Below are positions 1 to 64,000 of a stretch of 64,000 bases of DNA, piece by piece. Location of the stretch: positions 2,666,001-2,730,000 of the forward strand of contig NZ_CP035119.1 of assembly GCF_004087835.1 (NCBI RefSeq), read 5' to 3'. This stretch comes from Halorussus pelagicus (GTDB lineage: Archaea; Halobacteriota; Halobacteria; Halobacteriales; Haladaptataceae). The translations under genes and the position numbers were made by a program. The notes beneath the pieces are model-generated. The model saw only the letters and a list, made by a program, of their open reading frames with translations, searched no databases and had not been told where the DNA came from. Position 1 is the first letter of the stretch; each line of letters opens with the position of its first letter.

Positions 1-239
1 GCGTGCTGGGCCGGAACGTCAACTTCGGCGCGGGCACGAACGTCGCCAACCTCCGCCACGACGGCGACTCCGTGCGGCTTACTGTCAAGGGCGAGCGCGT
101 TTCGACGGGCCGCCGGAAGTTCGGCGTCGTCGTCGGCGACGACGCGAAGACGGCCATCAACACGAGTCTGAACGCGGGCGTGACGCTCTCTTCGCGCGCG
201 ACGACGACGCCCGGCGAAGTCGTGACGCGGGACAGATAA
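1..239 (+). CDS. C-terminal end of GlmU-like bifunctional sugar-1-phosphate nucleotidyl/acetyltransferase (partial)
   Basis: The reading frame is already open at the left edge and stops with TAA at 237-239, so only the C-terminus is present. The roughly 79 residues carry the left-handed beta-helix signature of hexapeptide acyltransferases, with LGRNVNFGAGT near the start and NTSLNAGV near the end. This matches the C-terminal domain of archaeal GlmU-type enzymes, which make UDP-GlcNAc or related nucleotide sugars for surface glycans. The GTG at position 3 is internal, not a true start. Substrate specificity cannot be read from this fragment. The family call is fairly secure, the exact enzyme is not. 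Confidence 0.75.
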   Translation, partial: VLGRNVNFGAGTNVANLRHDGDSVRLTVKGERVSTGRRKFGVVVGDDAKTAINTSLNAGVTLSSRATTTPGEVVTRDR

Positions 240-563
240 CGGAGTTCGCGCACGATTCGACGTTCTGCCCGGCGCGTGCTGGTGCGACGGCGCAGGTGCG
301 CCGTCGAACCAACCGCGCGAGGTCTGCGCGAGCGGACGTGAGCGCAGGCTCGGAAGACGCAGTTTGTCCTCCGGTGGACGAGCGAGCGAAGCGAGCGAGG
401 AGGCTGGGGAGGCGTGAGGCTGATGCGGGGCGGGGCGGTGCCGTGCGGGGCGGGTGCGGTATGATTGGCTCAAGCCTGAAGCTAGCTTCGCTCCGAGACT
501 CATCCTGTTCCTTCGCTCCGTTACCCACCCGACTCCTTCGCTCCGACGAGTACACTGTCTCCG
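240..563. other. Intergenic region with low-complexity and repeat sequence, no gene
   Basis: This 324-base gap lies between the converging ends of the GlmU-like gene and the DCC-family gene. Its centre (309-471) is a copy of a dispersed element also found near 40.7 kb. The rest is low-complexity GAGCGAAGCGAG-type sequence common between haloarchaeal genes. Short frames here have unhaloarchaeal Arg/Pro-rich compositions and I reject them as genes. Confidence 0.6.
309..471 (+). repeat. Dispersed structured repeat, copy A (long form)
   Basis: The 5' end contains CCAACCGCGCGAGG and the 3' part contains GGGGAGGCGTGAGGC, followed by a GCGGG/GCGGT-rich run ending in TGCGGTATGA. The same ordered blocks occur at 40637-40721 with a much shorter middle. 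The middle of this copy holds CCTCC...GGAGG and the mirror-symmetric GAGCGAAGCGAG sequence. Order and spacing of the shared blocks suggest one element type rather than chance GC-rich sequence. Strand is arbitrary and function is unknown. Confidence 0.5.
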
Positions 564-992
564 TTAGCGACCCACTTTCGCGGTGTGCCACGCGTTCGCC
601 GCCAACTCCCCGAACGCCTCCATCCCTGCCTCCGAAAGCGGATAGGTACCGTGATACGGCTCAGGCTCACCCTCCACGCCCGTCACGCGCCGAATCGCGT
701 CGGCCAGCGACTCGTAGTTGTCGCCCACGATGTCCCCCACGAGGACGGGCATCCCGGCCCGGTCGCAGAGTTCGCGCGCCGCCTCGCGGCCGACGTAGAC
801 GCGTTCCTCCCGGTTATCCGCGAAGACCAGCGCGAAGGGGGTCTCGCCGAACTGCGCTTCGAGAAACGCTTGGGCCGGGTCGTCGCCCCACGCGATAGCG
901 CCGACGCCGTCGAGTCGCCGGAGCGCCGTGGCCGCCGCCGAGCAGAACGGACACTCGCCGTCGTAGACGAGGGCCGCGTGGTAGTCGCTCAT
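564..992 (-). CDS. DCC-family thiol-disulfide oxidoreductase-like protein (DUF393)
   Basis: The 142-residue protein begins with the family signature YDGECPFC (Cys14 and Cys17 form CxxC) after a short strand. The rest has a small alpha/beta thioredoxin-like layout. DCC proteins are predicted thiol-disulfide oxidoreductases of uncharacterised substrate. I chose the ATG at 990-992 because the family signature lies about 10 residues from it. The upstream in-frame extension runs into a tandem repeat (1010-1090) and has no family match. It is probably monocistronic, converging with the gene at the left edge. Confidence 0.85.
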   Translation of the reverse strand: MSDYHAALVYDGECPFCSAAATALRRLDGVGAIAWGDDPAQAFLEAQFGETPFALVFADNREERVYVGREAARELCDRAGMPVLVGDIVGDNYESLADAIRRVTGVEGEPEPYHGTYPLSEAGMEAFGELAANAWHTAKVGR

Positions 993-1009
993 GGACGAGT
1001 GTAGGACCG

Positions 1010-1090
1010 CTGGCGGTAAAACAGCGATGGGGCCACTGCTGGCGGTAAAACGGTGATGGGCCACTGCTGGCGACAAAACGGCGATGGGGC
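1010..1090. repeat. Three-copy 28-29 bp tandem repeat
   Basis: Three near-identical units start at 1010, 1039 and 1067. Each begins CTGGCGGTAAAAC (CTGGCGACAAAAC in the third) and continues with GATGGG and, in the first two, GCCACTG. The array sits just upstream of the DCC gene start on the minus strand, in its promoter or leader region. Unit length differs by one base between copies, as in slippage-type expansion. No coding function is likely. Confidence 0.8.
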
Positions 1091-1162
1091 GACGGCGAGC
1101 GCCGACCGGACCGCGCCGTAGCCGAGAAACACAAATATGTCTCTAACACTGCTACATCTGTC

Positions 1163-1525
1163 TCACCGCTTCGACTGGCCCGGCGGCTTGTCGTGTTCCG
1201 CGCGGTGGTCGAGCATCGCGTCGTTCTGGCAGGCCCGAATCCGGAGGTCCGACCGGGGCTTGGCGACGCAGGAGAGAATCAGGTCGGCCTCCTCGTCTTC
1301 CTCGTAGTAGCGCCGGGCGTCAGACTGGTCAACCTCGCCCGAGAGCAGTTTCGCGGCGCAGGTGGTACACCACCCCTGCTGGCAGTCGGCCGGAAGCCAG
1401 ACGCCCGCACTCCGTGCGGCCGAGAGGACGTACTCGCTCTCGGGAACCTCGATTTCGACGGTCTCTCCGGCCTGCTCGACGGCGCAGTCCGCCGGAATCT
1501 CGATGACGACGGTGTACGTACTCAC
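1163..1525 (-). CDS. 2Fe-2S ferredoxin (plant/haloarchaeal type)
   Basis: A 120-residue soluble electron carrier. The four cluster ligands are visible as Cys48-x4-Cys53-x2-Cys56 (CQQGWCTTC) and Cys86 (ILSC), the classic plant-type 2Fe-2S spacing. The GTG at 1523-1525 is taken as start because the beta-grasp fold begins directly after it (STYTVVIEI). A TATA-like TTTATC on the minus strand about 15-20 bases upstream gives little room for a leader. The longer in-frame extension toward 1834 is antisense to the neighbouring ferritin-like gene and is rejected. The redox partner is unknown. Confidence 0.88.
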   Translation of the reverse strand: MSTYTVVIEIPADCAVEQAGETVEIEVPESEYVLSAARSAGVWLPADCQQGWCTTCAAKLLSGEVDQSDARRYYEEDEEADLILSCVAKPRSDLRIRACQNDAMLDHRAEHDKPPGQSKR

Positions 1526-1558
1526 GACGATTGGTAGTCGATAAATCGGGATGAACGT

Positions 1559-1594
1559 GTCGGCGACCGAGCGCGTAGCGACCGATTCGCCGAC
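1559..1594 (-). terminator. Possible stem-loop just downstream of the Dps-like gene
   Basis: Arms GTCGGCGA (1559-1566) and TCGCCGAC (1587-1594) are perfectly complementary and lie 24 bases past the stop of the ferritin-like gene on the minus strand. There is no following T-run, so terminator function is a weak inference. It could also act in the short gap before the ferredoxin promoter. Confidence 0.3.
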
Positions 1595-1617
1595 CGTCGC
1601 GGTTCGCGTTGCCGTCG

Positions 1618-2280
1618 TCAGGCCGAGTCGTTGATGCGTCGGTTGGTCGAGTACGGCGCGTCGCCGGGTTCGCCGCGGACGAAGTGGCCCGCCGGGTTGA
1701 TTTCGCCGTCGCGCTCCATGCTGAGGAGTTCCACGAACCACGCTTCGTGTTCGATTTCCTCCTGCAGGATGCGACTCGCCATGTCGTAGGTCCGCGGGTC
1801 CTTTCCTTGGGTCATGTCGCAGATTTCGCTCCACGTCCGGATGGCGCAGCGCTCGGCCTCCAGCAGCACTTCGAGGACGCTCTCGGCATCGAGTTGTTCG
1901 AGGTCGTCCGGTGCGTCGCCGCCCATCGCCACCGGCAGTTCCGCGTGCGGACAGGACGCTCGACTCATGAAGTCGCCGATGTCGTTCGGGAGCGACCCGC
2001 CGAGTTCGTAGACGCGAGGCGCGACCAACTCGAAGTGCGCGCGGTCTTCGAGGCGCGCGTCCTCGGTAATCTCCTTGTAGTCCTCGTGGCCCGCGAGGTG
2101 CATCCGGAGGTTGGTGTAGTAGTAGTACGTGCTGAACTCCGCGCCGATGGCGTCGATGAGGCGTTCGCGCAGTTCCTCCGGTTCGAGTCCGCGCTCGCGG
2201 AGCGATTCCATTCCCACTCGCATGCTGGTGTCGCCCGGTTCGTAGCTACCGGACCCGTGTCGTCGGTCGTCGTCTCCCAT
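1618..2280 (-). CDS. Ferritin-like DPSL/Dps-type protein
   Basis: A 220-residue four-helix-bundle protein of the Dps-like ferritin type, expected to oxidise and store iron and protect DNA from peroxide. The helices carry the expected acidic/His ligands ([28 protein letters not shown]). Cysteines in ERCAI and SEIC resemble the Cys pair of archaeal DPSL (thioferritin-like) proteins rather than classical DpsA. The ATG at 2278-2280 is chosen because further upstream sequence reads as promoter. It is divergent from the helicase gene. Iron or redox regulation is likely from function, but I see no iron box directly upstream. Confidence 0.8.
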
Positions 2281-2384
2281 TGTGTTCTCCCCCGCGAAAC
2301 CCGACGACTCACAAACCCTTAGTAATTCTTCCCAGAGTACGAACACAGGTTCTCGATTCCGGGGGCACCGACCGCCAGCGTTCA

Positions 2385-2418
2385 CTTTCGCTCCGCGGCG
2401 AAAGGGGTTAGGGACCCC
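2385..2418 (+). other. Two adjacent hairpins before the helicase gene
   Basis: CTTTCGC (2385-2391) pairs with GCGAAAG (2398-2404), and GGGGT (2404-2408) pairs with ACCCC (2414-2418). The second arm can instead pair as TAGGG with CCCTA further on, giving mutually exclusive structures. They lie 18-50 bases before the helicase start, so they would be in a leader if transcription starts upstream. No recognised riboswitch class is matched. Confidence 0.3.
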
Positions 2419-2435
2419 GACCCTATCGCCGACTC

Positions 2436-4775
2436 GTGGACGAGACCATCGATTGGCTCCAGGACCGACCCTACTACGCCGGGCAGGTCGAGACCCACCG
2501 GACCCTCCCCGGTCGGGACGGCGACTTCGCCGACGTGGAACTCGAAGGGCGACTGGAGAGCGCGCTCGAATCGCGGGGCATCGACCGCCTCTATCGCCAC
2601 CAAGTCGAGACCATCGAGGCGGTTCGCCGCGGCGAGAACGTCGTCGTCGCCACGCCGACCGCGAGCGGCAAGAGCCTCGCGTACACCGTCCCGGCGTTCG
2701 AGCGCGCGATGGACCACGGCGGGCGCACCCTCTACGTCGCGCCCCAGAACGCGCTCATCAACGACCAAGAGGAGACCCTCTCGGACCTCGCCCGCGAGTT
2801 GGGCTTCGGCAGTCGCGTCTCCGTCGAGCAGTACACCGGGCGACTGAGCAAGTCCGAGAAGCGCGACGTTCGGGACCGGCGGCCGACCGTCGTTCTCACG
2901 AACCCCGACATGCTCCACTACGCGCTTCTGCCCCACGCCCACCGCCTTTGGGACTGGTTTTTCAAGGGTCTCGAAACGGTCGTGCTGGACGAGGTTCACG
3001 AGTACCGCGGCGTCTTCGGAAGCCACGTCGCGCTCCTGCTCCGACGACTCCGGCGCATCTGCGACCGCTTCGACGCCGACCCCGAGTTCGTCTGCTGTTC
3101 GGCGACCATCGGGAACCCCGTCGAACACGCCGCGAGCGTGACCGGGACCCCCGAATCGTCGTTCCGACTGATAGACGAGGACGTGAGCGACACCGGGCCG
3201 ACTCACTGGGTGCTGTGGAACCCGCCGGAGTACGAGACCGCGCAGGTAGGAACGTCGGGCCAGCGCCGGTCGAACCACGCCGAGACCAAGCGCCTGTTCG
3301 CCGACCTCGTCTCGAAGGAGTACCAGACGCTCACCTTCACTCGCGCCCGGCAGGCCGCCGAGCAGTGGGCGATGGAGAGCGCCGACGAGTTGCGCGACAG
3401 GGACCGAGGCGACCTCGCGCCCGACGTGACGGCGTATCAGGCCGCGCTAAGCGACGACCGCCGGAAGGAAATCGAGCGAGGGCTTCAGAACGGCGAGGTC
3501 CGAGGCGTTTGGAGTACCAACGCGCTCGAACTCGGCGTGGACATCGGGGGTCTCGACGCGGTGTTGCTCGACGGCTACCCCGGCACGCGGATGGCGGCGT
3601 TCCAGCAGGCCGGGCGCGCGGGCCGAGGCGACGACCCGAGTCTCGTCGCCCTCGTCGCCGGAGAAGACCAGTTGGACCAGTACCTGATGGCCAACCCCGA
3701 GGAGTTCTTCGCGGGGTCGCCCGAGCGCGCAGTCGTCAACCCCGCGAACGACCAACTCCTGCCCGACCACGTGCTGTCGGCGGCCCGCGAGACGTGGCTC
3801 TCGCCCGAGGACGCCGACTACTTCGGCGAGGAGTTTCCGGACCTCGTGGCCGACCTCGAAGCGGAGGGTTTGCTGGAACAGCGCATCACCGACGACGGTC
3901 TGCGCTGGACCTACGACGGCGACGGCAGTCCCCAACACGAGATGAGTCTGCGCTCCATCGACGACCGCGAGGTGAACCTGCTGGACCGGCGCAACGGCGA
4001 CACCATCGCCACCCTCCCCTTCGAGGACGCGCTGACCGACGCCCACCCCGGTGCCATCTACCACCATCAGGGCCAGTCCTACGAGGTGGTGGACCTCGAC
4101 CTGGACAAAGAAGTCGCGGAACTGAGTCCGACGTGGGCCGACTACCACACCAAGGTCCTCCACGAGAAGGAGATTACCGTCGAGGAGGACCTGCGCGAGA
4201 AGCGACTGGCCACCCGCGAGGACGTGGCTGTCAGGTTCGCCGACGTGACGATGCGCAAGCAGATTACCGGCTTCGAGCGCCGCGACCGCTCGGGCGAGAC
4301 GCTGGCCCGCGAGTCGCTGGAGATGCCCGAAATCTCGCTCCGGACGAAGGCGCTGTACTTCACGGTGCCCCGCGAGGTCGAACAGGCGATGCGCGAGCAG
4401 GGCGACTTCAACGGCGGCATTCACGCCGCCGAACACGGGATGATTTCGCTGTTCCCGCTGGAACTGCTCTGTGACCGCGCAGACATCGGCGGTCTCTCGA
4501 CGCCGATGCATCCCGCCACCGGCAGAAGCACCATCTTCATCTACGACGGCTACCCCGGCGGCGTCGGACTCGTCCGAGAGGGCTACGAGACGGTGTCGGA
4601 CCTGATGGCCCAGACCGCCGAGATGATAGAAGCCTGTGACTGCGACGCCGCGGGCGGGTGTCCCGCCTGCGTGCAGTCGCCCCACTGCGGGAACGCCAAC
4701 GACCCCCTAGACAAGGAGCAAGCGCGCTTCCTGCTGGAGGAACTGACTGGCCGCGACGCCGAGGGGACGGAGTAG
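2436..4775 (+). CDS. DEAD/DEAH-box helicase with DUF1998 zinc-binding C-terminus (Hrq1/MrfA family)
   Basis: A 779-residue superfamily 2 helicase. Walker A is TPTASGKS (residues 73-80), the DEVH box is at about 185-188, and motif VI is QAGRAGRG in the second RecA domain. The C-terminal DUF1998 region ends in a four-Cys cluster ([12 protein letters not shown]...HC). This is the Hrq1/MrfA architecture, 3'-5' helicases linked to repair of mitomycin-type and crosslink damage. Start is the GTG at 2436; there is no earlier plausible start. The gene stands alone on this strand with hairpins upstream. The family is clear, and the repair role is inferred from homologues. Confidence 0.9.
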
Positions 4776-4853
4776 TCCGGCGGACCGACCGCAGTCGAAG
4801 TTCGTTAGCGCCGAAAACAAAAGTATATACGATATGACTAGAAATATGGACCA

Positions 4854-5612
4854 ATGCCCTCCAAACTTAGTATCGGACGCTCGTTGAGCTACGCGGTCGA
4901 TAAGCTCTCGACGCGCGGCGGAGCGACCCTCATCGCCGCCTACGTCGTCTTCCAACTCGCCACGCAGGTCGTCACCCAGTCGCTGTTCGCCGAGGCGTTG
5001 GCCGGTCTCCCCGAGACCGGGCAGTCCTCGCAGTTGTATCCGCTCGCACTCGGAGTTCCGATGGCCGTCAGCGCCGTCCTCGGTCTCGTCCTCCTCGTCG
5101 CTGGCACCGTTCTCGGCATCGTCGCCATGCGGGCGCTGTACGCCGACACCGACGCCGTTCCGAGCGCCGACCACACCCGGCGGCTCGCCCGGACAGTCGG
5201 TGTGACGTTCGTCGTCTCCATTCTCGTGACAATAGTCACGCTCATCGGGTTCGGCTTCCTGTTTTTCCCCGGCCTGTTCCTCGGTGTCAGTCTGTTGTTC
5301 ACTTCCCTCGTGGTCGCCGTCGAGGACGCCGGGGTCGTGGAGTCGATGAAACGAAGCTGGGAACTCACCTCCGGACACCGGCTCCGCCTGTTCGGACTCG
5401 GCTTCGTCGTCGCCATCATCGCCGGTCTGGTCGGTGGCATCGTGGGTCTGGTCGGAGTCATCGACCCGCTCGTGAACGCCCTCCTGACCGGAGCCTTCTC
5501 CGGCGTCGCCTCGGTGTTCGGCGTCGCGGTACTCGTCGGCGCGTATCGACAGCTCGTGGACGACGGTGCGAACGATGACGGCGCGGACGCACTCGACGCG
5601 AGCGCGGTTTGA
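4854..5612 (+). CDS. Haloarchaeal multi-pass membrane protein (DUF4013/DUF7847-like)
   Basis: A 252-residue integral membrane protein with about five or six hydrophobic segments. The central motif EDAGVVESMKRSWELTSGHR is typical of the glycerophosphodiester-phosphodiesterase-associated membrane domain family common in haloarchaea. A TATATA element at about 4823-4829 lies 25-30 bases before the ATG, suggesting a leaderless mRNA. The acidic C-terminal tail is presumably cytoplasmic. No biochemical function is known for this group. Confidence 0.7.
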   Translation: MPSKLSIGRSLSYAVDKLSTRGGATLIAAYVVFQLATQVVTQSLFAEALAGLPETGQSSQLYPLALGVPMAVSAVLGLVLLVAGTVLGIVAMRALYADTDAVPSADHTRRLARTVGVTFVVSILVTIVTLIGFGFLFFPGLFLGVSLLFTSLVVAVEDAGVVESMKRSWELTSGHRLRLFGLGFVVAIIAGLVGGIVGLVGVIDPLVNALLTGAFSGVASVFGVAVLVGAYRQLVDDGANDDGADALDASAV

Positions 5613-5690
5613 AGTTCCCGCGACCAGAATTATCGACGCTGAGAAGCGGACCGCAAAACTAAGTCGGCCCCCTCACAACTCCTGAACGAC

Positions 5691-6086
5691 ATGGACGACG
5701 AGGACCTCGATGCAGTCCGTGAGCGCAAGAAGCGCGCGCTCGCACAGAAACAGGGCCTCGGCGCGCCAGCGTCGCCGGTGTACGTCGATGGCTCCCAGAG
5801 CTTCGACCAGACCGTGACGGCCCACGATGTCGTGTTGGTCCACTACTACGCCAACGGCGGGGCGGGCCAGCGCCTCCACCCGGTCGTCGAGTCCGTCGCC
5901 CGCGAGACGTTCGCCGCGGTGGCGAAAGTCAATATCGTGCATCACCAGAAGTTGGCCTTGGAGCGCGGCATCGAGGCCACACCAGCGTTCGAGGTGTACG
6001 CCGACGGCGACTGTCAAGAGCGCGTTCGGGGCCAGGTCGAGAAGCGCGAGTTGGTCGAGTTGGTCGGGGAGTACACGTCGTTCTGA
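5691..6086 (+). CDS. Thioredoxin-fold protein lacking the CxxC motif
   Basis: The 131-residue protein has a thioredoxin pattern: strand VVLVHYYANG, then helix, then KVNIVHHQKLALERGIEATPAFEVYADG with the cis-Pro strand TPAFEVY. Where thioredoxins carry WCxxC it has GGAG (residues 56-59), so no redox-active dithiol is possible. A charged helix precedes the fold. It may be a binding or chaperone-like thioredoxin-fold protein. It is followed by converging zinc-ribbon genes on the other strand. Confidence 0.75.
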   Translation: MDDEDLDAVRERKKRALAQKQGLGAPASPVYVDGSQSFDQTVTAHDVVLVHYYANGGAGQRLHPVVESVARETFAAVAKVNIVHHQKLALERGIEATPAFEVYADGDCQERVRGQVEKRELVELVGEYTSF

Positions 6087-6112
6087 ACGCGAACGGAGTC
6101 CGTTCCGAGGAG

Positions 6113-6280
6113 TTACATCGCGCCAGCGACGCCGCTTCCGATGGCGGCACCGCAGTCCGCGCAGGCGACGAGATAGAACCGCTTCGAGGCTTTGAAAAAT
6201 CCGGTCGTGGAGTCCATATCCAGAAACTCCACGTCGCCCTGCTCTTCCAGCGTCGTCTCGCACTCGGGACAGTGAACCAT
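6113..6280 (-). CDS. Small CPxC zinc-ribbon protein, tandem copy 2
   Basis: A 55-residue protein with two zinc knuckles, CPEC near the N-terminus and CADC near residue 42, followed by the tail GSGVAGA. It is a clear paralogue of the protein encoded immediately upstream (6283-6468) and begins two bases after that gene's stop, so the two are surely co-transcribed. The ATG at 6278-6280 is fixed by the alignment of the MVHCP start in both copies. Small haloarchaeal zinc-finger proteins of this size are often regulators or protein-interaction modules. The specific role is unknown. Confidence 0.75.
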   Translation of the reverse strand: MVHCPECETTLEEQGDVEFLDMDSTTGFFKASKRFYLVACADCGAAIGSGVAGAM

Positions 6281-6282
6281 CG

Positions 6283-6468
6283 TCAAGCGGCACCCCCGTT
6301 CGATTTCGCACCCGCGACGCCGCTCCCGATGGTGCGACCGCACTCGGCGCAGTTAGCGGTGTAGAACCGCTTCGAGGCTCTGACGATACCCATCGCGGAG
6401 TCCACTTCTTCGAAGTCGATGTCCGCCACGTCGGCGAGCGAACTGTCACATCCGGGGCAGTGTACCAT
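6283..6468 (-). CDS. Small CPxC zinc-ribbon protein, tandem copy 1
   Basis: A 61-residue protein with CPGC and CAEC zinc knuckles around a conserved SAMGIVRASKRFY segment and ending GSGVAGA plus a short tail. It is the first gene of a two-gene tandem with its paralogue at 6113-6280. It is divergent from the iron-box-controlled gene at 6615 across a 146-base gap. An AT-rich stretch (complement of GACAAAAATCTC, about 6491-6502) may be its promoter. Function is unknown. Confidence 0.75.
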   Translation of the reverse strand: MVHCPGCDSSLADVADIDFEEVDSAMGIVRASKRFYTANCAECGRTIGSGVAGAKSNGGAA

Positions 6469-6577
6469 GTCGGCAGACTATTCAGAGCCGTGACAAAAAT
6501 CTCTTGTGGTAGCGCGACCGGTCCGCCGAGTTCCGTACCGACGACGGCGTCGCAGCGACGCCCATCCGAAAGTTCTT

Positions 6578-6611
6578 TTAGGCCAGCCTAATTCGGATTA
6601 GGTAAGCCTAA
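6578..6611 (+). promoter_or_regulatory. Two tandem DtxR/SirR-type iron-box palindromes
   Basis: TTAGGCCAGCCTAA (6578-6591) and TTAGGTAAGCCTAA (6598-6611) are near-perfect palindromes. They share TTAGG...AGCCTAA and are spaced 20 bp start to start (two helical turns), ending 3 bp before the ATG of the next gene. This matches the TTAGGnnnnCCTAA pattern bound by metal-dependent DtxR-family repressors (Idr/SirR in haloarchaea). Placement over the transcription start predicts repression when iron or manganese is replete. Binding itself is inferred. Confidence 0.8.
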
Positions 6612-6614
6612 AAC

Positions 6615-7061
6615 ATGACCTGCTCCCTCGACGCCATCCGCGGAGAAATCGCCGACCTCGCCGCTGACGGCGGCGATTTCTACGTCGCGTGTGCCGACAC
6701 GGACGAGTGCCCCGCGCCGCTGACTGGCCGGGAGTTCCCTACCGAGGCGGCCGCCAACGAGGCCGCGGACCTCGCCCGAACCTACCGCGAGGCGCTCCGC
6801 GAGACCGACCCGCAACTCCCCGAGCATCGCCTCTCGGTATACGAGCGACCGGGCGACGCGCCCACGCTGGTCTCGACCCGCGAGCGCACCGAGGGGAGAC
6901 GCGCGAACGGTCTCCCCCAGTCCTCGCGGTCGGTGACCCTCTCGGGCGACTGCGAGTCCGAGTGGCTCCGGATGGACAACGCGCCGCTGGTCCACGTCCG
7001 GAGCGACGGCGAACCGCTCCCTGACGACGCCGTAGAGCGCCAACTCGACTCGAAGCTATGA
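6615..7061 (+). CDS. Haloarchaeal protein of unknown function, iron-box controlled (DUF7552-like)
   Basis: A 148-residue acidic soluble protein with no recognised catalytic motif. It has two short Cys-containing segments (ACADTDECPAP), a helical middle, and a C-terminal block ESEWLRMDNAPLVHVRSDGEP ending in a KL dipeptide. The ATG at 6615 lies directly after two iron boxes, so the transcript is probably leaderless and metal-repressed. It overlaps the next gene by 4 bases (ATGA), indicating translational coupling. A paralogue lies at 7972-8463. I suspect a haloarchaeal DUF7552 member. The role may be in iron limitation, by inference from the operator only. Confidence 0.7.
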   Translation: MTCSLDAIRGEIADLAADGGDFYVACADTDECPAPLTGREFPTEAAANEAADLARTYREALRETDPQLPEHRLSVYERPGDAPTLVSTRERTEGRRANGLPQSSRSVTLSGDCESEWLRMDNAPLVHVRSDGEPLPDDAVERQLDSKL

Positions 7062-7879
7062 TCGAACAGTTCCCCACAGGAGACGCGACGACGTTCGAAC
7101 CCCGGACGCCCGCGGCGGTCGAACGCGCGGCGAGCGAGCGCGACCGCATCGCCGAAAAAGTCGCGGCGTTCGGCGAGTTCCGCGAGCGCGTCGCGGCGGT
7201 GTCGGTCACCAACGCGAATCGACAGGGCGGCCGGTCGGCGGGGTCGTCGGGCGGCAGGTCGGCCGGGAGCGCGCTCGCCGTCGGAACGACCGGAGCGGAC
7301 GCGTCCGGCGGCGCGGCGACCGTCCGCGAGGCATTCCGCGAGACGGTTCTACCCTACGCCGACGCCGAGTCGATGCAGGAAGCGATGGCCGACGAGCTAT
7401 CGCCGGAACTGACCGCGGCGCTCTCGCCCGCGGCGGGCGGGTTCTCGACCGGACTCAAGCGCCAACTCCTCTCGCAGGCCGACCAGCGCCGCAAGGAGTG
7501 TCGCCTGCTCGCCGAGGGCATCGAAGGCGAGCGCGACCGAGTCCGAGACATCGCCGACGAACTGAGCGACATGACCGACTGGCTGGCGGACGCCGACGAA
7601 ACACCCCTGCTCCAACTCGGCTTCGAGGAGTTGCGGGCGCGCCACGACCGACTGGCCGAGTTCCGCGCGACCTGCGACCGCATCGCCGCCGAGCGACAGG
7701 CCGCGATTCGGGAGACGCGCAACGACGGCCTGACCGGGATTCGGGAGTCGGAGCTACTCGCCCACCTCTACGGCGAGTTTTCGGACGCTCACCCCGTGCT
7801 GGCGGACCTCGCGGAACTCGACGCCGTGCTGGCCGACTGCCAGCGCGCGGTCCGGAGTCACCTCTGCGCTCGCGTGTGA
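7058..7879 (+). CDS. Helical haloarchaeal protein of unknown function (DUF7260-like)
   Basis: A 273-residue, Glu/Arg/Ala-rich, almost wholly alpha-helical protein. It has a low-complexity Gly/Ser linker at about residues 50-75 and long coiled-coil-prone helices from about 125 to 240 (RRKECRLLAEGIEGERDRVR and onward). No signal peptide or membrane segment is visible. It starts inside the stop of the 6615 gene, so it shares that gene's iron boxes. It resembles the DUF7260 group found beside DUF7552 genes in haloarchaea, but I give that name with caution. A structural or scaffold role is possible. Confidence 0.65.
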   Translation: MIEQFPTGDATTFEPRTPAAVERAASERDRIAEKVAAFGEFRERVAAVSVTNANRQGGRSAGSSGGRSAGSALAVGTTGADASGGAATVREAFRETVLPYADAESMQEAMADELSPELTAALSPAAGGFSTGLKRQLLSQADQRRKECRLLAEGIEGERDRVRDIADELSDMTDWLADADETPLLQLGFEELRARHDRLAEFRATCDRIAAERQAAIRETRNDGLTGIRESELLAHLYGEFSDAHPVLADLAELDAVLADCQRAVRSHLCARV

Positions 7880-7971
7880 GAAATGGAGCGCGCAGGTTCT
7901 GTCAGCGCGGCGGCCGACGAGGATACCGAAACGACTTCAACGGTCCGCTGAGGGCTGGCCACCGAGTCCCC

Positions 7972-8463
7972 ATGACAGACTCTCTCGAACACCTCCGCGA
8001 GCGAATAACCGAGTTGACCGACCCCGACGGCGATTTCGCCGTCGTCTGTCCGCTATCCGGTAAGTGCCCGGTCCCGGTCCGGAGCGAGTCGTTCCCCTCG
8101 GCCGACGCCGCCGAAGCGGCCGTCGGTCTCGTCCGCGAGTATCGCACGCTCCTCCGCGAAGTTGACCCGCACCTCGAAAACATCCCCATCGTGGCGACCG
8201 AACGGAGCGCTCCGCCGCTCGCGCTCGACGCGTGCGAGCGAAGCGAGCGCGCGGACGGAACCGAACGCGAGGACGGGGACGAGCGAGCGCGTGAGACCGC
8301 TCGTCGCGTCCGCACCCGCCGCACCGGCCGGTCGATTTCGCTCTCGGGCGAGGGCGACGACGAATGGCTCCGGATGGACGACGCGCCGGTCGTCCACGTC
8401 CGGCGCGACGGCGAACTGCTCGACGACGCGGCGGTCTCGCGGCAACTCCGGTCGAAACTCTGA
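7972..8463 (+). CDS. Paralogue of the iron-box-controlled protein (DUF7552-like)
   Basis: 163 residues, clearly paralogous to the 6615-7061 product. The N-terminal block (EHLRERITELTDPDGDFAVV), the CPLSGKCPVPV segment and the C-terminal block (DEWLRMDDAPVVHVRRDGE, ending SKL) match. It differs by an Arg/Glu/Asp-rich insertion at about residues 83-118, encoded by GAGCGAAGCGAG-type low-complexity DNA. I chose the ATG at 7972 because it aligns with the paralogue. A 92-base gap with no iron box separates it from the upstream gene. Function is unknown. Confidence 0.7.
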   Translation: MTDSLEHLRERITELTDPDGDFAVVCPLSGKCPVPVRSESFPSADAAEAAVGLVREYRTLLREVDPHLENIPIVATERSAPPLALDACERSERADGTEREDGDERARETARRVRTRRTGRSISLSGEGDDEWLRMDDAPVVHVRRDGELLDDAAVSRQLRSKL

Positions 8464-8570
8464 CTCACAACAGTGGTCGGTAGCGCGATTTCGTTATGTA
8501 ACTCGGCGTCCGAAATCGAAACGCGAGACCGCTACGTAGCTATGCGAATCGAACACGGACCCAATCGTGG

Positions 8571-8864
8571 TCAGAGCACGAGTTCGGGAGCGAAGGTTAA
8601 CAGGATGAGTAGACCGATTAGCAACAGAAGCGCGGTTACACGCAATCCACCGGCCATCTGTCGGCGCTCCGTTGGAAGGGACTCAGCGACTCCGGACAGC
8701 GCGAACCCAAGCGCCATAATAAGTGAGTTGACCGAGGAGACATCGCGTAGAACATCGTAGTAGATATAGATGCTCAACATTGCGAGTGAGCTACCAAACA
8801 TCACGAACGCATTACGTTTCCCAGCGGGTTCACTGAACACAACGTCTTTGACTTTGGAGGGCAT
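8571..8864 (-). CDS. Small three-helix membrane protein, unknown function
   Basis: A 97-residue protein with hydrophobic segments at about residues 20-36, 44-60 and 73-93, and a basic N-terminus. Local base composition is less GC-rich than its neighbours, and its codons are less biased. This suggests relatively recent arrival or weak expression. There is no recognised family. The 103 bases upstream contain TTATTTACAG-like AT-rich sequence that could be its promoter. Confidence 0.6.
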   Translation of the reverse strand: MPSKVKDVVFSEPAGKRNAFVMFGSSLAMLSIYIYYDVLRDVSSVNSLIMALGFALSGVAESLPTERRQMAGGLRVTALLLLIGLLILLTFAPELVL

Positions 8865-8968
8865 AAATCAGTCTATTCTCCCGACACTGTAAATAAGTGT
8901 GACAAATCGGGGACTGGCCGGTCGAAGTAATTTTTCTCTTGTCCAACACAAACCTCCCGTCGGTATCG

Positions 8969-10003
8969 TCACTCCGACTCGCGTATCTCGCGGCGCAGGT
9001 CCGGAATCAGGTCGAACTCGCTGTTAGTGTCGCCGAGAACGACGAGCGAGTGGTAGCGCAGATACGTCTGGATGGGCACGAAGACCACCGCGAGCGCGGC
9101 GGTCAGGACGACGACGTACGACAGCGCGAGGAGTCCCGCGACGGCCAGCGCGGCCGGGTTCGAAAGTATCGCGCCGAAACCCCCGAACGCGGGAACCGCT
9201 ACGATGCCCACGATGGCCAGCGGCGCGACCAGCAACGCGCCGATGATTCCGCCAGCGACCGTGGCCACCAGTCCGGCGGCGAACGCGAGGACGACTCGGA
9301 CGAGCGCGTAGACGCCGTACTGCTTCCACTCCTCGGTCAGCGTGGGCCAGAACCGACGCCACCCCGCGAGGACGCCGGTGTCTTTCAGAATCATCACCGG
9401 CACGACGAAGTTGACGGTGAACGCGTCAAGTAGCGCGACGAGGAAGCCGACGACTGCGACCAGCGGAATCAAGAGAACAAGCAGGACAACCGAAATTTCG
9501 AGCGCGCCCGTGGCGAGTCCGACAATGCCCGCCACCAGCGCGATTGCCGGAACGACGACCAGCAGGCCGAGCGCGACCCGGAAGGCGAACAACTGGACGG
9601 CGCGGCCGAGGTGCTGACTGGCATAGTCCCGAATCCGGACGTGCTGGCGGCGAAGCGTCTCCACGAAGACGAACTCCATCACGGTCCCGATTAGCACGTA
9701 GAGCAGACCCACGAGTAGCGCGATGGCAACCACGCCGAGGATGACTGGCAGTACGTCGCCTAGCGCGGACGGAACGTCGAACTCGCTCCCCGGCCCGAAC
9801 GTTAACTCCGGAGCGTCGCCGGACACGTCGGTCGAACCGCCACCGCCGCCACCCCCGCTGGTGAACGGCCCACCGCCCCCGGTGCCTCCGAGGAAGAAGA
9901 CCACGACGGCGAGTTTGAGCCACTGGCGGGCGTCGAACGGAGTGAGCAACGACTTCGTGGCGTCGAGCGCGTCGTCAAGCGCTTCTACGGCGTACCACGG
10001 CAT
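8969..10003 (-). CDS. Haloarchaeal multi-pass membrane protein (DUF7544-like)
   Basis: A 344-residue integral membrane protein with an amphipathic N-terminal segment (DALDDALDATKSLLTPFDAR), a Gly-rich linker at about residues 40-56, and about six strongly hydrophobic helices. A DUF7544-type haloarchaeal protein is the best match by pattern. It has no obvious transport motif and no metal ligands. The ATG at 10001-10003 gives the conserved MPWYAVEALDDA start. It follows the TrmB/RND pair on the same strand after a 61-base gap, so it could be a distal operon member. Confidence 0.65.
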   Translation of the reverse strand: MPWYAVEALDDALDATKSLLTPFDARQWLKLAVVVFFLGGTGGGGPFTSGGGGGGGSTDVSGDAPELTFGPGSEFDVPSALGDVLPVILGVVAIALLVGLLYVLIGTVMEFVFVETLRRQHVRIRDYASQHLGRAVQLFAFRVALGLLVVVPAIALVAGIVGLATGALEISVVLLVLLIPLVAVVGFLVALLDAFTVNFVVPVMILKDTGVLAGWRRFWPTLTEEWKQYGVYALVRVVLAFAAGLVATVAGGIIGALLVAPLAIVGIVAVPAFGGFGAILSNPAALAVAGLLALSYVVVLTAALAVVFVPIQTYLRYHSLVVLGDTNSEFDLIPDLRREIRESE

Positions 10004-10064
10004 GGGTCGGGCTACAAGGCCGACCGAGAAAAAGTGTCGGGTGAGCGGATTTTCCCGGCTTGGC

Positions 10065-10850
10065 TTAGACCGACACGGCGTCGCCGAGTCCGCCGTCGAT
10101 GAGTTGGATGAGGACCGCGGCGATACCGGTCTTCGACGACCAGATGGCGGTCTCTTCCTCCAACTCGGGGTCGTCGCGCCTGTCGCGGACGCTCAACAGC
10201 ACCGTCTCGCCGTCCACGACGACGACCCGGCCGATAGGGTCGTCGCGGTCCGGAGGTTTGTTGTGCGGGTGGTCGGCGGGGAAGTCCGCGATTTCCACAT
10301 CGCTGTCGGCGAACAGTTCTTCGAGCACGGAGTCGCCGACGAGGACGACCTCGACGCCTGCGTCGGCCCGTTCGCGCAGGCGGTCGGCGAGGTCGTCGGT
10401 CAGTCCGCGGGCGTCGTGGCCGACGCCGAAGAGGATTCGGCGCTCGGCCTCTTCGAGCAGTTGCTCGACTCGGCCGTCGATGCTGGTCCGACCGTGGACC
10501 GTCCAGATATCCTCGCGCTCCTCGTCGCCCTCGCCGCGCTGTTTTCGGGCCGCTTCGAGGTAGTCGAAGGCCAGCTCTTGGGTGCGCTCGAACTCGCCAC
10601 GGAGATGCGACCGGGCGGCGTCGAGGCTGACGGGGCGATACTGGATTGGCTTGGACTGCTGGACCTCCACGAGACCGCGGTCTTGCAGGGACTCGGCCGC
10701 GCCGTAGACCTGCGAGCGAGGCACGTCGGTCGCCCGATGCACGTCGCGGGCGGTGCCGGTGCCGAGTCGCTGGAGCGCGGCGAACACCTTGGCCTCGTAG
10801 TTCGAGAGTCCGAGGTGTTCGAGGGCGTCGATGGCGTCGTCTTCGTCCAT
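10065..10850 (-). CDS. TrmB-family transcriptional regulator
   Basis: 261 residues. The N-terminal winged helix (about 8-75) reads LGLSNYEAKVFAALQRLGTG...VPRSQVYGAAESLQDRGLVE, the TrmB DNA-binding pattern. The C-terminal half (about 105-250) is a PLD-like ligand or dimer domain. The start ATG overlaps the stop of the RND exporter gene (ATGA), so the two are translationally coupled. The regulator probably controls the exporter operon; a palindrome upstream of the exporter (14036-14052) is a candidate operator. The effector is unknown. Confidence 0.85.
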   Translation of the reverse strand: MDEDDAIDALEHLGLSNYEAKVFAALQRLGTGTARDVHRATDVPRSQVYGAAESLQDRGLVEVQQSKPIQYRPVSLDAARSHLRGEFERTQELAFDYLEAARKQRGEGDEEREDIWTVHGRTSIDGRVEQLLEEAERRILFGVGHDARGLTDDLADRLRERADAGVEVVLVGDSVLEELFADSDVEIADFPADHPHNKPPDRDDPIGRVVVVDGETVLLSVRDRRDDPELEEETAIWSSKTGIAAVLIQLIDGGLGDAVSV

Positions 10851-13800
10851 CAGTCCTCGCTCATCTCCGTCCCGCCGTTAGCGACTGCGGCGCTCGGTTG
10901 GCTCGCGTCCGTCTCGCCCGGCCCGAGATAGCGCGTCCACAGCACCAGCAGACTCGGCAGGACGAGGACGCTGGCGAGGAACGCGTAGACGATTGTCAGG
11001 CCGGTGATGACGCCGAACTGCTGGAGCGCGGGCAGGATGGCGAACACGAGGACGCCGAACCCGCCGACGGTGGTCGCCGCGCTACCGAGAAGCGCGCCGC
11101 CGGTGCCGGTGACGCTCTCGTTCATGGCTTCCCACATGGTGTCGCGCCGCCCGAGTTCCATGGTGTAGCGCTCGCTGAGGTGGATGCTGTAGGCCACCCC
11201 GAGTCCGACCGTGAGGCTGGTGATCATCCCCGTCAGGACGTTGAACGGCATCCCGAGCAGATACATCGTCCCAAGAATCCACGAGACGCTGAACGCCACG
11301 GGGAGCAGGGTGATGGCTCCCAGCGTGGCGCTCCCGTGGACGAGACGGTAGGCGATCATCAGGAACGCGAACGTCGCCGCGAGTGTGATGAGCAGGCTCT
11401 CGATGACGGTGTCCAGAAGCTGTTTCTGGACGATTTCGAAGACGATTGGCTGGCCGGTCGCGGTGGCGGTCAGGTCGTCGTTACTGATTTCGGTGGCGAT
11501 GTTGCGCATCTCCGTCGTAACCGTCGAGGAGGAGGCACCGCCTTGGACCGAGACGATCATGCGCGCGGCCTCGTACTCGCCGTCCTGTCGGACGACGACA
11601 CCTTTCGCCTCCTGCGGTGCGACCGCGTACAGTTCGTCGAGAACTTCCTCGACGTTACGGTCGGGCACGCTATCGCCGTCGGTGTCGGCCGCCGCGAACG
11701 TCTGGTTGAACGACTCGTTTTCGGCCGCGACTTGGTCCATCACCGAGAGCGGACTCCGAATCTGTGGCTCGCCGTTCGAGAGGACGACAACCACGTCGTC
11801 CTTCTGGGCGGCCGTCTCCTCGGCCCGCTGTAACTTTTCGAGGGCGTCGGGATTCGCTACGGGACCCTCGACCAGAATCTGGGCCTGCGAGTCCTGTCGC
11901 AGGAAGTTGTCGTTGACGTATTCGAGGTTCGCCTTCGCGGAGTAGTCGCCGGGCGCGAACGGTTCGGGCAGGTCCTTCATCCAGTCGGCCGGGTCCTCCG
12001 CGAGGAAGTCCGTCTGCGCGAAACTGGTATCGACCTGCGTCGCGCCGTACGCGCCGCCTGCCGACAGCACCAGCGTCAGCGCGATGACGACGAAGGGTGC
12101 CTTCCGGGCCGCGACCGACCCGGCAGAGAGCAGCGACCCGAGCGCGCCGCCGCCAGTTCCGAAAGCTTTCTTCTTGCGGTCGAAGCCGCGTGCTTCGAGG
12201 AAGCCGTCGATTTCGACCTTGAGCGCCGGAATCAGTCCGCCGAAGACGATCAGCGCCGAGAGGATGCCGACCGAACTCACGATACCGAAGTCCTGAATCG
12301 GCGGGAGGGGACTGACAAGATTCGACATGAAGCCGATGACCGTCGTCGCGGTCACCCAGACGAGCGCCACGCCGACGCTCGCAAGTGCGACCGACATCCC
12401 CTCGCGGACGCTCTCGCCGTCGTGTTCCTCGCGCTCCTCGCGGTGACGCATGAAGACGTGGATCGCGTAGTCGATGGAGAGACCGATGAGCAGGACCGGC
12501 ACCGCGATGAATATCTGGTTGAAGGTGATTCCTACCCAGCCCATGAAGCCGAACGTCCAGACGAGGACTGCGCCGATACCGAACACGCCCAGAAGGATGT
12601 CGAGCAGGTCGCGGTAGGCGATTATCAGCGTCAGGATGACGAAGATGAGCGCCATCGGACCGACGATGGCGATGCTGTCGGTCATCGACTGGTCGGTCTC
12701 CTCGCTGATGATGCCGGACCCGAAGACGAGGACTTCCCGGTCGAGTTCCTGCTCGGCGATGTCGGCCATCGCGGTCTGGGAGTCAACGATGTCGCTCGAC
12801 GCCATGCCTTGGACCGTCTGGCCGTCTTGGGTCTGGAAGACGACAACCATCGTCGCGTTGGCCTCGGTGCTACCGGGTTCGTAGGAGGTCGGCATGAACG
12901 TGAACGCCTGACTCGACGACCCGTCGTCGCTCTCGCTCAGGACCGTCTCGACCGTCGATTCGATGTCCGAGGCGTTCATCGACTGCAAGCGGTCGGTCTG
13001 CTCCCGTAGCGGGGGTGCAGAGGCGTTCTGCAACTGCTGGCGCTGCTCTTGGAGTCGTTCTGCGTCCTCGGCTAACTGTTCGCCTTCCTCGCGCAACTCC
13101 TCGCCGCGCTGTTGGAGTTGCTGGTACTTGTCGGCCAAGACGCCCCGCGTGCCCAACTCGAACACCTGTTCGAACTGAGACTGAATCTCAGTCGTACGCT
13201 GGCGGTAGGTCGATTGGTTGATGTCGCCCTGCTGGTAGGAGGTGTTGAGTCTATCGAGTTGGAGTTGCAGACCGCGGGTCTGCTGGAAGGCCTGTGCGAA
13301 CGTCGCCGACTGGTTCGCGGTCAGGTTCTCTGTCGCCGAGGTCCGGACCTGTCGAAGTTGGGTCTCCAACTGTTCGGACTGCTGGCGGTAGGCCGAGTCG
13401 CTCACCTCGCCCTGCTGGTAGGAGGCGTTGAGACGGTCGTATTCGGTCTGCAACTCGCGGGTCTGGTTCAGACTCGCGCCGAGTCGCCCGGCGGTCCGGT
13501 TGATTTCTTGACTCCGCTGTTGGAGTTCGGCCCGCGACTCGTTGAGCGATTCCCGACGCTCTCGGAGTTCGGCACCGCTCTCTTTGAGTTCGGTCGCCTG
13601 CTCCTGTCGAATGCTGGCCGTCGCAACGACGTTCGCGATGCCGGTGCTGGGCGTCTCGTTCGACAGCGTTCGGTTGACCGTCGCGTTGTCGCGCAACGCC
13701 TGTTGGAGTTGCAGGGTCTCGACCATCGCGTCCTTCGAGAGGACGTTTCCGCCCTCGTCGCGGACGATAAGTTGGGCGGTCGTCGTGTTCTCGTCGCCGG

Positions 13801-13987
13801 ACTCGAAGTTCTCCTCGATGTAATTGAGTTTGTCGGCGGCCGTGCTGTCGCTCTGGAACTGTTCGAGCGACGACGACTGGTCAACCATCGGCGCGCCCGC
13901 CCCGACCAGCACGGTCAGCACGAGTAGGACGGCGATGATTCCGCGGCTATACTGCGTGACGGCGGCGAAGAGGTCGCTCGCGTTCAC
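10850..13987 (-). CDS. RND superfamily exporter (MMPL/HAE3-like) with coiled-coil outer domain
   Basis: A 1045-residue permease with the two-repeat RND layout. TM1 is at about 15-33, followed by a large outer domain (about 40-435), a five-helix block starting about 437, a second outer domain, and a final helix block. The proton-relay motif is visible as GLSIDYAIHVFMRHREE and, in repeat two, GLGVAYSIHLSERY. The first outer domain is rich in coiled coil and holds two SHOCT-like 29-residue repeats (186-214 and 247-275). Start is GTG at 13987. It is coupled to the TrmB gene. Export of lipids, drugs or other hydrophobic compounds is expected. Confidence 0.88.
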   Translation of the reverse strand: MNASDLFAAVTQYSRGIIAVLLVLTVLVGAGAPMVDQSSSLEQFQSDSTAADKLNYIEENFESGDENTTTAQLIVRDEGGNVLSKDAMVETLQLQQALRDNATVNRTLSNETPSTGIANVVATASIRQEQATELKESGAELRERRESLNESRAELQQRSQEINRTAGRLGASLNQTRELQTEYDRLNASYQQGEVSDSAYRQQSEQLETQLRQVRTSATENLTANQSATFAQAFQQTRGLQLQLDRLNTSYQQGDINQSTYRQRTTEIQSQFEQVFELGTRGVLADKYQQLQQRGEELREEGEQLAEDAERLQEQRQQLQNASAPPLREQTDRLQSMNASDIESTVETVLSESDDGSSSQAFTFMPTSYEPGSTEANATMVVVFQTQDGQTVQGMASSDIVDSQTAMADIAEQELDREVLVFGSGIISEETDQSMTDSIAIVGPMALIFVILTLIIAYRDLLDILLGVFGIGAVLVWTFGFMGWVGITFNQIFIAVPVLLIGLSIDYAIHVFMRHREEREEHDGESVREGMSVALASVGVALVWVTATTVIGFMSNLVSPLPPIQDFGIVSSVGILSALIVFGGLIPALKVEIDGFLEARGFDRKKKAFGTGGGALGSLLSAGSVAARKAPFVVIALTLVLSAGGAYGATQVDTSFAQTDFLAEDPADWMKDLPEPFAPGDYSAKANLEYVNDNFLRQDSQAQILVEGPVANPDALEKLQRAEETAAQKDDVVVVLSNGEPQIRSPLSVMDQVAAENESFNQTFAAADTDGDSVPDRNVEEVLDELYAVAPQEAKGVVVRQDGEYEAARMIVSVQGGASSSTVTTEMRNIATEISNDDLTATATGQPIVFEIVQKQLLDTVIESLLITLAATFAFLMIAYRLVHGSATLGAITLLPVAFSVSWILGTMYLLGMPFNVLTGMITSLTVGLGVAYSIHLSERYTMELGRRDTMWEAMNESVTGTGGALLGSAATTVGGFGVLVFAILPALQQFGVITGLTIVYAFLASVLVLPSLLVLWTRYLGPGETDASQPSAAVANGGTEMSED

Positions 13988-14035
13988 GAGTCGGCCCTCC
14001 GCACGACGCGGTGTCGGTTCATATCTGGCACTGTT

Positions 14036-14068
14036 GTTAGTAGCCTACTAACAGCGTGGGCATAAATG
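14036..14068 (-). promoter_or_regulatory. Operator-like palindrome and TATA region upstream of the RND/TrmB operon
   Basis: GTTAGTAG-C-CTACTAAC (14036-14052) is a perfect 8-bp inverted repeat with one central base, like TetR/TrmB-class operators. A minus-strand TTTATG (about 14061-14066) just upstream can serve as the TATA element, which puts the palindrome between TATA and the likely start site. A repressor there would block initiation. The coupled TrmB regulator is the obvious candidate, but no binding is shown. Confidence 0.55.
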
Positions 14069-14254
14069 CACGGGATTCGGAATCGCTTGCGTAGATACGG
14101 GGTCTCGTCGTCGGAGAGCGCGAGAGGCGAGAGAAGGAGGCGTCTCTGAGTGAGCGTAGCTCGAAGTGGACGCGATTCGGGAGGAACCATCCGGGGTGAC
14201 GTGCGACGCGACTCCCGAGTCGCGTTGCCCGAAAAAACGACGGCGGTTTCGGCT

Positions 14255-15571
14255 TTACTTCAGCGCTTCGTAGGTGTTCAGTTCGCCAGCGCCGTAGTAG
14301 GTCTTGTCGAACTCCTCGGGCACTTCGGCGGTGTTGCGGAGTCGCTTGCGGACTTTGTTCGCGTTGAGGTCGGGACGCTGGCTCCGGAGGAGCGCGACTG
14401 CGCCAGCGACCTGCGGCGCGGCCATCGACGTTCCGGCAATCCACGAGTGGGTGTAACTCGCGCCGACGTAGTTGCCGTCGGCGTCGAACTGCGGTCGGGC
14501 GATGGCGTTGAACACCATGTCGTAAAACCAGCCAGCGGAGTAGTCGTCGAAGTTCCCGCCGGGCGCAGCCACGTCGATGGCGTTCGTGCCGTAGTTTGTG
14601 TAGGCCGCGGGCGTGTAAGTCGGCGATTCGAGACCGTCGTCGCCCTGATTGAACCCGATGGGTCCGGTCGCGCTGACCGAGACGACGTTGGCCGCCTCGC
14701 TCGGGAGGCTGATGAGGCTTCCGTCGTGCTGGAGGTCCGCGGAGTCGTTGCCCGCCGCGACCACGATGACGGTTCCCTGATTCTTGGCGTAGCTCGTCGT
14801 CCGGTTGAGAATCTTGCCGTAGAAGCTCCCGTTCTCTTTTCGAGAGGCGGGGTAGGACCCTAAGCTGAGGTTCGCCGCGTCACAGCCGATGCGAGCGCTG
14901 TAGACCATCGCGGCCACGATGTCGGCGAACGCCGCGTTCTCGCTCGGCGAGAAGACCCGGCAGTCCACGATTTCGGTGCCGGGCGCGGAGCCGACCGCTC
15001 CGGCGTCGTTTCGGTCGTCGGCCGCGACGATGCCCGCGACGTGGGTGCCGTGGTAGCCGCCGTACGGTCCGGCCGCGCCGTAGCCGTCGCCGGTGAAGTC
15101 CTGCGAGAGGTCCTCGTTCACCGCGTGCTGGAGGTCGGGGTGTCCCGCCGCGACGCCGGTGTCGATGACCGCGACGCGAGTGCCCTCGCCGCGCGTGATT
15201 TCGTGGGCGTCCGGGATGTTCTGGGCCTGCTTGTCCCACTGGGCGGAGTAGTACGGTTCGTCCGTAGCGTCTTCGGACGCGACCTGCTCTTCGTCGAACG
15301 GAAGGTCGAGCGAGTAGGTGCTGTCGGCGGCGTAATCGACTCCGAGCGCCTCCACGTCGGACTCCGCGCCCTCCACGACCAGCGTGTCGATTTCGGGGAG
15401 GTCGTGGGCCACGTCGAGACCCGCCGCCTCGGCCTCGGATTTCGAGGTCTTCTTGCTGTCCACGAGGAATCGCTCGTCGGCGGTTGCGACCGTCACCGTG
15501 CTACCGACTGCGATGCCGCCGAGTGCTGTGCCGCTGACTTTGAGGAACGACCGTCGGTTGTAACCGGACAT
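14255..15571 (-). CDS. Tat-exported subtilisin-like serine protease (S8 family)
   Basis: A 438-residue secreted protease. It has a twin-arginine signal (RRSFLKVSG at residues 6-14), an inhibitor-I9-like propeptide to about residue 105, and a catalytic domain with Asp137 (VAVIDTGV), His177 (HGTHVAG), Asn275 (AAGND oxyanion hole) and Ser382 (AGTSMAAPQ). The layout and length are those of halolysin-type proteases without the long C-terminal extension. Start is ATG 15571. An AT-rich inverted repeat lies 19-58 bases upstream. Confidence 0.93.
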   Translation of the reverse strand: MSGYNRRSFLKVSGTALGGIAVGSTVTVATADERFLVDSKKTSKSEAEAAGLDVAHDLPEIDTLVVEGAESDVEALGVDYAADSTYSLDLPFDEEQVASEDATDEPYYSAQWDKQAQNIPDAHEITRGEGTRVAVIDTGVAAGHPDLQHAVNEDLSQDFTGDGYGAAGPYGGYHGTHVAGIVAADDRNDAGAVGSAPGTEIVDCRVFSPSENAAFADIVAAMVYSARIGCDAANLSLGSYPASRKENGSFYGKILNRTTSYAKNQGTVIVVAAGNDSADLQHDGSLISLPSEAANVVSVSATGPIGFNQGDDGLESPTYTPAAYTNYGTNAIDVAAPGGNFDDYSAGWFYDMVFNAIARPQFDADGNYVGASYTHSWIAGTSMAAPQVAGAVALLRSQRPDLNANKVRKRLRNTAEVPEEFDKTYYGAGELNTYEALK

Positions 15572-15589
15572 AAACGTTTTTATCGTTCT

Positions 15590-15629
15590 TTTAGTTTATA
15601 ATATCTTTGGTTAGTATTATAAAACTAAA
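15590..15629 (-). promoter_or_regulatory. AT-rich inverted repeat upstream of the protease gene
   Basis: TTTAGTTTATAATA (15590-15603) and TATTATAAAACTAAA (15615-15629) are complementary over 14 bases, with one extra A in the right arm and an 11-base spacer. In a GC-rich genome such a repeat is unusual. It overlaps the position expected for the protease promoter TATA and BRE. It may be an operator, or a terminator for the upstream rhodanese gene. A separate GC hairpin (CGGTCCGC/GCGGACCG, 15742-15763) lies between. Confidence 0.45.
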
Positions 15630-15848
15630 TTAGGATATAAATATTTTACTCTGTGAAAATAAACTGTACTGCTTGGAACCGAATCGTCGGTCGAAAGTAC
15701 GTCGAAAGAGCAGACGAACTCGGAGTCGGTACAGTGAATCGCGGTCCGCAATCTCGCGGACCGATTTCGAAAAGTGAAAACTCGCCGTAATCGACGGCGG
15801 GAATCTCGGTGCGACGGAAAATACGGCGACGACGACTTCGCCCCGGTC

Positions 15849-16631
15849 TCAGCCTTGGACCGTTCCGGCGGCGAGGTCCTTTAGCTTCCCTTCGACTTGA
15901 TAGTCCGGCGTCTCGACTTCGATGGTCGAGTCGGGACCGACCTCGTGGAACTTGAGGTGGAGTTCGTAGCTCCCGGCGTCGGTGATGTCGGTTGACTCCA
16001 TCTGGCCGGACGCGCGGTGGCGCGCCCACGCGTTGCGCCCCGCGAGCGACGCTTGGGTCTCGCCGCTAATGACCCAACTGTTGGGCTTGCTGGACACGTC
16101 GCTCCCTCGCATCGGGTAGCCGCGGTCCTGCCACTCCCAGAATCCCTCGTCGATGACGTAGACGTTCTCGTAACCCTCGTTGATGAGTTGGGAAGCGCGC
16201 ATCGACGAGAGGTGGTGTGGACAGCCACAGTAACAGATGATTCGGTCGTCTTTCGGCCAGTCCATCACGGGGTCGTTGTCGGCGCGTCGGCCCTTCGAGG
16301 CCTGACTCAGGACCGCCCCGTAAACGTGGGACTTCTTGTAGGACTTCTTACCGCGAGCGTCCGCGATTCGGGCCTCGCCGCGTTTGTACCAGTAGTGGGC
16401 CACATCGACGGGCGCGAGAGGTACCTGCACGCCGTTCTCCTCAGTCGTGCCGAACGATGACGTGTCGATGTTCCGCTCTTCGGGTTGGTCGTCGAACTCC
16501 GGCGGGTAACCGTCAACGTTACCGTCTTCCGGTTTCAGCGAGAGTTCGGCACCGCTCCCACCGCCCCCGAGACATCCGGCGGTCAGCGAGAGCGACGCCA
16601 CACCGCTCGCCAGAAACGTGCGTCGTTTCAT
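15849..16631 (-). CDS. Tat lipoprotein with rhodanese-like domain
   Basis: 260 residues. KRRTFLASG followed by the lipobox LTAGC marks a twin-arginine-exported, Cys-anchored haloarchaeal lipoprotein. The middle carries a rhodanese fold with the putative active loop IICYCGCPHHLSS, including the catalytic Cys, and the GYENVYVIDEGFWEW strand-helix typical of single-domain rhodaneses. It probably acts outside the membrane in sulfur transfer or thiol chemistry. The gene is single, with its own AT-rich upstream region (16632-16690). Confidence 0.85.
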   Translation of the reverse strand: MKRRTFLASGVASLSLTAGCLGGGGSGAELSLKPEDGNVDGYPPEFDDQPEERNIDTSSFGTTEENGVQVPLAPVDVAHYWYKRGEARIADARGKKSYKKSHVYGAVLSQASKGRRADNDPVMDWPKDDRIICYCGCPHHLSSMRASQLINEGYENVYVIDEGFWEWQDRGYPMRGSDVSSKPNSWVISGETQASLAGRNAWARHRASGQMESTDITDAGSYELHLKFHEVGPDSTIEVETPDYQVEGKLKDLAAGTVQG

Positions 16632-16746
16632 CTATGGGTACTCTTAGCAAATGAGAGAATATTAATTTTACCGTATCAGTATCAGGACTCAGACGACGGA
16701 AAATTAGCCCGAGTGTGCGACGAATGTAGTCCGGTCGCGCGTCGAA

Positions 16747-17277
16747 CTACTCGACCGTTATCGTGCGGTCACAGAGTCCGCGAAGTCGGTCGTACGTCTC
16801 GTCGGTGACTGCGTCTCGAACCGTGCAGTACGCCCCGCAGGCTCCTTTCTCGCGGCTGGCCGAGACGACCGAATCGAGCAGTCTGAACACCTGCTCGACT
16901 CGACCGTACATCAACAGGACGTTCACGTTGTCAACGACGACCCAGCCGCCGCCCATGACGTACTCCATCGCCGTCGAGACGCGGATGCTGATGCCGGTCA
17001 GATCGCTCGGGTCCACCGGGTCGGTTGTCCAGAGCGGGCCGTCGTACTCGCTGGGCGACCCCGTGACCGGGACGACGCCGACCTTGCTGGGGTCGCCGCC
17101 GCGGCGTTCGACTATCGACTCGACCCTGCCGGGTGCGGCGGTGGCCGACACCACCAACATGTTCTCGAAGGCCTCGTCCGGCAGGGCGGTCAGCGGCGAC
17201 CCCATCGAGGGGACCGACACCAGCGCCTGCTCGCCGGGGTCAAGCGAGAACGCCGCCCCGTCAGTCTCCTCGGGCAC
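16747..17277 (-). CDS. RecA-like haloarchaeal protein (DUF7504-like)
   Basis: A 176-residue protein with the DUF7504 pattern: ALVSVPSMGSP, a middle GGDPSKVGVVPVTG segment, DLTGISIRVSTAMEY, then WVVVDNVNVLLMYG as a Walker-B-like strand and a C-terminal ITVE. No intact Walker A is seen, so ATPase activity is doubtful. GTG 17275-17277 is chosen as start because it barely overlaps the upstream gene and the family begins there. It is the last gene of a three-gene operon with two small membrane proteins, suggesting a membrane-linked signalling unit. Confidence 0.65.
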   Translation of the reverse strand: MPEETDGAAFSLDPGEQALVSVPSMGSPLTALPDEAFENMLVVSATAAPGRVESIVERRGGDPSKVGVVPVTGSPSEYDGPLWTTDPVDPSDLTGISIRVSTAMEYVMGGGWVVVDNVNVLLMYGRVEQVFRLLDSVVSASREKGACGAYCTVRDAVTDETYDRLRGLCDRTITVE

Positions 17278-17614
17278 TCTCGAACCCTCCGGACGCGTCG
17301 TCCGCGGTCGTCGTTTCCACGTCACGGTCGTCCATGCGCACGAACGGCCGGGCGAACTGCCAGATTCCGGCGGCCGTGAAGACCGACGCCGAGAAGTCGA
17401 ACACCGCTGAGACCAGCGACAGTTCGAGCGGTATCGACGCGACGTACGAGAACGTCAGGGAGAGAAACGCGGCGGCCAGCAACAGCAGGCCGCGCGTGTG
17501 CGCGACGTTCCGAGCGTATGCGACAGTAGGGTAGACGAGCAGGACGGTAGTGATGACCAGCATCGACGTCTGGGCGATGAAGACGAACGAGACGAAGTTG
17601 CTCATCGGGTTCAT
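17261..17614 (-). CDS. Small three-helix membrane protein
   Basis: 117 residues, with hydrophobic segments at about 7-28, 38-58 and 63-85, followed by a polar, acidic cytoplasmic tail. The ATG at 17612-17614 overlaps the upstream gene's stop (ATGA), so the genes are coupled. It resembles haloarchaeal small membrane proteins (DUF7521-like) encoded beside DUF7504 genes. The longer in-frame extension is antisense-like sequence inside the upstream gene and is rejected. Function is unknown. Confidence 0.65.
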   Translation of the reverse strand: MNPMSNFVSFVFIAQTSMLVITTVLLVYPTVAYARNVAHTRGLLLLAAAFLSLTFSYVASIPLELSLVSAVFDFSASVFTAAGIWQFARPFVRMDDRDVETTTADDASGGFESARGD

Positions 17615-17895
17615 ACTTTCCTCCGTTCGGTGAGCAAGACGAGGACGTGCGCCGCCGCGACCAGTGCGGTCACGGTCGCCACTGCCGACGCCGCGAGGTT
17701 GAAGGCGGGCGGCGTAGAGACCCCGAGCGCGGTGCCCGCGTTCAGCGCGATATACGCGAGCAGAAGGACGGGAAGCGGGCGCAGGACAGACCCGAACGGC
17801 GCGCCGCGGAACCCGCGGGCCGCGATAACTGCCAGCGGAAACGTTCCCGCGAGGACGAGTATCGTCGCCAGCGCGAGTATGCGTTCGACTACCAT
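17611..17895 (-). CDS. Small three-helix membrane protein, first gene of operon
   Basis: 94 residues with three membrane segments (about 4-23, 35-52 and 60-86) and a short basic C-terminus (LTERRKV). The ATG at 17893-17895 was chosen because translation from the earlier ATG adds an unlikely low-bias stretch. It is the promoter-proximal gene of a tight operon with 17261-17614 and 16747-17277. Topology resembles small DUF7521-type partner proteins. Function is unknown. Confidence 0.6.
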   Translation of the reverse strand: MVVERILALATILVLAGTFPLAVIAARGFRGAPFGSVLRPLPVLLLAYIALNAGTALGVSTPPAFNLAASAVATVTALVAAAHVLVLLTERRKV

Positions 17896-18018
17896 TCGCC
17901 AGCGAGTTTTCGCTCCCGGAGTAAATAACCCGGCGGTGCAAGTGACAAACGCCAGTGAACGCGAGAGATATTTCTCATTCAGGAAGAAAAATAACGCTCC
18001 GTTTCGTAGACTCGACAT

Positions 18019-18396
18019 ATGGACTCGAAAATCGACCGGTTGGTCGTCGCGCTCCGAGAACGGGTCGGTGACGGACTCCGTGGAGTCTTCTACGGGAAGT
18101 TCCGCGAGCGAGAGTATTCCGTCGCCTACACCTCAGAGGAAGCCCTTGACGACTACTCGGCCGAGCAAATCGACGACATCATCGACGATGTCGCCTTCAA
18201 GAATTTGCACAGCGACCGGAAGGCCGACCTCCACGAACCGCTCGGGCGCTACACCACCTCGGTCGAGGTGTTCGATGACGGCATCAACCTCGTCGTCCTC
18301 GGGTACGACGGTCTGCCGACCGTCTTCGTCGGGATGGACAGCGACGTGTCGAACGTGACGCCCGCGCTCGAAGCCGTCGAGAGCGTGCTGGAGTAG
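18019..18396 (+). CDS. Haloarchaeal conserved protein, unknown function (DUF7522-like)
   Basis: A 125-residue acidic soluble protein. Segments FREREYSVAYTSEEALDDYS and YTTSVEVFDDGINLVVLGYD alternate helix and strand in a compact alpha/beta layout. It has no metal or nucleotide motif. It is transcribed divergently from the membrane-protein operon next door, sharing a 123-base promoter region with AGATATTT-like AT-rich sequence. Conservation of similar genes beside DUF7504 operons suggests association, but that is from memory and uncertain. Confidence 0.6.
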   Translation: MDSKIDRLVVALRERVGDGLRGVFYGKFREREYSVAYTSEEALDDYSAEQIDDIIDDVAFKNLHSDRKADLHEPLGRYTTSVEVFDDGINLVVLGYDGLPTVFVGMDSDVSNVTPALEAVESVLE

Positions 18397-18441
18397 CTTC
18401 CTCGAACGGCTTCGCTACCGCCTTCGGTCCCGTTCTCCCTC

Positions 18442-18582
18442 TCACTCTGACAGCCACTCGGTGTCCAGCGCGCCGAAGTACCGAACGGTGACGTACTCGC
18501 CGTCGGTGAACGCCTCGTCGCGGTGGACGCCCTCCGCCTCGAAGCCCAACTTCTCCCAGATTCGCGCCGACGCCGCCAGCGC
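18442..18582 (-). pseudogene. C-terminal remnant of a GNAT acetyltransferase gene
   Basis: Translated on the minus strand, this segment gives ALAASARIWEKLGFEAEGV, then a short DGEYVTVRYFG strand, and a stop. That is the C-terminal third of a RimJ/RimL-type N-acetyltransferase. An in-frame TAG (18583-18585) precedes it directly, and there is no upstream acetyl-CoA-binding motif because the phosphotransacetylase gene starts its 3' end 20 bases away. The gene was therefore truncated, probably by deletion when this neighbour was joined. Confidence 0.8.
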
Positions 18583-18601
18583 CTACAGTTGACTTGCGGG
18601 A

Positions 18602-19741
18602 CTACTTCTCGGCGGCGTCCGACTCTTCTTCACTGGAGTTCGCGCTCCCGTCCGCCTGCGTGTCGGCGTCAGCACCGCCGACGATTGACTCCACGTCCGC
18701 GTGGTCGTGGAGCAGGTCCCGCATCACCGCGACCGTCTCGGCGTCGCGGGTGCGACCGCTTCGAATCACGTCCTCGGCGCGCTCGACGGTCGTCAGCGTG
18801 TCCGACTGGACCAGCAGGACCGGGACGCCCTTCTCCTCGGCCTTGCCGATGACCGCGCCCGGCGGCCGGAAGCCGCCGGTCAGAATCAGACACTTCACGC
18901 CCGGCGCTTCCAGCGCGACCCGCTGGAGGTCCGGCCGGTCGCCCCCGGTGACGAGCGCGGCGTCCTTCGTCCGACGGAGGTGTCGCAGAGCCGAATCGCC
19001 CGACATCGCGCCGACGAGGAATCGCTCCACGAAGGCGTCACCGGGCGCGCTGTTCAGTTGTTCGGCCGAGAGTTCCTCCCCGAGTTCCGCAACGGTCACG
19101 CCCGCGAGCGACTGCTCGCGCGGGACGACCCCGAGGACTGGCACGCCGCGGCCTTCGAGGAAGGGGACGACCGCCGTGTCCAGACCGTCGAAGTTGCCCT
19201 CTTGGACGGCGTTGAACAGCACGCCCAGCAGTCGGTCGTCGCCGGTCGCTTGCACGTCCTCGGCGGCGGCCAGTACGTCGTCTACGTCGCCCGCCTGCGA
19301 GTATTTCGAGAGGAGCAGGACCTCGGCGTCCAGCAGGTCGGCGACTTCGGGGTCGGTCAGGCCCACGATACCGCCCGTGGTGAGTTTCCCGCCGCCCTCG
19401 ATGACCATTAGGTCCTTGCCCTCGGCGAGACTGTCGAAGCTCTCGCGGACCTGCTCGCGGAGTTCGTCGGGGTCCTCGCGGCCTTTAACGGCCTGTTCGA
19501 CGAACGTCGGCGAGTAGACCACGGGTTCGAGGTCGTGCATCTCGGCGTCGAGGTCGAGCAGTTCGCGCGCGAGCATCGGGTCCTCGTCCAGCGTCTTGCC
19601 GACGTTGCTCTGGAGGCGGGTGCCCTTGGGTTTCATGTAGCCGACCGAGAGGCCGCGCTCGGCGGCCAGTTTGGCCAGCGCGAGCGCGACCGCGGTCTTG
19701 CCTGTGCTTTCTTCGGTCGCGGTAACGAGTATCGTTTTCAT
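18602..19741 (-). CDS. Phosphotransacetylase-family protein with BioD-like N-terminus and DRTGG domain
   Basis: 379 residues. The N-terminal P-loop is TATEESTGKTAVALAL (BioD/dethiobiotin-synthetase-like). The middle carries a MIEGG-like strand (LMVIEGGGKLTTGG), and the C-terminal half is a DRTGG-type regulatory domain (GALVTGGDRPDLQR-like). It lacks the full PTA catalytic domain, so it may be regulatory. It lies 40 bases downstream of ADP-forming acetate-CoA ligase on the same strand, which suggests a joint role in acetyl-CoA/acetyl-phosphate/acetate metabolism. The acidic C-terminal tail is typical of halophiles. Confidence 0.8.
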   Translation of the reverse strand: MKTILVTATEESTGKTAVALALAKLAAERGLSVGYMKPKGTRLQSNVGKTLDEDPMLARELLDLDAEMHDLEPVVYSPTFVEQAVKGREDPDELREQVRESFDSLAEGKDLMVIEGGGKLTTGGIVGLTDPEVADLLDAEVLLLSKYSQAGDVDDVLAAAEDVQATGDDRLLGVLFNAVQEGNFDGLDTAVVPFLEGRGVPVLGVVPREQSLAGVTVAELGEELSAEQLNSAPGDAFVERFLVGAMSGDSALRHLRRTKDAALVTGGDRPDLQRVALEAPGVKCLILTGGFRPPGAVIGKAEEKGVPVLLVQSDTLTTVERAEDVIRSGRTRDAETVAVMRDLLHDHADVESIVGGADADTQADGSANSSEEESDAAEK

Positions 19742-19781
19742 GATTGGGTGTGGGTGGTGGTCGGATTGGGTTCGTCGGTCG

Positions 19782-21893
19782 TCACAGTTCGTCGGTGTCC
19801 ACGGTCAGTCGCACGTCCACGGCCTGCACGCCCTCGGGTCCCGCGACGAGGGGGTTCACGTCGAGTTCCAGAATCGCGGGGAAGTCGGTCACGAGTTGCG
19901 AGAGCCGTTGCAGGCTCTCGACGATGGCATCGCGGTCTGCGGGGTCGCGGCCGCGCGCCCCGCGAAGGAGCGGCGCAGAGCGAATTCCTTCGACCATCTC
20001 TCCGGCCTCGCGCTCGCTGACGGGCGCGACGCGAGTTTCGGTGTCCTCCAGAATCTCCACGAAGATGCCCCCGAGTCCGAACAGCAAGAGTGGTCCGAAC
20101 TGCGGGTCGCGGTTCATTCCGATGATGGTCTCGGTGCCCGCGTCGAGGTCCACCATCTCCTGTACTTGGACGCCCAGAATGTCGGCGTCTGGCTGGTAAT
20201 TCCGGGCGCGAGTCACGAGGTCCTCGAAGGCGTCGTACACGTCCTCTAGTTCGACGCCGACCTTCACGCCGCCGATGTCGGACTTGTGAAGGATGTCCGG
20301 CGAGACGATTTTCATCACCACGTCGCCCTCGATGTCTTGGGCGGTGGCGACCGCCTCCTCGGGGTCCTCGGCGACGGTGCCCTCCGGCGTCGGAATCCCG
20401 TAGGCGTCCAGCAGGTCCATCGCCTCCACGCCGAGGCGATTGTCCCCGCGCTGTTCGGCGCGTTGCAGAATCTCTTTGGCGCGCTCGCGGTCCACGTCGA
20501 ACTGCTCGGGGGCCTCGTACTCGCGCTGGCTAATGTCTCTGTAGCGCGAGAGGGCGTCGAGGCTCCGGACCGCGCGCGCCGGGTCGAAGTAGTTCGGGAT
20601 GCCGCCCTCGCGCAGGATTTTCTTCGCCGACTCGGTGCGCGCGCCACCCATCAGCACCGAGGCGACCGGTTTGCCGTGTTTGGCCTGCAAGTCGGTGATG
20701 ACTTCGGCGAGATCGTCGAAGTCGATGACCGCGGTCGGTGCCGAAATCACCACTGCACACCCGACGTTCTCGTCGCTCAGTGCGATGTCCAGCGCCTCCT
20801 CGAATCGCTCGATGTCGGCGTCGCCGATGGCGTCGATGGGGTTGTAGATGTTGGCTTCCTCGGGCATCGACTCCGAGAGCGCGTCCAGCGTCTCGTCGGT
20901 GAACGACGCCAGCGAGAGAGTCGAGTCGCCCACCGCGTCGGTGGTCATGACGCCCGGTCCGCCCGCGTTGGTCATGATGGCCACGTCGTCCGAATCCGGC
21001 ACGGGTTGGCCCGACAGGATTTGAGAGAAGTCGAACAGCTCTTGGACGTTCTCGACGCGCAACACTCCGGCCTGTTCCAGCCCGGCCTCGTAAGCCTGCT
21101 CGCTCCCGGCGAGCGTCCCCGTGTGGGAAGACACCGCCTGCGCGCCCGCCTCGGTGCGCCCGGACTTGACCATCACGATTGGCGTGTCGTCGGTCACGTC
21201 GCGGGCCGCGTCGATGAACTCGCCGCCGTTCTCGACGCCTTCCAGATAGCCCAAGATTACGTCGGTATCGGGGTCGTCACCCCACGCCTCCACGAAGTCG
21301 GTCTCGTCCAGCACGGCCTTGTTGCCCAGCGAGACCACGTCCTTGAACCCGATTCCCTCGTCGTTGGCCCAGTCCAGTACCGCCGTGATGAACGCGCCCG
21401 ACTGGCTCATGAAGGAGATAGAGCCGGAACGCGCGTTCTCGGGACCGAACGTCGCGTTCAGTCCCGACGGCGTACTCATTACGCCGAGGCTGTTCGGTCC
21501 CACGAGGTTGAGACCGTACTCCTCGGCGACCTCGGTCAGTTCCTGCTCCCGACTCGCGCCCTCGCTCCCGGTCTCGCCGAACCCGGCGGTGATGACCACG
21601 ACGTTTCGTATGTCGCTCTCACCGCACTGTCGGACCGCCTCGACGGCGATTCCGGGCGGCACCACGACGACCGCGAGGTGCAGTTCGCCCGGCACGGAAT
21701 CGATATCGGGGTAGCAGTCCAGCCCCAGCACGTCGTCATAGTTGGGGTTCACCGGAACCGTCTCGCCCGCGAAGTCGTCCTGCAAGTTCCGCATAATCGC
21801 ACGACCGATAGACCCCTCGCTCTCGGTCGCGCCGATTACGGCGACTCGCTCGGGCGCGAACAGCCCCGACAACCCTCCAGTGTTCTCGTCCAC
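19782..21893 (-). CDS. Acetate-CoA ligase (ADP-forming), fused alpha/beta type
   Basis: A 703-residue enzyme that converts acetyl-CoA, ADP and phosphate to acetate, CoA and ATP, the main archaeal route of acetate formation with energy conservation. The order is a CoA-binding Rossmann domain (about 5-100, VAVIGATESEGSIG), a ligase-CoA domain with the phospho-His region VSSHTGTLAGSE, and a C-terminal ATP-grasp domain (about 480-700, VVMKIVSPDILHKSDIGGV). GTG 21891-21893 is the start: it gives the family N-terminus and lies 26 bases below a TATA box. It is adjacent to a phosphotransacetylase-like gene and divergent from pckA. Confidence 0.93.
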   Translation of the reverse strand: MDENTGGLSGLFAPERVAVIGATESEGSIGRAIMRNLQDDFAGETVPVNPNYDDVLGLDCYPDIDSVPGELHLAVVVVPPGIAVEAVRQCGESDIRNVVVITAGFGETGSEGASREQELTEVAEEYGLNLVGPNSLGVMSTPSGLNATFGPENARSGSISFMSQSGAFITAVLDWANDEGIGFKDVVSLGNKAVLDETDFVEAWGDDPDTDVILGYLEGVENGGEFIDAARDVTDDTPIVMVKSGRTEAGAQAVSSHTGTLAGSEQAYEAGLEQAGVLRVENVQELFDFSQILSGQPVPDSDDVAIMTNAGGPGVMTTDAVGDSTLSLASFTDETLDALSESMPEEANIYNPIDAIGDADIERFEEALDIALSDENVGCAVVISAPTAVIDFDDLAEVITDLQAKHGKPVASVLMGGARTESAKKILREGGIPNYFDPARAVRSLDALSRYRDISQREYEAPEQFDVDRERAKEILQRAEQRGDNRLGVEAMDLLDAYGIPTPEGTVAEDPEEAVATAQDIEGDVVMKIVSPDILHKSDIGGVKVGVELEDVYDAFEDLVTRARNYQPDADILGVQVQEMVDLDAGTETIIGMNRDPQFGPLLLFGLGGIFVEILEDTETRVAPVSEREAGEMVEGIRSAPLLRGARGRDPADRDAIVESLQRLSQLVTDFPAILELDVNPLVAGPEGVQAVDVRLTVDTDEL

Positions 21894-21918
21894 GCACGGA
21901 CGTTCGCCCGAGTCGCGC

Positions 21919-21926
21919 TTAAAAGT
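21919..21926 (-). promoter_or_regulatory. TATA box of the acetate-CoA ligase gene
   Basis: Minus-strand ACTTTTAA lies 26 bases before the GTG start, the spacing expected for a leaderless haloarchaeal transcript. This supports GTG 21893 as start rather than any in-frame codon upstream. Confidence 0.6.
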
Positions 21927-21940
21927 AGTGTCCTGTTTCA

Positions 21941-21966
21941 GCGGGGTGGGAATCGAACCCGACAAC
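21941..21966 (-). other. tRNA T-arm-like sequence (possible tRNA remnant)
   Basis: The minus strand reads GGGTTCGATTCCCACCCCGC, the T-loop plus acceptor-end pattern of tRNAs. No matching 5' acceptor, D-arm or anticodon arm is found within 120 bases upstream, and only three T-stem pairs form. It may be a tRNA 3' fragment left by an integrase event, or chance. Confidence 0.25.
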
Positions 21967-22030
21967 CCGTTCCTACGCCGACACAACTAGACCCATCCGT
22001 CGCAAAATCCGGATTATTTACTCGAAACCG

Positions 22031-22058
22031 AAATTAAAAATCCGGGGTAGAAACCCCG
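22031..22058 (-). terminator. Intrinsic-terminator-like hairpin plus T-run
   Basis: CGGGGT (22043-22048) and ACCCCG (22053-22058) form a perfect 6-bp stem with a four-base loop. On the minus strand it is followed by TTTTTAATTT (complement of 22031-22040). This would stop transcripts running leftward from the pckA region toward the acetate-CoA ligase promoter. No leftward gene ends here, so an insulator against antisense transcription is the likeliest reading. Confidence 0.45.
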
Positions 22059-22111
22059 AGGCCCGCGTAAATGGTGCATAATTATACGGCGGGGTACTCT
22101 GTCTTCACTCG

Positions 22112-23662
22112 ATGTCAGAATTCGGGAAGACAGTTCGGTCACTGGAGACAGCACTCCCCGACCCCGTCGAAGCTGGCAACGTCCGCTACCAGCCCTCGAT
22201 GGACCGACTCCGAGAGTTCTCGGCCCACCTCGAAACGACCACGGAGTTCGGGTCGCCGTCGTACGTCAGCGACGAGCGCTCGCGGAACGCCGACCGGACC
22301 GAAAACGCGATAGACGACGACTTCGGTGCGGACGACTACGCACACGTCGAGCGGGCCGTCGAGGCGGCCGCCGAGCGCGAGATGGTCTGTGTGGACCGCC
22401 GGATGGGTCGCCACCCCGACCACTCGTACGTCTGTCGGCTCTTCGTCTCGAAGGAGTACGCCCGCATCGCGCTGGCGTGGTCGAAGCTCTTCGAACCGGT
22501 CGAAGCTGACGGAGCGGGCGGCGCGGACGCCGCTCCGGACCCGGACTTCGTGACCGTGCAGGTGCCCGAGTTCGAGGAGACTGCGATTCGCATTCTCCCC
22601 GAAAAGGGCGTCACCGCCGTCCTCGGGAGTGACTACACCGGCGAGGCGAAGAAGTCGTTCCTGCGCCTGTTCATGTACTACGCGAAGCAACAGGGCGGTC
22701 TCGGACTCCACGCCGGAAGCAAGCGGGTCCGCTTGAAAGCCGACCCCGACGCCGAAGACGGCGACCGCCGGACCGTCGGACAGGCGTTCCTCGGCCTGTC
22801 GGCGACCGGCAAGTCCACGTTGACGGCTCACGGGCTTTGGCTCGACGAAGAATCGGGCGAGGACGCGACGATGCTACAAGACGACGTGTGCGCGCTCCGC
22901 CCGGACGGAGCCATCGCCGGGAGCGAGGGCAACGGTCTCTACGTCAAGACAATCGGTCTCGACGCCGACGAACAGCCCGCGATGCACGACGCCGTGACCG
23001 ACGAGTCGGCGGTCCTAGAGAACGTGGACGTGGCTGACGACGGGACCGTCGATTTCGACAGCGACCGCCACACCTCGAACGGTCGCGCCGTCATCGAGCG
23101 CGAGCAACTCTCGTCGGCGGGCGAGGACATCGACTTGGAGAGCGTCGATCAGATTTTCTTCATCACGCGAAACCCCGTCATGCCGCCGGTCGCCAAACTC
23201 ACTCCCGAGGAGGCCGCCGTGGCGTTCATGCTCGGCGAGTCGGTCCAGACCAGCGCGGGCGACCCCTCGAAGGCCGGGGAGTCCATCCGCGTGGTCGGCA
23301 CGAATCCCTTCATCGTCGGGTCGAAAGGCGAGGAAGGCAATCGCTTCCGAGACCTCGTGGCCGACCTCGACGTGGACTGCTTCGTTCTCAATACCGGGAG
23401 CCTCGGCGGCCGAGATATCGGCGTCGAGGACTCGGTGACGCTCCTGCGGGAAATCGCCCGCGGCACCGTCAAGTGGACCGACGACGACGCGACGGAGATG
23501 ACGGTCCCGAGCGAGGTGCCGGGCATGGACATCCGAGAGTTCGACGCGGCCGAGAACGTGGCGAATCTGGACGAGAAACTGGCGACGCTCCGGACCGAGC
23601 GCCGGACGCACCTCGACACGTTCAAGGAGTTGGACGACGAGATAGCCGACGCGGTGTACTGA
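22112..23662 (+). CDS. pckA: Phosphoenolpyruvate carboxykinase (ATP)
   Basis: A 516-residue ATP-dependent PEPCK that converts oxaloacetate and ATP to PEP, CO2 and ADP in gluconeogenesis. Visible motifs are the kinase-1a P-loop GLSATGKSTL, kinase-2 LQDDVCALR, and RNPVMPPVAKLTPEEAAVAF with the LGESVQTSAGDPSKAG segment. Length is close to bacterial enzymes. A CATAATTATAC TATA element (about 22077-22087) lies 25-30 bases before the ATG, so the mRNA is probably leaderless. Its neighbour, acetate-CoA ligase, is divergent; together they sit at the switch between acetate formation and sugar synthesis. Confidence 0.95.
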   Translation: MSEFGKTVRSLETALPDPVEAGNVRYQPSMDRLREFSAHLETTTEFGSPSYVSDERSRNADRTENAIDDDFGADDYAHVERAVEAAAEREMVCVDRRMGRHPDHSYVCRLFVSKEYARIALAWSKLFEPVEADGAGGADAAPDPDFVTVQVPEFEETAIRILPEKGVTAVLGSDYTGEAKKSFLRLFMYYAKQQGGLGLHAGSKRVRLKADPDAEDGDRRTVGQAFLGLSATGKSTLTAHGLWLDEESGEDATMLQDDVCALRPDGAIAGSEGNGLYVKTIGLDADEQPAMHDAVTDESAVLENVDVADDGTVDFDSDRHTSNGRAVIEREQLSSAGEDIDLESVDQIFFITRNPVMPPVAKLTPEEAAVAFMLGESVQTSAGDPSKAGESIRVVGTNPFIVGSKGEEGNRFRDLVADLDVDCFVLNTGSLGGRDIGVEDSVTLLREIARGTVKWTDDDATEMTVPSEVPGMDIREFDAAENVANLDEKLATLRTERRTHLDTFKELDDEIADAVY

Positions 23663-23674
23663 CGGACTCGCGCG

Positions 23675-23893
23675 CTATCTCCGCGAACAGGTGTCGATTC
23701 CCAACAGGGCGTTGATGCCACAGAACTGCGTGGCGGCGTTGAACAGGAGCGCCGCGCCCGCAATCCCCGCCACAACGCCGATGTTGCCGCCGCGGCCGAG
23801 GACGAACGCGCCGACCGCAACTGCGACCAGCGCGACCCCGAGGACCGCGCGAGCGATTCTGTCGAGTCCGCCGACGTTCCGTTTGAAAGCCAT
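23675..23893 (-). CDS. Small YgaP-like membrane protein (DUF2892)
   Basis: 72 residues beginning MAFKRNVGGLDRIARAVLGVALV, the hallmark start of DUF2892 proteins, with two membrane helices (about 13-32 and 36-55) and a C-terminal CGINALLGIDTCS segment. In bacteria this module is fused to rhodaneses (YgaP). Here it stands alone. Two conserved Cys suggest thiol or sulfur chemistry at the membrane. It converges with pckA, 12 bases past that gene's stop. Confidence 0.8.
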   Translation of the reverse strand: MAFKRNVGGLDRIARAVLGVALVAVAVGAFVLGRGGNIGVVAGIAGAALLFNAATQFCGINALLGIDTCSRR

Positions 23894-24023
23894 GTGTGTG
23901 ACTGAGGGCCGGAGATAGTTAGGTCTACGGCGACGTCCGCCGGGCGAATGCGTCCCACTGCAACTGCCGAGCGAATCGACCGCGGTGAGAAGATATTTGT
24001 ACAGCTTCTACCAACTATTAGTC

Positions 24024-24203
24024 ATGTCTGACCAGAGCGATACGTGGGTCGTGCTCCTGACTGCCGGAATGAGTCTTCTCGTCGGTGCGGTCCTGTTCCT
24101 CGACGCGGCCCCGTGGTACGTCCGGTACGGCACCTACGCGGTCGCGCTCGGTCTCTCGCTGCTGGCGGTCCGTCGGGGCGACCGGGAGTCGGCGTCGGCG
24201 TGA
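24024..24203 (+). CDS. Small two-helix membrane protein
   Basis: 59 residues starting MSDQSDTWVVLLTAGMSLLV with two hydrophobic helices (about 8-27 and 33-50) and a basic, polar end. I chose the ATG at 24024, preceded by AGATATTTGTACAG (TATA about 23991-23997), rather than the longer frame. No family is recognised. Such mini membrane proteins are common in haloarchaea. Confidence 0.55.
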   Translation: MSDQSDTWVVLLTAGMSLLVGAVLFLDAAPWYVRYGTYAVALGLSLLAVRRGDRESASA

Positions 24204-24236
24204 CTCGCACGGCGAGTCCCCGCCGCTCGACCGCAA

Positions 24237-24665
24237 TCACTCGCTCGCCGACTCGTGGGCGCTCCTCACCGCACGCTCCAACGTCTCGCGCGCCGGAGCG
24301 AACGTCAAGTGCGATTCGCACTCGCAGTCCGACGCGCCGAGACCCGCGACCGATTCGGCTGCGGCGTCGTCGGTCTCGATTTTCCGACTGATTGCACACT
24401 CGGCGTCCGCGCCCGCAGTTTTCACCACTTCCGCGATGCGACTCTCGGGGTGGCCGAGCAGGTAATCGACGTGCCAGTGGCGGGCGTCGCGTTCCCCGCG
24501 GGCGAGTTCGCGGTGGCGCTCGACGCGCGCGAATCCGCCGGTTCCGAACGCGCTCCCGGTGTAGGCGTACCATCCGGCCGAAAGGTCGCGTTCGCCCGCC
24601 GCGCCGAACTCGACGGTCGCGGAGGTTTCGAGCGCTACGAGCAACGTATAGGTACCTTTCAACAT
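24237..24665 (-). CDS. GIY-YIG-like protein of the DUF123 family
   Basis: A 142-residue protein. It opens KGTYTLLVAL and continues to GWYAYTGSAFGTGGFARVERH, the DUF123 version of the GIY-YIG core (Tyr, Tyr-x-Gly and the conserved Arg). RHWHVDYLLGHP supplies the His-rich second block. In some archaea DUF123 is fused to endonuclease III, suggesting DNA-repair use. Catalysis has not been shown for the family. ATG 24663-24665 fits the family start; an earlier ATG would add seven residues. Confidence 0.8.
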   Translation of the reverse strand: MLKGTYTLLVALETSATVEFGAAGERDLSAGWYAYTGSAFGTGGFARVERHRELARGERDARHWHVDYLLGHPESRIAEVVKTAGADAECAISRKIETDDAAAESVAGLGASDCECESHLTFAPARETLERAVRSAHESASE

Positions 24666-24698
24666 TGTATTTCGTTTCCTTAGCAATCTGTGTATTGT

Positions 24699-25115
24699 TC
24701 AAAGATGCGAGACGACCAGCGCGACGGCGACCACCAGCATCGTGACGCCGTTCAGCGCGACCGACTGCCCGTGGTACTGCGCGAAGGCGTCGTTGCCCGC
24801 GCGCTCCATCTTCGGAATGAGGACCTGCCGGGCGTAGAGGTTAAGCGCGACGCCCGCCAGCGGCAGGACCGCGAGGAGGATGCCGTCGTAGGGACCGATG
24901 CGCACCGCGAGCGCGGCCGCGGACGCGACGAATCCCAACCCCGTGCCGAACGAGTAATACTTCGGGAAGATGGCGTTGACGACCTGTCCGGCGTCGTCGC
25001 CCAACACGTCGAAGGTCGTCGGCGCGCCGACGAACGAGAAGAAAACGATGCTCCCGAGCCAGACGCCGAGGCTGGCGTCGAGGACGGTCGTGAGCGCGGT
25101 TTCGAGGAGGCTCAT
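24699..25115 (-). CDS. Four-helix membrane protein (DUF4149/TMEM205-like)
   Basis: 138 residues with four membrane helices. The motif GSIVFFSFVGAPTTFDVLG followed by IFPKYYSFGTGLG and RQVLIPKMERAG is diagnostic of DUF4149. The family is of unknown function, with eukaryotic relatives linked to metal or drug tolerance. ATG 25113-25115 gives the conserved start near helix 1. It shares orientation with the DUF123 gene but has a separate upstream region. Confidence 0.8.
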   Translation of the reverse strand: MSLLETALTTVLDASLGVWLGSIVFFSFVGAPTTFDVLGDDAGQVVNAIFPKYYSFGTGLGFVASAAALAVRIGPYDGILLAVLPLAGVALNLYARQVLIPKMERAGNDAFAQYHGQSVALNGVTMLVVAVALVVSHL

Positions 25116-25229
25116 GGTCGGCGATTCGGACGCCCGGAAAATCAAGGGTTCGGCTTCGGAGGCGAATTCCCTGCGAGCGCGGCGGCCGATGCGTAGCGCT
25201 CAAGACGCTCGCAGGCGAGACCGAACGTA

Positions 25230-25904
25230 GTGGTTCAGAACCTCGCCGAAGCGTTGCTAGTGGACCCGTTCACCGCGATGAACACGGTCGGACTGGTCGC
25301 GTTCGCGCTCGTCGGCGCGACAAAGGCGATACGCGAGGAGTTCGACGTGTTCGGCGTCGCGGTCGTCGGACTGGTCACGGCGTTCGCTGGCGGGGCGACG
25401 CGCGACCTGCTCGTGAATCGCGTCCCGCTTGCGCTCAGGTCGCTCGGCGAGATAAGTCTCGGAATGGTCGGCGTGGCGCTGGCGGTCGGTCTGAGCGTCG
25501 TCCTCGACTCGCCGGACGACCACCCGATAACGCTGTTCTCCGACGCGGTCGGACTCGCGGCGTTCACCACCGCGGGGGCCATCGTGGCGAGCGACGCGGG
25601 CGTCTCGGCGTTCGGCGTCGTCGCCGTCGGAACCATCAACGCGGTGGGCGGCGGCGCGTTCGCGGACATCCTCCTCGACAGGTCGCCGTTCATCCTCTTC
25701 GACGATTTCTACGCGAGTTGCGCGGTGCTGGGCGGGAGTACGTACTGGGTGGTGACGGCCCTCAGTGGGAGTGGGAGTGGAAGTAGCGCCGCGGCGGTCT
25801 GTGCGGCGGTGACGGTCGGAACCCGGATGGCGGCGGTCAGCTACGGATGGGAACTCCCCACGGCGCAGGCGCTCGGGTTGGCCCGCGACGGAACCAAAAA
25901 GTAG
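25230..25904 (+). CDS. TRIC-type cation channel family protein (UPF0126)
   Basis: A 224-residue membrane protein with seven helices in two UPF0126 repeats. Repeat signatures GGATRDLLVNRVP and GGGAFADILLDRSP carry the glycine hinge motifs, and both repeats have FALVGATKA/FTTAGAIVA helices. Prokaryotic TRIC proteins form homotrimeric K+/Na+-permeable channels. GTG 25230 is the start. The monovalent cation role fits a salt-in halophile but is inference. Confidence 0.85.
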   Translation: MVQNLAEALLVDPFTAMNTVGLVAFALVGATKAIREEFDVFGVAVVGLVTAFAGGATRDLLVNRVPLALRSLGEISLGMVGVALAVGLSVVLDSPDDHPITLFSDAVGLAAFTTAGAIVASDAGVSAFGVVAVGTINAVGGGAFADILLDRSPFILFDDFYASCAVLGGSTYWVVTALSGSGSGSSAAAVCAAVTVGTRMAAVSYGWELPTAQALGLARDGTKK

Positions 25905-25944
25905 TAGCAGGGTCTCGAAAATCTGGAAATCGCGGTCGGGGCGC

Positions 25945-26421
25945 TCACTCGGCCACGTCGGCGACCTCCGCGCCGGACAGCTCTCGGAGTTCGTCGGGCG
26001 CGATGGGGAACACCGCTTCCGGGGTCCCCGCGGCGGCCCACACCGTCTCGAACTCGGTGAGGGTCCGGTCGAGGAACACCGGCACGTCGGCGTCGTGGCA
26101 GAACGGCGGGACGCCGCCGATGGACCAGCCGAGCGCGGCCTTGATTTCTCCGGCGTCGGCTATCGCCACGTCGTCCTCGGCGAGTCCGAGACGGTCGGCG
26201 AGTTTCGTCTCGCTGACCCGGTTCGCACCGCTGGTCACGACCACGACGAGGCAGTCGTCGGCGCGCATGGCGATGCTACTGGCGATTTGGGCCACGTCAC
26301 AGCCGATGGCGTCGGCGGCGTCCGCGGCGGTCTTTGTCCCCTCGGGGAACTCCTCGACATCTACCTCGAAGTCGTGGCGGCGGCGCGCCCGGTCGGCGAA
26401 CTCTGCTGCTCGCTCGTGCAT
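25945..26421 (-). CDS. YbaK/EbsC (ProX-like) aminoacyl-tRNA deacylase
   Basis: A 158-residue protein of the YbaK fold. FPEGTKTAADAADAIGCDVAQIASSIAMRAD, the VVVVTSGANRV strand and the GWSIGGVPPFCH loop are the conserved motifs, the last being the substrate-pocket Gly-x-x-Pro-Pro segment. These trans-editing factors hydrolyse misacylated tRNAs such as Cys-tRNAPro or Ala-tRNAPro. Which one applies cannot be told. It is a single gene. Confidence 0.88.
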   Translation of the reverse strand: MHERAAEFADRARRRHDFEVDVEEFPEGTKTAADAADAIGCDVAQIASSIAMRADDCLVVVVTSGANRVSETKLADRLGLAEDDVAIADAGEIKAALGWSIGGVPPFCHDADVPVFLDRTLTEFETVWAAAGTPEAVFPIAPDELRELSGAEVADVAE

Positions 26422-26493
26422 GTCCGTGGGTTGTGAGGGCGTGGGTCAAATAGTTCGGGGCCGAGGCAGAAGCGGATTCCCAGCGCGTCCGGT

Positions 26494-27519
26494 TCAATCT
26501 CGCTGGCTCCGGAACTCTCGGACCGCCTCGCGGGTCGGGAGCGCGGTCATCGCGCCGGGCGCGGTGGTCGTGACCGCCGCCACTGCGTTGGCGAACCGGA
26601 GGACCGCCGCGAGCGAGCGGTCGCTCGGGTCGCTGGTCGAGCCGTCGGCCGAATCGTCGGTCTCGTCGCCCGCTCCGGCCGCGAGCGCGGCCAGCGCCCC
26701 CGCGGTGAAGGCGTCGCCCGCGCCCGTCGTGTCCGCGACCGATTCGACCTCGTAGCCGCCGTGAGCGGCCTCGTCCGCGCCCCACGGCGCGGCGTCGGTC
26801 GAGCGAGCGAATGCCCCCGAACCGCCGAGCGTGAGCAGGGCGGTGTGGGGTCCCGCGTCGGTGACGCCCGCGGCGAGGGCGTCGGGCGAGTCTCCGTCGA
26901 ATCCGGCCGCGCGGAGGTCCTCCGGGGTGGCCTTCACCACGTCGGCGAACGCGAGCATCTCGCGGACGCGCTCGCCGAACGCCGCCTCGGAGTCCCAGAG
27001 TTCCGGGCGGGCGTTGGGGTCGAAGACCACGGTACAGTCGCGCTCGGCGGCGCGTTCGGCGAGGTCCAGCGTGGCCGACCGGCCGGGATCGGCCGCGAGC
27101 ATCACCCCGCCCACGTAGACCCACGACACCGAGTCGAGGGTTCGGTCGGGGACGCCACCGGGTTCGACGCGCGTGTCGGCGGTCCCGTCGCGGTAGAAGG
27201 TGAACGCGCGGTCGGCGTCCGCGTCGTGGCTGACGAACGCCAGCGCGGTCTTGGCGTCCGGGTCGCGCTCGACGAAGCGGTCGGGGAGACCGAACGACGA
27301 GAGAGTCGCCGCAAGGTGGTCGCCGAAGGGGTCCTCGCCCACGCGGGTCCAGAACCACGGGACTGCGTCGAGTTGCGCCAGCGCGACCGCGACGTTCGCG
27401 GGCGCGCCGCCCGCGCGCCGCGAGAAGTTTTCGACGCCCGCGAGCGGGCCGGGACTGTCCGGCAGGAAGTCTATCAGGGCTTCGCCTGCGACGAGAACGT
27501 CGGAGTCCGAATTGGTCAC
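26494..27519 (-). CDS. PfkB-family carbohydrate kinase (fructokinase-like)
   Basis: A 341-residue ribokinase-fold sugar kinase. The N-terminal GGAPANVAVALAQL glycine motif and the C-terminal DTTGAGDAFTAGAL anion hole with catalytic Asp are intact. An acidic Asp/Glu/Ser insertion (about residues 285-300) is halophile-typical. The LIDFLPDSPGPLAG start and AGDPFGDHL-type pattern resemble fructokinases/ketohexokinases. Substrate is inferred only. A TIM-barrel isomerase/epimerase gene lies 300 bases upstream on the same strand, so a sugar pathway is plausible. Confidence 0.85.
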   Translation of the reverse strand: MTNSDSDVLVAGEALIDFLPDSPGPLAGVENFSRRAGGAPANVAVALAQLDAVPWFWTRVGEDPFGDHLAATLSSFGLPDRFVERDPDAKTALAFVSHDADADRAFTFYRDGTADTRVEPGGVPDRTLDSVSWVYVGGVMLAADPGRSATLDLAERAAERDCTVVFDPNARPELWDSEAAFGERVREMLAFADVVKATPEDLRAAGFDGDSPDALAAGVTDAGPHTALLTLGGSGAFARSTDAAPWGADEAAHGGYEVESVADTTGAGDAFTAGALAALAAGAGDETDDSADGSTSDPSDRSLAAVLRFANAVAAVTTTAPGAMTALPTREAVREFRSQRD

Positions 27520-27691
27520 GTTTCGACACTATCGGCGGCGCGCCGAAAAGAGTTGGTCGGTGGCGAGCGTCGCACCGCTTCGGGTCGCGGAGTCGGGCAA
27601 CGGCGGGAACGCGAATCGTCGCGGACAACCGAGAGCGCGCATTTCCACTGCCCACCGGAAACGCGAATTTTCACCACCGACAGGACGCGCC

Positions 27692-27733
27692 GCGCCCTCG
27701 GCCGCACTCGCGGCTCCGCGCGGCCGAGGGCGC
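27692..27733 (-). other. 14-bp GC-rich inverted repeat in a 301-base intergenic gap
   Basis: GCGCCCTCGGCCGC (27692-27705) and GCGGCCGAGGGCGC (27720-27733) are perfect complements with a 14-base loop. It lies between two same-strand genes (isomerase and PfkB kinase), about 90-130 bases downstream of the isomerase stop. There is no T-run. It may be a processing or attenuation structure. The rest of 27520-27820 shows no gene. Confidence 0.5.
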
Positions 27734-27820
27734 ACACCCGAAGACACCCCGCGTCTTCCGAGTGCGCGCGTCCCGGAATTGCTACTCTCTATCTCCGAAA
27801 ACCGACGACCGTTTTCGTCC

Positions 27821-28603
27821 TCACGACTCCACGCTGGCGAGTACGTCGTCAAGATACTCCTTGCTCACGCCGATGTAGCCGTAGTCGAGCGTGAACACCT
27901 CCAGCGAGAGCGTCCCCGACCAGTCCGCTGGGAGCGCGCCGAGTATCCGCTCGAAGTCGATGGTGCCCGCGCCGAACGGCAGGTGTTCGTCCTGCGCTTT
28001 CCGGGTGTCGTTGAGGTGGAAATGCGAGATTCGGTCGGCGTGGCGCGCGACGAACGTCGCCATCCCCGCCGAGTCGAACCCGTCCACGCGGGCGTGGCCG
28101 GTGTCGAGAGTCATCGCGGCGTCGGTGTCGGCGAAGAGGTCCGGGAAGTTCCCCGTCGAAAAGGCCCCGCGCGGAATGTTCTCGAAGCAGATCTCGAAGT
28201 CGTCGGGCGTCTCGGCGTCCACCTCGCGGACCGAATCGAGGACGAGGTCGCGCAGGTCGGCGTCGTCCCACGCGGGACCCCACGCTTTCGAGTTGGCGTG
28301 TGCGACGCCCTTCTGGGCGCCCATCTCCGCGGCGGTCTCGGCGGCCGCGACGAGTTCCCGAATCGCGCCCTCGCGGACGTGTTCGTAGGCCGACCCCACG
28401 TCGAGCGCAAAGGGCAGGTGGACCAGCAGGTCGAGGTCCCGGTCGGCGGCGGCCTCGCGCACGGCCGCGGGGTCGAGGCTCCGGCGCTCGTGGTCGCCGT
28501 CCATCAGCAGTTCCACGTAGTCGAAGTCTAACTCCGCGGCCACGTCGAAGGCCGTCTCGTAGTTCATCCCGAGTTGGGTGACGAATCCGGTGGTCGCGTC
28601 CAT
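27821..28603 (-). CDS. Xylose-isomerase-like TIM-barrel protein (sugar phosphate isomerase/epimerase)
   Basis: A 260-residue AP-endonuclease-2/xylose-isomerase-like TIM barrel. Metal-binding positions are visible: ICFENIP (Glu), LDTGHARV (Asp/His), ISHFHLNDT (His), and LSLEVFT (Glu) at the strand ends. The family covers sugar isomerases, epimerases and endonuclease IV-like proteins. Lack of the extended nuclease motifs favours an isomerase/epimerase. The PfkB kinase downstream supports a sugar role. Start is ATG 28603. Confidence 0.85.
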   Translation of the reverse strand: MDATTGFVTQLGMNYETAFDVAAELDFDYVELLMDGDHERRSLDPAAVREAAADRDLDLLVHLPFALDVGSAYEHVREGAIRELVAAAETAAEMGAQKGVAHANSKAWGPAWDDADLRDLVLDSVREVDAETPDDFEICFENIPRGAFSTGNFPDLFADTDAAMTLDTGHARVDGFDSAGMATFVARHADRISHFHLNDTRKAQDEHLPFGAGTIDFERILGALPADWSGTLSLEVFTLDYGYIGVSKEYLDDVLASVES

Positions 28604-28757
28604 GTCGGGGCGACGGCCGCCGGTAGTTAGTCGTTTTCGGGCCAGCGAGCGAGTCGCGTTCGGTCCGGTGAGTCGCCTCCGAGCGAAACGCCTCGCCGCT
28701 GGCTCTCGCTGGCCCGTGGACTCTTGAGGATTCGCGGCGAAATCACTCGGAGGAACG

Positions 28758-29414
28758 ATGACGGGGGATTCTACGTCCGCGGAGCGGGGAGACTCAGGGA
28801 GCGGTCCAAAGCGAGCGGACTCGGCCGATTCGGAGTCGGGGACCGAGGACGGCCTGACCCGCCGGACGTTCGTCCGGGTGAGCGGCGCGGCCGCCGCGGC
28901 GGGAGCGAGCGCCGCGTTCGCCGACGACGCCTCCGCGCAGGCCCAGACCTACCGCTTCGGCGGCGAGGTCGCGGGGTGGCAGGGCCGCGAACCCGCGGCC
29001 ATCGAGGGCGAGGAGAACCCGACCATCGAGTTGGAAGCGGGCCGAGAGTACGAGTTCTGGTTCGAGAACCTCGACGGCCAACCGCACAACATCGTCATCT
29101 GGGACGGCGGCGAGAACGCCATCGTCGAGAGCGACATCATCACCGAACAGGGCGGGACGGCCTCGGTGACGTTCACCGCGACGGGGAACGCCGCCCAGTA
29201 CGTCTGTACGGTCCACCCGACCACGATGATTGGCGACCTGAACGTGACCGGAGAGACCGGAGACGGAGGCGAGGGTGGTCTCGCCTCGCTCCCGACCGGC
29301 GCGCTGGTGCTGGCAGTGGGTCTCGCGCTGGCGTTTCTTTCGCCGCTCCTGTTCGCGCTGTTCCTGTTCTCGCGGGGGCGCGACAGCGGCGACGAAACGA
29401 CGACCAGAACGTAA
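28758..29414 (+). CDS. Tat-exported membrane-anchored cupredoxin (halocyanin/plastocyanin-like)
   Basis: 218 residues. A long acidic leader precedes the twin-arginine motif RRTFVRVSG (35-43). The cupredoxin domain has type-1 copper ligands His110 (GQPHNIV), Cys150, His153 and Met157 (YVCTVHPTTM). A C-terminal helix (about 180-205) with positive end anchors it to the membrane. It should transfer electrons outside the cell, for example between a bc-type complex and an oxidase. A 12-bp inverted repeat (28638-28649 with 28704-28715) lies upstream. Confidence 0.88.
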   Translation: MTGDSTSAERGDSGSGPKRADSADSESGTEDGLTRRTFVRVSGAAAAAGASAAFADDASAQAQTYRFGGEVAGWQGREPAAIEGEENPTIELEAGREYEFWFENLDGQPHNIVIWDGGENAIVESDIITEQGGTASVTFTATGNAAQYVCTVHPTTMIGDLNVTGETGDGGEGGLASLPTGALVLAVGLALAFLSPLLFALFLFSRGRDSGDETTTRT

Positions 29415-29490
29415 TCAACCGTCGATTTCCGGCGTTTAACGGCCGACGACCGCGTGGAGCGTTATTGTCCTCGGGAACGGAGACGAGCAC

Positions 29491-29625
29491 ATGAGAACCA
29501 GCACCCTCCTGCTCGTCGTCGGTCTGGTCGTCGCAGCGGGCGTCTTCCCCGCAGTCGCACACTCCGGGTCCGCATCTGTTCCTGGGTCCGTGTTTGTCTC
29601 TGAGTCGTCCCGGCTTTGGGTATAA
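29491..29625 (+). CDS. Possible short secreted peptide or truncated secretory gene
   Basis: A 44-codon frame starts ATG 29491 and reads MRTSTLLLVVGLVVAAGVF, then AVAHSGS, a clean Sec signal peptide with an A-x-A-type cleavage site. It ends after only about 20 further residues at TAA. It may be a true small secreted peptide, or the intact start of a gene whose body was lost. No continuation in other frames was seen. The flanking region to 29796 holds nothing else I can support. Confidence 0.3.
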   Translation: MRTSTLLLVVGLVVAAGVFPAVAHSGSASVPGSVFVSESSRLWV

Positions 29626-29796
29626 ATCCTCGTCATTGCGAGAATTAGTAGTGCGGTCGGGCTAGCGAGACGACCGCGAGCGAGGGAGCGAACGACGACT
29701 CGGAAGTCACGGGTTGTCTTTCAGTGTTTTTCCCACATTCTGTCAGCGAGACCCCCGAACCCGCGGCGCGGCGCAACCGAGTGCAGCAAAAAGTGG

Positions 29797-31011
29797 CTAC
29801 AGGTAGCCCTTCACGCTCGCGTGGACGCCCATCGACTCGAAGGTTTCTTCGAGCGCGTCTAGCACGACTGCGAGGTCCTGCTGGAGGTCGTACTCCCGGT
29901 ACTTGCCGCCCGCCGACCCCTCGTTGATTTCGGTGACATTGAGGATACCGAGCATGGCGAGGTCGTCGAGGTGTTCCCGAAGCCAGCGCGCGGTCAGCGA
30001 GTCCTTTCCCGCGGCGTCCGCCAAGGATTTGTAGCGGGTATAAATCTCCCGCGAGCGCGCCGGGGTGTCGTCCTCGGCTTCGAGCGTGGCCAGCGCGTAG
30101 ACTACAAGTCGTTCGTGGTCGTTGAGGTCCGCGATGCCGCGGGCGACTTGCTCGCGTTCGAGGAGTTGGCGACCTCTGCGGACATGCTGTTCGGCGACTT
30201 CCTCGTCGTTCTGCTCGCGGGCGAGGTCGCCCGCCTTCAACAGCAGGTCGAGGGCCTTTCGGGCGTCGCCGGACTCTTGGGCACCGAACGCGGCGCAGAG
30301 CGGCACCACATCGTCGGTCAGCACGTCGTCTTTGAACGCGACGCTCTTGCGCTGTTCGAGGACCGCGCGGAGTTCGTTGGCGTCGTACGTGGAAAAAGAG
30401 ATGGCGCGCTCACAGAGGGAGGACCGAACTTTGGGAGAGAGCGAGTCGCGGAACGTGAGGTCGTTGCTGATGCCGATGAGACCGATACGGGCCTCGGTCA
30501 GGTTCTCGTTCTCGCGGGCGCGGGAGAGTTGATAGAGGATGGAGTCGTCCTTGAGGTGGTCGATTTCGTCCAGCACGACGAGGATGATGCCGCCCGCGTT
30601 GTCGAGTTCCTGCCACATGATGTCGTAGACCTGCGAGCGGGAGTAGCCCGTCTCGCTGATGTGGTCCGACGGCGGGCGCATCGTGTTGACGAGGTTGCTG
30701 GCGACCCGATACGAGGAGTTCAGGCCGTCGCAGTTGATGATTTCGGTGCGAACGTCCAAGTCCTCGTACTCCTCGGCGTTGTCTTCGAGTTTGTTCAGGA
30801 GAAATCGGGTGGCGGCAGTCTTGCCCACGCCCGCCTTGCCGTAGAGGAAGATGTTGTCCGGTTGCTCGCCGTAGATGGCCGGTTGGAGCGCGCCGTGGTA
30901 CTCCTCGAGTTCGTCGTCGCGGCCGACCAGCGTGTCGGGCGTGTAATCGTCCAACAGCGCCTCGCGGTTGGTGTACGGAGAATATTCCCGGACGAAGTCG
31001 AACGAACCCAT
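29797..31011 (-). CDS. Orc1/Cdc6-family replication initiator
   Basis: A 404-residue AAA+ initiator. Walker A is YGKAGVGKTAATRF (about 57-70), Walker B is ILVVLDEIDHL, sensor 1 is IGISNDLTFRDSL, and the C-terminal winged helix (about 310-404) binds DNA. ATG 31009-31011 gives the family N-terminus. The upstream ATG is in the origin region and is rejected. It is transcribed away from an intergenic region with ORB-like repeats, the standard archaeal initiator-origin arrangement. I do not assign an orc number, because a genome carries several. Confidence 0.95.
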   Translation of the reverse strand: MGSFDFVREYSPYTNREALLDDYTPDTLVGRDDELEEYHGALQPAIYGEQPDNIFLYGKAGVGKTAATRFLLNKLEDNAEEYEDLDVRTEIINCDGLNSSYRVASNLVNTMRPPSDHISETGYSRSQVYDIMWQELDNAGGIILVVLDEIDHLKDDSILYQLSRARENENLTEARIGLIGISNDLTFRDSLSPKVRSSLCERAISFSTYDANELRAVLEQRKSVAFKDDVLTDDVVPLCAAFGAQESGDARKALDLLLKAGDLAREQNDEEVAEQHVRRGRQLLEREQVARGIADLNDHERLVVYALATLEAEDDTPARSREIYTRYKSLADAAGKDSLTARWLREHLDDLAMLGILNVTEINEGSAGGKYREYDLQQDLAVVLDALEETFESMGVHASVKGYL

Positions 31012-31107
31012 GATACTCGTGGCGGAGTCGCGGGTCGGTCTTGAAGCTATCGAAACCACCCGTTCCGCTGATTCCGCTGATTCATGTGAGTGAGTTATTT
31101 AAGAAAC

Positions 31108-31134
31108 ACCCCCACCCCATCGTTCCGCTGAATG
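31108..31134 (-). repeat. ORB-like element 1
   Basis: The minus strand carries ATTCAGCGGAACGATGGGG followed by TGGGGG. It has the TTC/GGAA dyad and a G-string. It is inverted relative to 31307-31333. Confidence 0.75.
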
Positions 31135-31306
31135 CGGTGAATCGAGGGGTGGCCGTTCTCAAGGGCTTCTAGAAAGAGCAAGTTTCTTGTTCTAGTCCCA
31201 GAAACAGAATCCGCAAACTAGTCTACTCAGACTATTTCAACTATTCAGGTGGGAAAATAACTGCTCGACAGTTCACGCCGCTTCGCCTCCCCTCCGTTCT
31301 AAGGAC

Positions 31307-31333
31307 CATTCAGAGGAACGCCGGGGTGGGGGT
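31307..31333 (+). repeat. ORB-like element 2
   Basis: The plus strand carries ATTCAGAGGAACGCCGGGG followed by TGGGGG. It differs from element 1 at three positions only. Its end adjoins the TTTTTATAAA promoter of the GH5-like gene. Confidence 0.75.
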
Positions 31334-31477
31334 TTTTATAAATCCTTCCGAACAGACGAAACAGCGGAAATGGTGGTTCGGCGTACCACGGTTCGTCGTC
31401 GCCTCGACATCTCCCGACGACGACCTATCACCGTCCCCGACCGAACGCTTTTCCCTCCGTATTTGCTCTCGTTCGTC

Positions 31478-32758
31478 GTGACCGACGATGCCCGCTCCGA
31501 CACTCTCCGCGACGTTCGCGGGGCGGTGTACCTCCCGCAGAAGGACTGGAACGCCTACCAGATGTGGGCCGACTACGACAACGAGACCATCGAGCGCGAA
31601 CTCGACTTCGCCGCGCGTCTCCGACTGAACAGTCTCCGAGTCTTCGCCTCCTACGAATGCTGGCGCGAGGACGGCCCGACCTTCTTCGCGCACGTCGAAC
31701 ATTTCCTCTCGGCCTGCCGAGAGCGCGCCATCCATCCGGTCGTCATGCTCTTCGAAGCCACGCCGGAGGCACCACCGACCGAGGAGAACCTCCGTGCGCG
31801 AGACCCGCGAAAGGCGTTCGGCGTTCACTCTCCCTCACGGTCGAAAATCCTGCGACCGCGCAACTGGAAGGGCTACGACCGCTCGCCAATTCACTTCGCG
31901 CGTCGATGGGCGCAGGAGTACGCCGAGGACGACCGCCTGCTCGCCACCGAAATCATGAACGAACCCGGCGACGTGCAACCGCGCCGCGACTTCGTGATGG
32001 ACGCGCTCGAAACGGTCCGGGACGCCGCGCCGGACGCCGCGCTCACGATGGGCACCAAGGACGTGCGCTTCGCCCGCGTCTACGACCGCGACGGCGCGCT
32101 CGACGCCTACCAGTTCCATATGAATCTCCCGCGAACTCGGAGCGCGGCCCGCGAGTACGTGGCCGAACAGCGCGCGCTCGCCGACGACATCTCCGAAGGG
32201 ACTGATGACGACACCGCGACCCCCGCCAAGCCCCTCTGGTGTACCGAGTGGCAACGAACTCTCGACGAACCGCCCTCGCGCTTCGCGCCGAACCTCGCCA
32301 GTCTCGCCCCGACGATTCGGGAGGTCCACGACGCGGGTACCCTCGACGGCGACTTCTTCTGGAGCCTGATGCTCCGCCCGGCGTACCTCCGAAAACCCCG
32401 CGAGAAGGTTCGCATCAACGGTCTCTTCCACGAGGACGGCGCGGTCTACTCCCGACTCGACGCCGAGACCATCGCTGGGCGCTCGCTCGAACTCGACGCC
32501 CGCGACGCGCTCCCCTCGGCGTGGCGCGCCCACCGATTTCCGTATCCCGACGCGGAGCAGAACGACGTCGCTCGCGCCGATGACGCCGGTCAGGAATCGA
32601 AATCCGACGGAACCGACCCTAGCGAATCCGACTCCGACAGTGGTGATTCGGCCGAAGCCGACCCCACCGAAAATTTCGCCGACCTGCGGAACCTCCGCGA
32701 GGACTTATCGAGGCGAATCCGGGAGACGTTCGGTCTCGGTCCCGGCGAGGAAAAATAA
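31478..32758 (+). CDS. Glycoside hydrolase family 5-like (cellulase-fold) protein
   Basis: About 426 residues. The (beta/alpha)8 GH5-type fold is suggested by DWNAYQMWADYD, LRLNSLRVFASYECW, TEIMNEPGD (acid/base Glu in NEP) and LWCTEWQ (nucleophile Glu). No signal peptide is seen, so it is probably cytoplasmic. The C-terminal tail is highly acidic and low-complexity. The start is uncertain: GTG 31478 begins typical haloarchaeal sequence (TDDARSDTLRDV), but a TTTTTATAAA element (31332-31341) lies 28 bases before an in-frame ATG at 31370, which would give a 36-residue basic extension. Confidence 0.75.
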   Translation: MTDDARSDTLRDVRGAVYLPQKDWNAYQMWADYDNETIERELDFAARLRLNSLRVFASYECWREDGPTFFAHVEHFLSACRERAIHPVVMLFEATPEAPPTEENLRARDPRKAFGVHSPSRSKILRPRNWKGYDRSPIHFARRWAQEYAEDDRLLATEIMNEPGDVQPRRDFVMDALETVRDAAPDAALTMGTKDVRFARVYDRDGALDAYQFHMNLPRTRSAAREYVAEQRALADDISEGTDDDTATPAKPLWCTEWQRTLDEPPSRFAPNLASLAPTIREVHDAGTLDGDFFWSLMLRPAYLRKPREKVRINGLFHEDGAVYSRLDAETIAGRSLELDARDALPSAWRAHRFPYPDAEQNDVARADDAGQESKSDGTDPSESDSDSGDSAEADPTENFADLRNLREDLSRRIRETFGLGPGEEK

Positions 32759-32806
32759 CCGCTGACGAAAATACGCGATGCCGAAACCCGCTCCACTGAA
32801 CCGGCC

Positions 32807-33973
32807 TCAGTTTAGCGACTGCTTGAACGCTTGGGCCAAGTCCGCCTTCAGGTCATCGACGCTCTCAATGCCGATACTCGCCCGAATGAGACCGTCACGG
32901 AGTCCGGCGGCCTCACGCTCCTCCGCCGGAATCGCGGCGTGGGTCATCGTCGCGGGTTGCTCGATGAGGCTTTCGACGCCGCCGAGACTTTCCGCGAGCG
33001 TGAAGACCTCGGTGTTCGACACTACGTCGGCGGTCTCTTCGAGGCTGGCGTCCATCTCGAAGCTGACCATCCCGCCGAAGTCGTCCATCTGTTCGGCCGC
33101 GAGTTCGTGGTCCGGGTGCGAGTCGAGTCCGGGGTAGTAAACGCGCTCGACGGCGTCGTGGTCCTGCAACCAGTCGGCGAGCGCGCGGGCGTTCTCGCAG
33201 TGGCGGTCCATCCGGACCGGCAGCGTCTTCGTCCCGCGCAGGACGAGGAAACACTCGTGGGGACCGGGCGTCGCGCCGACGCTGTTCTGGTAGAAACCGA
33301 ACTCCTCGTCCAGTTCCTCGTCGTTCGTCACGAGCGCGCCGCCGACCACGTCGGAGTGGCCGCCCATGTACTTGGTCAGCGAGTGGGAAACGAGGTCCGC
33401 GCCGAGTTCGAGCGGACGCTGGAGGTACGGCGTGGCGAAGGTGTTGTCCACCGCACAGAGCGCGTCGTTCTCGTGGGCGATGTCGGCGGTGCCCGCGATG
33501 TCAACGACGTTGAGCAGGGGATTCGTGGGGGTTTCGACCCAGACGAGTTCGGTCTCCTCGCGCACGGCAGCCTCGGTTTCGTCGAGGTCGGTCATATCAA
33601 CGAAGTCGAATTCGAGGTCGTACTGCTCGTAGACCTGCGTGAAGATGCGGTGGGTGCCGCCGTACACGTCCTCGCTGGCGACGACGTGGTCGCCCGCTTC
33701 TAGCAGGTTCAGGACCGTGTTGATAGCGCCCATGCCGCTCGAAAAGGCGCGACCGTACTCGCCGCTTTCGAGGCTGGCGACGTTGGCTTCGAGGTCCGTT
33801 CGCGTGGGGTTGCCCGTTCGGGAGTATTCGTAGCCACGATGCTCGCCCGGCGCGTCCTGCTCGTAGGTCGAGTTGGCGTGAATCGGGGTCATGAGCGCCC
33901 CGGTCTCCTCGTCGGGTTCCTGTCCGGCGTGAATCGACCGCGTCTCGAAGTCGAACTCTTCGCTGTCGGTCAT
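32807..33973 (-). CDS. Cystathionine gamma-synthase/gamma-lyase-type PLP enzyme
   Basis: A 388-residue Cys/Met-metabolism PLP enzyme. [11 protein letters not shown], the FSSGMGAI loop, [12 protein letters not shown], and the Schiff-base lysine in [13 protein letters not shown] are intact. The C-terminal [20 protein letters not shown] is the substrate-binding part. Sequence alone cannot separate gamma-synthase from gamma-lyase or O-acetylhomoserine sulfhydrylase. Methionine synthase genes lie 4 kb away, but not in the same operon. ATG 33971-33973 fits the family; the longer extension is rejected. Confidence 0.9.
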
Positions 33974-34097
33974 ATGGGTAGCGAGGAGCGGACGGCAGGT
34001 TACTCTTGCCCTTCCGGCGTGAACCGCAGACGTTGAACTCCGAGGAACGCGGAACGTGCCTTTTATAACGGTGACAGAACAAGGGGTGGGTACGACT

Positions 34098-34388
34098 ATG
34101 CCGAGTTCGAACGGACCCAAACACAGCACTCGTGACAAACTCTCGAACGAACCCCGAGAGCGCGGTACGTCCCCGCCTCAGCGCGCCGTCCAGCAGTTCG
34201 AGGAGGGCCAGAAGGTCCACCTCAAAATCGACCCGAGCGTCGAGGACGGTCGCTACCACCCGCGCTTCGACGGCCTGACCGGCGAAATCGAAGGTAAGCA
34301 GGGCGAAGCCTACAAAGTCGGCGTCGCCGACGGCGGCAAGGACAAGACCCTCATCGTCACTTCGGCACACCTGAAAGCGCAGGAATAG
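34098..34388 (+). CDS. rpl21e: Ribosomal protein L21e
   Basis: A 96-residue large-subunit ribosomal protein, recognised by [20 protein letters not shown] and the SH3-like barrel with [31 protein letters not shown] (about 34061-34071) lies 27-37 bases before ATG 34098. The gene opens the conserved haloarchaeal block L21e-RpoF-DUF655-KsgA-MscS-HemK2, with the next ATG one base past its stop. Confidence 0.96.
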
Positions 34389-34389
34389 C

Positions 34390-34746
34390 ATGACGATATT
34401 TAAGGAGAAAGTCCAAGAGGAGTTCCTTACTACCGCGGAAGCCAAGGAGCTTCTCTCGGATGTCGAACAGGAGCGGGCCTTGGACGAGGACCGAGAGATG
34501 CGCTACGAACTGGCGCGCGCCATCGAACACGTCAACCAGTTCGCCACGCTCGAAGCCGAGGAGTCCCGCGAACTCGTCGAGCAACTGCTCGAACTCGACA
34601 AGGTGGACGAGCAGACCGCGTACAAGATTGCCGATATACTTCCGCAGGACCGCGACGAACTCCGCGCGGTGTACGCCCAAGAGCGATACACGCTCTCGGG
34701 CGAGGAACTCGACGACATTCTCAATGTCGTTGCGAAGTACGTCTGA
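34390..34746 (+). CDS. rpoF: DNA-directed RNA polymerase subunit F (Rpb4)
   Basis: A 118-residue Rpb4-like subunit, TTAEAKELLSDVEQERALDE and the HRDC-like C-terminal helices (KVDEQTAYKIADILPQDRDE). It forms the RNA polymerase stalk with RpoE. It starts one base after the rpl21e stop, so it is co-transcribed with that gene. Length and layout are normal for archaeal RpoF. Confidence 0.95.
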   Translation: MTIFKEKVQEEFLTTAEAKELLSDVEQERALDEDREMRYELARAIEHVNQFATLEAEESRELVEQLLELDKVDEQTAYKIADILPQDRDELRAVYAQERYTLSGEELDDILNVVAKYV

Positions 34747-34783
34747 CGCCACCAACTCTTTAAATAGTTCGTCGCCGTAATCA

Positions 34784-35371
34784 ATGACAATGAGTGAACA
34801 GAATGACGACGAAGAGCAGGTGCCAGCGGTCGTACTGGATTATCTCCCGCACGGTCGCGCCGACGACGACAGGCCCCAGTATCAGAAACCCGCGCTCGCG
34901 TACGCGCTGGGCGTCGAAGAGTTCCGACTCTTCGAGGTGACCCTCGAAGAGGACGTGAGTCTCACTATTACCGACCGCTTCGACGCCGACCGCGGCGACG
35001 ACCTCGTGGACAACGTGCGCGAAATCGAGCACGCGGACCTTTCGACGGCCGCCCAGTCGGAACTCGAACACGCAATCCGCGACGTGGTGGAGTCCAACGA
35101 GCGACGATTCGTGGACTTCTACAACGACGCTCAACCCATCACGCTCCGCCTGCACCAGTTGAATCTGCTCCCCGGCATCGGGAAGAAACTCCGAAACAAC
35201 ATTCTGGAGAACCGCAAGCGCAAGCCGTTCCAGAGTTTCGACGACCTCGAAAGTCGGGTGTCGGGTCTTCACAATCCCAAGGAGGTGCTGGTCGAGCGCA
35301 TCCTCGAAGAGATTCGGGAGGACGACTTGAAGTACCGCACGTTCGTGCGAGTCGAAGAGCAACAGGAGTAG
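34784..35371 (+). CDS. DUF655 RNA-binding-like protein
   Basis: A 195-residue DUF655 protein. An N-terminal OB-like domain (VVLDYLPHGRADDDRPQYQK) is followed by a helix-hairpin-helix region (LNLLPGIGKKLRNNILENRK and FQSFDDLESRV). The family is archaeal, binds nucleic acid by fold, and always lies between rpoF and ksgA. Alternative ATGs at 34784 and 34790 are both possible. CTTTAAATA (34758-34766) upstream can serve as a promoter. Confidence 0.9.
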   Translation: MTMSEQNDDEEQVPAVVLDYLPHGRADDDRPQYQKPALAYALGVEEFRLFEVTLEEDVSLTITDRFDADRGDDLVDNVREIEHADLSTAAQSELEHAIRDVVESNERRFVDFYNDAQPITLRLHQLNLLPGIGKKLRNNILENRKRKPFQSFDDLESRVSGLHNPKEVLVERILEEIREDDLKYRTFVRVEEQQE

Positions 35372-35466
35372 CCCGGACGGAGTCGCTGTTCTCGGCTTTT
35401 CTCCCCGAGGTCGCGCCTCAACGACTCGGTGGCTTTACCCATTTCCGGGGGCTATCACCGAGCAAG

Positions 35467-36363
35467 ATGACCGACGCACGCGACGCGGAAGGCGACTTCC
35501 GCAACCCCGACGCCCTGCTCAGACGGGCGGGCGTCCGGGGGAACCCCGACCGGGACCAGCACTTCCTCGTAGACGACCGGGTTCTCGACCGACTGCCCGA
35601 CTACGCCGAGGAGACCGACTTCGACCTGTCGCACGTCCTCGAAATCGGGCCGGGGACCGGCGCACTGACTGACCGACTGCTCGCCGTCGCCGACGAGGTA
35701 ACGGTGATAGAGCGCGACCGAGACCTCGCGGCGTTCCTGCGTGAGGAGTTCGCCGATGAAATCGCCGCCGGACGCCTGACGGTCGTGACAGGCGACGCGC
35801 TCGAAACCGATCTCCCGGAGTTCACCGCCTGCATCTCGAATCTCCCCTACGGCGTCTCTAGCGAAATCACCTTCCGACTGCTCCCCCGCGGCGAGCCGAC
35901 GCTGTTGATGTTCCAGCAGGAGTTCGCCGAGCGCATGGCCGCAGACGTGGCGACCGACGACTACGGTCGCCTCTCGGTCTCCGCCCAGCACTACGCCGAC
36001 GTGGAAGTCGTCGAACCCGTGCCCAAGGAGGCGTTCTCGCCGCCGCCGGATGTCGAGAGCGCCGTCGTCCGGACGACGCCGCGCGACCCCGACTACGAGG
36101 TCGAAGACGAGGCGTTCTTCCTCCGGTTCGTCAAAGCCATCTTCACCCAGCGGCGTAAGACGCTCCGGAACGCGATTCGGAACACCGGCCACATCTCGGG
36201 GCTAGACGACGCCGACGCGCCGGTCACGGCCATCTCGGAGGGGAAGACCGAGTTGGACCCCGACGTGCTGGGCAAGCGCGCGGGCAAGATTCCGCCCGAG
36301 ACGTTCGCGGCGCTAGCGACGATTGCGACCGAGTACGGTCTCGACGGCGGTGAGGACGAGTGA
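35467..36363 (+). CDS. ksgA: 16S rRNA adenine dimethyltransferase KsgA/RsmA
   Basis: A 298-residue SAM-dependent dimethylase that modifies the two adjacent adenines near the 3' end of 16S rRNA. SAM loop EIGPGTGALT, acidic DRDLAAFL-type strand, NLPYGVSS catalytic motif, and FTQRRKTLRNAI in the C-terminal domain are all present. The stop overlaps the MscS GTG start by 4 bases. It belongs to the conserved ribosome/transcription block. Confidence 0.95.
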   Translation: MTDARDAEGDFRNPDALLRRAGVRGNPDRDQHFLVDDRVLDRLPDYAEETDFDLSHVLEIGPGTGALTDRLLAVADEVTVIERDRDLAAFLREEFADEIAAGRLTVVTGDALETDLPEFTACISNLPYGVSSEITFRLLPRGEPTLLMFQQEFAERMAADVATDDYGRLSVSAQHYADVEVVEPVPKEAFSPPPDVESAVVRTTPRDPDYEVEDEAFFLRFVKAIFTQRRKTLRNAIRNTGHISGLDDADAPVTAISEGKTELDPDVLGKRAGKIPPETFAALATIATEYGLDGGEDE

Positions 36364-37562
36364 GCGGGGCGCTCGCTGGCCTCCTCTCGACTATCGACCG
36401 ATTGGCCGACTTCACGACGACCGAACAGCTCGCGGCGACAGCCGCCATTCTGCTCGTTCTCGTCGGAGCCTTCTGGGTCGCCCGGCGCGTCCGGCCGAAG
36501 CTCCGCCAGCGATTTCCGAGTCAGGTCGGCGACGTAGTGTTGCTTGCGTCGCTGGGCGGTCTCCTCCTCGTGTCGGCGATTAGTCTCATAGTCCTCTGGG
36601 AACGCGGGACGACCGCCGCCCAGGCGCTCGACGGTATCAACAACGTCGCCGGAAAAGGGTTCTCGATATTCCTCGCGCTGGCCGTGCTGGCGGGCGCGTA
36701 CATCGCCACCGGGTTCGTCAAGCGGGCCATCGACCGACTGGTTGACGGCCACGACACCATCAGCGAACATCAGAGCGAAATCGTCTATCGAGTCTCACAG
36801 CTCACGGTCTACGTCTCGGCGGTGGCCATCATCCTCGGTCTCTGGAACATCGACCTCAGCGGGCTGCTGGTCGGTGCGGGCTTCCTCGGTATCGTCGTCG
36901 GTATGGCGGCCCGCCAGACGCTCGGTGCCCTGCTCGCGGGGTTCGTGTTGATGTTCTCTCGGCCTTTCGAAATCGGCGACTGGGTGGAAATCGACGGCGA
37001 GGAAGGCATCGTAACCGACATCTCCATCGTCAACACGCGCATCCAGACCTTCGCAGGTGAGTACGTGATGATTCCTAACGACATCGTGAGCGGCGAGAAG
37101 ATAATCAACAAGAGCAGGAAGGGCCGCCTCCGCATCGAGGTCGAAATCGGCGTCGATTACGAGGCTGACGTAGAGCAAGCGTCCGAACTCGCCAAGACGA
37201 CGATGAAGGACTTGGACGAGGTGCTGACCGTCCCGACCCCGAAGGTCGTCCTCAAGGAGTTCGGCGACTCAGCGGTCACGCTGGTCCTGCGGTGCTGGAT
37301 AGATAAGCCCAGCGCCCGCAGGCAGTGGCGCGCCCGTACCGCGATCATCGAGTCGGTCAAGGCGGCCTTCGACCGCGAGGGCGTCAAGATTCCCTACCCC
37401 CAGCGCGAACTCACCGGTCGGCAGGAGTCGGGCGGCTTTCGCCTCGCTAGCGATGCTGACCTGCCGGAAGCGACCGCCGACGGCCCCAGAGCCGAGGCCG
37501 GGCAGACCGACGGCGGCGTGGCCGACGAGCGGTCCGACGCGAGCGAGGTGAGCGAGCAGTGA
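36360..37562 (+). CDS. Small-conductance mechanosensitive channel (MscS family)
   Basis: A 400-residue channel with about five N-terminal helices and the MscS pore helix/beta domain FLGIVVGMAARQTLGALLAG, FSRPFEIGDWVEID, and the C-terminal alpha/beta cap (VVLKEFGDSAVTLVLRCWID). The C-terminal tail is acidic. It should release solutes on hypo-osmotic shock, important for a salt-in organism. The GTG start overlaps ksgA; the stop overlaps the hemK2 GTG, so all three are coupled. Confidence 0.9.
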   Translation: MSGALAGLLSTIDRLADFTTTEQLAATAAILLVLVGAFWVARRVRPKLRQRFPSQVGDVVLLASLGGLLLVSAISLIVLWERGTTAAQALDGINNVAGKGFSIFLALAVLAGAYIATGFVKRAIDRLVDGHDTISEHQSEIVYRVSQLTVYVSAVAIILGLWNIDLSGLLVGAGFLGIVVGMAARQTLGALLAGFVLMFSRPFEIGDWVEIDGEEGIVTDISIVNTRIQTFAGEYVMIPNDIVSGEKIINKSRKGRLRIEVEIGVDYEADVEQASELAKTTMKDLDEVLTVPTPKVVLKEFGDSAVTLVLRCWIDKPSARRQWRARTAIIESVKAAFDREGVKIPYPQRELTGRQESGGFRLASDADLPEATADGPRAEAGQTDGGVADERSDASEVSEQ

Positions 37563-38140
37563 CCGACCTCGCCGACCAACGCGACGCCGAGACCGAAGTG
37601 TATCAGCCAGCCGAGGACTCCCACCTGCTGGCCGAGGCCGCGGTCGCAGACCTCGAATCTCACCCCGCGGACCTCGCGCTGGAGGTCGGCACCGGGTCGG
37701 GGTACGTCGCCGAGACGGTCGGCGACGAGACCGGCGCGCGCGTCCTCGGCTCTGACCTGAACCCCCACGCTTGCCGACAGGCCCGCGAGCGCGGCGTCGA
37801 GGCGGTCCGGGCCGACCTGCTCGAACCCTTCCGAACGGGCGTCTTCGACGCCGTGCTGTTCAATCCGCCCTACCTGCCGACCGACCCCGACGACGAGCGC
37901 GACGACTGGATGGAGGTCGCGCTTTCGGGCGGCGAGGACGGACGGAAGGTCATCGAACCGTTCCTCGAATCCGTCGGGCGCGCGCTCGCGCCCGACGGGG
38001 CGGTCTACCTACTGGTCAGTAGCCTCACGGGGGTAGACGAAGTCGTCGGACTGGCCGACGACCAAGGGTTCTCGGCGGTGGCGCTCCGCGACGAGTCGTT
38101 CCCCTTCGAGACGCTAACGGTGTTGAAACTCGTGCGTTAA
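37559..38140 (+). CDS. HemK2/MTQ2-type protein methyltransferase
   Basis: A 193-residue class I methyltransferase. EDSHLLAEAAV, SAM loop LEVGTGSGYVAET, GSDLNPHACRQA and NPPYLPTD, the Asn-Pro-Pro-Tyr signature of release-factor (glutamine) methyltransferases, are visible. Archaeal HemK2 is expected to methylate aRF1 GGQ. Start is GTG 37559, overlapping the mscS stop. It closes the conserved block. Confidence 0.88.
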   Translation: MTDLADQRDAETEVYQPAEDSHLLAEAAVADLESHPADLALEVGTGSGYVAETVGDETGARVLGSDLNPHACRQARERGVEAVRADLLEPFRTGVFDAVLFNPPYLPTDPDDERDDWMEVALSGGEDGRKVIEPFLESVGRALAPDGAVYLLVSSLTGVDEVVGLADDQGFSAVALRDESFPFETLTVLKLVR

Positions 38141-38196
38141 GCCGCGGTCGCCGTCGCAGTCGCCTTTATCGGGTTCACGCTCCATCGATTCGTGTG

Positions 38197-38254
38197 ATGT
38201 GGTACCCACATTCTATTCCCATCAGTAATCTCCGAAGAGGAAAATATTAAGCAC
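38197..38254 (+). promoter_or_regulatory. Palindrome and TATA region of the methionine synthase operon
   Basis: ATGTGG-TAC-CCACAT (38197-38211) is a perfect 6-bp inverted repeat. AAAATATTAAG (38243-38253) is a good TATA element 25-35 bases before ATG 38278. The palindrome lies 31-46 bases upstream of TATA, where an activator could bind. No known haloarchaeal methionine regulator motif is claimed. Confidence 0.45.
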
Positions 38255-38277
38255 CAGCATTTCGTAGTCCGGGGTAC

Positions 38278-39285
38278 ATGAGCAAATACGTCGCAACGAC
38301 GCCGGGAGTGTATCCCCTTCCGGACTGGGCCAAGGACGACTTGGCCGACCTGAAGGGCCATCAGAAACACGACCTCGTCAGCGGCGACGAGGACGAGGAA
38401 ATCGTGACCGTCTACGACGAGGCGCGCGAGGAGGTCGTCGGCCGACAGCAGGAGGCCGGACTCGACCGCACCGTGGAGGGACAACTCCGGTGGGACGACA
38501 TGCTGGCCCATCCCCTCGCGGTCCACGACGCCGTCGAGACCCGCGGCATCGTCCGGTACTACGACAACAACAACTTCTACCGAGAGCCGGTCGTGACCGA
38601 CGACCTGACGTTCGACGGTGACATCGCCGCCGAGTTGGAGACCGCGAGCGAGTTCGCGGACGACGACTCCCTTCAGGCGGTCGTCCCCGGCCCGTACTCG
38701 CTGGCCGACCTCGCCACCGACGAACACTACGGCGACGACGCGGACTTCCTCGACGCCGTTGCGGACTTCCTCGCCGGAGAGGTCGAGGCGTTCCCCGAAG
38801 TCGAGACGCTGTTCGTTCTCGAACCCTCGCTGGTCGAGAACGCGCCAGACGAGGGCGAGGACGAGCGCGCCAGCGAGGCAGTAGACACCGTGGCAGGCGC
38901 GGCCGACGCGGACACCGACGTTGTCGTCCACACCTACTGGGGCGCGCTGGAGGAGAAAGTCCACGCGCACCTGCTGGACGCCGACTTCGACGCGCTGGGC
39001 TACGACTTCGTCTCGAACCCGGAGGACAACCTCTACAACATCAACGAGTACGGCACCAAGAACTCCATCGCGGCAGGCGTCGTAGACGGCCAGAACACGC
39101 TGGTCGAGGACGCCGGAGCCATCTCGGAGCGCGCCGATTGGCTGGAGGAGAACACCCCCGCCGCCGACTTCGAGACGGTGTACCTGACGCCGAACACCGA
39201 ACTGTTCTACCTGCCCTACTCGACGTTCGAGGAGAAACTCGCTGCGCTCGGCGAAGCGACCGACCTCGCAGAGGTGACAGCATGA
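38278..39285 (+). CDS. MetE-like protein lacking zinc ligands
   Basis: A 335-residue UROD/MetE-like barrel protein, clearly related to the following methionine synthase. The MetE zinc ligands are lost: at the His-x-Cys position it has HTYWG, and TPNTEL where MetE has a CG motif. It therefore cannot bind catalytic zinc in the usual way. The stop overlaps the next gene (ATGA). It may be a folate/cobamide-binding or structural partner of 39282-40394. Confidence 0.85.
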   Translation: MSKYVATTPGVYPLPDWAKDDLADLKGHQKHDLVSGDEDEEIVTVYDEAREEVVGRQQEAGLDRTVEGQLRWDDMLAHPLAVHDAVETRGIVRYYDNNNFYREPVVTDDLTFDGDIAAELETASEFADDDSLQAVVPGPYSLADLATDEHYGDDADFLDAVADFLAGEVEAFPEVETLFVLEPSLVENAPDEGEDERASEAVDTVAGAADADTDVVVHTYWGALEEKVHAHLLDADFDALGYDFVSNPEDNLYNINEYGTKNSIAAGVVDGQNTLVEDAGAISERADWLEENTPAADFETVYLTPNTELFYLPYSTFEEKLAALGEATDLAEVTA

Positions 39286-40394
39286 GCCAGAACCGAGACC
39301 AGTTCCGACCCGAGAATCACCCGACTGACCACTTCCTGCTGACGACCGTCGTCGGTAGCTACCCCAAGCCGAAATGGCTGGACCGTGCGCGTGACCTTCA
39401 CGAGGACAGCGAGGCGCAACGCGCCTCGAACGCGAGCGATGACGAACCGCGAGCGACGCCGGATTTCGACGACGACGCGTGGCAGGAGGCCAAGGACGAC
39501 GCCGCGCGACTCATCACGGACGAACACGAGCGTGCCGGACTCGACGTAATCGTAGACGGCGAGATGCGGCGCAACGAGATGGTGGAGTTCTTCGCCCACC
39601 GCATCGACGGCTACGAGTTCAACGGTCCCGTGAAGGTGTGGGGTCACAACACCTTCGACAAGCCCTCGGTCGTCTCCGAAGTGGAGTACGACGAGTCGTG
39701 GCTCGTTGACGAGTACGAGTTCACCGCGAGCGTCTCGGACCGACCGGTCAAGGTGCCCATCACCGGCCCGTACACGCTGGCGAACTGGAGCTTCAACGAG
39801 GCCTACGACGACACCGAGTCGCTGGCCCGCGACCTCGCGGACCTCGTGAACGAGGAGATAGAGAAACTGGTCGAGGCTGGCGCTCGCTACGTTCAGATAG
39901 ATGAACCCGCGCTGGCGACGACGCCGGACGACCACGCCATCGTCGGCGACTGCCTCGAACGCATTGCGGACGGGATTCCCGAGGACGTGCGCATCGGACT
40001 CCACGTCTGTTACGGCGACTACTCGCGCATCTACCCGGAGATTCTGGACTTCCCGGTGGACGAGTTCGACCTCGAACTCGCCAACGGCGACTACGAGCAG
40101 TTGGACGTGTTCAAAGACCCCGAGTTTACCGCGGACCTCGCGCTCGGCGTAGTTGACGCCCACGACGCCGACGTGGAGACGGTGCCCGAAATCAAGGCGA
40201 ACATCAAGAAGGGGCTGGAAGTCGTGCCGCCCGAGCAGTTGACCGTCAGTCCCGACTGTGGGGTGAAGCTACTCCCGCGCGAGGTGGCCTACGAGAAGAT
40301 GGCGAACCTCGTGCAGGCCGCCCGAGAGGTCGAACAGGAACTCGACGACGGCGAAATCGAGGTTGAGCGGTCGGCCGTGGCCGCCGACGACTGA
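39282..40394 (+). CDS. Methionine synthase, core MetE (zinc-dependent, cobalamin-independent)
   Basis: A 370-residue archaeal core MetE lacking the N-terminal half of bacterial MetE. TTVVGSYPKPKWLDRA is the homocysteine/folate-site start. Zinc ligands are visible as His and Cys in LHVCYGDY, Glu in FDLELAN and Cys in VSPDCGVKLLP. It transfers a methyl group to homocysteine. The methyl donor in archaea may be a corrinoid or methylfolate. It is translationally coupled to the zinc-less paralogue upstream. Confidence 0.92.
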   Translation: MSQNRDQFRPENHPTDHFLLTTVVGSYPKPKWLDRARDLHEDSEAQRASNASDDEPRATPDFDDDAWQEAKDDAARLITDEHERAGLDVIVDGEMRRNEMVEFFAHRIDGYEFNGPVKVWGHNTFDKPSVVSEVEYDESWLVDEYEFTASVSDRPVKVPITGPYTLANWSFNEAYDDTESLARDLADLVNEEIEKLVEAGARYVQIDEPALATTPDDHAIVGDCLERIADGIPEDVRIGLHVCYGDYSRIYPEILDFPVDEFDLELANGDYEQLDVFKDPEFTADLALGVVDAHDADVETVPEIKANIKKGLEVVPPEQLTVSPDCGVKLLPREVAYEKMANLVQAAREVEQELDDGEIEVERSAVAADD

Positions 40395-40795
40395 CCGACG
40401 GCGATTCGACTGGCCGCCGCTGGCGCTCGTCGGAGTGGCTGACAGGCGGCACGCATCGGCCGCGCTCCGGAGCGCCGCGCGCCGCGCAACCGCTGGCGCG
40501 CTCCGGCCTGATTCAGGTCACGGGCAGGGTTCGCCCCGGCTTCGCACTTGAAGGTTTGTGCGATGGGTTTCTCTGGGAGCTTTCGCGCTGGGTGGATTTC
40601 CAGATCGGCGCGTGCGGGCGCGCGCAGAACTGCGCGCGCCAACCGCGCGAGGGACGGCGGCCGCGGATGCGGCCGCCGAGGTTGGGGAGGCGTGAGGCCC
40701 GCGGTTGCGGTATGAGTGGCGTCGGCAGTCGCTCGCTCCGCTTGGTCTACTCATCTGTTTCTCACGATACAGCGAGAATGACGATTTCCCGAGAC
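40395..40795. other. Intergenic region with GC-rich structured repeat, no gene
   Basis: This 401-base gap separates metE (plus strand) from the membrane-protein gene (minus strand). Apart from the repeat copy at 40637-40721 it holds inverted GC-rich segments such as GCGCGCGCAG/CTGCGCGCGC near 40616-40640. Short Arg/Pro-rich frames are not credible genes. Confidence 0.6.
40637..40721 (+). repeat. Dispersed structured repeat, copy B (compact form)
   Basis: CCAACC (40639-40644) pairs with GGTTGG (40680-40685). Within them GGCGGCCGC and GCGGCCGCC form a perfect 9-bp hairpin with a GGAT loop. GGGGAGGCGTGAGGC then CGCGGTTGCGGTATGAGTGG follow, matching the 3' blocks of copy A (309-471). The nested stem and the conserved 3' tail suggest a structured RNA or mobile mini-element. 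Strand is arbitrary. Confidence 0.6.
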
Positions 40796-41179
40796 TCAGA
40801 CTACACCTCGAACTAGCGACCCGAGCGCCGACAGGCCGACCGGAATTCCGACGCTCAGATAGAGCAACCGACCCATCCGGGCGTACTGCACCAAACCGCC
40901 GTTCGCGGCGACGAGGACGGCGAACACCGCCCACGCCAACACCCCGAAGGCGATTCCGGCCGCGAGACCTCGCTTGACGTTCTTCGAGGCGAGACCGACC
41001 ACTGCGCCGCCGAGGAGGAAGCCGTACCAGTGGACCCACGCCGCCGCGAGACCGACGACCACGCCCGCGAGGAGCGCGGCCCACCGCGCTCTGGCGTCGG
41101 TCCGGATTTCGGCGAGCGCGCTCCCGAGCGGTCCGGTCTCGGCGCGACTCGCGGTCAGGTCGTCGGAGAGTTCGCTCAT
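40796..41179 (-). CDS. Four-helix membrane protein, unknown function
   Basis: 127 residues with a polar N-terminus (MSELSDDLTASRAETG) and four hydrophobic helices (about 34-50, 52-65, 70-92 and 100-123). The ATG at 41177-41179 overlaps the stop of the penicillin-acylase gene (ATGA), so it is translated with it. No family is recognised. The pairing suggests a membrane partner for the acylase. Confidence 0.6.
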   Translation of the reverse strand: MSELSDDLTASRAETGPLGSALAEIRTDARARWAALLAGVVVGLAAAWVHWYGFLLGGAVVGLASKNVKRGLAAGIAFGVLAWAVFAVLVAANGGLVQYARMGRLLYLSVGIPVGLSALGSLVRGVV

Positions 41180-43575
41180 TGGTCGCCCTCCGAGTCGGCG
41201 GTCTCGAACTCGATGGCCGTCTCGCCAGCGAGGGCGCGGCTCATCGACTTGTACTTGCCGTCGGCCCACAGTCGGAGTTGGTCGTCGTAGTGGTCCGAAA
41301 AGTACGCCCCGGAGTTGCCGCCAGGTAGAATGCAAATCGACTGCTTGCGGTCGGAGAGGGGACAGACCTGCCGCCAACTGCTCCCGACCGCAGACTCCTT
41401 GCGGTAGTTGTTCAGCGTGTAGGCCGACCCGTCGGTCGGATACTCGGGGTAGTTGAGAAACGACTGGTCGAACGGATGGGTGATGGCCGCGGTCGTGTTG
41501 TAGTCGCCGTAGGTCGCGCCGTCCTCGATGTCCTCGATGGCCGTCCGAAGCGCCCGGACCATCACCGCCTCGCGGCCCTCGTCGCCGAACCAGCGACTCT
41601 CGGCGGGCAGGGTCGCCAGCACCCAGTCGTTCGGGTAGTCTTCCTCGTCGAGGTCGTTGCTCTCGAACTCGTCGCCGAACGTCTCCTCGCGGAACTGCTC
41701 GAACCACATCACAAAGACGAGCGCCGCGCGCGAGTCACGGGTCATCCGGGCGTCCCAGTTCCGGAGCGTCTCGGTCGCCTCTGCAAGTCCGTCCTCACCC
41801 TCGGCCGCGGCGACGAGTTCGTCCAGTATTTGTTCGGCGCGGGCCGACTTCGCGTCCCGTTGGAGTCGGCGCATGAACTGCGGGTCCATCGGTCGCTCCG
41901 AGTCGGCGCGCCGGTCGAGCAGTTCGTAGAGTCGCTGGCCCCGGTAGGGCGTACTGTACCGCTCGCCGATGTAGTGTTCGGGGTCGTCTTCGATGCGCTG
42001 GTTCGCGCTGCCGAGGTACTCCGGATTGCGGACGTGTGGCTTCTCCTCGAAGGGGACGAACCCCTCCCACGACGAGACGCCGAAGGGTTCGAAGCCCTCC
42101 CACTCGGCTTCGCCCGCAGAGCCGTCGAAGACCCGCGTGCCCCACACCTCTTCGTTGTTTATCGTACGCATCGGAATCTTGCCGGTCACGTAGTAGAGCG
42201 TGTTACCCTCTCGGTCGGCGTAGACGACGCTCTGGGTCGGCAGGTCCATCTTCTGGGTGGCGTCGAGGAACTCCTCCATCCCGTCGGTCTTGCTGTACTC
42301 GTGAATCGCCTCCGAGGTCCGGGTCGCGGTGTGGCCCGTCCACGAGACGCCGACTCGCTGGCCCTCGCGTTCGAGGAGCGGCCCGTGGATCGTCTTCCGG
42401 ACCGTGACCGTCCGGTCCTCGCCGTCGCTGACCGCGATGGTTCGCTCCTCGGTCTCGAACTCTCGCCACTCGCCCTCGTAGTGGTAGCGGTCGCCCGACT
42501 CGTCGGTCTCGTAGCTGTAGAAGTCGATAACGTCGGCCCCGCTGTTGGTGAACCCCCACGCGCCCGAGTCGTTCTCCCCGATGACGACGAACGGGACGCC
42601 CGGAAACGTCACGCCGCGGACGCTCGCCTCGTCGCTCCGGAGGTTCATCTCGTACCAGACTGGCGGTGCCATCAGCGAGAGGTGCGGGTCGTTTGCCACG
42701 ATGGGGTCGCCACTCGCGGTCTGGTCGCCCGAGACGACCCAACTGTTCGACCCGACGCCGGGCGGCGACTCGAACGACGACACCCAGTCGAGCAGGTCGT
42801 CGCCCTCGAAATCGCGGGACGACGAAACCGTCCGGCGAGTTCGGGCGCTCGCGGTCGTGCCGTCGTTCCCGCTGTCCGAACCGGACCTGATGATGGGCGC
42901 GTCGTGGTCCATCCGGAAGGGATACAACTCCTCGACGGCGTCCTCGCCGAGTTTCCGCGCCAACCGCTCGCGCCGGAGCGTCGAGAAATCCCCAGTCAGC
43001 CCCCACGAAATCTGCTGTTCCATCAGCATCGTGTCGGCAGCGGTCCACGGGTCAGGTTCGTAGTCGAGCAGGCCGAACTCCATCGGGAGCGCCTCGCGCT
43101 CTCGGCAGGCGTTGACGCCCTCGCAGAACGCCTCGACGGCTTCGCCGGTCGGCGTCCCTTCAAGCAGTTCGAGGTTCGCCTCCGCGCCGCCCGCGAAGTC
43201 CATCCGGACGTGGAACTCGTCGGAGTCGAGCGCGCGCTCGCCGACGACTTCCGAGAGTTCGCCGCGCATCACCCGCCGCTGGAGGTCCATCTGGAAGAGT
43301 CGGTCGGCGGCCTGCGCGTATCCGACCGCGAAGTAGAGCGCCTGCTCGTCGTCTCCGTCCACATGCGCGGTCCCGTACTCGTCGTAGCGGACCGCCGCAA
43401 GACCGTACGGGCTTTCGACTCGCTGATTCGTCCGGTCAGTCGCGTCCCGCCACGCCGACCCGGAGAAAGGGGCAAACCGGTCGAGATACCCCCGGACCGG
43501 CGAGAGGGACCCGCCAACAGCGCCGCCGCCGACGATGGCGGCGACGAGCGCACGTCGCGTGGTATCGATGTCCAT
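41176..43575 (-). CDS. Penicillin acylase (penicillin amidase) family protein
   Basis: A 799-residue Ntn-hydrolase. The N-terminal segment (TTRRALVAAIVGGGAVGG) is a possible twin-arginine or membrane leader. The alpha domain ends before GVGSNSWVVSGD, where Ser276 is the likely autocatalytic nucleophile; PIVANDPHL is the conserved Asn/Asp/His loop. Length is typical of the family. Such archaeal enzymes probably hydrolyse acyl-homoserine lactones or other acylamides. Substrate is unknown. ATG 43573-43575 fits the leader. Confidence 0.88.
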   Translation of the reverse strand: MDIDTTRRALVAAIVGGGAVGGSLSPVRGYLDRFAPFSGSAWRDATDRTNQRVESPYGLAAVRYDEYGTAHVDGDDEQALYFAVGYAQAADRLFQMDLQRRVMRGELSEVVGERALDSDEFHVRMDFAGGAEANLELLEGTPTGEAVEAFCEGVNACREREALPMEFGLLDYEPDPWTAADTMLMEQQISWGLTGDFSTLRRERLARKLGEDAVEELYPFRMDHDAPIIRSGSDSGNDGTTASARTRRTVSSSRDFEGDDLLDWVSSFESPPGVGSNSWVVSGDQTASGDPIVANDPHLSLMAPPVWYEMNLRSDEASVRGVTFPGVPFVVIGENDSGAWGFTNSGADVIDFYSYETDESGDRYHYEGEWREFETEERTIAVSDGEDRTVTVRKTIHGPLLEREGQRVGVSWTGHTATRTSEAIHEYSKTDGMEEFLDATQKMDLPTQSVVYADREGNTLYYVTGKIPMRTINNEEVWGTRVFDGSAGEAEWEGFEPFGVSSWEGFVPFEEKPHVRNPEYLGSANQRIEDDPEHYIGERYSTPYRGQRLYELLDRRADSERPMDPQFMRRLQRDAKSARAEQILDELVAAAEGEDGLAEATETLRNWDARMTRDSRAALVFVMWFEQFREETFGDEFESNDLDEEDYPNDWVLATLPAESRWFGDEGREAVMVRALRTAIEDIEDGATYGDYNTTAAITHPFDQSFLNYPEYPTDGSAYTLNNYRKESAVGSSWRQVCPLSDRKQSICILPGGNSGAYFSDHYDDQLRLWADGKYKSMSRALAGETAIEFETADSEGDQ

Positions 43576-43775
43576 GTTTGGGATGTGGTAGCTCAAGCGT
43601 AAAACCGCTGTTCCACGACGAGTGAGTTGTTCGAGGTTGTTTCGGTATTTATGTATAAATACTGAGTACCGCGGTCGTATAGTGGATTTAGATTGTCCGA
43701 GATGACTGCTAAGAGACAGAAGGGCTGTCTAATCAAAAGATAAATATAATACCTTTGTTTACGGCTACAGTGATA

Positions 43776-43922
43776 ATGCCTGCCATGAGCACACTCGATT
43801 GGCTCGGGGTCGTCGGACCGTACGTGATGTTTTTCACCATGTTGATAACGTACTACGTCTGGGAGGGTCGCCGCGAGCGTCGCCTGCGCCAGCGCTACGA
43901 GGAGGGCGAGCATGCAAAGTAG
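43776..43922 (+). CDS. Small membrane partner of the sodium/solute symporter
   Basis: A 48-residue protein. After STLDWLGVVG it has one helix (about 13-30, VVGPYVMFFTMLITYYVWEG), then a basic tail (RRERRLRQRYEEGEHAK). The stop lies 10 bases inside the following symporter gene. Small single-helix proteins encoded just before SSS transporters (as YhdT precedes PanF) act as accessory subunits, which is the likely role here. Promoter-like AT sequence (TAAATATAAT, 43741-43750) lies 26-35 bases upstream. Confidence 0.65.
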   Translation: MPAMSTLDWLGVVGPYVMFFTMLITYYVWEGRRERRLRQRYEEGEHAK

Positions 43923-45606
43923 CGCGGGCGGTCTCGCGGGCGACGCGGGTATCTGGGTCCTCGGTGCGTTCTCGCTTTACCTGCTCGTCTTGCTCGGCAT
44001 CGGTCTCTACTCCTCGCGGTTCATGGACTCGGTCGGCGACTACGTCATCGGCGGCCGCGAAATCGGTCCCGTCGTGACCGGATTCTCCGAACGCGCCTCC
44101 GAGATGAGCGGGTGGCTCACGCTCGGGGTGCCCTCCGACGCGTACAGCACCGGTATCATGGCGTTCCTGAACGGTCTCGGGATGATTCCGGCGGACCTGT
44201 TTGCGTGGGCGGGCCTCGCCAAGCGCCTGCGGAAGTACACCGAACTCGTCCGGTCGGTGACGCTCCCGACGTTCTTCGCCACCCGCCTCGGCGACGATAC
44301 CGGCGCGGTCAAGGGCGTCTCGGCCGTCGTCCTCATGCTGTTCGAGGGCGGCTACGTCGGTGCCCAAATCGTCGCGGCCGGGACCTTGCTCCAGATTCTG
44401 ACCGGCATCGAGCCGTGGGTCGGGATTCTGGTCGGCGGCGTCATCGTCATCGGCTACACCTTCCTCGGAGGCTACTTCGCCGTGGCGTGGTCCGACTACT
44501 TCCAAGGGGCCATCATCCTCGCGGCGTTCATCCTCCTGCCGGTCATCGCATTCCTCAACATGGGCCTGCCCTTCGCGGAGGTCGCGGCCACCGCGGGGTC
44601 GTCGATGACCAGCATCACGGCCGGAACAACCGGCTGGGCCGCACTCTTCGGCATCATCAGCTACGCCGCCATCGGTCTCGGGGTGCCCGGCAACCCCCAC
44701 ATCATGGTCCGGTTCATGGGTATCGACCGTGTGAAGAACATCCGGACCGCGGCGCTGGTCGCCCAACTGTTCATGTTCGTCGCCTACATCGGCGCTGCGC
44801 TAGTCGGTCTCTACGCCATCGCCATGTTCGGCGAGGGAGCCATCCAGAACGGCGACGAGGTCATGCCGATGCTCACCCTCGACCTCCTGCCCGGCGCTAT
44901 CGCCGGTATCGTCCTCGCGGCGGCCCTCGCCGCGATGATGTCCAGCGCCGACTCCCAACTGCTCGTCGCCACCAGCGCGGTCGTGGAAGACGTGTACCAC
45001 GGCTTCTTCAACAAGGAGGCCACCGAGGAAGAACTCGTGAAATACTCGCGGTACGTCACCTTCGGTCTCGGCACCGCGAGCGTCGCGTTCGCGTACCTCG
45101 CCAAGAGCACGCCCATCTACACGCTCGTCCTCGACTACGCGTGGGGCGGTCTGGGGGCCGCAATCGGCCCGACGGTCATCGCCACCCTCTGGTGGAAGCG
45201 CGTGACCGCCAAGGGGTCGGTCGCCAGCATGCTCGTCGGCACGGCTACGATGATTCTCTGGACCCAGCTTTCGACGGTTATCGACCTGCTCGGCCTGTCG
45301 GCGACGGTCGAAGGCTCGGCGTTCCTCTCGGGTCTCGTCGGCGTCTACGGCCTGTTCCCGGCGTTCATCCTCTCGGTGATTACGCTGGTCACGGTGTCGC
45401 TACTCACCGAACCGCCCGCGGGCGTGGACGACCACTTCGACGTGTTCGACAAGCCGCTCTCGGCAGTCATCTCCGACGGGAGCGCCCCCGACTACGCCAC
45501 CGACGGCGGGACGAGCGACGACACCTCGCCGAAGGTCGTGACCGAGGCGGACAACATCCGCGGCCACGTCGCCGCGTCGGGCTACTGGGACGACGATGAG
45601 CGCTGA
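43912..45606 (+). CDS. Sodium/solute symporter (SSS family, PutP-like)
   Basis: A 564-residue Na+-coupled symporter with about 13 helices. It shows DYVIGGREIGPVVTGFSERASEMSGW, the characteristic GRVxGxxVTGxSxxASxxSGW-type start, and later AALAAMMSSADSQLL (Na+ site helix 8). PutP-like proline transport is the nearest guess. The C-terminal tail (about 525-564) is acidic. It overlaps the small partner gene upstream and the 45596 gene downstream, making a three-gene operon. Confidence 0.88.
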   Translation: MQSSAGGLAGDAGIWVLGAFSLYLLVLLGIGLYSSRFMDSVGDYVIGGREIGPVVTGFSERASEMSGWLTLGVPSDAYSTGIMAFLNGLGMIPADLFAWAGLAKRLRKYTELVRSVTLPTFFATRLGDDTGAVKGVSAVVLMLFEGGYVGAQIVAAGTLLQILTGIEPWVGILVGGVIVIGYTFLGGYFAVAWSDYFQGAIILAAFILLPVIAFLNMGLPFAEVAATAGSSMTSITAGTTGWAALFGIISYAAIGLGVPGNPHIMVRFMGIDRVKNIRTAALVAQLFMFVAYIGAALVGLYAIAMFGEGAIQNGDEVMPMLTLDLLPGAIAGIVLAAALAAMMSSADSQLLVATSAVVEDVYHGFFNKEATEEELVKYSRYVTFGLGTASVAFAYLAKSTPIYTLVLDYAWGGLGAAIGPTVIATLWWKRVTAKGSVASMLVGTATMILWTQLSTVIDLLGLSATVEGSAFLSGLVGVYGLFPAFILSVITLVTVSLLTEPPAGVDDHFDVFDKPLSAVISDGSAPDYATDGGTSDDTSPKVVTEADNIRGHVAASGYWDDDER

Positions 45607-46174
45607 CGCCGACGCCAGCGATTCCGCGGCGGAGTCCGAGGCAGACACCGCGGAATCGGAAGCCCGGAGCGCCGACACTGAGGCGACCCAATCGAACCCG
45701 CTGGTCGGCCAGCGCCACGAGGCGGTCGAACTCCCGGTCATCCGACCGACGGTATCCCGCGAAGACGTGGCGTCCGCGGGCCGGGTCGGCGCGGTGGCCT
45801 ACCCCTATCGCGTCTACGAAGCCGAGGTCGAGGTGGCCCGTCCGTTCATGTCCCCTCGACGTGACAGTCGCGTCGTCAGCGTGGACTGCTCGCGCCGCCT
45901 CTCGCTCCGGGCCGACAGGGTTCCGGAGTTCGAGACCCGAACGGTTGAGGACGCACTGGTCCTCCCCAGCGAACTCTCGCCCGAGCAGGCCGACGAGAAG
46001 GCCCGTGATGCGGCGTTCAAGTGGACGCTCCGCACTTCGATTCTGGGCGACGTGCCGGAAGTCGAGTTCGCACGGACGGTGGACGCCTACAAGCTGTTCT
46101 GGCTGGTCGAGCGCCCCGACGGCGACGCGATAATCGACAGCGTCAACGGGGACGAGCGACCGCTAGCGGACTGA
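45596..46174 (+). CDS. Conserved acidic protein of unknown function, operon with the symporter
   Basis: A 192-residue protein. The first 35 residues are low-complexity Asp/Ala/Glu/Ser. The rest is an alpha/beta domain (VAYPYRVYEAEVEVARPF, VVSVDCSRRLSLRADRVPEF, ARTVDAYKLFWLVERPDG). No signal or helix spans a membrane. ATG overlaps the symporter stop by 11 bases, so it is co-translated and may regulate that transporter. I do not recognise the family. Confidence 0.6.
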   Translation: MSADADASDSAAESEADTAESEARSADTEATQSNPLVGQRHEAVELPVIRPTVSREDVASAGRVGAVAYPYRVYEAEVEVARPFMSPRRDSRVVSVDCSRRLSLRADRVPEFETRTVEDALVLPSELSPEQADEKARDAAFKWTLRTSILGDVPEVEFARTVDAYKLFWLVERPDGDAIIDSVNGDERPLAD

Positions 46175-46300
46175 ACTTCCGCTCTTTCTTGCCGTGCGGT
46201 TTCGGATGTACGGCGACGGCTGTACGACGACAGGGTACGTCGGCGTCGCCACTCCGAACTCGAAGAAAATAACGAAAAACGAATCGACCGCGTTAGGCCG

Positions 46301-46768
46301 TTACTCGTACAGCCACGTCTCGTCGATACGCTCGTAATCGACCAGTTCCTCTTCGTCGAAGAATAGGTCGATTTCGCGCTCGTTCGCGCCTTCGTCCTCG
46401 TGGTCCGAACCGTGGATGACGTTGCGACCGAGGTCGAGTCCGAAGTCGCCACGGATGGTGCCGGGCGCGGACTCGGCCGGGTCGGTCTCGCCCATCATCT
46501 TGCGGACCTGTCGGGTCGCGTCTTGACCTTCCCAGACCATCGCAAAGACGGGACCGGACGTGATGAAGTCAACGAGGCCCTCGAAGAACGGCTTGCCCTC
46601 GTGTTCGCCGTAGTGGTCGTGAGCGAGGTCCTCGCTCATCTGCATGAACTTTCCGGCGACCATCTTCAGACCGCGCTCCTCGAATCGGGAGACGATCTCC
46701 CCGATGAGGCCGCGCTGGACGCCGTCGGGCTTGACCATCACGAAGGTGCGCTCGGCGTCGTCGCTCAT
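46301..46768 (-). CDS. ndk: Nucleoside diphosphate kinase
   Basis: A 155-residue enzyme that equilibrates NTP/NDP pools. [21 protein letters not shown] and the active-site His in [11 protein letters not shown] are present. Length is the archaeal norm. ATG 46766-46768 overlaps the rpl24e stop (ATGA). It is the last gene of rpl7ae-rps28e-rpl24e-ndk, a conserved archaeal operon. Confidence 0.95.
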
Positions 46769-46956
46769 TCGTTGGTCCTCTCTGCGCCGCCTTCCTCGGT
46801 CCATTCGAGGTCACGCGGCTCGCGGCCGAGGTCGGCGTTCTTTTCGCACTTCGCCGAACAGAAGTGGGTCGTGCTACCGTCGGTGGAGACGTACATGGTG
46901 CCCGTACCGGGTTCGATGTCGTCGCCACAGTAGTCACAGACTCGGAACTGGGGCAT
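46765..46956 (-). CDS. rpl24e: Ribosomal protein L24e
   Basis: A 63-residue zinc-binding ribosomal protein. CDYCGDD and [10 protein letters not shown] are the four-Cys zinc site. It lies between rps28e (three bases upstream) and ndk (4-base overlap), so the operon is tightly coupled. Confidence 0.95.
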
Positions 46957-46959
46957 GGG

Positions 46960-47187
46960 TTACTGACCTCCGATGGAGTCGGCTTCGCGTGCGGTCTCGC
47001 GTAGTTGCAAGACGTCGCCCTCTCGGACGGGGCCGAGGCAGTTCCGCGTAATGATGCGGCCCTGATTCTCGCCCTCGCGGATGCGGCACTTGACCTGCAT
47101 GGCCTCGCCGTGCATCCCCGTCTTGCCGACGATCTCTATCACTTCGGCGGGCGTGGAGCCTTCTTCTTCAGTTTCCTCTGCACTCAT
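46960..47187 (-). CDS. rps28e: Ribosomal protein S28e
   Basis: A 75-residue small-subunit protein. The core [20 protein letters not shown] and the end [12 protein letters not shown] are diagnostic. An acidic N-terminal extension is typical of haloarchaea. It starts 12 bases after the rpl7ae stop. Confidence 0.95.
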
Positions 47188-47199
47188 GACTCAACCACC

Positions 47200-47562
47200 T
47201 CAACGAAGTTCCTCGACCTTGCTGGCGATGTCTTCGATGTCGTCTTCGGCCTCGCCGGAGTCGGTGACCGCAGCGGCGGCGCTCCCGACTTCGAGTCCGG
47301 CGGCGTGACCGATGTCGTCCTGCGTCTCGACGAAGATGAAGGGAATTCCCTTCTCGTCGGCGAGTTCCGGAAGGTGCATGACGATCTCTTCCGGCTGAAC
47401 GTCTTCGGCGATGAAGATGAGGTCGGCGTTGCCGCGCTCAATCGCTTTGGTCGTCTCGTTCGTACCTTTCTTTACACTACCTGTGTCTCGGGCGACCTCG
47501 AGCGCCTCGACGGCGCTGTCTTGGAGGTCGGCTGGGACGTCGAAGTTTACGTACACTGGCAT
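47200..47562 (-). CDS. rpl7ae: Ribosomal protein L7Ae (K-turn-binding)
   Basis: A 120-residue L7Ae. [20 protein letters not shown] is the RNA-binding loop, followed by [18 protein letters not shown]. The protein is part of the large subunit, box C/D RNPs and RNase P, and binds K-turns. ATG 47560-47562 is preceded by GGAGGTGA (complement of 47570-47577), a strong Shine-Dalgarno unusual in a mostly leaderless genome. A structured leader lies upstream. Confidence 0.95.
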
Positions 47563-47682
47563 AGGTTGTTCACCTCCCTGCACGTCGGCTCAAGCTCCCC
47601 TGCCGGGCAAATCCTTTGCGGCTAGGAGCATCATCAACCGCGCACAGGTCGTATCCTTCCGTAGTTCGTCACCCCTTAAAAG
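47563..47682 (-). promoter_or_regulatory. rpl7ae promoter and structured leader with K-turn-like element
   Basis: A minus-strand TTTTAA TATA element (47676-47681) implies a leader of about 90 nt. The leader holds UGAUGA (complement 47631-47636), then a hairpin: GCTCC/GGAGC (47625-47629 with 47594-47598), GCCG/CGGC and CAAA/TTTG around a GGA loop, then UUGAGCC. The order C-box-like, helix, GA resembles a K-turn, which L7Ae itself would bind. L7Ae autoregulation via a leader K-turn is known in other archaea. The fit here is imperfect. A Shine-Dalgarno GGAGGTGA ends the leader. Confidence 0.5.
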
Positions 47683-47843
47683 CGCTTTCAAATGCGGCGA
47701 CGGCGTGCGAAACGAACGCACGGGAAGTCGGTCACGGCCATCGTTCGCGTGACGCTCGAACCTAATCTGATAGAGTATTTAAGGAGTTCTATTAAATATG
47801 ATAAAGATTGATAAGGGGCGCTACGTATTGGCGTCCACCGCCG

Positions 47844-48962
47844 ATGACTAAGAAACAATTTTCGAGACGGTCGCTACTGGCTTCGACGAGCGCAGCGGTC
47901 ACGTACGGACTCGCTGGCTGTATTCAAGGCGAAGGCGACAGCGAGGAAACCACGACCGGAACCCAGATGGGCGCTGGTGCTTCCGATTTCGACCCGGCGA
48001 ACCCCGAGTTCCCCCAACCGATGCGAGCGCTAATTCAGTCCGGCTTCGAGACGGGGACCCTCGAAGACCTCGAAAATATGGAGACGCGAGACGAACCTCG
48101 CTACGGCGATCCCGTCCAGCAGACGCCGTCAAACGACGACGACCTCATCGACCCCGACAAGTTGGCGTTCGCCATGACGCCCACCGAGGACCCGGCGGCG
48201 TACCGCGATACGATGCAACCGCTGATGGACAACATTGCGAAAGAGACCGGTAAGGAGGTCGAATACTTCCCCCTCCAGTCGTACGCCTCGATGATCGAGG
48301 CGATGCGCTCCGAGCGCCTTCACGTCGGCGGGTTCTCGACCGGCCCGACCCCGTTCGCGGTCAACCTCGCGGGCGCGGTGCCGTTCTCGATTCAGGTGTC
48401 CGACGACGGCGCGTTCGGCTACCGGCTCTGGCTGGCCACGCAGGCCGACAACGACGAAATAAACGGTCTCGACGACCTGAGCGGCAAGCGCGTCGCTCAC
48501 TCCGAACCGTCGTCGAACTCCGGAAATCAGGCACCGCGCGCGCTCTTCGAGAACGAAGGCGTGACGCCCGGCGAGGACTACGAGGTCTCCTACTCAGGCG
48601 GCCACGAACAGAGCATCCTCGGCGTCGCAAACGGCGACTACGACGCCGCGCCCGTGTGTAGTACGTGCGTGACGCGCGTGGCAAACTCCGGGAACGTTGA
48701 TCCGACGAATATCAAGGTGGTCTGGGCGAGCAACCCCTTCCCGACGACCAGTTTCAACTACCGGTACAACCTCACGCCCGAGATTCAGGACGGCATCCGG
48801 AAGGCATTCATCGACTACGACTACTCCGACACCAAGATAGCCGAGACGTTCGAGGGACGAGGCAAATGGACCGAAATCGACTACGCGACGGCCTACGACA
48901 TCATCCTCCAGATTCAGGAGAAGAACGGCGTCGAGTACCAGACGGGCAACCTCGAAGAGTGA
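47844..48962 (+). CDS. Phosphonate/phosphate-type ABC substrate-binding lipoprotein (PhnD-like)
   Basis: 372 residues. [10 protein letters not shown] plus lipobox LAGC gives a Tat-exported lipoprotein. The PhnD fold is seen in [59 protein letters not shown] and [12 protein letters not shown]. Ligands may be phosphonate or phosphite-like anions. ATG 47844 fits the signal; the longer frame is rejected. It leads the complete importer operon with 48970, 49798 and 50610. Confidence 0.9.
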
Positions 48963-48969
48963 CCAACAA

Positions 48970-49791
48970 ATGATACGGGTCGAAGATTTAGAGAAGGTGT
49001 ACGATTCGGGCGACCGCGCGCTCGACGGCATCTCTATGGAAGTCGGTGGTAGCGAGATTGTTGCGATTATCGGCCCGAGCGGTGCTGGAAAAAGTACGTT
49101 CATCCGGTGTATCAACCGCCTCACCGAACCGACCGGCGGGAGCATCTGGCTCGGCGACACCGAGATTACCGCGCTGGGGAGCGCGGACCTCAAGGAGGCC
49201 CGCCGCGACATGGGGATGATTCATCAGGAGTTCAACCTCATCGAACGGCTCACCGTCATGGAGAACGTCCTCTCGGGGCGACTCGGCTACATGAGTACGT
49301 GGCGCGCGTTCCGTCGGGACTTCGACGGAAAGGACATCGCTCGCGCCCGCGAGATACTCGACCGGGTCGGTCTCGGCGGCCACGAGGACAACCGCGCCGA
49401 CGAACTGTCGGGCGGCCAGCGCCAGCGCGTGGGCATCGCGCGGGCGGTCATCCAGCGGCCCAAGATTCTGCTGGTGGACGAACCGACCAGCGCGCTCGAC
49501 CCCGAAACGTCCATCGAGGTGATGGACCTGCTGACCGAAATTGCCAGCGAGGACGACATTCCGGTCCTCATCAACATCCACGAGGTTGACCTCGCACTGG
49601 ACTACGCCGACCGAATCGTCGGTCTCAGCGACGGTCAGGTCGTCTTCGAGGGCACCCCTGAGGAACTGGACGAGCAGGCCCAAGACATCATCTACCGGGA
49701 CGGCGACTCTCGGGAAGAGCGCGACGCGGCCGCGAGCGACGGCGACGACCTCTCGGAGGACGCCGTCGAGCGCAGTGCGAGGGAGGGGTAG
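48970..49791 (+). CDS. Phosphonate-type ABC transporter ATP-binding protein (PhnC-like)
   Basis: A 273-residue ATPase. Walker [11 protein letters not shown], signature [15 protein letters not shown] and Walker [14 protein letters not shown] are intact. [16 protein letters not shown] is the PhnC-type Q-loop. The acidic tail (about 240-273) is halophile-typical. It starts 7 bases after the binding-protein stop. Confidence 0.92.
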
Positions 49792-49797
49792 TCGCTC

Positions 49798-50613
49798 ATG
49801 GCGACTCACCAGAGCGCCGACTACGACGACCAGTGGAACCGCCCGACGGCGTTCTACAACCGCTACGCCAAGTACGCGGTGTACGCGGTCATCGCTGGGT
49901 TCGTCCTCTTCAGCGTGTGGGACCTCCGGATTTCGTTCGACCGGTTCCTACAGGGAATCTCGGCTGGCATCACGCTGGTCTCGAATATGCTCCCGCCAGC
50001 GGCGACCCCCTCGCAGTTCCAGTTGATGGTCCGCGGGGTCGTCGAGAGCATCGTCATGTCGATACTGGCGACGGGCATCGGCGTCGTCATCAGTATTCCC
50101 GTCGCATTCATGGCGGCGGGGAACCTCGCGCCCAAGCCAATCTACGGCGTGGGCCGGGGCATCGTCTCGGTCACGCGGGCGTTCCACGAACTCATCGTCG
50201 CAATCGTGATGGTGAAGGCGGTCGGGTTCGGCCCGCTGGCGGGCGTTCTCGCGCTCGCGTTCAAGACCGTCGGCTTCTTCGGCAAACTGCTCGCCGAGGA
50301 GATAGAGGACATCGACATCGGGCAGATGGAGGCCGTCGAAGCGGTCGGCGCGGGCCGACTCCACGTCTACATCTTCGGCGTCCTGCCCCAAGTCGTCCCG
50401 CGAGTCATCGGTCTCAGCATCTACCGACTCGACATCAACCTCCGGCACAGCACGGTCGTCGGTATCGTCGGCGCGGGCGGTATCGGCATCACCCTGCTGA
50501 ACTCCTTCCAGAAGTACGACTACCAGTTCAGCTCGCTCATCGTCTTCGTCATCGTCGGCCTCGTCATCGTCGGCGAAGTGGTTAGCGCCTACGCGCGACG
50601 GAGGGTCCAGTGA
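49798..50613 (+). CDS. Phosphonate-type ABC permease 1 (PhnE-like)
   Basis: A 271-residue permease with about six helices. The EAA loop is EAVGAGRLHVYIFGVLPQVVP and IVGAGGIGITLLNSFQ is the conserved GAGGIG-type end. It starts 6 bases past the ATPase stop and overlaps the second permease by 4 bases. The two permeases probably form a heterodimer. Confidence 0.9.
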   Translation: MATHQSADYDDQWNRPTAFYNRYAKYAVYAVIAGFVLFSVWDLRISFDRFLQGISAGITLVSNMLPPAATPSQFQLMVRGVVESIVMSILATGIGVVISIPVAFMAAGNLAPKPIYGVGRGIVSVTRAFHELIVAIVMVKAVGFGPLAGVLALAFKTVGFFGKLLAEEIEDIDIGQMEAVEAVGAGRLHVYIFGVLPQVVPRVIGLSIYRLDINLRHSTVVGIVGAGGIGITLLNSFQKYDYQFSSLIVFVIVGLVIVGEVVSAYARRRVQ

Positions 50614-51419
50614 TGTCCGACAGAACGAATCCGTCGTCCGGTGACTGGCACCGCTACTCGCGGCGCGAGCGACTCACCCGATACCTCGCGGTCCTCGGGA
50701 CGCTCGTGGTTCTCGCCGTCGCGTGGCGCTCGATGGAGGTCAACTACGACTACGTGGCCTCCGCGCCGCGCGAAGTCGCCGACCTCTTCGGTCGGATGTA
50801 TCCGCCGGACGTGGCCTACACGTCTGAAATCGTCGGCCCGCTCATCGAGACCGTCAACATCTCGATACTCGGAACCGGGTTGGCGATACTGCTCGCGCTC
50901 CCGGTGGCGTTCCTCGGCGCGGAGAACACGTCGCCGACCCGCCTCACCTACTGGTTCGGAAAGTTCATCATCTCGTTCACGCGCTCGGTGAACGTTATCA
51001 TCTGGGCGCTCATCTTCGTCGTGTTGTTCGGTCCGGGCGCGCTCGCTGGCGTCCTCGCCATTGCGGTTCGGTCGGTTGGCTTCACCGCGAAACTCATCGC
51101 GGAGGCCATCGAGGAGATCGACCACGGGCAGGTCGAAGCCATCGACGCGACCGGCGCATCGACGCTTCAGACGTTCATCTACGGCATCGTGCCCCAGATC
51201 AAGCCCGCGTTCGTCTCGGTCGCCACGTTCCGCTGGGACATCAACGTCCGGGCCTCGACCATCATCGGGTTCGTCGGTGCGGGCGGTATCGGCGTCGCGC
51301 TCCAGACCAACATCAACTACTTCAACTGGTCGGCCGTTCTCACCATCCTCATCGCCATCCTCGGCGTCGTCCTCCTCAGCGAGGGCATCTCGGCCTACCT
51401 CCGGAAGAAAGTGACCTGA
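50610..51419 (+). CDS. Phosphonate-type ABC permease 2 (PhnE-like)
   Basis: A 269-residue second permease. EAIDATGASTLQTFIYGIVP is the EAA loop and IGFVGAGGIGVALQTNINYF the C-terminal motif. It overlaps permease 1 (ATGA). No C-P lyase, phosphonatase or phosphite dehydrogenase gene follows; the next gene is tmcA after 157 bases. Confidence 0.9.
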   Translation: MMSDRTNPSSGDWHRYSRRERLTRYLAVLGTLVVLAVAWRSMEVNYDYVASAPREVADLFGRMYPPDVAYTSEIVGPLIETVNISILGTGLAILLALPVAFLGAENTSPTRLTYWFGKFIISFTRSVNVIIWALIFVVLFGPGALAGVLAIAVRSVGFTAKLIAEAIEEIDHGQVEAIDATGASTLQTFIYGIVPQIKPAFVSVATFRWDINVRASTIIGFVGAGGIGVALQTNINYFNWSAVLTILIAILGVVLLSEGISAYLRKKVT

Positions 51420-51576
51420 CGCGGCGGCGACCCCCAGATTCCCCATTCTCTATTCGCCATTCCGGTTTCCCGATTTCGCGCGACCAGTTTTTCCGACTCG
51501 TCCGAACAGTAGCGACGGTACTGACGCAGTATCTCCGAAGGAAAACGCCCTTCTTCGGCCCGGACCAACGGCGAGC

Positions 51577-53946
51577 ATGGACGTAGCCGGGGTCGCCACT
51601 GCCCTGCGAGACGAGGCCCGCCGCGCGAACCAACGCCGTCTGCTCGTCCTCACCGGCGACCGCGACGCCTGTTACGCGGCCGCCGACGCCGCGCTCGACG
51701 CGGCCGAAATCGACCGGAAAGCGACCGCGCTGGTCGGCACCGGGAGTCTCGACTGCGAGCGCGTCGCCCCGAAGCGCGCCGACCGACTGCTCGGGACCAC
51801 CCGCGACTGCGTGGTCTTCGACGCCCACGCCGACTTCCGGCCGAACGCGCTCGGCCGGGTCGTCGGCGCGGTGGACGGGGGCGGCCTGTTCGTCCTGCTC
51901 GCGCCGCCCTTAGACGAGTGGCCCGAGTGCCGGACGGACTTCGATGGGACGCTGGCGGTGCCGCCCGACGACCTCGCGGACGTGACGGGGAACTTCCGGC
52001 GGCGCTTCGCCGAGACGCTGCGCGCCCATCCCGGCGTCGCAATCTTCGACGCGGACGCCGGGACCGTCGAGCGCGACGGTCTGACTCACCCCGCGCCGCG
52101 ACTCTCGACTGCCGACGACGACTCGCCGGAACTCCCAGAAAAACGCCGGTTCCCTGACGCGGCGTACGACGCTTGTCTCACGGGCGACCAGATGGAAGTC
52201 GTCCGGGAGCTAGAGGCGTTGCGCGACGCTGACAGCGACGAAGGAGGCGAGAGCGACGACTCCGAAACAACTGCGGTCGTCGTGGAGGCCGACCGCGGCC
52301 GGGGCAAGTCCAGCGCCGCGGGCATCGCGGCCGGAAGCCTCGCCGCCGAGGGCGCGGACGTGCTGGTCACGGCCCCGGAGTACCGGAGTTGCCGCGAGGT
52401 GTTCGTCCGGGCGCAGGCCCTGCTACAGACGCTCGGCGTCGCGGTCGTGACCGACCGCGATTCGCCGCGCGAGATTCGGGTCGAAGGCGACTCGGGCGGT
52501 TGCGTCCGATTCGCCGACCCCACCGCTGCCGCCGACCTGCTCGGCGACGGGGAGACCGGTGAGTCCGGCGCGCTCGCGGACAAGCCCGCGAGCGCGCCGG
52601 ACGCCGTCTTCGTGGACGAGGCCGCGGCGCTCTCGGTCCGACTGCTCGAACGGTTCTTGGCGGCCCCGAAGGTCGCGTTCACGACGACGATTCACGGCTA
52701 TGAGGGCGCGGGCCGGGGCTTCTCTGTCCGGTTCCGCGACCGACTTGACGAGAGCGACCACGAAGTCGTCGAGACCGGTCTTGACGAACCGATTCGCTAT
52801 GCCGCGGGCGACCCCGTGGAGGTCTGGGCGTTTCGCGCGCTCCTGCTCGACGCCCGGCCGCCGGTGGACGAGGTGGTCGCCGACACAGACCCCCAGTCGG
52901 TCGCGTATCGCGCCGTCTCGCCCGCGGACCTGCTCGCTGACGAGACCCTGCTCCGGGAGGTTTTCGGCCTGCTCGTGTTGGCTCACTACCGGACTGAACC
53001 CGACGACCTCGCGCGCCTGCTCGACGCGCCGAACCTGTCGGTCCGGGCACTCGTCCGTGAGGACGACGCGACCGGCCGGAATCACGTCGTCGCGGTCGCA
53101 CTGCTCGCCCGCGAGGGCGGTCTCCCCGCGGACGTGCGCGAACACATGTACGAGGGCGGCCGGGTACGGGGCAACATGCTCCCCGACGTGCTGACCTCCC
53201 AACTCCGCGACGAGCGGGCCGGAATCCCGGTCGGGAAGCGCGTGATGCGAATCGCAACCCACCACGCCGTGCGCTCGCGGGGTCTCGGCTCCCGACTGCT
53301 CGGGGAGATTCGCGCGGAGTTCGAAGACGAGTTGGACTGGCTCGGCGTCGGCTACGGCGCGACCCCCGAACTCCTGCGGTTCTGGCGCGCGAACGGCTAC
53401 CGGACGGTCCAGCTTTCGACCACCAGAAACGACACCAGCGGGGAGCATTCGGCGCTGATGCTCGACCCCCTGAGCGACGCGGGCGAGGAGCTTCACGACC
53501 GTCACGCGCGCTGGTTCGCCTCCCGAGTTGCCTCGATGCTGGCCGACCCGCTTCGGGACGCCGACCCCGACATGATTCGGGCGCTCCTGCGGTCGGTCGA
53601 TGCCCCGGTCGAACTCGACCTCTCGGCGTGGGACTGGCGGGCAGTCGCCGCGAGCGCCTACGGTCCCGGCCAGTACGACGCCGCGCCCCGTCCCTTCCGG
53701 CGGGTGGCGCTCCGGTACTTCGTGGACTCGGGGGAGGGAACCGACTCGGACGCGCTCTCTGCGCGCGCCGAGCGCATCCTCGTCCGGAAGGTCCTCCAAG
53801 GCCACCCGTGGCCGGAAGTCGCCGACGAACTCGGCTTCCACTCGGCGGGCCAGTGCATGCGCGCGCTCGGCGACGCCTACGAACCGCTGGTGGACCGCTA
53901 CGGGGGCGACGCCGCGGCCGAGGAGAAGCGACGGTACACCGATTAG
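51577..53946 (+). CDS. tmcA: tRNA(Met) cytidine acetyltransferase TmcA
   Basis: A 789-residue enzyme that makes N4-acetylcytidine in tRNA and, in archaea, other RNAs. N-terminal DUF1726-like domain, P-loop EADRGRGKSSAAG (about 233-245), Walker B-like FVDEAAAL, and GNAT domain IATHHAVRSRGLGSRLLGEI are in the TmcA order. The ATG at 51577 fits the family. It is a single gene with a 157-base upstream gap after phnE2. Confidence 0.93.
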   Translation: MDVAGVATALRDEARRANQRRLLVLTGDRDACYAAADAALDAAEIDRKATALVGTGSLDCERVAPKRADRLLGTTRDCVVFDAHADFRPNALGRVVGAVDGGGLFVLLAPPLDEWPECRTDFDGTLAVPPDDLADVTGNFRRRFAETLRAHPGVAIFDADAGTVERDGLTHPAPRLSTADDDSPELPEKRRFPDAAYDACLTGDQMEVVRELEALRDADSDEGGESDDSETTAVVVEADRGRGKSSAAGIAAGSLAAEGADVLVTAPEYRSCREVFVRAQALLQTLGVAVVTDRDSPREIRVEGDSGGCVRFADPTAAADLLGDGETGESGALADKPASAPDAVFVDEAAALSVRLLERFLAAPKVAFTTTIHGYEGAGRGFSVRFRDRLDESDHEVVETGLDEPIRYAAGDPVEVWAFRALLLDARPPVDEVVADTDPQSVAYRAVSPADLLADETLLREVFGLLVLAHYRTEPDDLARLLDAPNLSVRALVREDDATGRNHVVAVALLAREGGLPADVREHMYEGGRVRGNMLPDVLTSQLRDERAGIPVGKRVMRIATHHAVRSRGLGSRLLGEIRAEFEDELDWLGVGYGATPELLRFWRANGYRTVQLSTTRNDTSGEHSALMLDPLSDAGEELHDRHARWFASRVASMLADPLRDADPDMIRALLRSVDAPVELDLSAWDWRAVAASAYGPGQYDAAPRPFRRVALRYFVDSGEGTDSDALSARAERILVRKVLQGHPWPEVADELGFHSAGQCMRALGDAYEPLVDRYGGDAAAEEKRRYTD

Positions 53947-53968
53947 CGTGGCGCGCGTAGCGCCGCGC

Positions 53969-54133
53969 ATGGCCGAGTGCGCCGAGTCGGACTGCTCATC
54001 CACCGCGACGGTCAGGCTACACGTTCCGTGGACGGAGAACCGAGAGGTCTGTGCGGCCCACGCCCGCGTGCTGGCCCAGCGGGACGGCGTGGTCGCCGAC
54101 CCCATAGAGGGCCGAGAGAGCGAGTGGCCGTGA
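53969..54133 (+). CDS. Small Cys/His-rich protein, probable zinc binder
   Basis: 54 residues, AECAESDCSSTATVRLHVPW then REVCAAHARVLAQRDG. Cys-x4-Cys and Cys-x2-His are spaced like a small treble-clef or zinc knuckle. It starts 23 bases after the tmcA stop, so it may be co-transcribed. The ATG at 53969-53971 is chosen because upstream frame sequence is a shadow of tmcA. Function is unknown. Confidence 0.6.
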   Translation: MAECAESDCSSTATVRLHVPWTENREVCAAHARVLAQRDGVVADPIEGRESEWP

Positions 54134-54182
54134 ATCTCGGAGAAAAGCGTTCGCTATTCGCCGCCAGCGGAGAGCCGAGACG

Positions 54183-55907
54183 CTACTCGTGCGCGAAGTA
54201 GACGACCGTCTCGTCGTCGGCCTCCTGTCGGTCCACGCGGGCGAAGCCGACGCGCTCGAACTGCACCATCTCGTCGGGTTCGGTCTCCCGGAAACCGGGT
54301 TCGGCGTAGCCGACCACGTCGCCCTCCTTCTTTCGCATCTGGGTCAGCGTCGCGGAGTCGGCGGGCACCCAGTGAATCACGTCCACGCCCTCCTCGCGGA
54401 CCGCCGAAATGTCGTCGCCGACGTACTCGAAGGCGTCGTCCTCGCGCCGGAAACAGCCGAATCCCTTGAGCCAGACGCGCTCGCCGTCGTCGGGCACGTC
54501 CGCCTCCTCGATTCGGACGCGGTTTCCGGCGTCGATGTCGCGGGTGCCTCGCTCGTCGTGTTCGGGGTGGACCGGCGGGTGAGCGGTCTCGGGGTGGTCG
54601 CCGGTGAGCGTGAAGTCGGCGTGGTCCTCGCGGACGAAGAAGTAGCGGTCGGCGTCGTCGTCGATGCGCTGGCGGTTGTTCGAGTAGACCGTACTCATCG
54701 CCAGATCGACGTTGCTGGTCGAGGTGCCGAGTTCGACCATCGCGTCCACGATGGCCTCGCCGCGGATGCCCCGCCTGCGGACGCTCGGAATCGTCGGCGC
54801 GCGCGGGTCGTCCCAGCCGTCAAGTTCGCCCGTCTCGATGAGTTCCCGAATCGTGGAGGTGGACATCTTCACGTCGTACTCGTCCACTTGGACGTGGCCC
54901 CAGTGGATGACCTCGGGGTACTCCCAGTCGAAGTAGTCGTAGACGAACTGCTGGCGCTTCGCCGAGTCCTGCAGGTCGATGCCTCGGATGATGTGCGTGA
55001 CGCCCGTGAGGTGGTCGTCCACGCCCGACTGGAAGTCAAGCATCGGCCAGCACCGGTAGTTTTCGGCCTCCTCGCGGGGGTGTGGCGTGTCGATGATGCG
55101 GAAGCCCACCCAGTCACGCAGGGCCGGGTTCTTGTGTTCGATGTCGGTTTTGACGCGGAGGACCATCTCGCCCGAGTCGTACTCGCCGTCCACCATCGCC
55201 TCGAACTCGTCCATCGTCGTCTCGGGGTCCTTGTCGCGGTGCGGACAGGCTTCCGCGGAGTTTTTCATCTCGGAGAACTCCTCGCCGGAACACGAACAGG
55301 TGTAGGCTCCGCCCTTCTCGATGAGGTCGCGGGCGTGGTCGTAGTACGTCTCCAGACGGTCGCTCGCTCGGTAGACTTCCGCTGGTTCGAAGCCGAGATA
55401 GCCGATTTCGTCCAGAATCTCGTCGTAGGCCCACAGTAGCGGACGCTTGGTCTCGGGGTCAGTGTCGTCGAACCGGACGATGAACTCGCCGTCGTACTCT
55501 TCGGCGTAGGTGCCGATGACCGCGGGCATCCGAGCGTGACCCATGTGCCACGGGCCGTTGGGGTTGGGCGCACACCGCATCCGAATCTCGTCGTACTCCT
55601 CGGTGTTCGGTAGGTCCGGGAGAATCTGGTCGTCCTCTTCGTCCTCGCTCTCTATCTCCTCCAACCAGTCGGGCGCGAGTTCGCCGAGTCGCTCGCGGCG
55701 CTCCTCGACGCTCGACTCGTTGACCCGCGAGACCACGGGTGCGATAACGCCCGGAATCTCGTCGCCGTGCTGTCGAAAGTCGGGATTCTCGCCCATCAGC
55801 GGTCCCATCACGGCACCAACGTCGGCCTCGCTCTCGTGTTTGACCGCGTTGACGAGCGCGTGCTTCTCTGCCTCCGTCTCGATTCGCTCGCGGAGTTCGT
55901 CGTTCAT
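54183..55907 (-). CDS. gltX: Glutamate--tRNA ligase
   Basis: A 574-residue archaeal-type (non-discriminating) class I synthetase. The HIGH-like motif is WHMGHAR after RMRCAPNPNGP, and the KMSKS-like motif is DVKMSTSTI. DCFGH-like RGIDLQDSAKRQQFVYDYF and a C-terminal anticodon-binding beta barrel follow. In archaea this enzyme also charges tRNAGln with Glu for amidation. Length is normal. Confidence 0.94.
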   Translation of the reverse strand: MNDELRERIETEAEKHALVNAVKHESEADVGAVMGPLMGENPDFRQHGDEIPGVIAPVVSRVNESSVEERRERLGELAPDWLEEIESEDEEDDQILPDLPNTEEYDEIRMRCAPNPNGPWHMGHARMPAVIGTYAEEYDGEFIVRFDDTDPETKRPLLWAYDEILDEIGYLGFEPAEVYRASDRLETYYDHARDLIEKGGAYTCSCSGEEFSEMKNSAEACPHRDKDPETTMDEFEAMVDGEYDSGEMVLRVKTDIEHKNPALRDWVGFRIIDTPHPREEAENYRCWPMLDFQSGVDDHLTGVTHIIRGIDLQDSAKRQQFVYDYFDWEYPEVIHWGHVQVDEYDVKMSTSTIRELIETGELDGWDDPRAPTIPSVRRRGIRGEAIVDAMVELGTSTSNVDLAMSTVYSNNRQRIDDDADRYFFVREDHADFTLTGDHPETAHPPVHPEHDERGTRDIDAGNRVRIEEADVPDDGERVWLKGFGCFRREDDAFEYVGDDISAVREEGVDVIHWVPADSATLTQMRKKEGDVVGYAEPGFRETEPDEMVQFERVGFARVDRQEADDETVVYFAHE

Positions 55908-56036
55908 TGTCGATGTGTTGCACCGTCTTCGGGAAAACTCGTCCGGATTCTGTTCGGCCCGAGCGCCCGCCGGTCGGAGTAGTTGGCGAACTAACCAAGA
56001 CCCTTACTTTCACGGGGATATACTCTCTTTTAGAAC

Positions 56037-58073
56037 GTGACCTCCGAGAAGACTACGCTGGCGACGACCGACCGAACCGCTCGGACCTCGGTGCGGACAG
56101 TCCGAGTCCTCTACGTGGACGCCGACGAACCGCCGCCAGCGGCGCTGTCCGAGGCCGAGTCGGTCACTCTCTCGACTGCGGAGACGGCCGCGGCCGCCCG
56201 CGACAGTCTCGCGGCCGACGGCACGTTCGACTGCGTCGTCAGCGAGTACGACCTTCCCGGCGGCGACGGGTTAGAGTTGCTGGAAGCGGTCCGCGACGAC
56301 TACCCGAATCTCCCGTTCGTCCTCTACACCGGGTCGGGGAGTGAAGCGGTCGCCAGCGATGCATTCGCCACGGGCGCGACCGACTACCTCCCGAAGGACG
56401 CAGACGGCGATACCCTCCGCGAGCGCATCGACCGTGCTGTTGCCGCCGCCAGCGTCGAGACCGAGTCGGGCGTCAGCGGCGACCGACTCCGAGAACTGAC
56501 GAACGCATTTCCCGACGTAGCCTTCGTGTTAGATGAGAACGGCCGGTATCTGGAGGTGCTGTCGGGACCGAGTAGCAAGGACCTGCGGACGTTCCAACAG
56601 GAGCAGTTGGTCGGCAAGCGACTCCACGACGCCTTCCCGGCCGAGCAGGCCGACAGGTACCTCGACCTCGTCCACCGGACGCTCGAAACCGGCGGCGTCG
56701 AGACCGTCGAGTACAAGGCCGAGACGGAGACGGGCGAACGCTGGTACGAGGGCCGGACCGCGCCGCTGGGTGACACCATCGAGGGCCGAGAGGCGGTCGT
56801 CTGGGTCGCCCGCGACGTGACCGAGCGCCGGGAAAACGAGCGTCGCCTCGCCGAGAGCCGCGACGAACTCACCCGACTCAACCGCATCAACGGGCTAATC
56901 AACGATATCCTCCAGTCGTTAGTCGGGTCTGCGACCCGCGAAGAGATAGAGCGCGTCGTCTGCGAGGAACTGGCCGATTCGGAGTTCTACCAGTTCGCGT
57001 GGGTCGGCGGGCCGTGGGTCAAAGACGAACAGATGCCTCCGAGTACGGTCGCAGGCATCGAGCGCCAACAAATCGAGCGACTGGTGGAGGCGACCAGCTC
57101 CCGGCCCGACTCCGAGAATGCGCTCTCGCGGGTCGTCGGCGACGACGAGTCGGTCGTCATCTCCGAAGTCGGCGACGCCGACCTCCTCTCGGAGCGCGAG
57201 CGCAAACTCATGGCCGAGTTGGACATGTCCACGGCCGTCCTCGTGCCCCTGACCTACGGGACGACAAACTACGGCGTCCTCGGCATCAGCGGGGCCTGCC
57301 CGGGGACGTTCGGCGACCGGGAACTCCCCGCTCTCGAAACGCTCGGGGAAATCGTCGCCTTCGCTATCAACGCGGTCAAGAATCGTAATCTGCTCCTGTC
57401 GGACGCCGCGGTCGAGTTGGAGTTCCGCGTCGAAAACCCCGAGCGGGGATTCGGACGCATCTCGGCCGAACTCGACTGCGAGTTCTCGTTGCGCGGTCTG
57501 GTCGGTCTCTCGGGCGACCAGTTGCTCGAATACGTCGCGGTTGAGGGGGCCTCCGTCGATGCACTCACCGACCAACTCGACGACTCCTCGACTGTCGAGG
57601 AGTACCGACTCGTGACCGAGGACGACGACCAGTGTCTGTTCGAAATCGACTCCGCCCAATCCGGGGTCGGCCAACTGGTGGAGACCGGGACCGTGGTCAA
57701 GTCCGCGACGGCCGAGAGCGGCGTCGTTCGGTGTCTCGCTGAGGCACCGAACGACGTGAGCGTCCGAAGCGTTGTCGAGGAGTTTCAGACGACGTATTCG
57801 GGTGCCGAACTCGTGAGCAAGCAGGAGGTAAACAGACCTGTCCACACGACCCAAGAGTTCCGCCAGACGCTCGCCGAGAAGTTGACCGAGAAACAGCGGA
57901 CCGCGTTGCAGGCGGCCTACTTCGCGGGCTACTACGAGTACCCCCGCGAGAGTACCGGCGAGGAAGTCGCGGAGTCGCTCGGCATCTCGTCGCCGACGCT
58001 CCACCAGCACCTACAGGCCGCCCAGCGGAAACTCGTCGGCACCTTCCTCGACCTCCAAACGTCGGGTGAGTGA
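56037..58073 (+). CDS. Bat-like multidomain regulator (pseudo-receiver, PAS, GAF, HTH-10)
   Basis: A 678-residue regulator. The order is receiver-like (about 21-135), PAS (about 150-265), GAF (about 290-455), bacterio-opsin-activator domain, then a C-terminal HTH_10 (KQRTALQAAYFAGYYEYPRE, SLGISSPTLHQHL). Glu70 (VVSEYDLPG) replaces the phospho-Asp, so the receiver is probably not phosphorylated. The PAS and GAF domains may sense redox or ligand. It is GTG-started and single, near a small DUF7344 gene. Confidence 0.85.
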   Translation: MTSEKTTLATTDRTARTSVRTVRVLYVDADEPPPAALSEAESVTLSTAETAAAARDSLAADGTFDCVVSEYDLPGGDGLELLEAVRDDYPNLPFVLYTGSGSEAVASDAFATGATDYLPKDADGDTLRERIDRAVAAASVETESGVSGDRLRELTNAFPDVAFVLDENGRYLEVLSGPSSKDLRTFQQEQLVGKRLHDAFPAEQADRYLDLVHRTLETGGVETVEYKAETETGERWYEGRTAPLGDTIEGREAVVWVARDVTERRENERRLAESRDELTRLNRINGLINDILQSLVGSATREEIERVVCEELADSEFYQFAWVGGPWVKDEQMPPSTVAGIERQQIERLVEATSSRPDSENALSRVVGDDESVVISEVGDADLLSERERKLMAELDMSTAVLVPLTYGTTNYGVLGISGACPGTFGDRELPALETLGEIVAFAINAVKNRNLLLSDAAVELEFRVENPERGFGRISAELDCEFSLRGLVGLSGDQLLEYVAVEGASVDALTDQLDDSSTVEEYRLVTEDDDQCLFEIDSAQSGVGQLVETGTVVKSATAESGVVRCLAEAPNDVSVRSVVEEFQTTYSGAELVSKQEVNRPVHTTQEFRQTLAEKLTEKQRTALQAAYFAGYYEYPRESTGEEVAESLGISSPTLHQHLQAAQRKLVGTFLDLQTSGE

Positions 58074-58198
58074 ACGTTCGTTCGACCCCTAAGACGTTTG
58101 ATATTCGGCTACTGACACTCTCTACCGGCCGAACCTCATTATTGAGGCATAGGTTTGTTGTCCCCTCTGGGGCATAGTATAGATGGAGGTCACCCGCT

Positions 58199-58600
58199 AT
58201 GGACAACGACACTATTCGCTCGGGTATCGAGGGCGACCATGCCCTCCGAAACGGTCGCGCAGTTACGACGCCCTCGTTCGACGAGCTCTTCGACCTCCTC
58301 GCGGAGAGCCGCCGCCGATACGCGTTGTACACGCTCATCGGCACCGAGGATGGTCTCGCCGAGGTCGATCAGTTGGCCGACAACGTGGTCATGTGGGAAG
58401 GTCGCACGGCCGACGAGCCGATTACGGACTCGCTGAGAGCGACCATCGCCGAGGAGCTTCGAGAGACCCACCTGCCGCGTCTCGCCGAGGCCGACATCGT
58501 GGAGTACGACGACCGAAGCGACGTGGTACGCTACTGGCGACAACCCACGCTCGAAGAGTATCTCGAACACACCCACTACAAGGAATTTTCCGGCGAATGA
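58199..58600 (+). CDS. DUF7344-type winged-helix protein
   Basis: A 133-residue protein. SFDELFDLLAESRRRYALYTL begins the haloarchaeal DUF7344 wHTH, continued by LRATIAEELRETHLPRLAEADIVEYD. It probably binds DNA or partner proteins as a small regulator. It lies 126 bases after the bat-like gene, same strand. Upstream, CCCC-TCT-GGGG (58162-58172) and a repeated GGCATAG form weak symmetry. Confidence 0.75.
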   Translation: MDNDTIRSGIEGDHALRNGRAVTTPSFDELFDLLAESRRRYALYTLIGTEDGLAEVDQLADNVVMWEGRTADEPITDSLRATIAEELRETHLPRLAEADIVEYDDRSDVVRYWRQPTLEEYLEHTHYKEFSGE

Positions 58601-58738
58601 CCGCTCCGGGTCCCGCTGACGTCTTTCTCTCGACTATCACTCGGTGACGCCGCCGAGAAGCCCCGCTGACGCCTCCCTCCTGTAGTTTTCACTCATCGGC
58701 GTCGAACACGACGAGAAGAAATTCTCCGGCGAGCGCCG

Positions 58739-59800
58739 TCAGTAACCCCGTTCGATGAGGTAGTCCGCGATGCCTTCGAGCAGTTCGCGCGACTCGTTCT
58801 CCGGCAGGACCGACAGTCGGTCCTTGCCGCGAGTCACCAACTCTTGGGCTTTCTCCTTGGCGTAATCGATACTTCCGGCGTCTTCGAGTCGGGCGACCGC
58901 CTCGTCGATTTCGGTCTCTGTGACCGACTCCACGTCATCGGTCTCGACCAGCGAGTCCACATCGACGCCCTGCTCGCGGGCGTGGAGCGTGATGATGGTC
59001 TGTTTGTTCTCCACGAGGTCGCTCCCGCGCTGTTTGCCGAGTTTCTCGCTCGGCACCGTCAGGTCGAGCACGTCGTCCTGAATCTGGAACGCTCGGCCCA
59101 CGTCGATGCCGTACTGGTACAGTTCCTCGACGGTCTCGTCGTCCGCGCCGAGCAAGATGGCCGGGATGGTCGCCGCCGCGCCGTAGAGGACGGCGGTCTT
59201 GTCCTTTATCATCTCTAGATACTCGTCGGGAACGACGTTCGGGCGCTCCTCGAAGGCGATGTCGTGGGCTTGGCCCTCGCAGATGTTGGTACAGGTCGTC
59301 GCCAACACGTCGGTCGCCTCCACGACGCGCGCGGGGTCGGCGTCGGCCTCTACCAGAATCTCGAACGCCTTCGAGTAGAGCGTATCGCCCGCGAGAATCG
59401 CGGTCTCGGTGTCGTATTCGCGGTGGACTGCGGGGACGCCCCGGCGCAGGTCGTCGTCGTCCATGATGTCGTCGTGGATGAGCGTGAACGACTGGATAAC
59501 CTCGATAGCGACCGCGGCGGCCATCACGTCCACGCTGTTGCCCTGTCGGTCGGGGAAGTCCCGATAGTCGATGCCTGCGGGGTCGGCGTCGCGGTCCGCG
59601 AGCGCCTCGGCGACGAGCAACAGTACGGTCGGCCGCAGGCGCTTGCCGCCCGCGTCGAGCAGGTACCGAACCGCCTCGTAGAGGCGCTGTGGTTCGTCAA
59701 CCGGCAGGTCCTCCTCGATGGCGGCGTTGACGATTTCGCGTCGCTGTTCGACCGCTCCCAGCACCTGCGTTTCCAGTGTCTCGGCGCTCGCGTCTGTCAT
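58739..59800 (-). CDS. Geranylgeranyl (polyprenyl) diphosphate synthase
   Basis: A 353-residue isoprenyl synthase. The first Asp-rich motif LIHDDIMDDDDLRRG, the GGKRLRP substrate motif and the second motif FQIQDDVLD are intact. The chain length is probably C20, for archaeol lipids. The ATG is one base past the RNase J stop, so it is co-transcribed with it, a conserved haloarchaeal pair. Confidence 0.92.
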   Translation of the reverse strand: MTDASAETLETQVLGAVEQRREIVNAAIEEDLPVDEPQRLYEAVRYLLDAGGKRLRPTVLLLVAEALADRDADPAGIDYRDFPDRQGNSVDVMAAAVAIEVIQSFTLIHDDIMDDDDLRRGVPAVHREYDTETAILAGDTLYSKAFEILVEADADPARVVEATDVLATTCTNICEGQAHDIAFEERPNVVPDEYLEMIKDKTAVLYGAAATIPAILLGADDETVEELYQYGIDVGRAFQIQDDVLDLTVPSEKLGKQRGSDLVENKQTIITLHAREQGVDVDSLVETDDVESVTETEIDEAVARLEDAGSIDYAKEKAQELVTRGKDRLSVLPENESRELLEGIADYLIERGY

Positions 59801-59801
59801 G

Positions 59802-61154
59802 TTATTCGGCGAGTTGGATGATGTTGCCGTTGCTCGTTACGTGGAGGTCGCGGCCCATCTTGTAGCCCTGACTCTCGCAGAGGCTCACGTAGGGTGCGAA
59901 CCCTTTCATGTCTTGGTGGGCCGGGATGATGTTCTGGGGCTGAAGCGCGTCTATCATCTCGTAGTGGCCCTCCTCGCGGAGGTGGCCCGAGACGTGGATG
60001 TCGTCGTAGATGCGCGCGCCCTGCATCTTCAGGAGGCGCTCGGACTGGTAGCGCTGGCCCTCGTTGGTCGGTTCCGGAATCACGCGGGCCGAGAAGATGA
60101 CCTTGTCGCCGTTCTCCAGTTCGTAGGGCGTCTCGCCGCGGCCCATCCGGGTCAGCATCGCGCGCGGTTCGCCCTGATGGCCGGTGACGATGGGGAGGTA
60201 GTTCTCCTTGCCCTCCTTCATAATTCGCTTGAACGTTCGGTCCACGGACTTGCGGTGGCCGAACATCCCCATATCTTCGGGGAAGTCCACGAAGTCGAGT
60301 CGCTCGGCGGTGCCCGAATACTTCTCCATCGAGCGCCCGAGCAGTACCGGCTCGCGGCCGATATCTTGGGCGAACTCCACGAGGCTCTTGACGCGGGCGA
60401 TGTGGCTGGAGAACGTTGTCGCCACGATGCCGCCGTCGTAGTCCTCGACGGAGGTCATCACGTCCTTGAGGTGGCGTCGAGCGACCGACTCGCTCGGCGT
60501 TCGCCCCTTCCGGCCCGCGTTGGTACAGTCCTCGATGTAGGCCAGCACGCCCTCGCCCTCGCGGCCGATTTCGCGGAAGCGCTTCATGTCGATGGGGTCG
60601 CCCAGAACCGGCGTGTGGTCCATGCGCTTGTCGAGACCGTAGACGACTGCGCCCTCCGGCGTGTGGAGGACCGGATTGATAGCGTCGATGATGGAGTGAG
60701 TCACGTTGACGAACTCCAACTCGACTTGTCCGGAGTCGCCGATGGACATGGTCTCTCCGGCCTCCATCTTCACTAGGTCGTTCTCGACGCCGAACTTCTC
60801 CTCGCCCTGAATCTGCTGTTTGACCAGTTCGATGGTGTAGGGCGCGGAGACGATTGGCGCGTTGTATCGGTGGGCCAACTTACTGATTGCGCCGATGTGG
60901 TCGAGGTGACCGTGGGTCGGCACGATGGCCTGCACGTCGCCTTCGAGGTCCGACATGACGCGGTCGTCCGGAATCGCCCCCATGTCGATGAGGTCGAGAC
61001 TGTGTAGTTTCTCCGTCTCGACGTTGTCGTGGAGCAGCACCTTCGAGAGGTTCAGCCCCATGTCGAAGATGACAACGTCGTCGCCTGCGCGAACGGCAGT
61101 ACACTGCCGTCCGACTTCTTCGTAACCGCCGATGGTTGCAATTTCGATTTCCAT
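59802..61154 (-). CDS. Ribonuclease J-like metallo-beta-lactamase/beta-CASP nuclease
   Basis: A 450-residue beta-CASP RNase. [10 protein letters not shown] is the zinc motif. [21 protein letters not shown] and the C-terminal [20 protein letters not shown] are the family motifs. Archaeal RNase J is a 5'-3' exoribonuclease. The start is supported by GGTGA just upstream (Shine-Dalgarno). It precedes GGPP synthase. A 24-bp hairpin array lies in the putative leader. Confidence 0.92.
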
Positions 61155-61612
61155 AGTTTCACCTTATGTACGCAAAGCCACCGTTCGCGGCACGGCCACG
61201 CCGTCTTCTCGCGGCAAATCCGCGACGTCTGTTCGCGGGAAACCCCCGCTGTCTTCTCGCGGGAGACCCGCGCCGTCGTTCCGCGGCGAGACCACGTCGC
61301 GCGCGACAGCGCCGCGCTAGGTGGCGTCCGTACGTACGTAAACCTGCTCGGAGCGACGGGGTCCCGGTCGCGGCGTCTTACAGCCATCGGCGGGACCCCG
61401 CGGTGGCGAGGCCACATTCCCCGAGCTATCGGTCTATGGGGGCTTTACGCGCCCCGGTAATAAAAACTGCCGGGATTGTCTGAGTGGGAGAAACGGCGGT
61501 ACTCGCGCGCCGTCGAGGAGGACCAGCGACGCGAGCGCCAGCGCGAGAGTAGGCATCGTCTCGGTACGAAATTGGAACAACGCCTTTGACGGTCGGCGAC
61601 GCCCTTTTAGAC
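61155..61612. other. Intergenic region and putative RNase J leader/promoter
   Basis: This 458-base gap is between the RNase J and DsbA-like genes. It holds the tandem repeat 61183-61300 and a minus-strand TATA-like TTTTTATTA (complement of 61459-61467). Transcription from there would give RNase J a leader of about 280 nt with a Shine-Dalgarno AAGGTGA directly before ATG 61154. Frames across the repeats are not credible genes. Confidence 0.55.
61183..61300 (-). repeat. Five imperfect 24-bp tandem repeats, each a small hairpin
   Basis: Units begin at 61183, 61206, 61230, 61254 and 61278, of 23-24 bp, each with a GTTC/TTCTC-CGCGG...CCGCG-CGTC pattern. Units 2 and 4 form perfect hairpins CGCGG-CAAAT-CCGCG and CGCGGG-AGA-CCCGCG; others are near. 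Arms co-vary (GG/CC number changes in both arms), which hints at selection for stems. Confidence 0.8.
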
Positions 61613-62413
61613 ATGACGCTTGAAGGAGATCGACGGTCGAGTCGTCGGCGGCTGCTCGCCGTCGGCGGCGCGAGCGCAGTCTGTTCGCTGGCGGGGTGCA
61701 TCGGCGGTCTGTCCGACCCCGGTGACGCTCCCGCCGGATCGACCGAGACGAGTTCCGGAACGCCGACCACTACCGCGCTCGGCGACCACCCCGCCGCGGC
61801 GGGGTTCGCCGACCAGACCCGGTTCGGACCGTCGCCCGGCGAGGCCGCAGGCACCGTCGTCGCTTTCGAGGACCCCTCCTGCACGCGATGCGCGGCCTTC
61901 GAGCGGGACACCGTACCGAAGATACGCGAGCGACTCGGCGACCGCGTCACGTTCGTCCTCCGGAGCTACCCCGTAGTCTACCCGTGGGGCGAGCCCGCGA
62001 CGCAGGCCATCGAGTCGGCGTTCGCCCACGAGATGGAGGCGCTGAACCCCGAGCGCGACGTGCCCGCCGACGCCTCGACCGCCGCACGACCGGGCTTCCG
62101 GCAGGGGTCGGAAGCGACGTGGGCGCTCGTCGGCCACTACTTCGAGAAGCAGGAGCAGTTCGATACGAGCAACGTCTTCGAGCGAACCAGAACCTTCCTC
62201 GCCGACGAAACCGACCTCAACGCGGAGGCGGTCGTCGCCGACGCCGAGGAGAAGGCTCACGACGACGCGGTGCAGGCCGACCTCGCGGCCGGGAAGGAGG
62301 CGGGCGTCGGTCAGACGACTCCGACCGTATTCCTGTTCCGGGGCGACGAATTCCGGACGAGCGCGAGGGGAAGCATCAGCTTTCAGGTCGTGAAGGCCGC
62401 GCTCGGGGTGTGA
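61613..62413 (+). CDS. DsbA-like thioredoxin-fold Tat lipoprotein
   Basis: 266 residues. RRRLLAVGG and lipobox LAGC (Cys29) mark a Tat lipoprotein. The thioredoxin-fold domain has Cys90-x2-Cys93 (DPSCTRCAAFE), the helical DsbA insertion and the cis-Pro strand TPTVFLF. It should catalyse disulfide exchange outside the cell. It starts an operon with a CxxC membrane protein, 3 bases after its stop. Confidence 0.85.
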   Translation: MTLEGDRRSSRRRLLAVGGASAVCSLAGCIGGLSDPGDAPAGSTETSSGTPTTTALGDHPAAAGFADQTRFGPSPGEAAGTVVAFEDPSCTRCAAFERDTVPKIRERLGDRVTFVLRSYPVVYPWGEPATQAIESAFAHEMEALNPERDVPADASTAARPGFRQGSEATWALVGHYFEKQEQFDTSNVFERTRTFLADETDLNAEAVVADAEEKAHDDAVQADLAAGKEAGVGQTTPTVFLFRGDEFRTSARGSISFQVVKAALGV

Positions 62414-62416
62414 CTC

Positions 62417-63043
62417 GTGAGCCTCGCAAATCTCTGGCGGCTCCGCCCGCGTCTGCCGACCCGCACTGACGACTGGCGACTGATGGGTCGGACCGCGCGC
62501 CTCGTGCTTGGGGGACCTGCCTACGCCGCGCTCGCCGTCGCCGCCGCGCTCGTCGCGCTCTCGGCGTTCGTCCTCGGGCAGAACCTCGCGCTGGCGGAGT
62601 TCGCGCTGACCGCCCCCATCGGACTCGGCGACCGGACGACCATCCTGCTCGGTCTCTACCCCTTCCTCGGCACGAACTACGGGCCGGTCGCGGAGCTACT
62701 GCTCGTCGCTATCGCCGCGCTCGCGGGCGTGGACGTGGCGATGGTCGTCTACCACTTCCGGGAACACGGGGTCGGACTGAGCGAGGGAGACGGCGCTGGC
62801 GGCGGGGCCGCAGGCGGAAGCACGGTCGGTCTCGTCCTCGGCGCGCTCGGTGCTGGCTGTGCGGCCTGCGGGTCGGCGCTGTTGGCGGGCCTCCTCTCGC
62901 TGTTCGGCGTCGCGGGCGCGGCGACCCTGCTTCCCTTCGACGGACTGGAGTTTTCGGTCCTCGCGCTGGTCGCGCTCGTGTTGTCCATCTACTGGGTTGC
63001 CGACGGGATGCGCGGCGGCGAGATTCGGGGCTGTCCGGTTTAA
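62417..63043 (+). CDS. CxxC-containing membrane protein, possible redox partner
   Basis: A 208-residue membrane protein with about five helices. GAGCAACGSALL carries a Cys-x2-Cys at the edge of a helix, as in DsbB/VKOR-like quinone-linked oxidases, although it is not a clear member of either family. It starts with GTG 62417 and probably works with the DsbA-like lipoprotein as a disulfide-forming or -reducing pair. This is inference from adjacency. Confidence 0.7.
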   Translation: MSLANLWRLRPRLPTRTDDWRLMGRTARLVLGGPAYAALAVAAALVALSAFVLGQNLALAEFALTAPIGLGDRTTILLGLYPFLGTNYGPVAELLLVAIAALAGVDVAMVVYHFREHGVGLSEGDGAGGGAAGGSTVGLVLGALGAGCAACGSALLAGLLSLFGVAGAATLLPFDGLEFSVLALVALVLSIYWVADGMRGGEIRGCPV

Positions 63044-63148
63044 GATACGAACTATGCATCGTGAAGTACATGCATCAATTGTATGGATTCAAATCTAATA
63101 TTGATGGTAGAAAGTTATTTGCCGGGATAGGAATTTATTATCTGATAA

Positions 63149-64000
63149 ATGTGTGAGACATCCTCCACTGGGGAAAGAACAATTGAAGAAAGCGGAGTTG
63201 CGATTGGCGAGCTAATCCCGAAGTTACTCCATCGAAAACAATGGATGTGTTGGACTTCAATTGAAAAAGGAACGGAAACAAGGAAAATTCCGGTTGATAC
63301 TGAGCGATATGAAAACCTAATTGGAACAACAAGTCTAATTGGAAAAGTTTCGCAGATGTTTGGGAGGCCAAAGAAGAATTGTATTCAGTTAATGGAGTTG
63401 GGTTTCCTCTTACAAAACACGACCCGTTTTGCGTATTGGACATAGATTTCTGTATTGATAAAGAAAGCCAGAAGGTGGAAAGCAGAGCTTGGGAACTGGT
63501 GAAGCAATTAGATTCCTATACAGAGATTTCTCCTAGTGGAAAAGGTCTACATGTCCTTTTAGAGGCACCCATCCCTGATTACGGCCTCTCAGATGACCAA
63601 AAAATAGAATTGTATGACAAAAGGAAGTTCATTACTTTTACTGGTAGGCATGTTTCTGAAACACCGACCGTAATTAAGAGACGTCCAGCCGAAGTAAGAG
63701 ATATTTATAAAGAGTGGATTTCAGAAGAAGATCATGATTTGGAAAAAACACCGGAAAAGAAGATAGGAGACATCAAAAGCGGTGAAATAGTGAACTTCAC
63801 AGGGCGTGTTACTAATGAAGATTATTTTAAATACGGAAAAATACGCCAAAGGGGTACACTTGAGGATGAAACCGGAGAGATTCAATTCGTTATCTGGCGA
63901 GATGTACATGGTCTAAAACTCGACCTCCTTGAGGAAGGAAATACGTATTTAATACAAGAGTCACGAGCATACGAGTATGAAGGGAAATTACAAACTGAGC
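63149..64000 (+). pseudogene. Frameshifted AEP-type primase/polymerase with C-terminal OB fold, partial
   Basis: ATG 63149 opens IGELIPKLLHRKQWMCW, a NrS-1-like archaeo-eukaryotic primase start. The first frame stops at 63445. From about 63333 the next frame carries NWKSFADVWEAK, catalytic VLDIDFCIDKE, ISPSGKGLHVLL and the KRKFITFTGRHV motif, then an OB fold (VNFTGRVTNEDYFKYGKIRQ) open to the right edge. One missing base at about 63331-63336 (CTAATTGG, expected CTAAATTGG) restores one reading frame. It may be a true pseudogene or a sequencing slip. The region is strongly AT-rich, unlike the rest. Confidence 0.75.

Follow-up and report, generated by a model that had tools for sequence, protein, structure and literature searches.

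Tandem iron boxes point to DtxR-type control of a DUF7552–DUF7260–DUF7552 operon in Halorussus pelagicus

The closest described counterpart of the sites reported here is the iron box of the DtxR/IdeR repressors. In S. erythraea, the IdeR/DtxR target has been redefined as the 14-bp palindrome TTAGGNNNNCCTAA, bound by one dimer (PMC8464063). Two palindromes in front of a small operon in Halorussus pelagicus have the same half-sites, TTAGG and CCTAA, and the same 4-bp spacing as this one-dimer site, and sites of this kind in the genome likewise lie over promoters of iron-uptake genes. The arrangement also departs from the bacterial one: the bacterial iron box is one 19-bp double site, TTAGGTTAGSCTAACCTAA, whereas here two separate 14-bp sites lie 20 bp apart, and the promoter is of the archaeal TATA/BRE type. 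A second counterpart is the iron regulon of haloarchaea. The DtxR regulators Idr, SirR and TroR are named for Haloferax volcanii, in which a ferR signal is placed before all fhu operons, citing Leyn and Rodionov 2015 (PMC11349517). The types of regulated genes, such as the fhu siderophore ABC systems, are the same as in the present genome, and DtxR-family regulators are encoded here as well. In contrast, the 20-bp tandem is limited to the present genus, and the box pairs at other DUF7552 genes lie 34-36 bp apart.

The proteins of the operon belong to Pfam families listed without a function. To these families, DUF7552 (PF24422), DUF7260 (PF23921) and the associated DUF7551 (PF24420), the present analysis adds a regulon and operon partners. 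Our literature search returned no paper naming DUF7552, DUF7551 or DUF7260; the regulon papers Leyn and Rodionov 2015, Schmid 2011 and Martinez Pastor 2024 lay outside its scope, and a prior listing in them is possible. The boxes and the regulon are of a known kind, and what appears to be new is the class-wide membership of the three families, in siderophore operons. The route of iron from a siderophore into the haloarchaeal cell pool is unsolved; haloarchaeal siderophore export and re-import systems are without solid evidence, and strongly iron-induced proteins of unknown function have been listed (PMC11349517). By linking three uncharacterized families with the iron regulon and with operons for siderophore uptake, the present analysis turns these genes into concrete, testable candidates.

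The DNA analyzed is a 64-kb stretch of the H. pelagicus genome, hereafter the window, to which all positions of the operon refer. A pattern scan found exactly two matches to TTAGGN4CCTAA in it: TTAGGCCAGCCTAA at 6578-6591 (iron box 1) and TTAGGTAAGCCTAA at 6598-6611 (iron box 2), both predicted DtxR-type operators to which no strand is assigned. The initial annotation of this DNA had described two 14-bp palindromes 20 bp apart, and both are exact; the boxes are separated by a 6-bp gap and fit the palindrome TTAGGNNNNCCTAA without mismatch. They span the region 4-37 bp upstream of the ATG of the plus-strand gene 6615-7061, with box 2 ending 3 bp before it. The genome-wide scan for the palindrome that the initial annotation had proposed was carried out on exact sites only across 3.49 Mb in 4 contigs, and it returned 22 sites, compared with 2 for a reversed, non-complemented control. 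Gene calling and Pfam scans of the surroundings revealed that most of these sites head iron genes. Boxes are thus common to the iron-acquisition genes of this genome: they head two IucA/IucC siderophore synthetases; a class-III aminotransferase and a glutamine-synthetase-like gene, both in the siderophore-synthetase cluster; four Peripla_BP_2 lipoproteins, one of which is in an operon with a thioredoxin-reductase (TrxR)-like flavoprotein and a FecCD permease; an SBP_bac_6 protein of the ferric type; an ABC ATPase; and SUF genes (SufC). Other boxes head genes that are not uptake genes, namely a DUF5059-plastocyanin, a glucose/sorbosone dehydrogenase, a lipoate ligase and a glycosyltransferase-like gene. 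Judged from the sequence, the 22 sites are an iron regulon. The earlier assignment to the DtxR/SirR/Idr operator pattern is borne out by the match to the one-dimer consensus, by the iron genes behind most other genomic copies and by the three DtxR-family proteins that the genome encodes. Among the boxed genes, the lipoate-protein-ligase-like gene follows its box at L022:5836-5849; another such gene lies directly 3' of a DUF7552-DUF7551 gene in Natrialba (L130:5945-6850).

Downstream of the boxes, three plus-strand genes form the predicted operon. The first, 6615-7061, encodes a DUF7552 protein of 148 aa (PF24422, E=1.3e-26) with 16 same-genus orthologues. The second, 7058-7879, encodes a DUF7260 protein of 273 aa (PF23921, E=8.9e-59), the profile covering residues 18-262 and scoring 199.3 bits (cut-off 27). 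Its start overlaps the stop of the first gene by 4 bp (ATGA), an overlap kept in 15 of 16 orthologous loci, the window included; the initial annotation had likewise taken the two genes as coupled. That annotation did not include 7972-8463, which encodes a second DUF7552 protein (163 aa, E=4.4e-22). It is a paralogue of the 6615-7061 product (48% identity in alignment), occupies the same position in many genus loci and is the likely third gene of the operon. The DUF7552 profile gives 93.0 and 78.5 bits for the two window proteins, so that, like the DUF7260 match, both lie far over the cut-off of 27, and NCBIfam returned no match for the window proteins. The usual DUF7552 form has a DUF7551 part, whereas the Pfam scan found no DUF7551 in either window protein, which are therefore short forms and not of the two-domain kind; they share a conserved C-terminal tail of their own (EWLRMDNAPLVHVR...) where DUF7551 would stand. 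One more DUF7552 gene, the third in this genome, carries DUF7551 and has an exact box 15 bp before its ATG. Lacking DUF7551, the short proteins may differ in role from the long forms. A possible metal site, a CX5C cysteine pair in the window proteins, was dropped, as it is not conserved in the genus.

A model of the long DUF7552-DUF7551 form (pLDDT 89) comprises a small alpha/beta domain, a helical domain and a beta part; in the helical domain a Cys, a Glu and a Tyr are invariant and a His nearly so. The DUF7260 model (AF2, pLDDT 85) is a helical bundle. Neither model found a match in the PDB at E<=0.001. H-NOX and phenol-sensor domains came up as weak resemblances of the DUF7551 part (E 0.05-0.3) and were not counted as evidence. 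In profile searches against PDB sequences DUF7552-7551 found nothing, and DUF7260 matched the 4D2 construct (E 0.003), an uninformative match of helices only. Across the PDB fold and profile searches and NCBIfam, no match gives a biochemical function for the operon proteins. Inspection by eye revealed neither an obvious signal peptide nor an obvious membrane segment in sequences of the operon families, and cytosolic proteins are therefore expected.

Across the class, DUF7552 is present in 256 of 391 genomes (roughly two thirds) and DUF7260 in 320 of 391 (roughly four fifths); among 14 control genomes, both occur only in Haloferax volcanii. Boxes were surveyed at 80 named loci of the long DUF7552(-DUF7551) form. 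An exact box lies within 400 bp upstream in 44 of these, representing 24 genera; since the 80 loci are related and their counts not independent, the genus count is the fairer figure. Another 30 loci have a box 0.4-4.5 kb upstream, and in 23 of the 30 a gene for a siderophore-binding protein lies upstream on the same strand. Only six loci have no box within 4.5 kb, and the reversed control pattern was found at 0 of 80 in both distance ranges. Within the same loci, boxes lie near the start of 31 of 49 siderophore-binding-protein genes versus 42 of 529 unlabelled ORFs, the latter rate (7.9%) being itself raised by the richness of the surveyed loci in iron genes. A TrxR-like gene is immediately upstream of DUF7552(-DUF7551) in 14 loci, and DUF7260 is downstream in 22. 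Two orders are typical: box, siderophore-binding protein, TrxR-like, DUF7552/7551, DUF7260; and box, DUF7552/7551, DUF7260. Immediately before some DUF7260 genes lies a box or a boxed siderophore-binding-protein gene (L063, L081, L087, L090, L091). The DUF7260 family is not iron-only, however, for among its 30 best loci about 12 lack both a box and a DUF7552 gene nearby. In Haloferax prahovense (L140, 6018-7019) and likewise in related Haloferax species, an iron-boxed DUF7552-DUF7551 gene faces a UPF0104-like gene. The UPF0104 protein HVO_1859 of H. volcanii is up 11.6-fold in iron starvation (PMC11349517), and its neighborhood may be the same locus.

Taken together, these contexts make it likely that the two boxes are operators of a DtxR-family iron repressor controlling the DUF7552-DUF7260-DUF7552 operon, and that its products act in the iron-starvation response, probably after ferrisiderophore uptake. 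Because the same sites accompany the families across haloarchaea, often beside siderophore-uptake genes, the operon proteins are very probably an unrecognized part of this archaeal response. The initial annotation had put the genes forward as candidates for a new part of the metal-starvation response; the boxes in all 16 genus orthologues and the class-wide association with boxes and siderophore-binding proteins agree with that, and support widening the proposal to a class-wide family of putative iron-regulon proteins with no significant PDB fold match. Iron control appears well supported from sequence comparison, and the biochemical role is a working hypothesis. A cytosolic role after uptake seems most likely since relatives share iron-box operons with genes for siderophore-binding lipoproteins and for a TrxR-like flavoprotein. 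The products would act in the cytosol at a step that follows ferrisiderophore import, be it iron release, handling or control, perhaps with the flavoprotein as a partner. More tentatively, DUF7552, DUF7551 and DUF7260 could constitute a haloarchaea-specific cytosolic machine, its folds without significant PDB match, whose induction in iron starvation would run through DtxR boxes class-wide. It would either remove iron from imported ferrisiderophores, helped by the co-encoded flavoprotein, or pass the iron on; we regard this as possible and give it appreciably less than even chances.

Alternatively, the operon might be iron-controlled while its products, rather than handling iron, contribute to iron sparing or to redox or surface changes that come with starvation. 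The boxes on the DUF5059-plastocyanin, glucose/sorbosone dehydrogenase and lipoate ligase genes are in keeping with such a role, as is the Halorubrum DUF7552-7551 gene that comes after a boxed DUF5059-plastocyanin gene. The commonest partner of the family, however, is a siderophore-binding-protein gene in the same direction, adjacent or nearly so, at 27 of 80 loci from many genera, and we consider the alternative rather unlikely. Exact boxes head DUF5059-plastocyanin genes in this genome (L025:6156-6169) and in Halorubrum/Halopenitus (L102, L103, L142; in L103 and L142 the identity is assumed from size and position), with DUF7552-DUF7551 next in the Halorubrum/Halopenitus loci. It is possible that these plastocyanins reflect a replacement of iron by copper in electron transfer.

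All three DtxR-family proteins of the genome (L092, L093, L094) have intact DNA-binding domains with Fe_dep_repress, and L092 and L093 also carry Fe_dep_repr_C. L092, the largest, the best-scoring and the sole three-domain one, aligns an Asp with each of Met10 and Cys102 of IdeR and itself matches best to an MntR model, under that model's cut-off; by these Asp residues it looks manganese-type. L093, of 142 aa, lies behind a ferritin-like gene and box-headed SUF genes, and gene order makes it the likeliest candidate for the iron regulator; L094 has 163 aa. The neighborhood of L093 resembles the gene order around TroR, of which it may be an orthologue; Idr1/Idr2 of Halobacterium also belong with the haloarchaeal iron regulon. 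In an alternative reading the boxes would answer to manganese through a SirR/MntR-type protein rather than to iron, which the Asp residues and MntR score of L092 favor. The co-regulated genes, on the other hand, belong to siderophore synthesis, to the uptake of siderophores and ferric iron, and to SUF, no manganese transporter is found among the scanned box-headed genes, and it is a small DtxR protein that stands directly behind the box-headed SUF genes. Control by manganese is therefore improbable. The cluster of box-headed SUF genes (G000:C1:2120927; L093:1001-1926), ferritin-like gene and 142-aa DtxR protein is possibly an autoregulated iron-regulator operon.

The position of the boxes is conserved throughout the genus. 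At the 16 orthologous loci of 6615-7061, both boxes are exact and in register, at -37 and -17 from the ATG; the ten half-site bases of each are invariant, the N4 centers vary and the sequence farther upstream is unalignable. Of 8 genus genomes sampled, 7 have the exact 20-bp tandem, each a single time; among 383 other genomes of the class, none has it. Box 1 overlaps a probable TATA element, TTTTAGG (6576-6582, plus strand), which is invariant in 16 of 16 orthologues; at a fixed distance from it, all 16 have CGAAA or CGCAA, here CGAAA at 6567-6571 (plus strand), as a probable BRE (TFB recognition element). Both assignments follow the general picture of haloarchaeal promoters. The transcription start would lie about 26 bp downstream of the TATA-like element, near 6605 and inside box 2. 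The palindromes had initially been placed over the expected start site; this holds for box 2 and the start predicted from the sequence, whereas box 1 appears to cover the TATA-like element instead. With one box over the TATA element and the other over the predicted start, repression by steric block is likely. When iron is present, each box would be held by a repressor dimer, the one at box 1 covering TATA/BRE and the one at box 2 the start site. Two helical turns apart and facing nearly the same side of the DNA, the two dimers would keep TBP/TFB and RNA polymerase away. Iron scarcity would release the dimers, and the operon would then be co-induced with the genes of siderophore synthesis and uptake, its transcripts having a very short leader, about ten bases long. 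This genus-specific 20-bp tandem operator presents a clean natural case for a DtxR-type repressor blocking an archaeal promoter.

The same conservation bears on whether the boxes could instead serve the divergent minus-strand gene for a small zinc-ribbon protein, which starts at 6468, 110 bp away. The boxes track DUF7552, being fixed relative to it in 16 of 16 genus genomes even though alignment fails upstream of them. In L183, L185 and L186 a plus-strand thioredoxin-like gene is directly upstream instead; we have ruled the zinc-ribbon gene out as a target, at a very small residual probability. That the palindromes are chance matches, for which only the shortness of the 10-base match speaks, is a negligible prospect and is ruled out by the shuffles (dinucleotide-preserving; 0.00 expected in the window, 0 of 100 reaching two), the conservation in 16 of 16 orthologues and the genome count of 22 versus 2.

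Other features of the region deserve mention. The minus strand at 6110-6468 encodes two small tandem zinc-ribbon paralogues (MVHCPxC...CxxCGxxIGSGVAGA), divergent from the operon. The thioredoxin-fold protein at 5691-6086 is the upstream neighbor of the operon in many genus genomes; its gene in the window lacks a separate iron box. Farther upstream, 2436-4775 encodes a DEAD-box helicase with an MrfA Zn-binding domain (MrfA/HRQ1-like).
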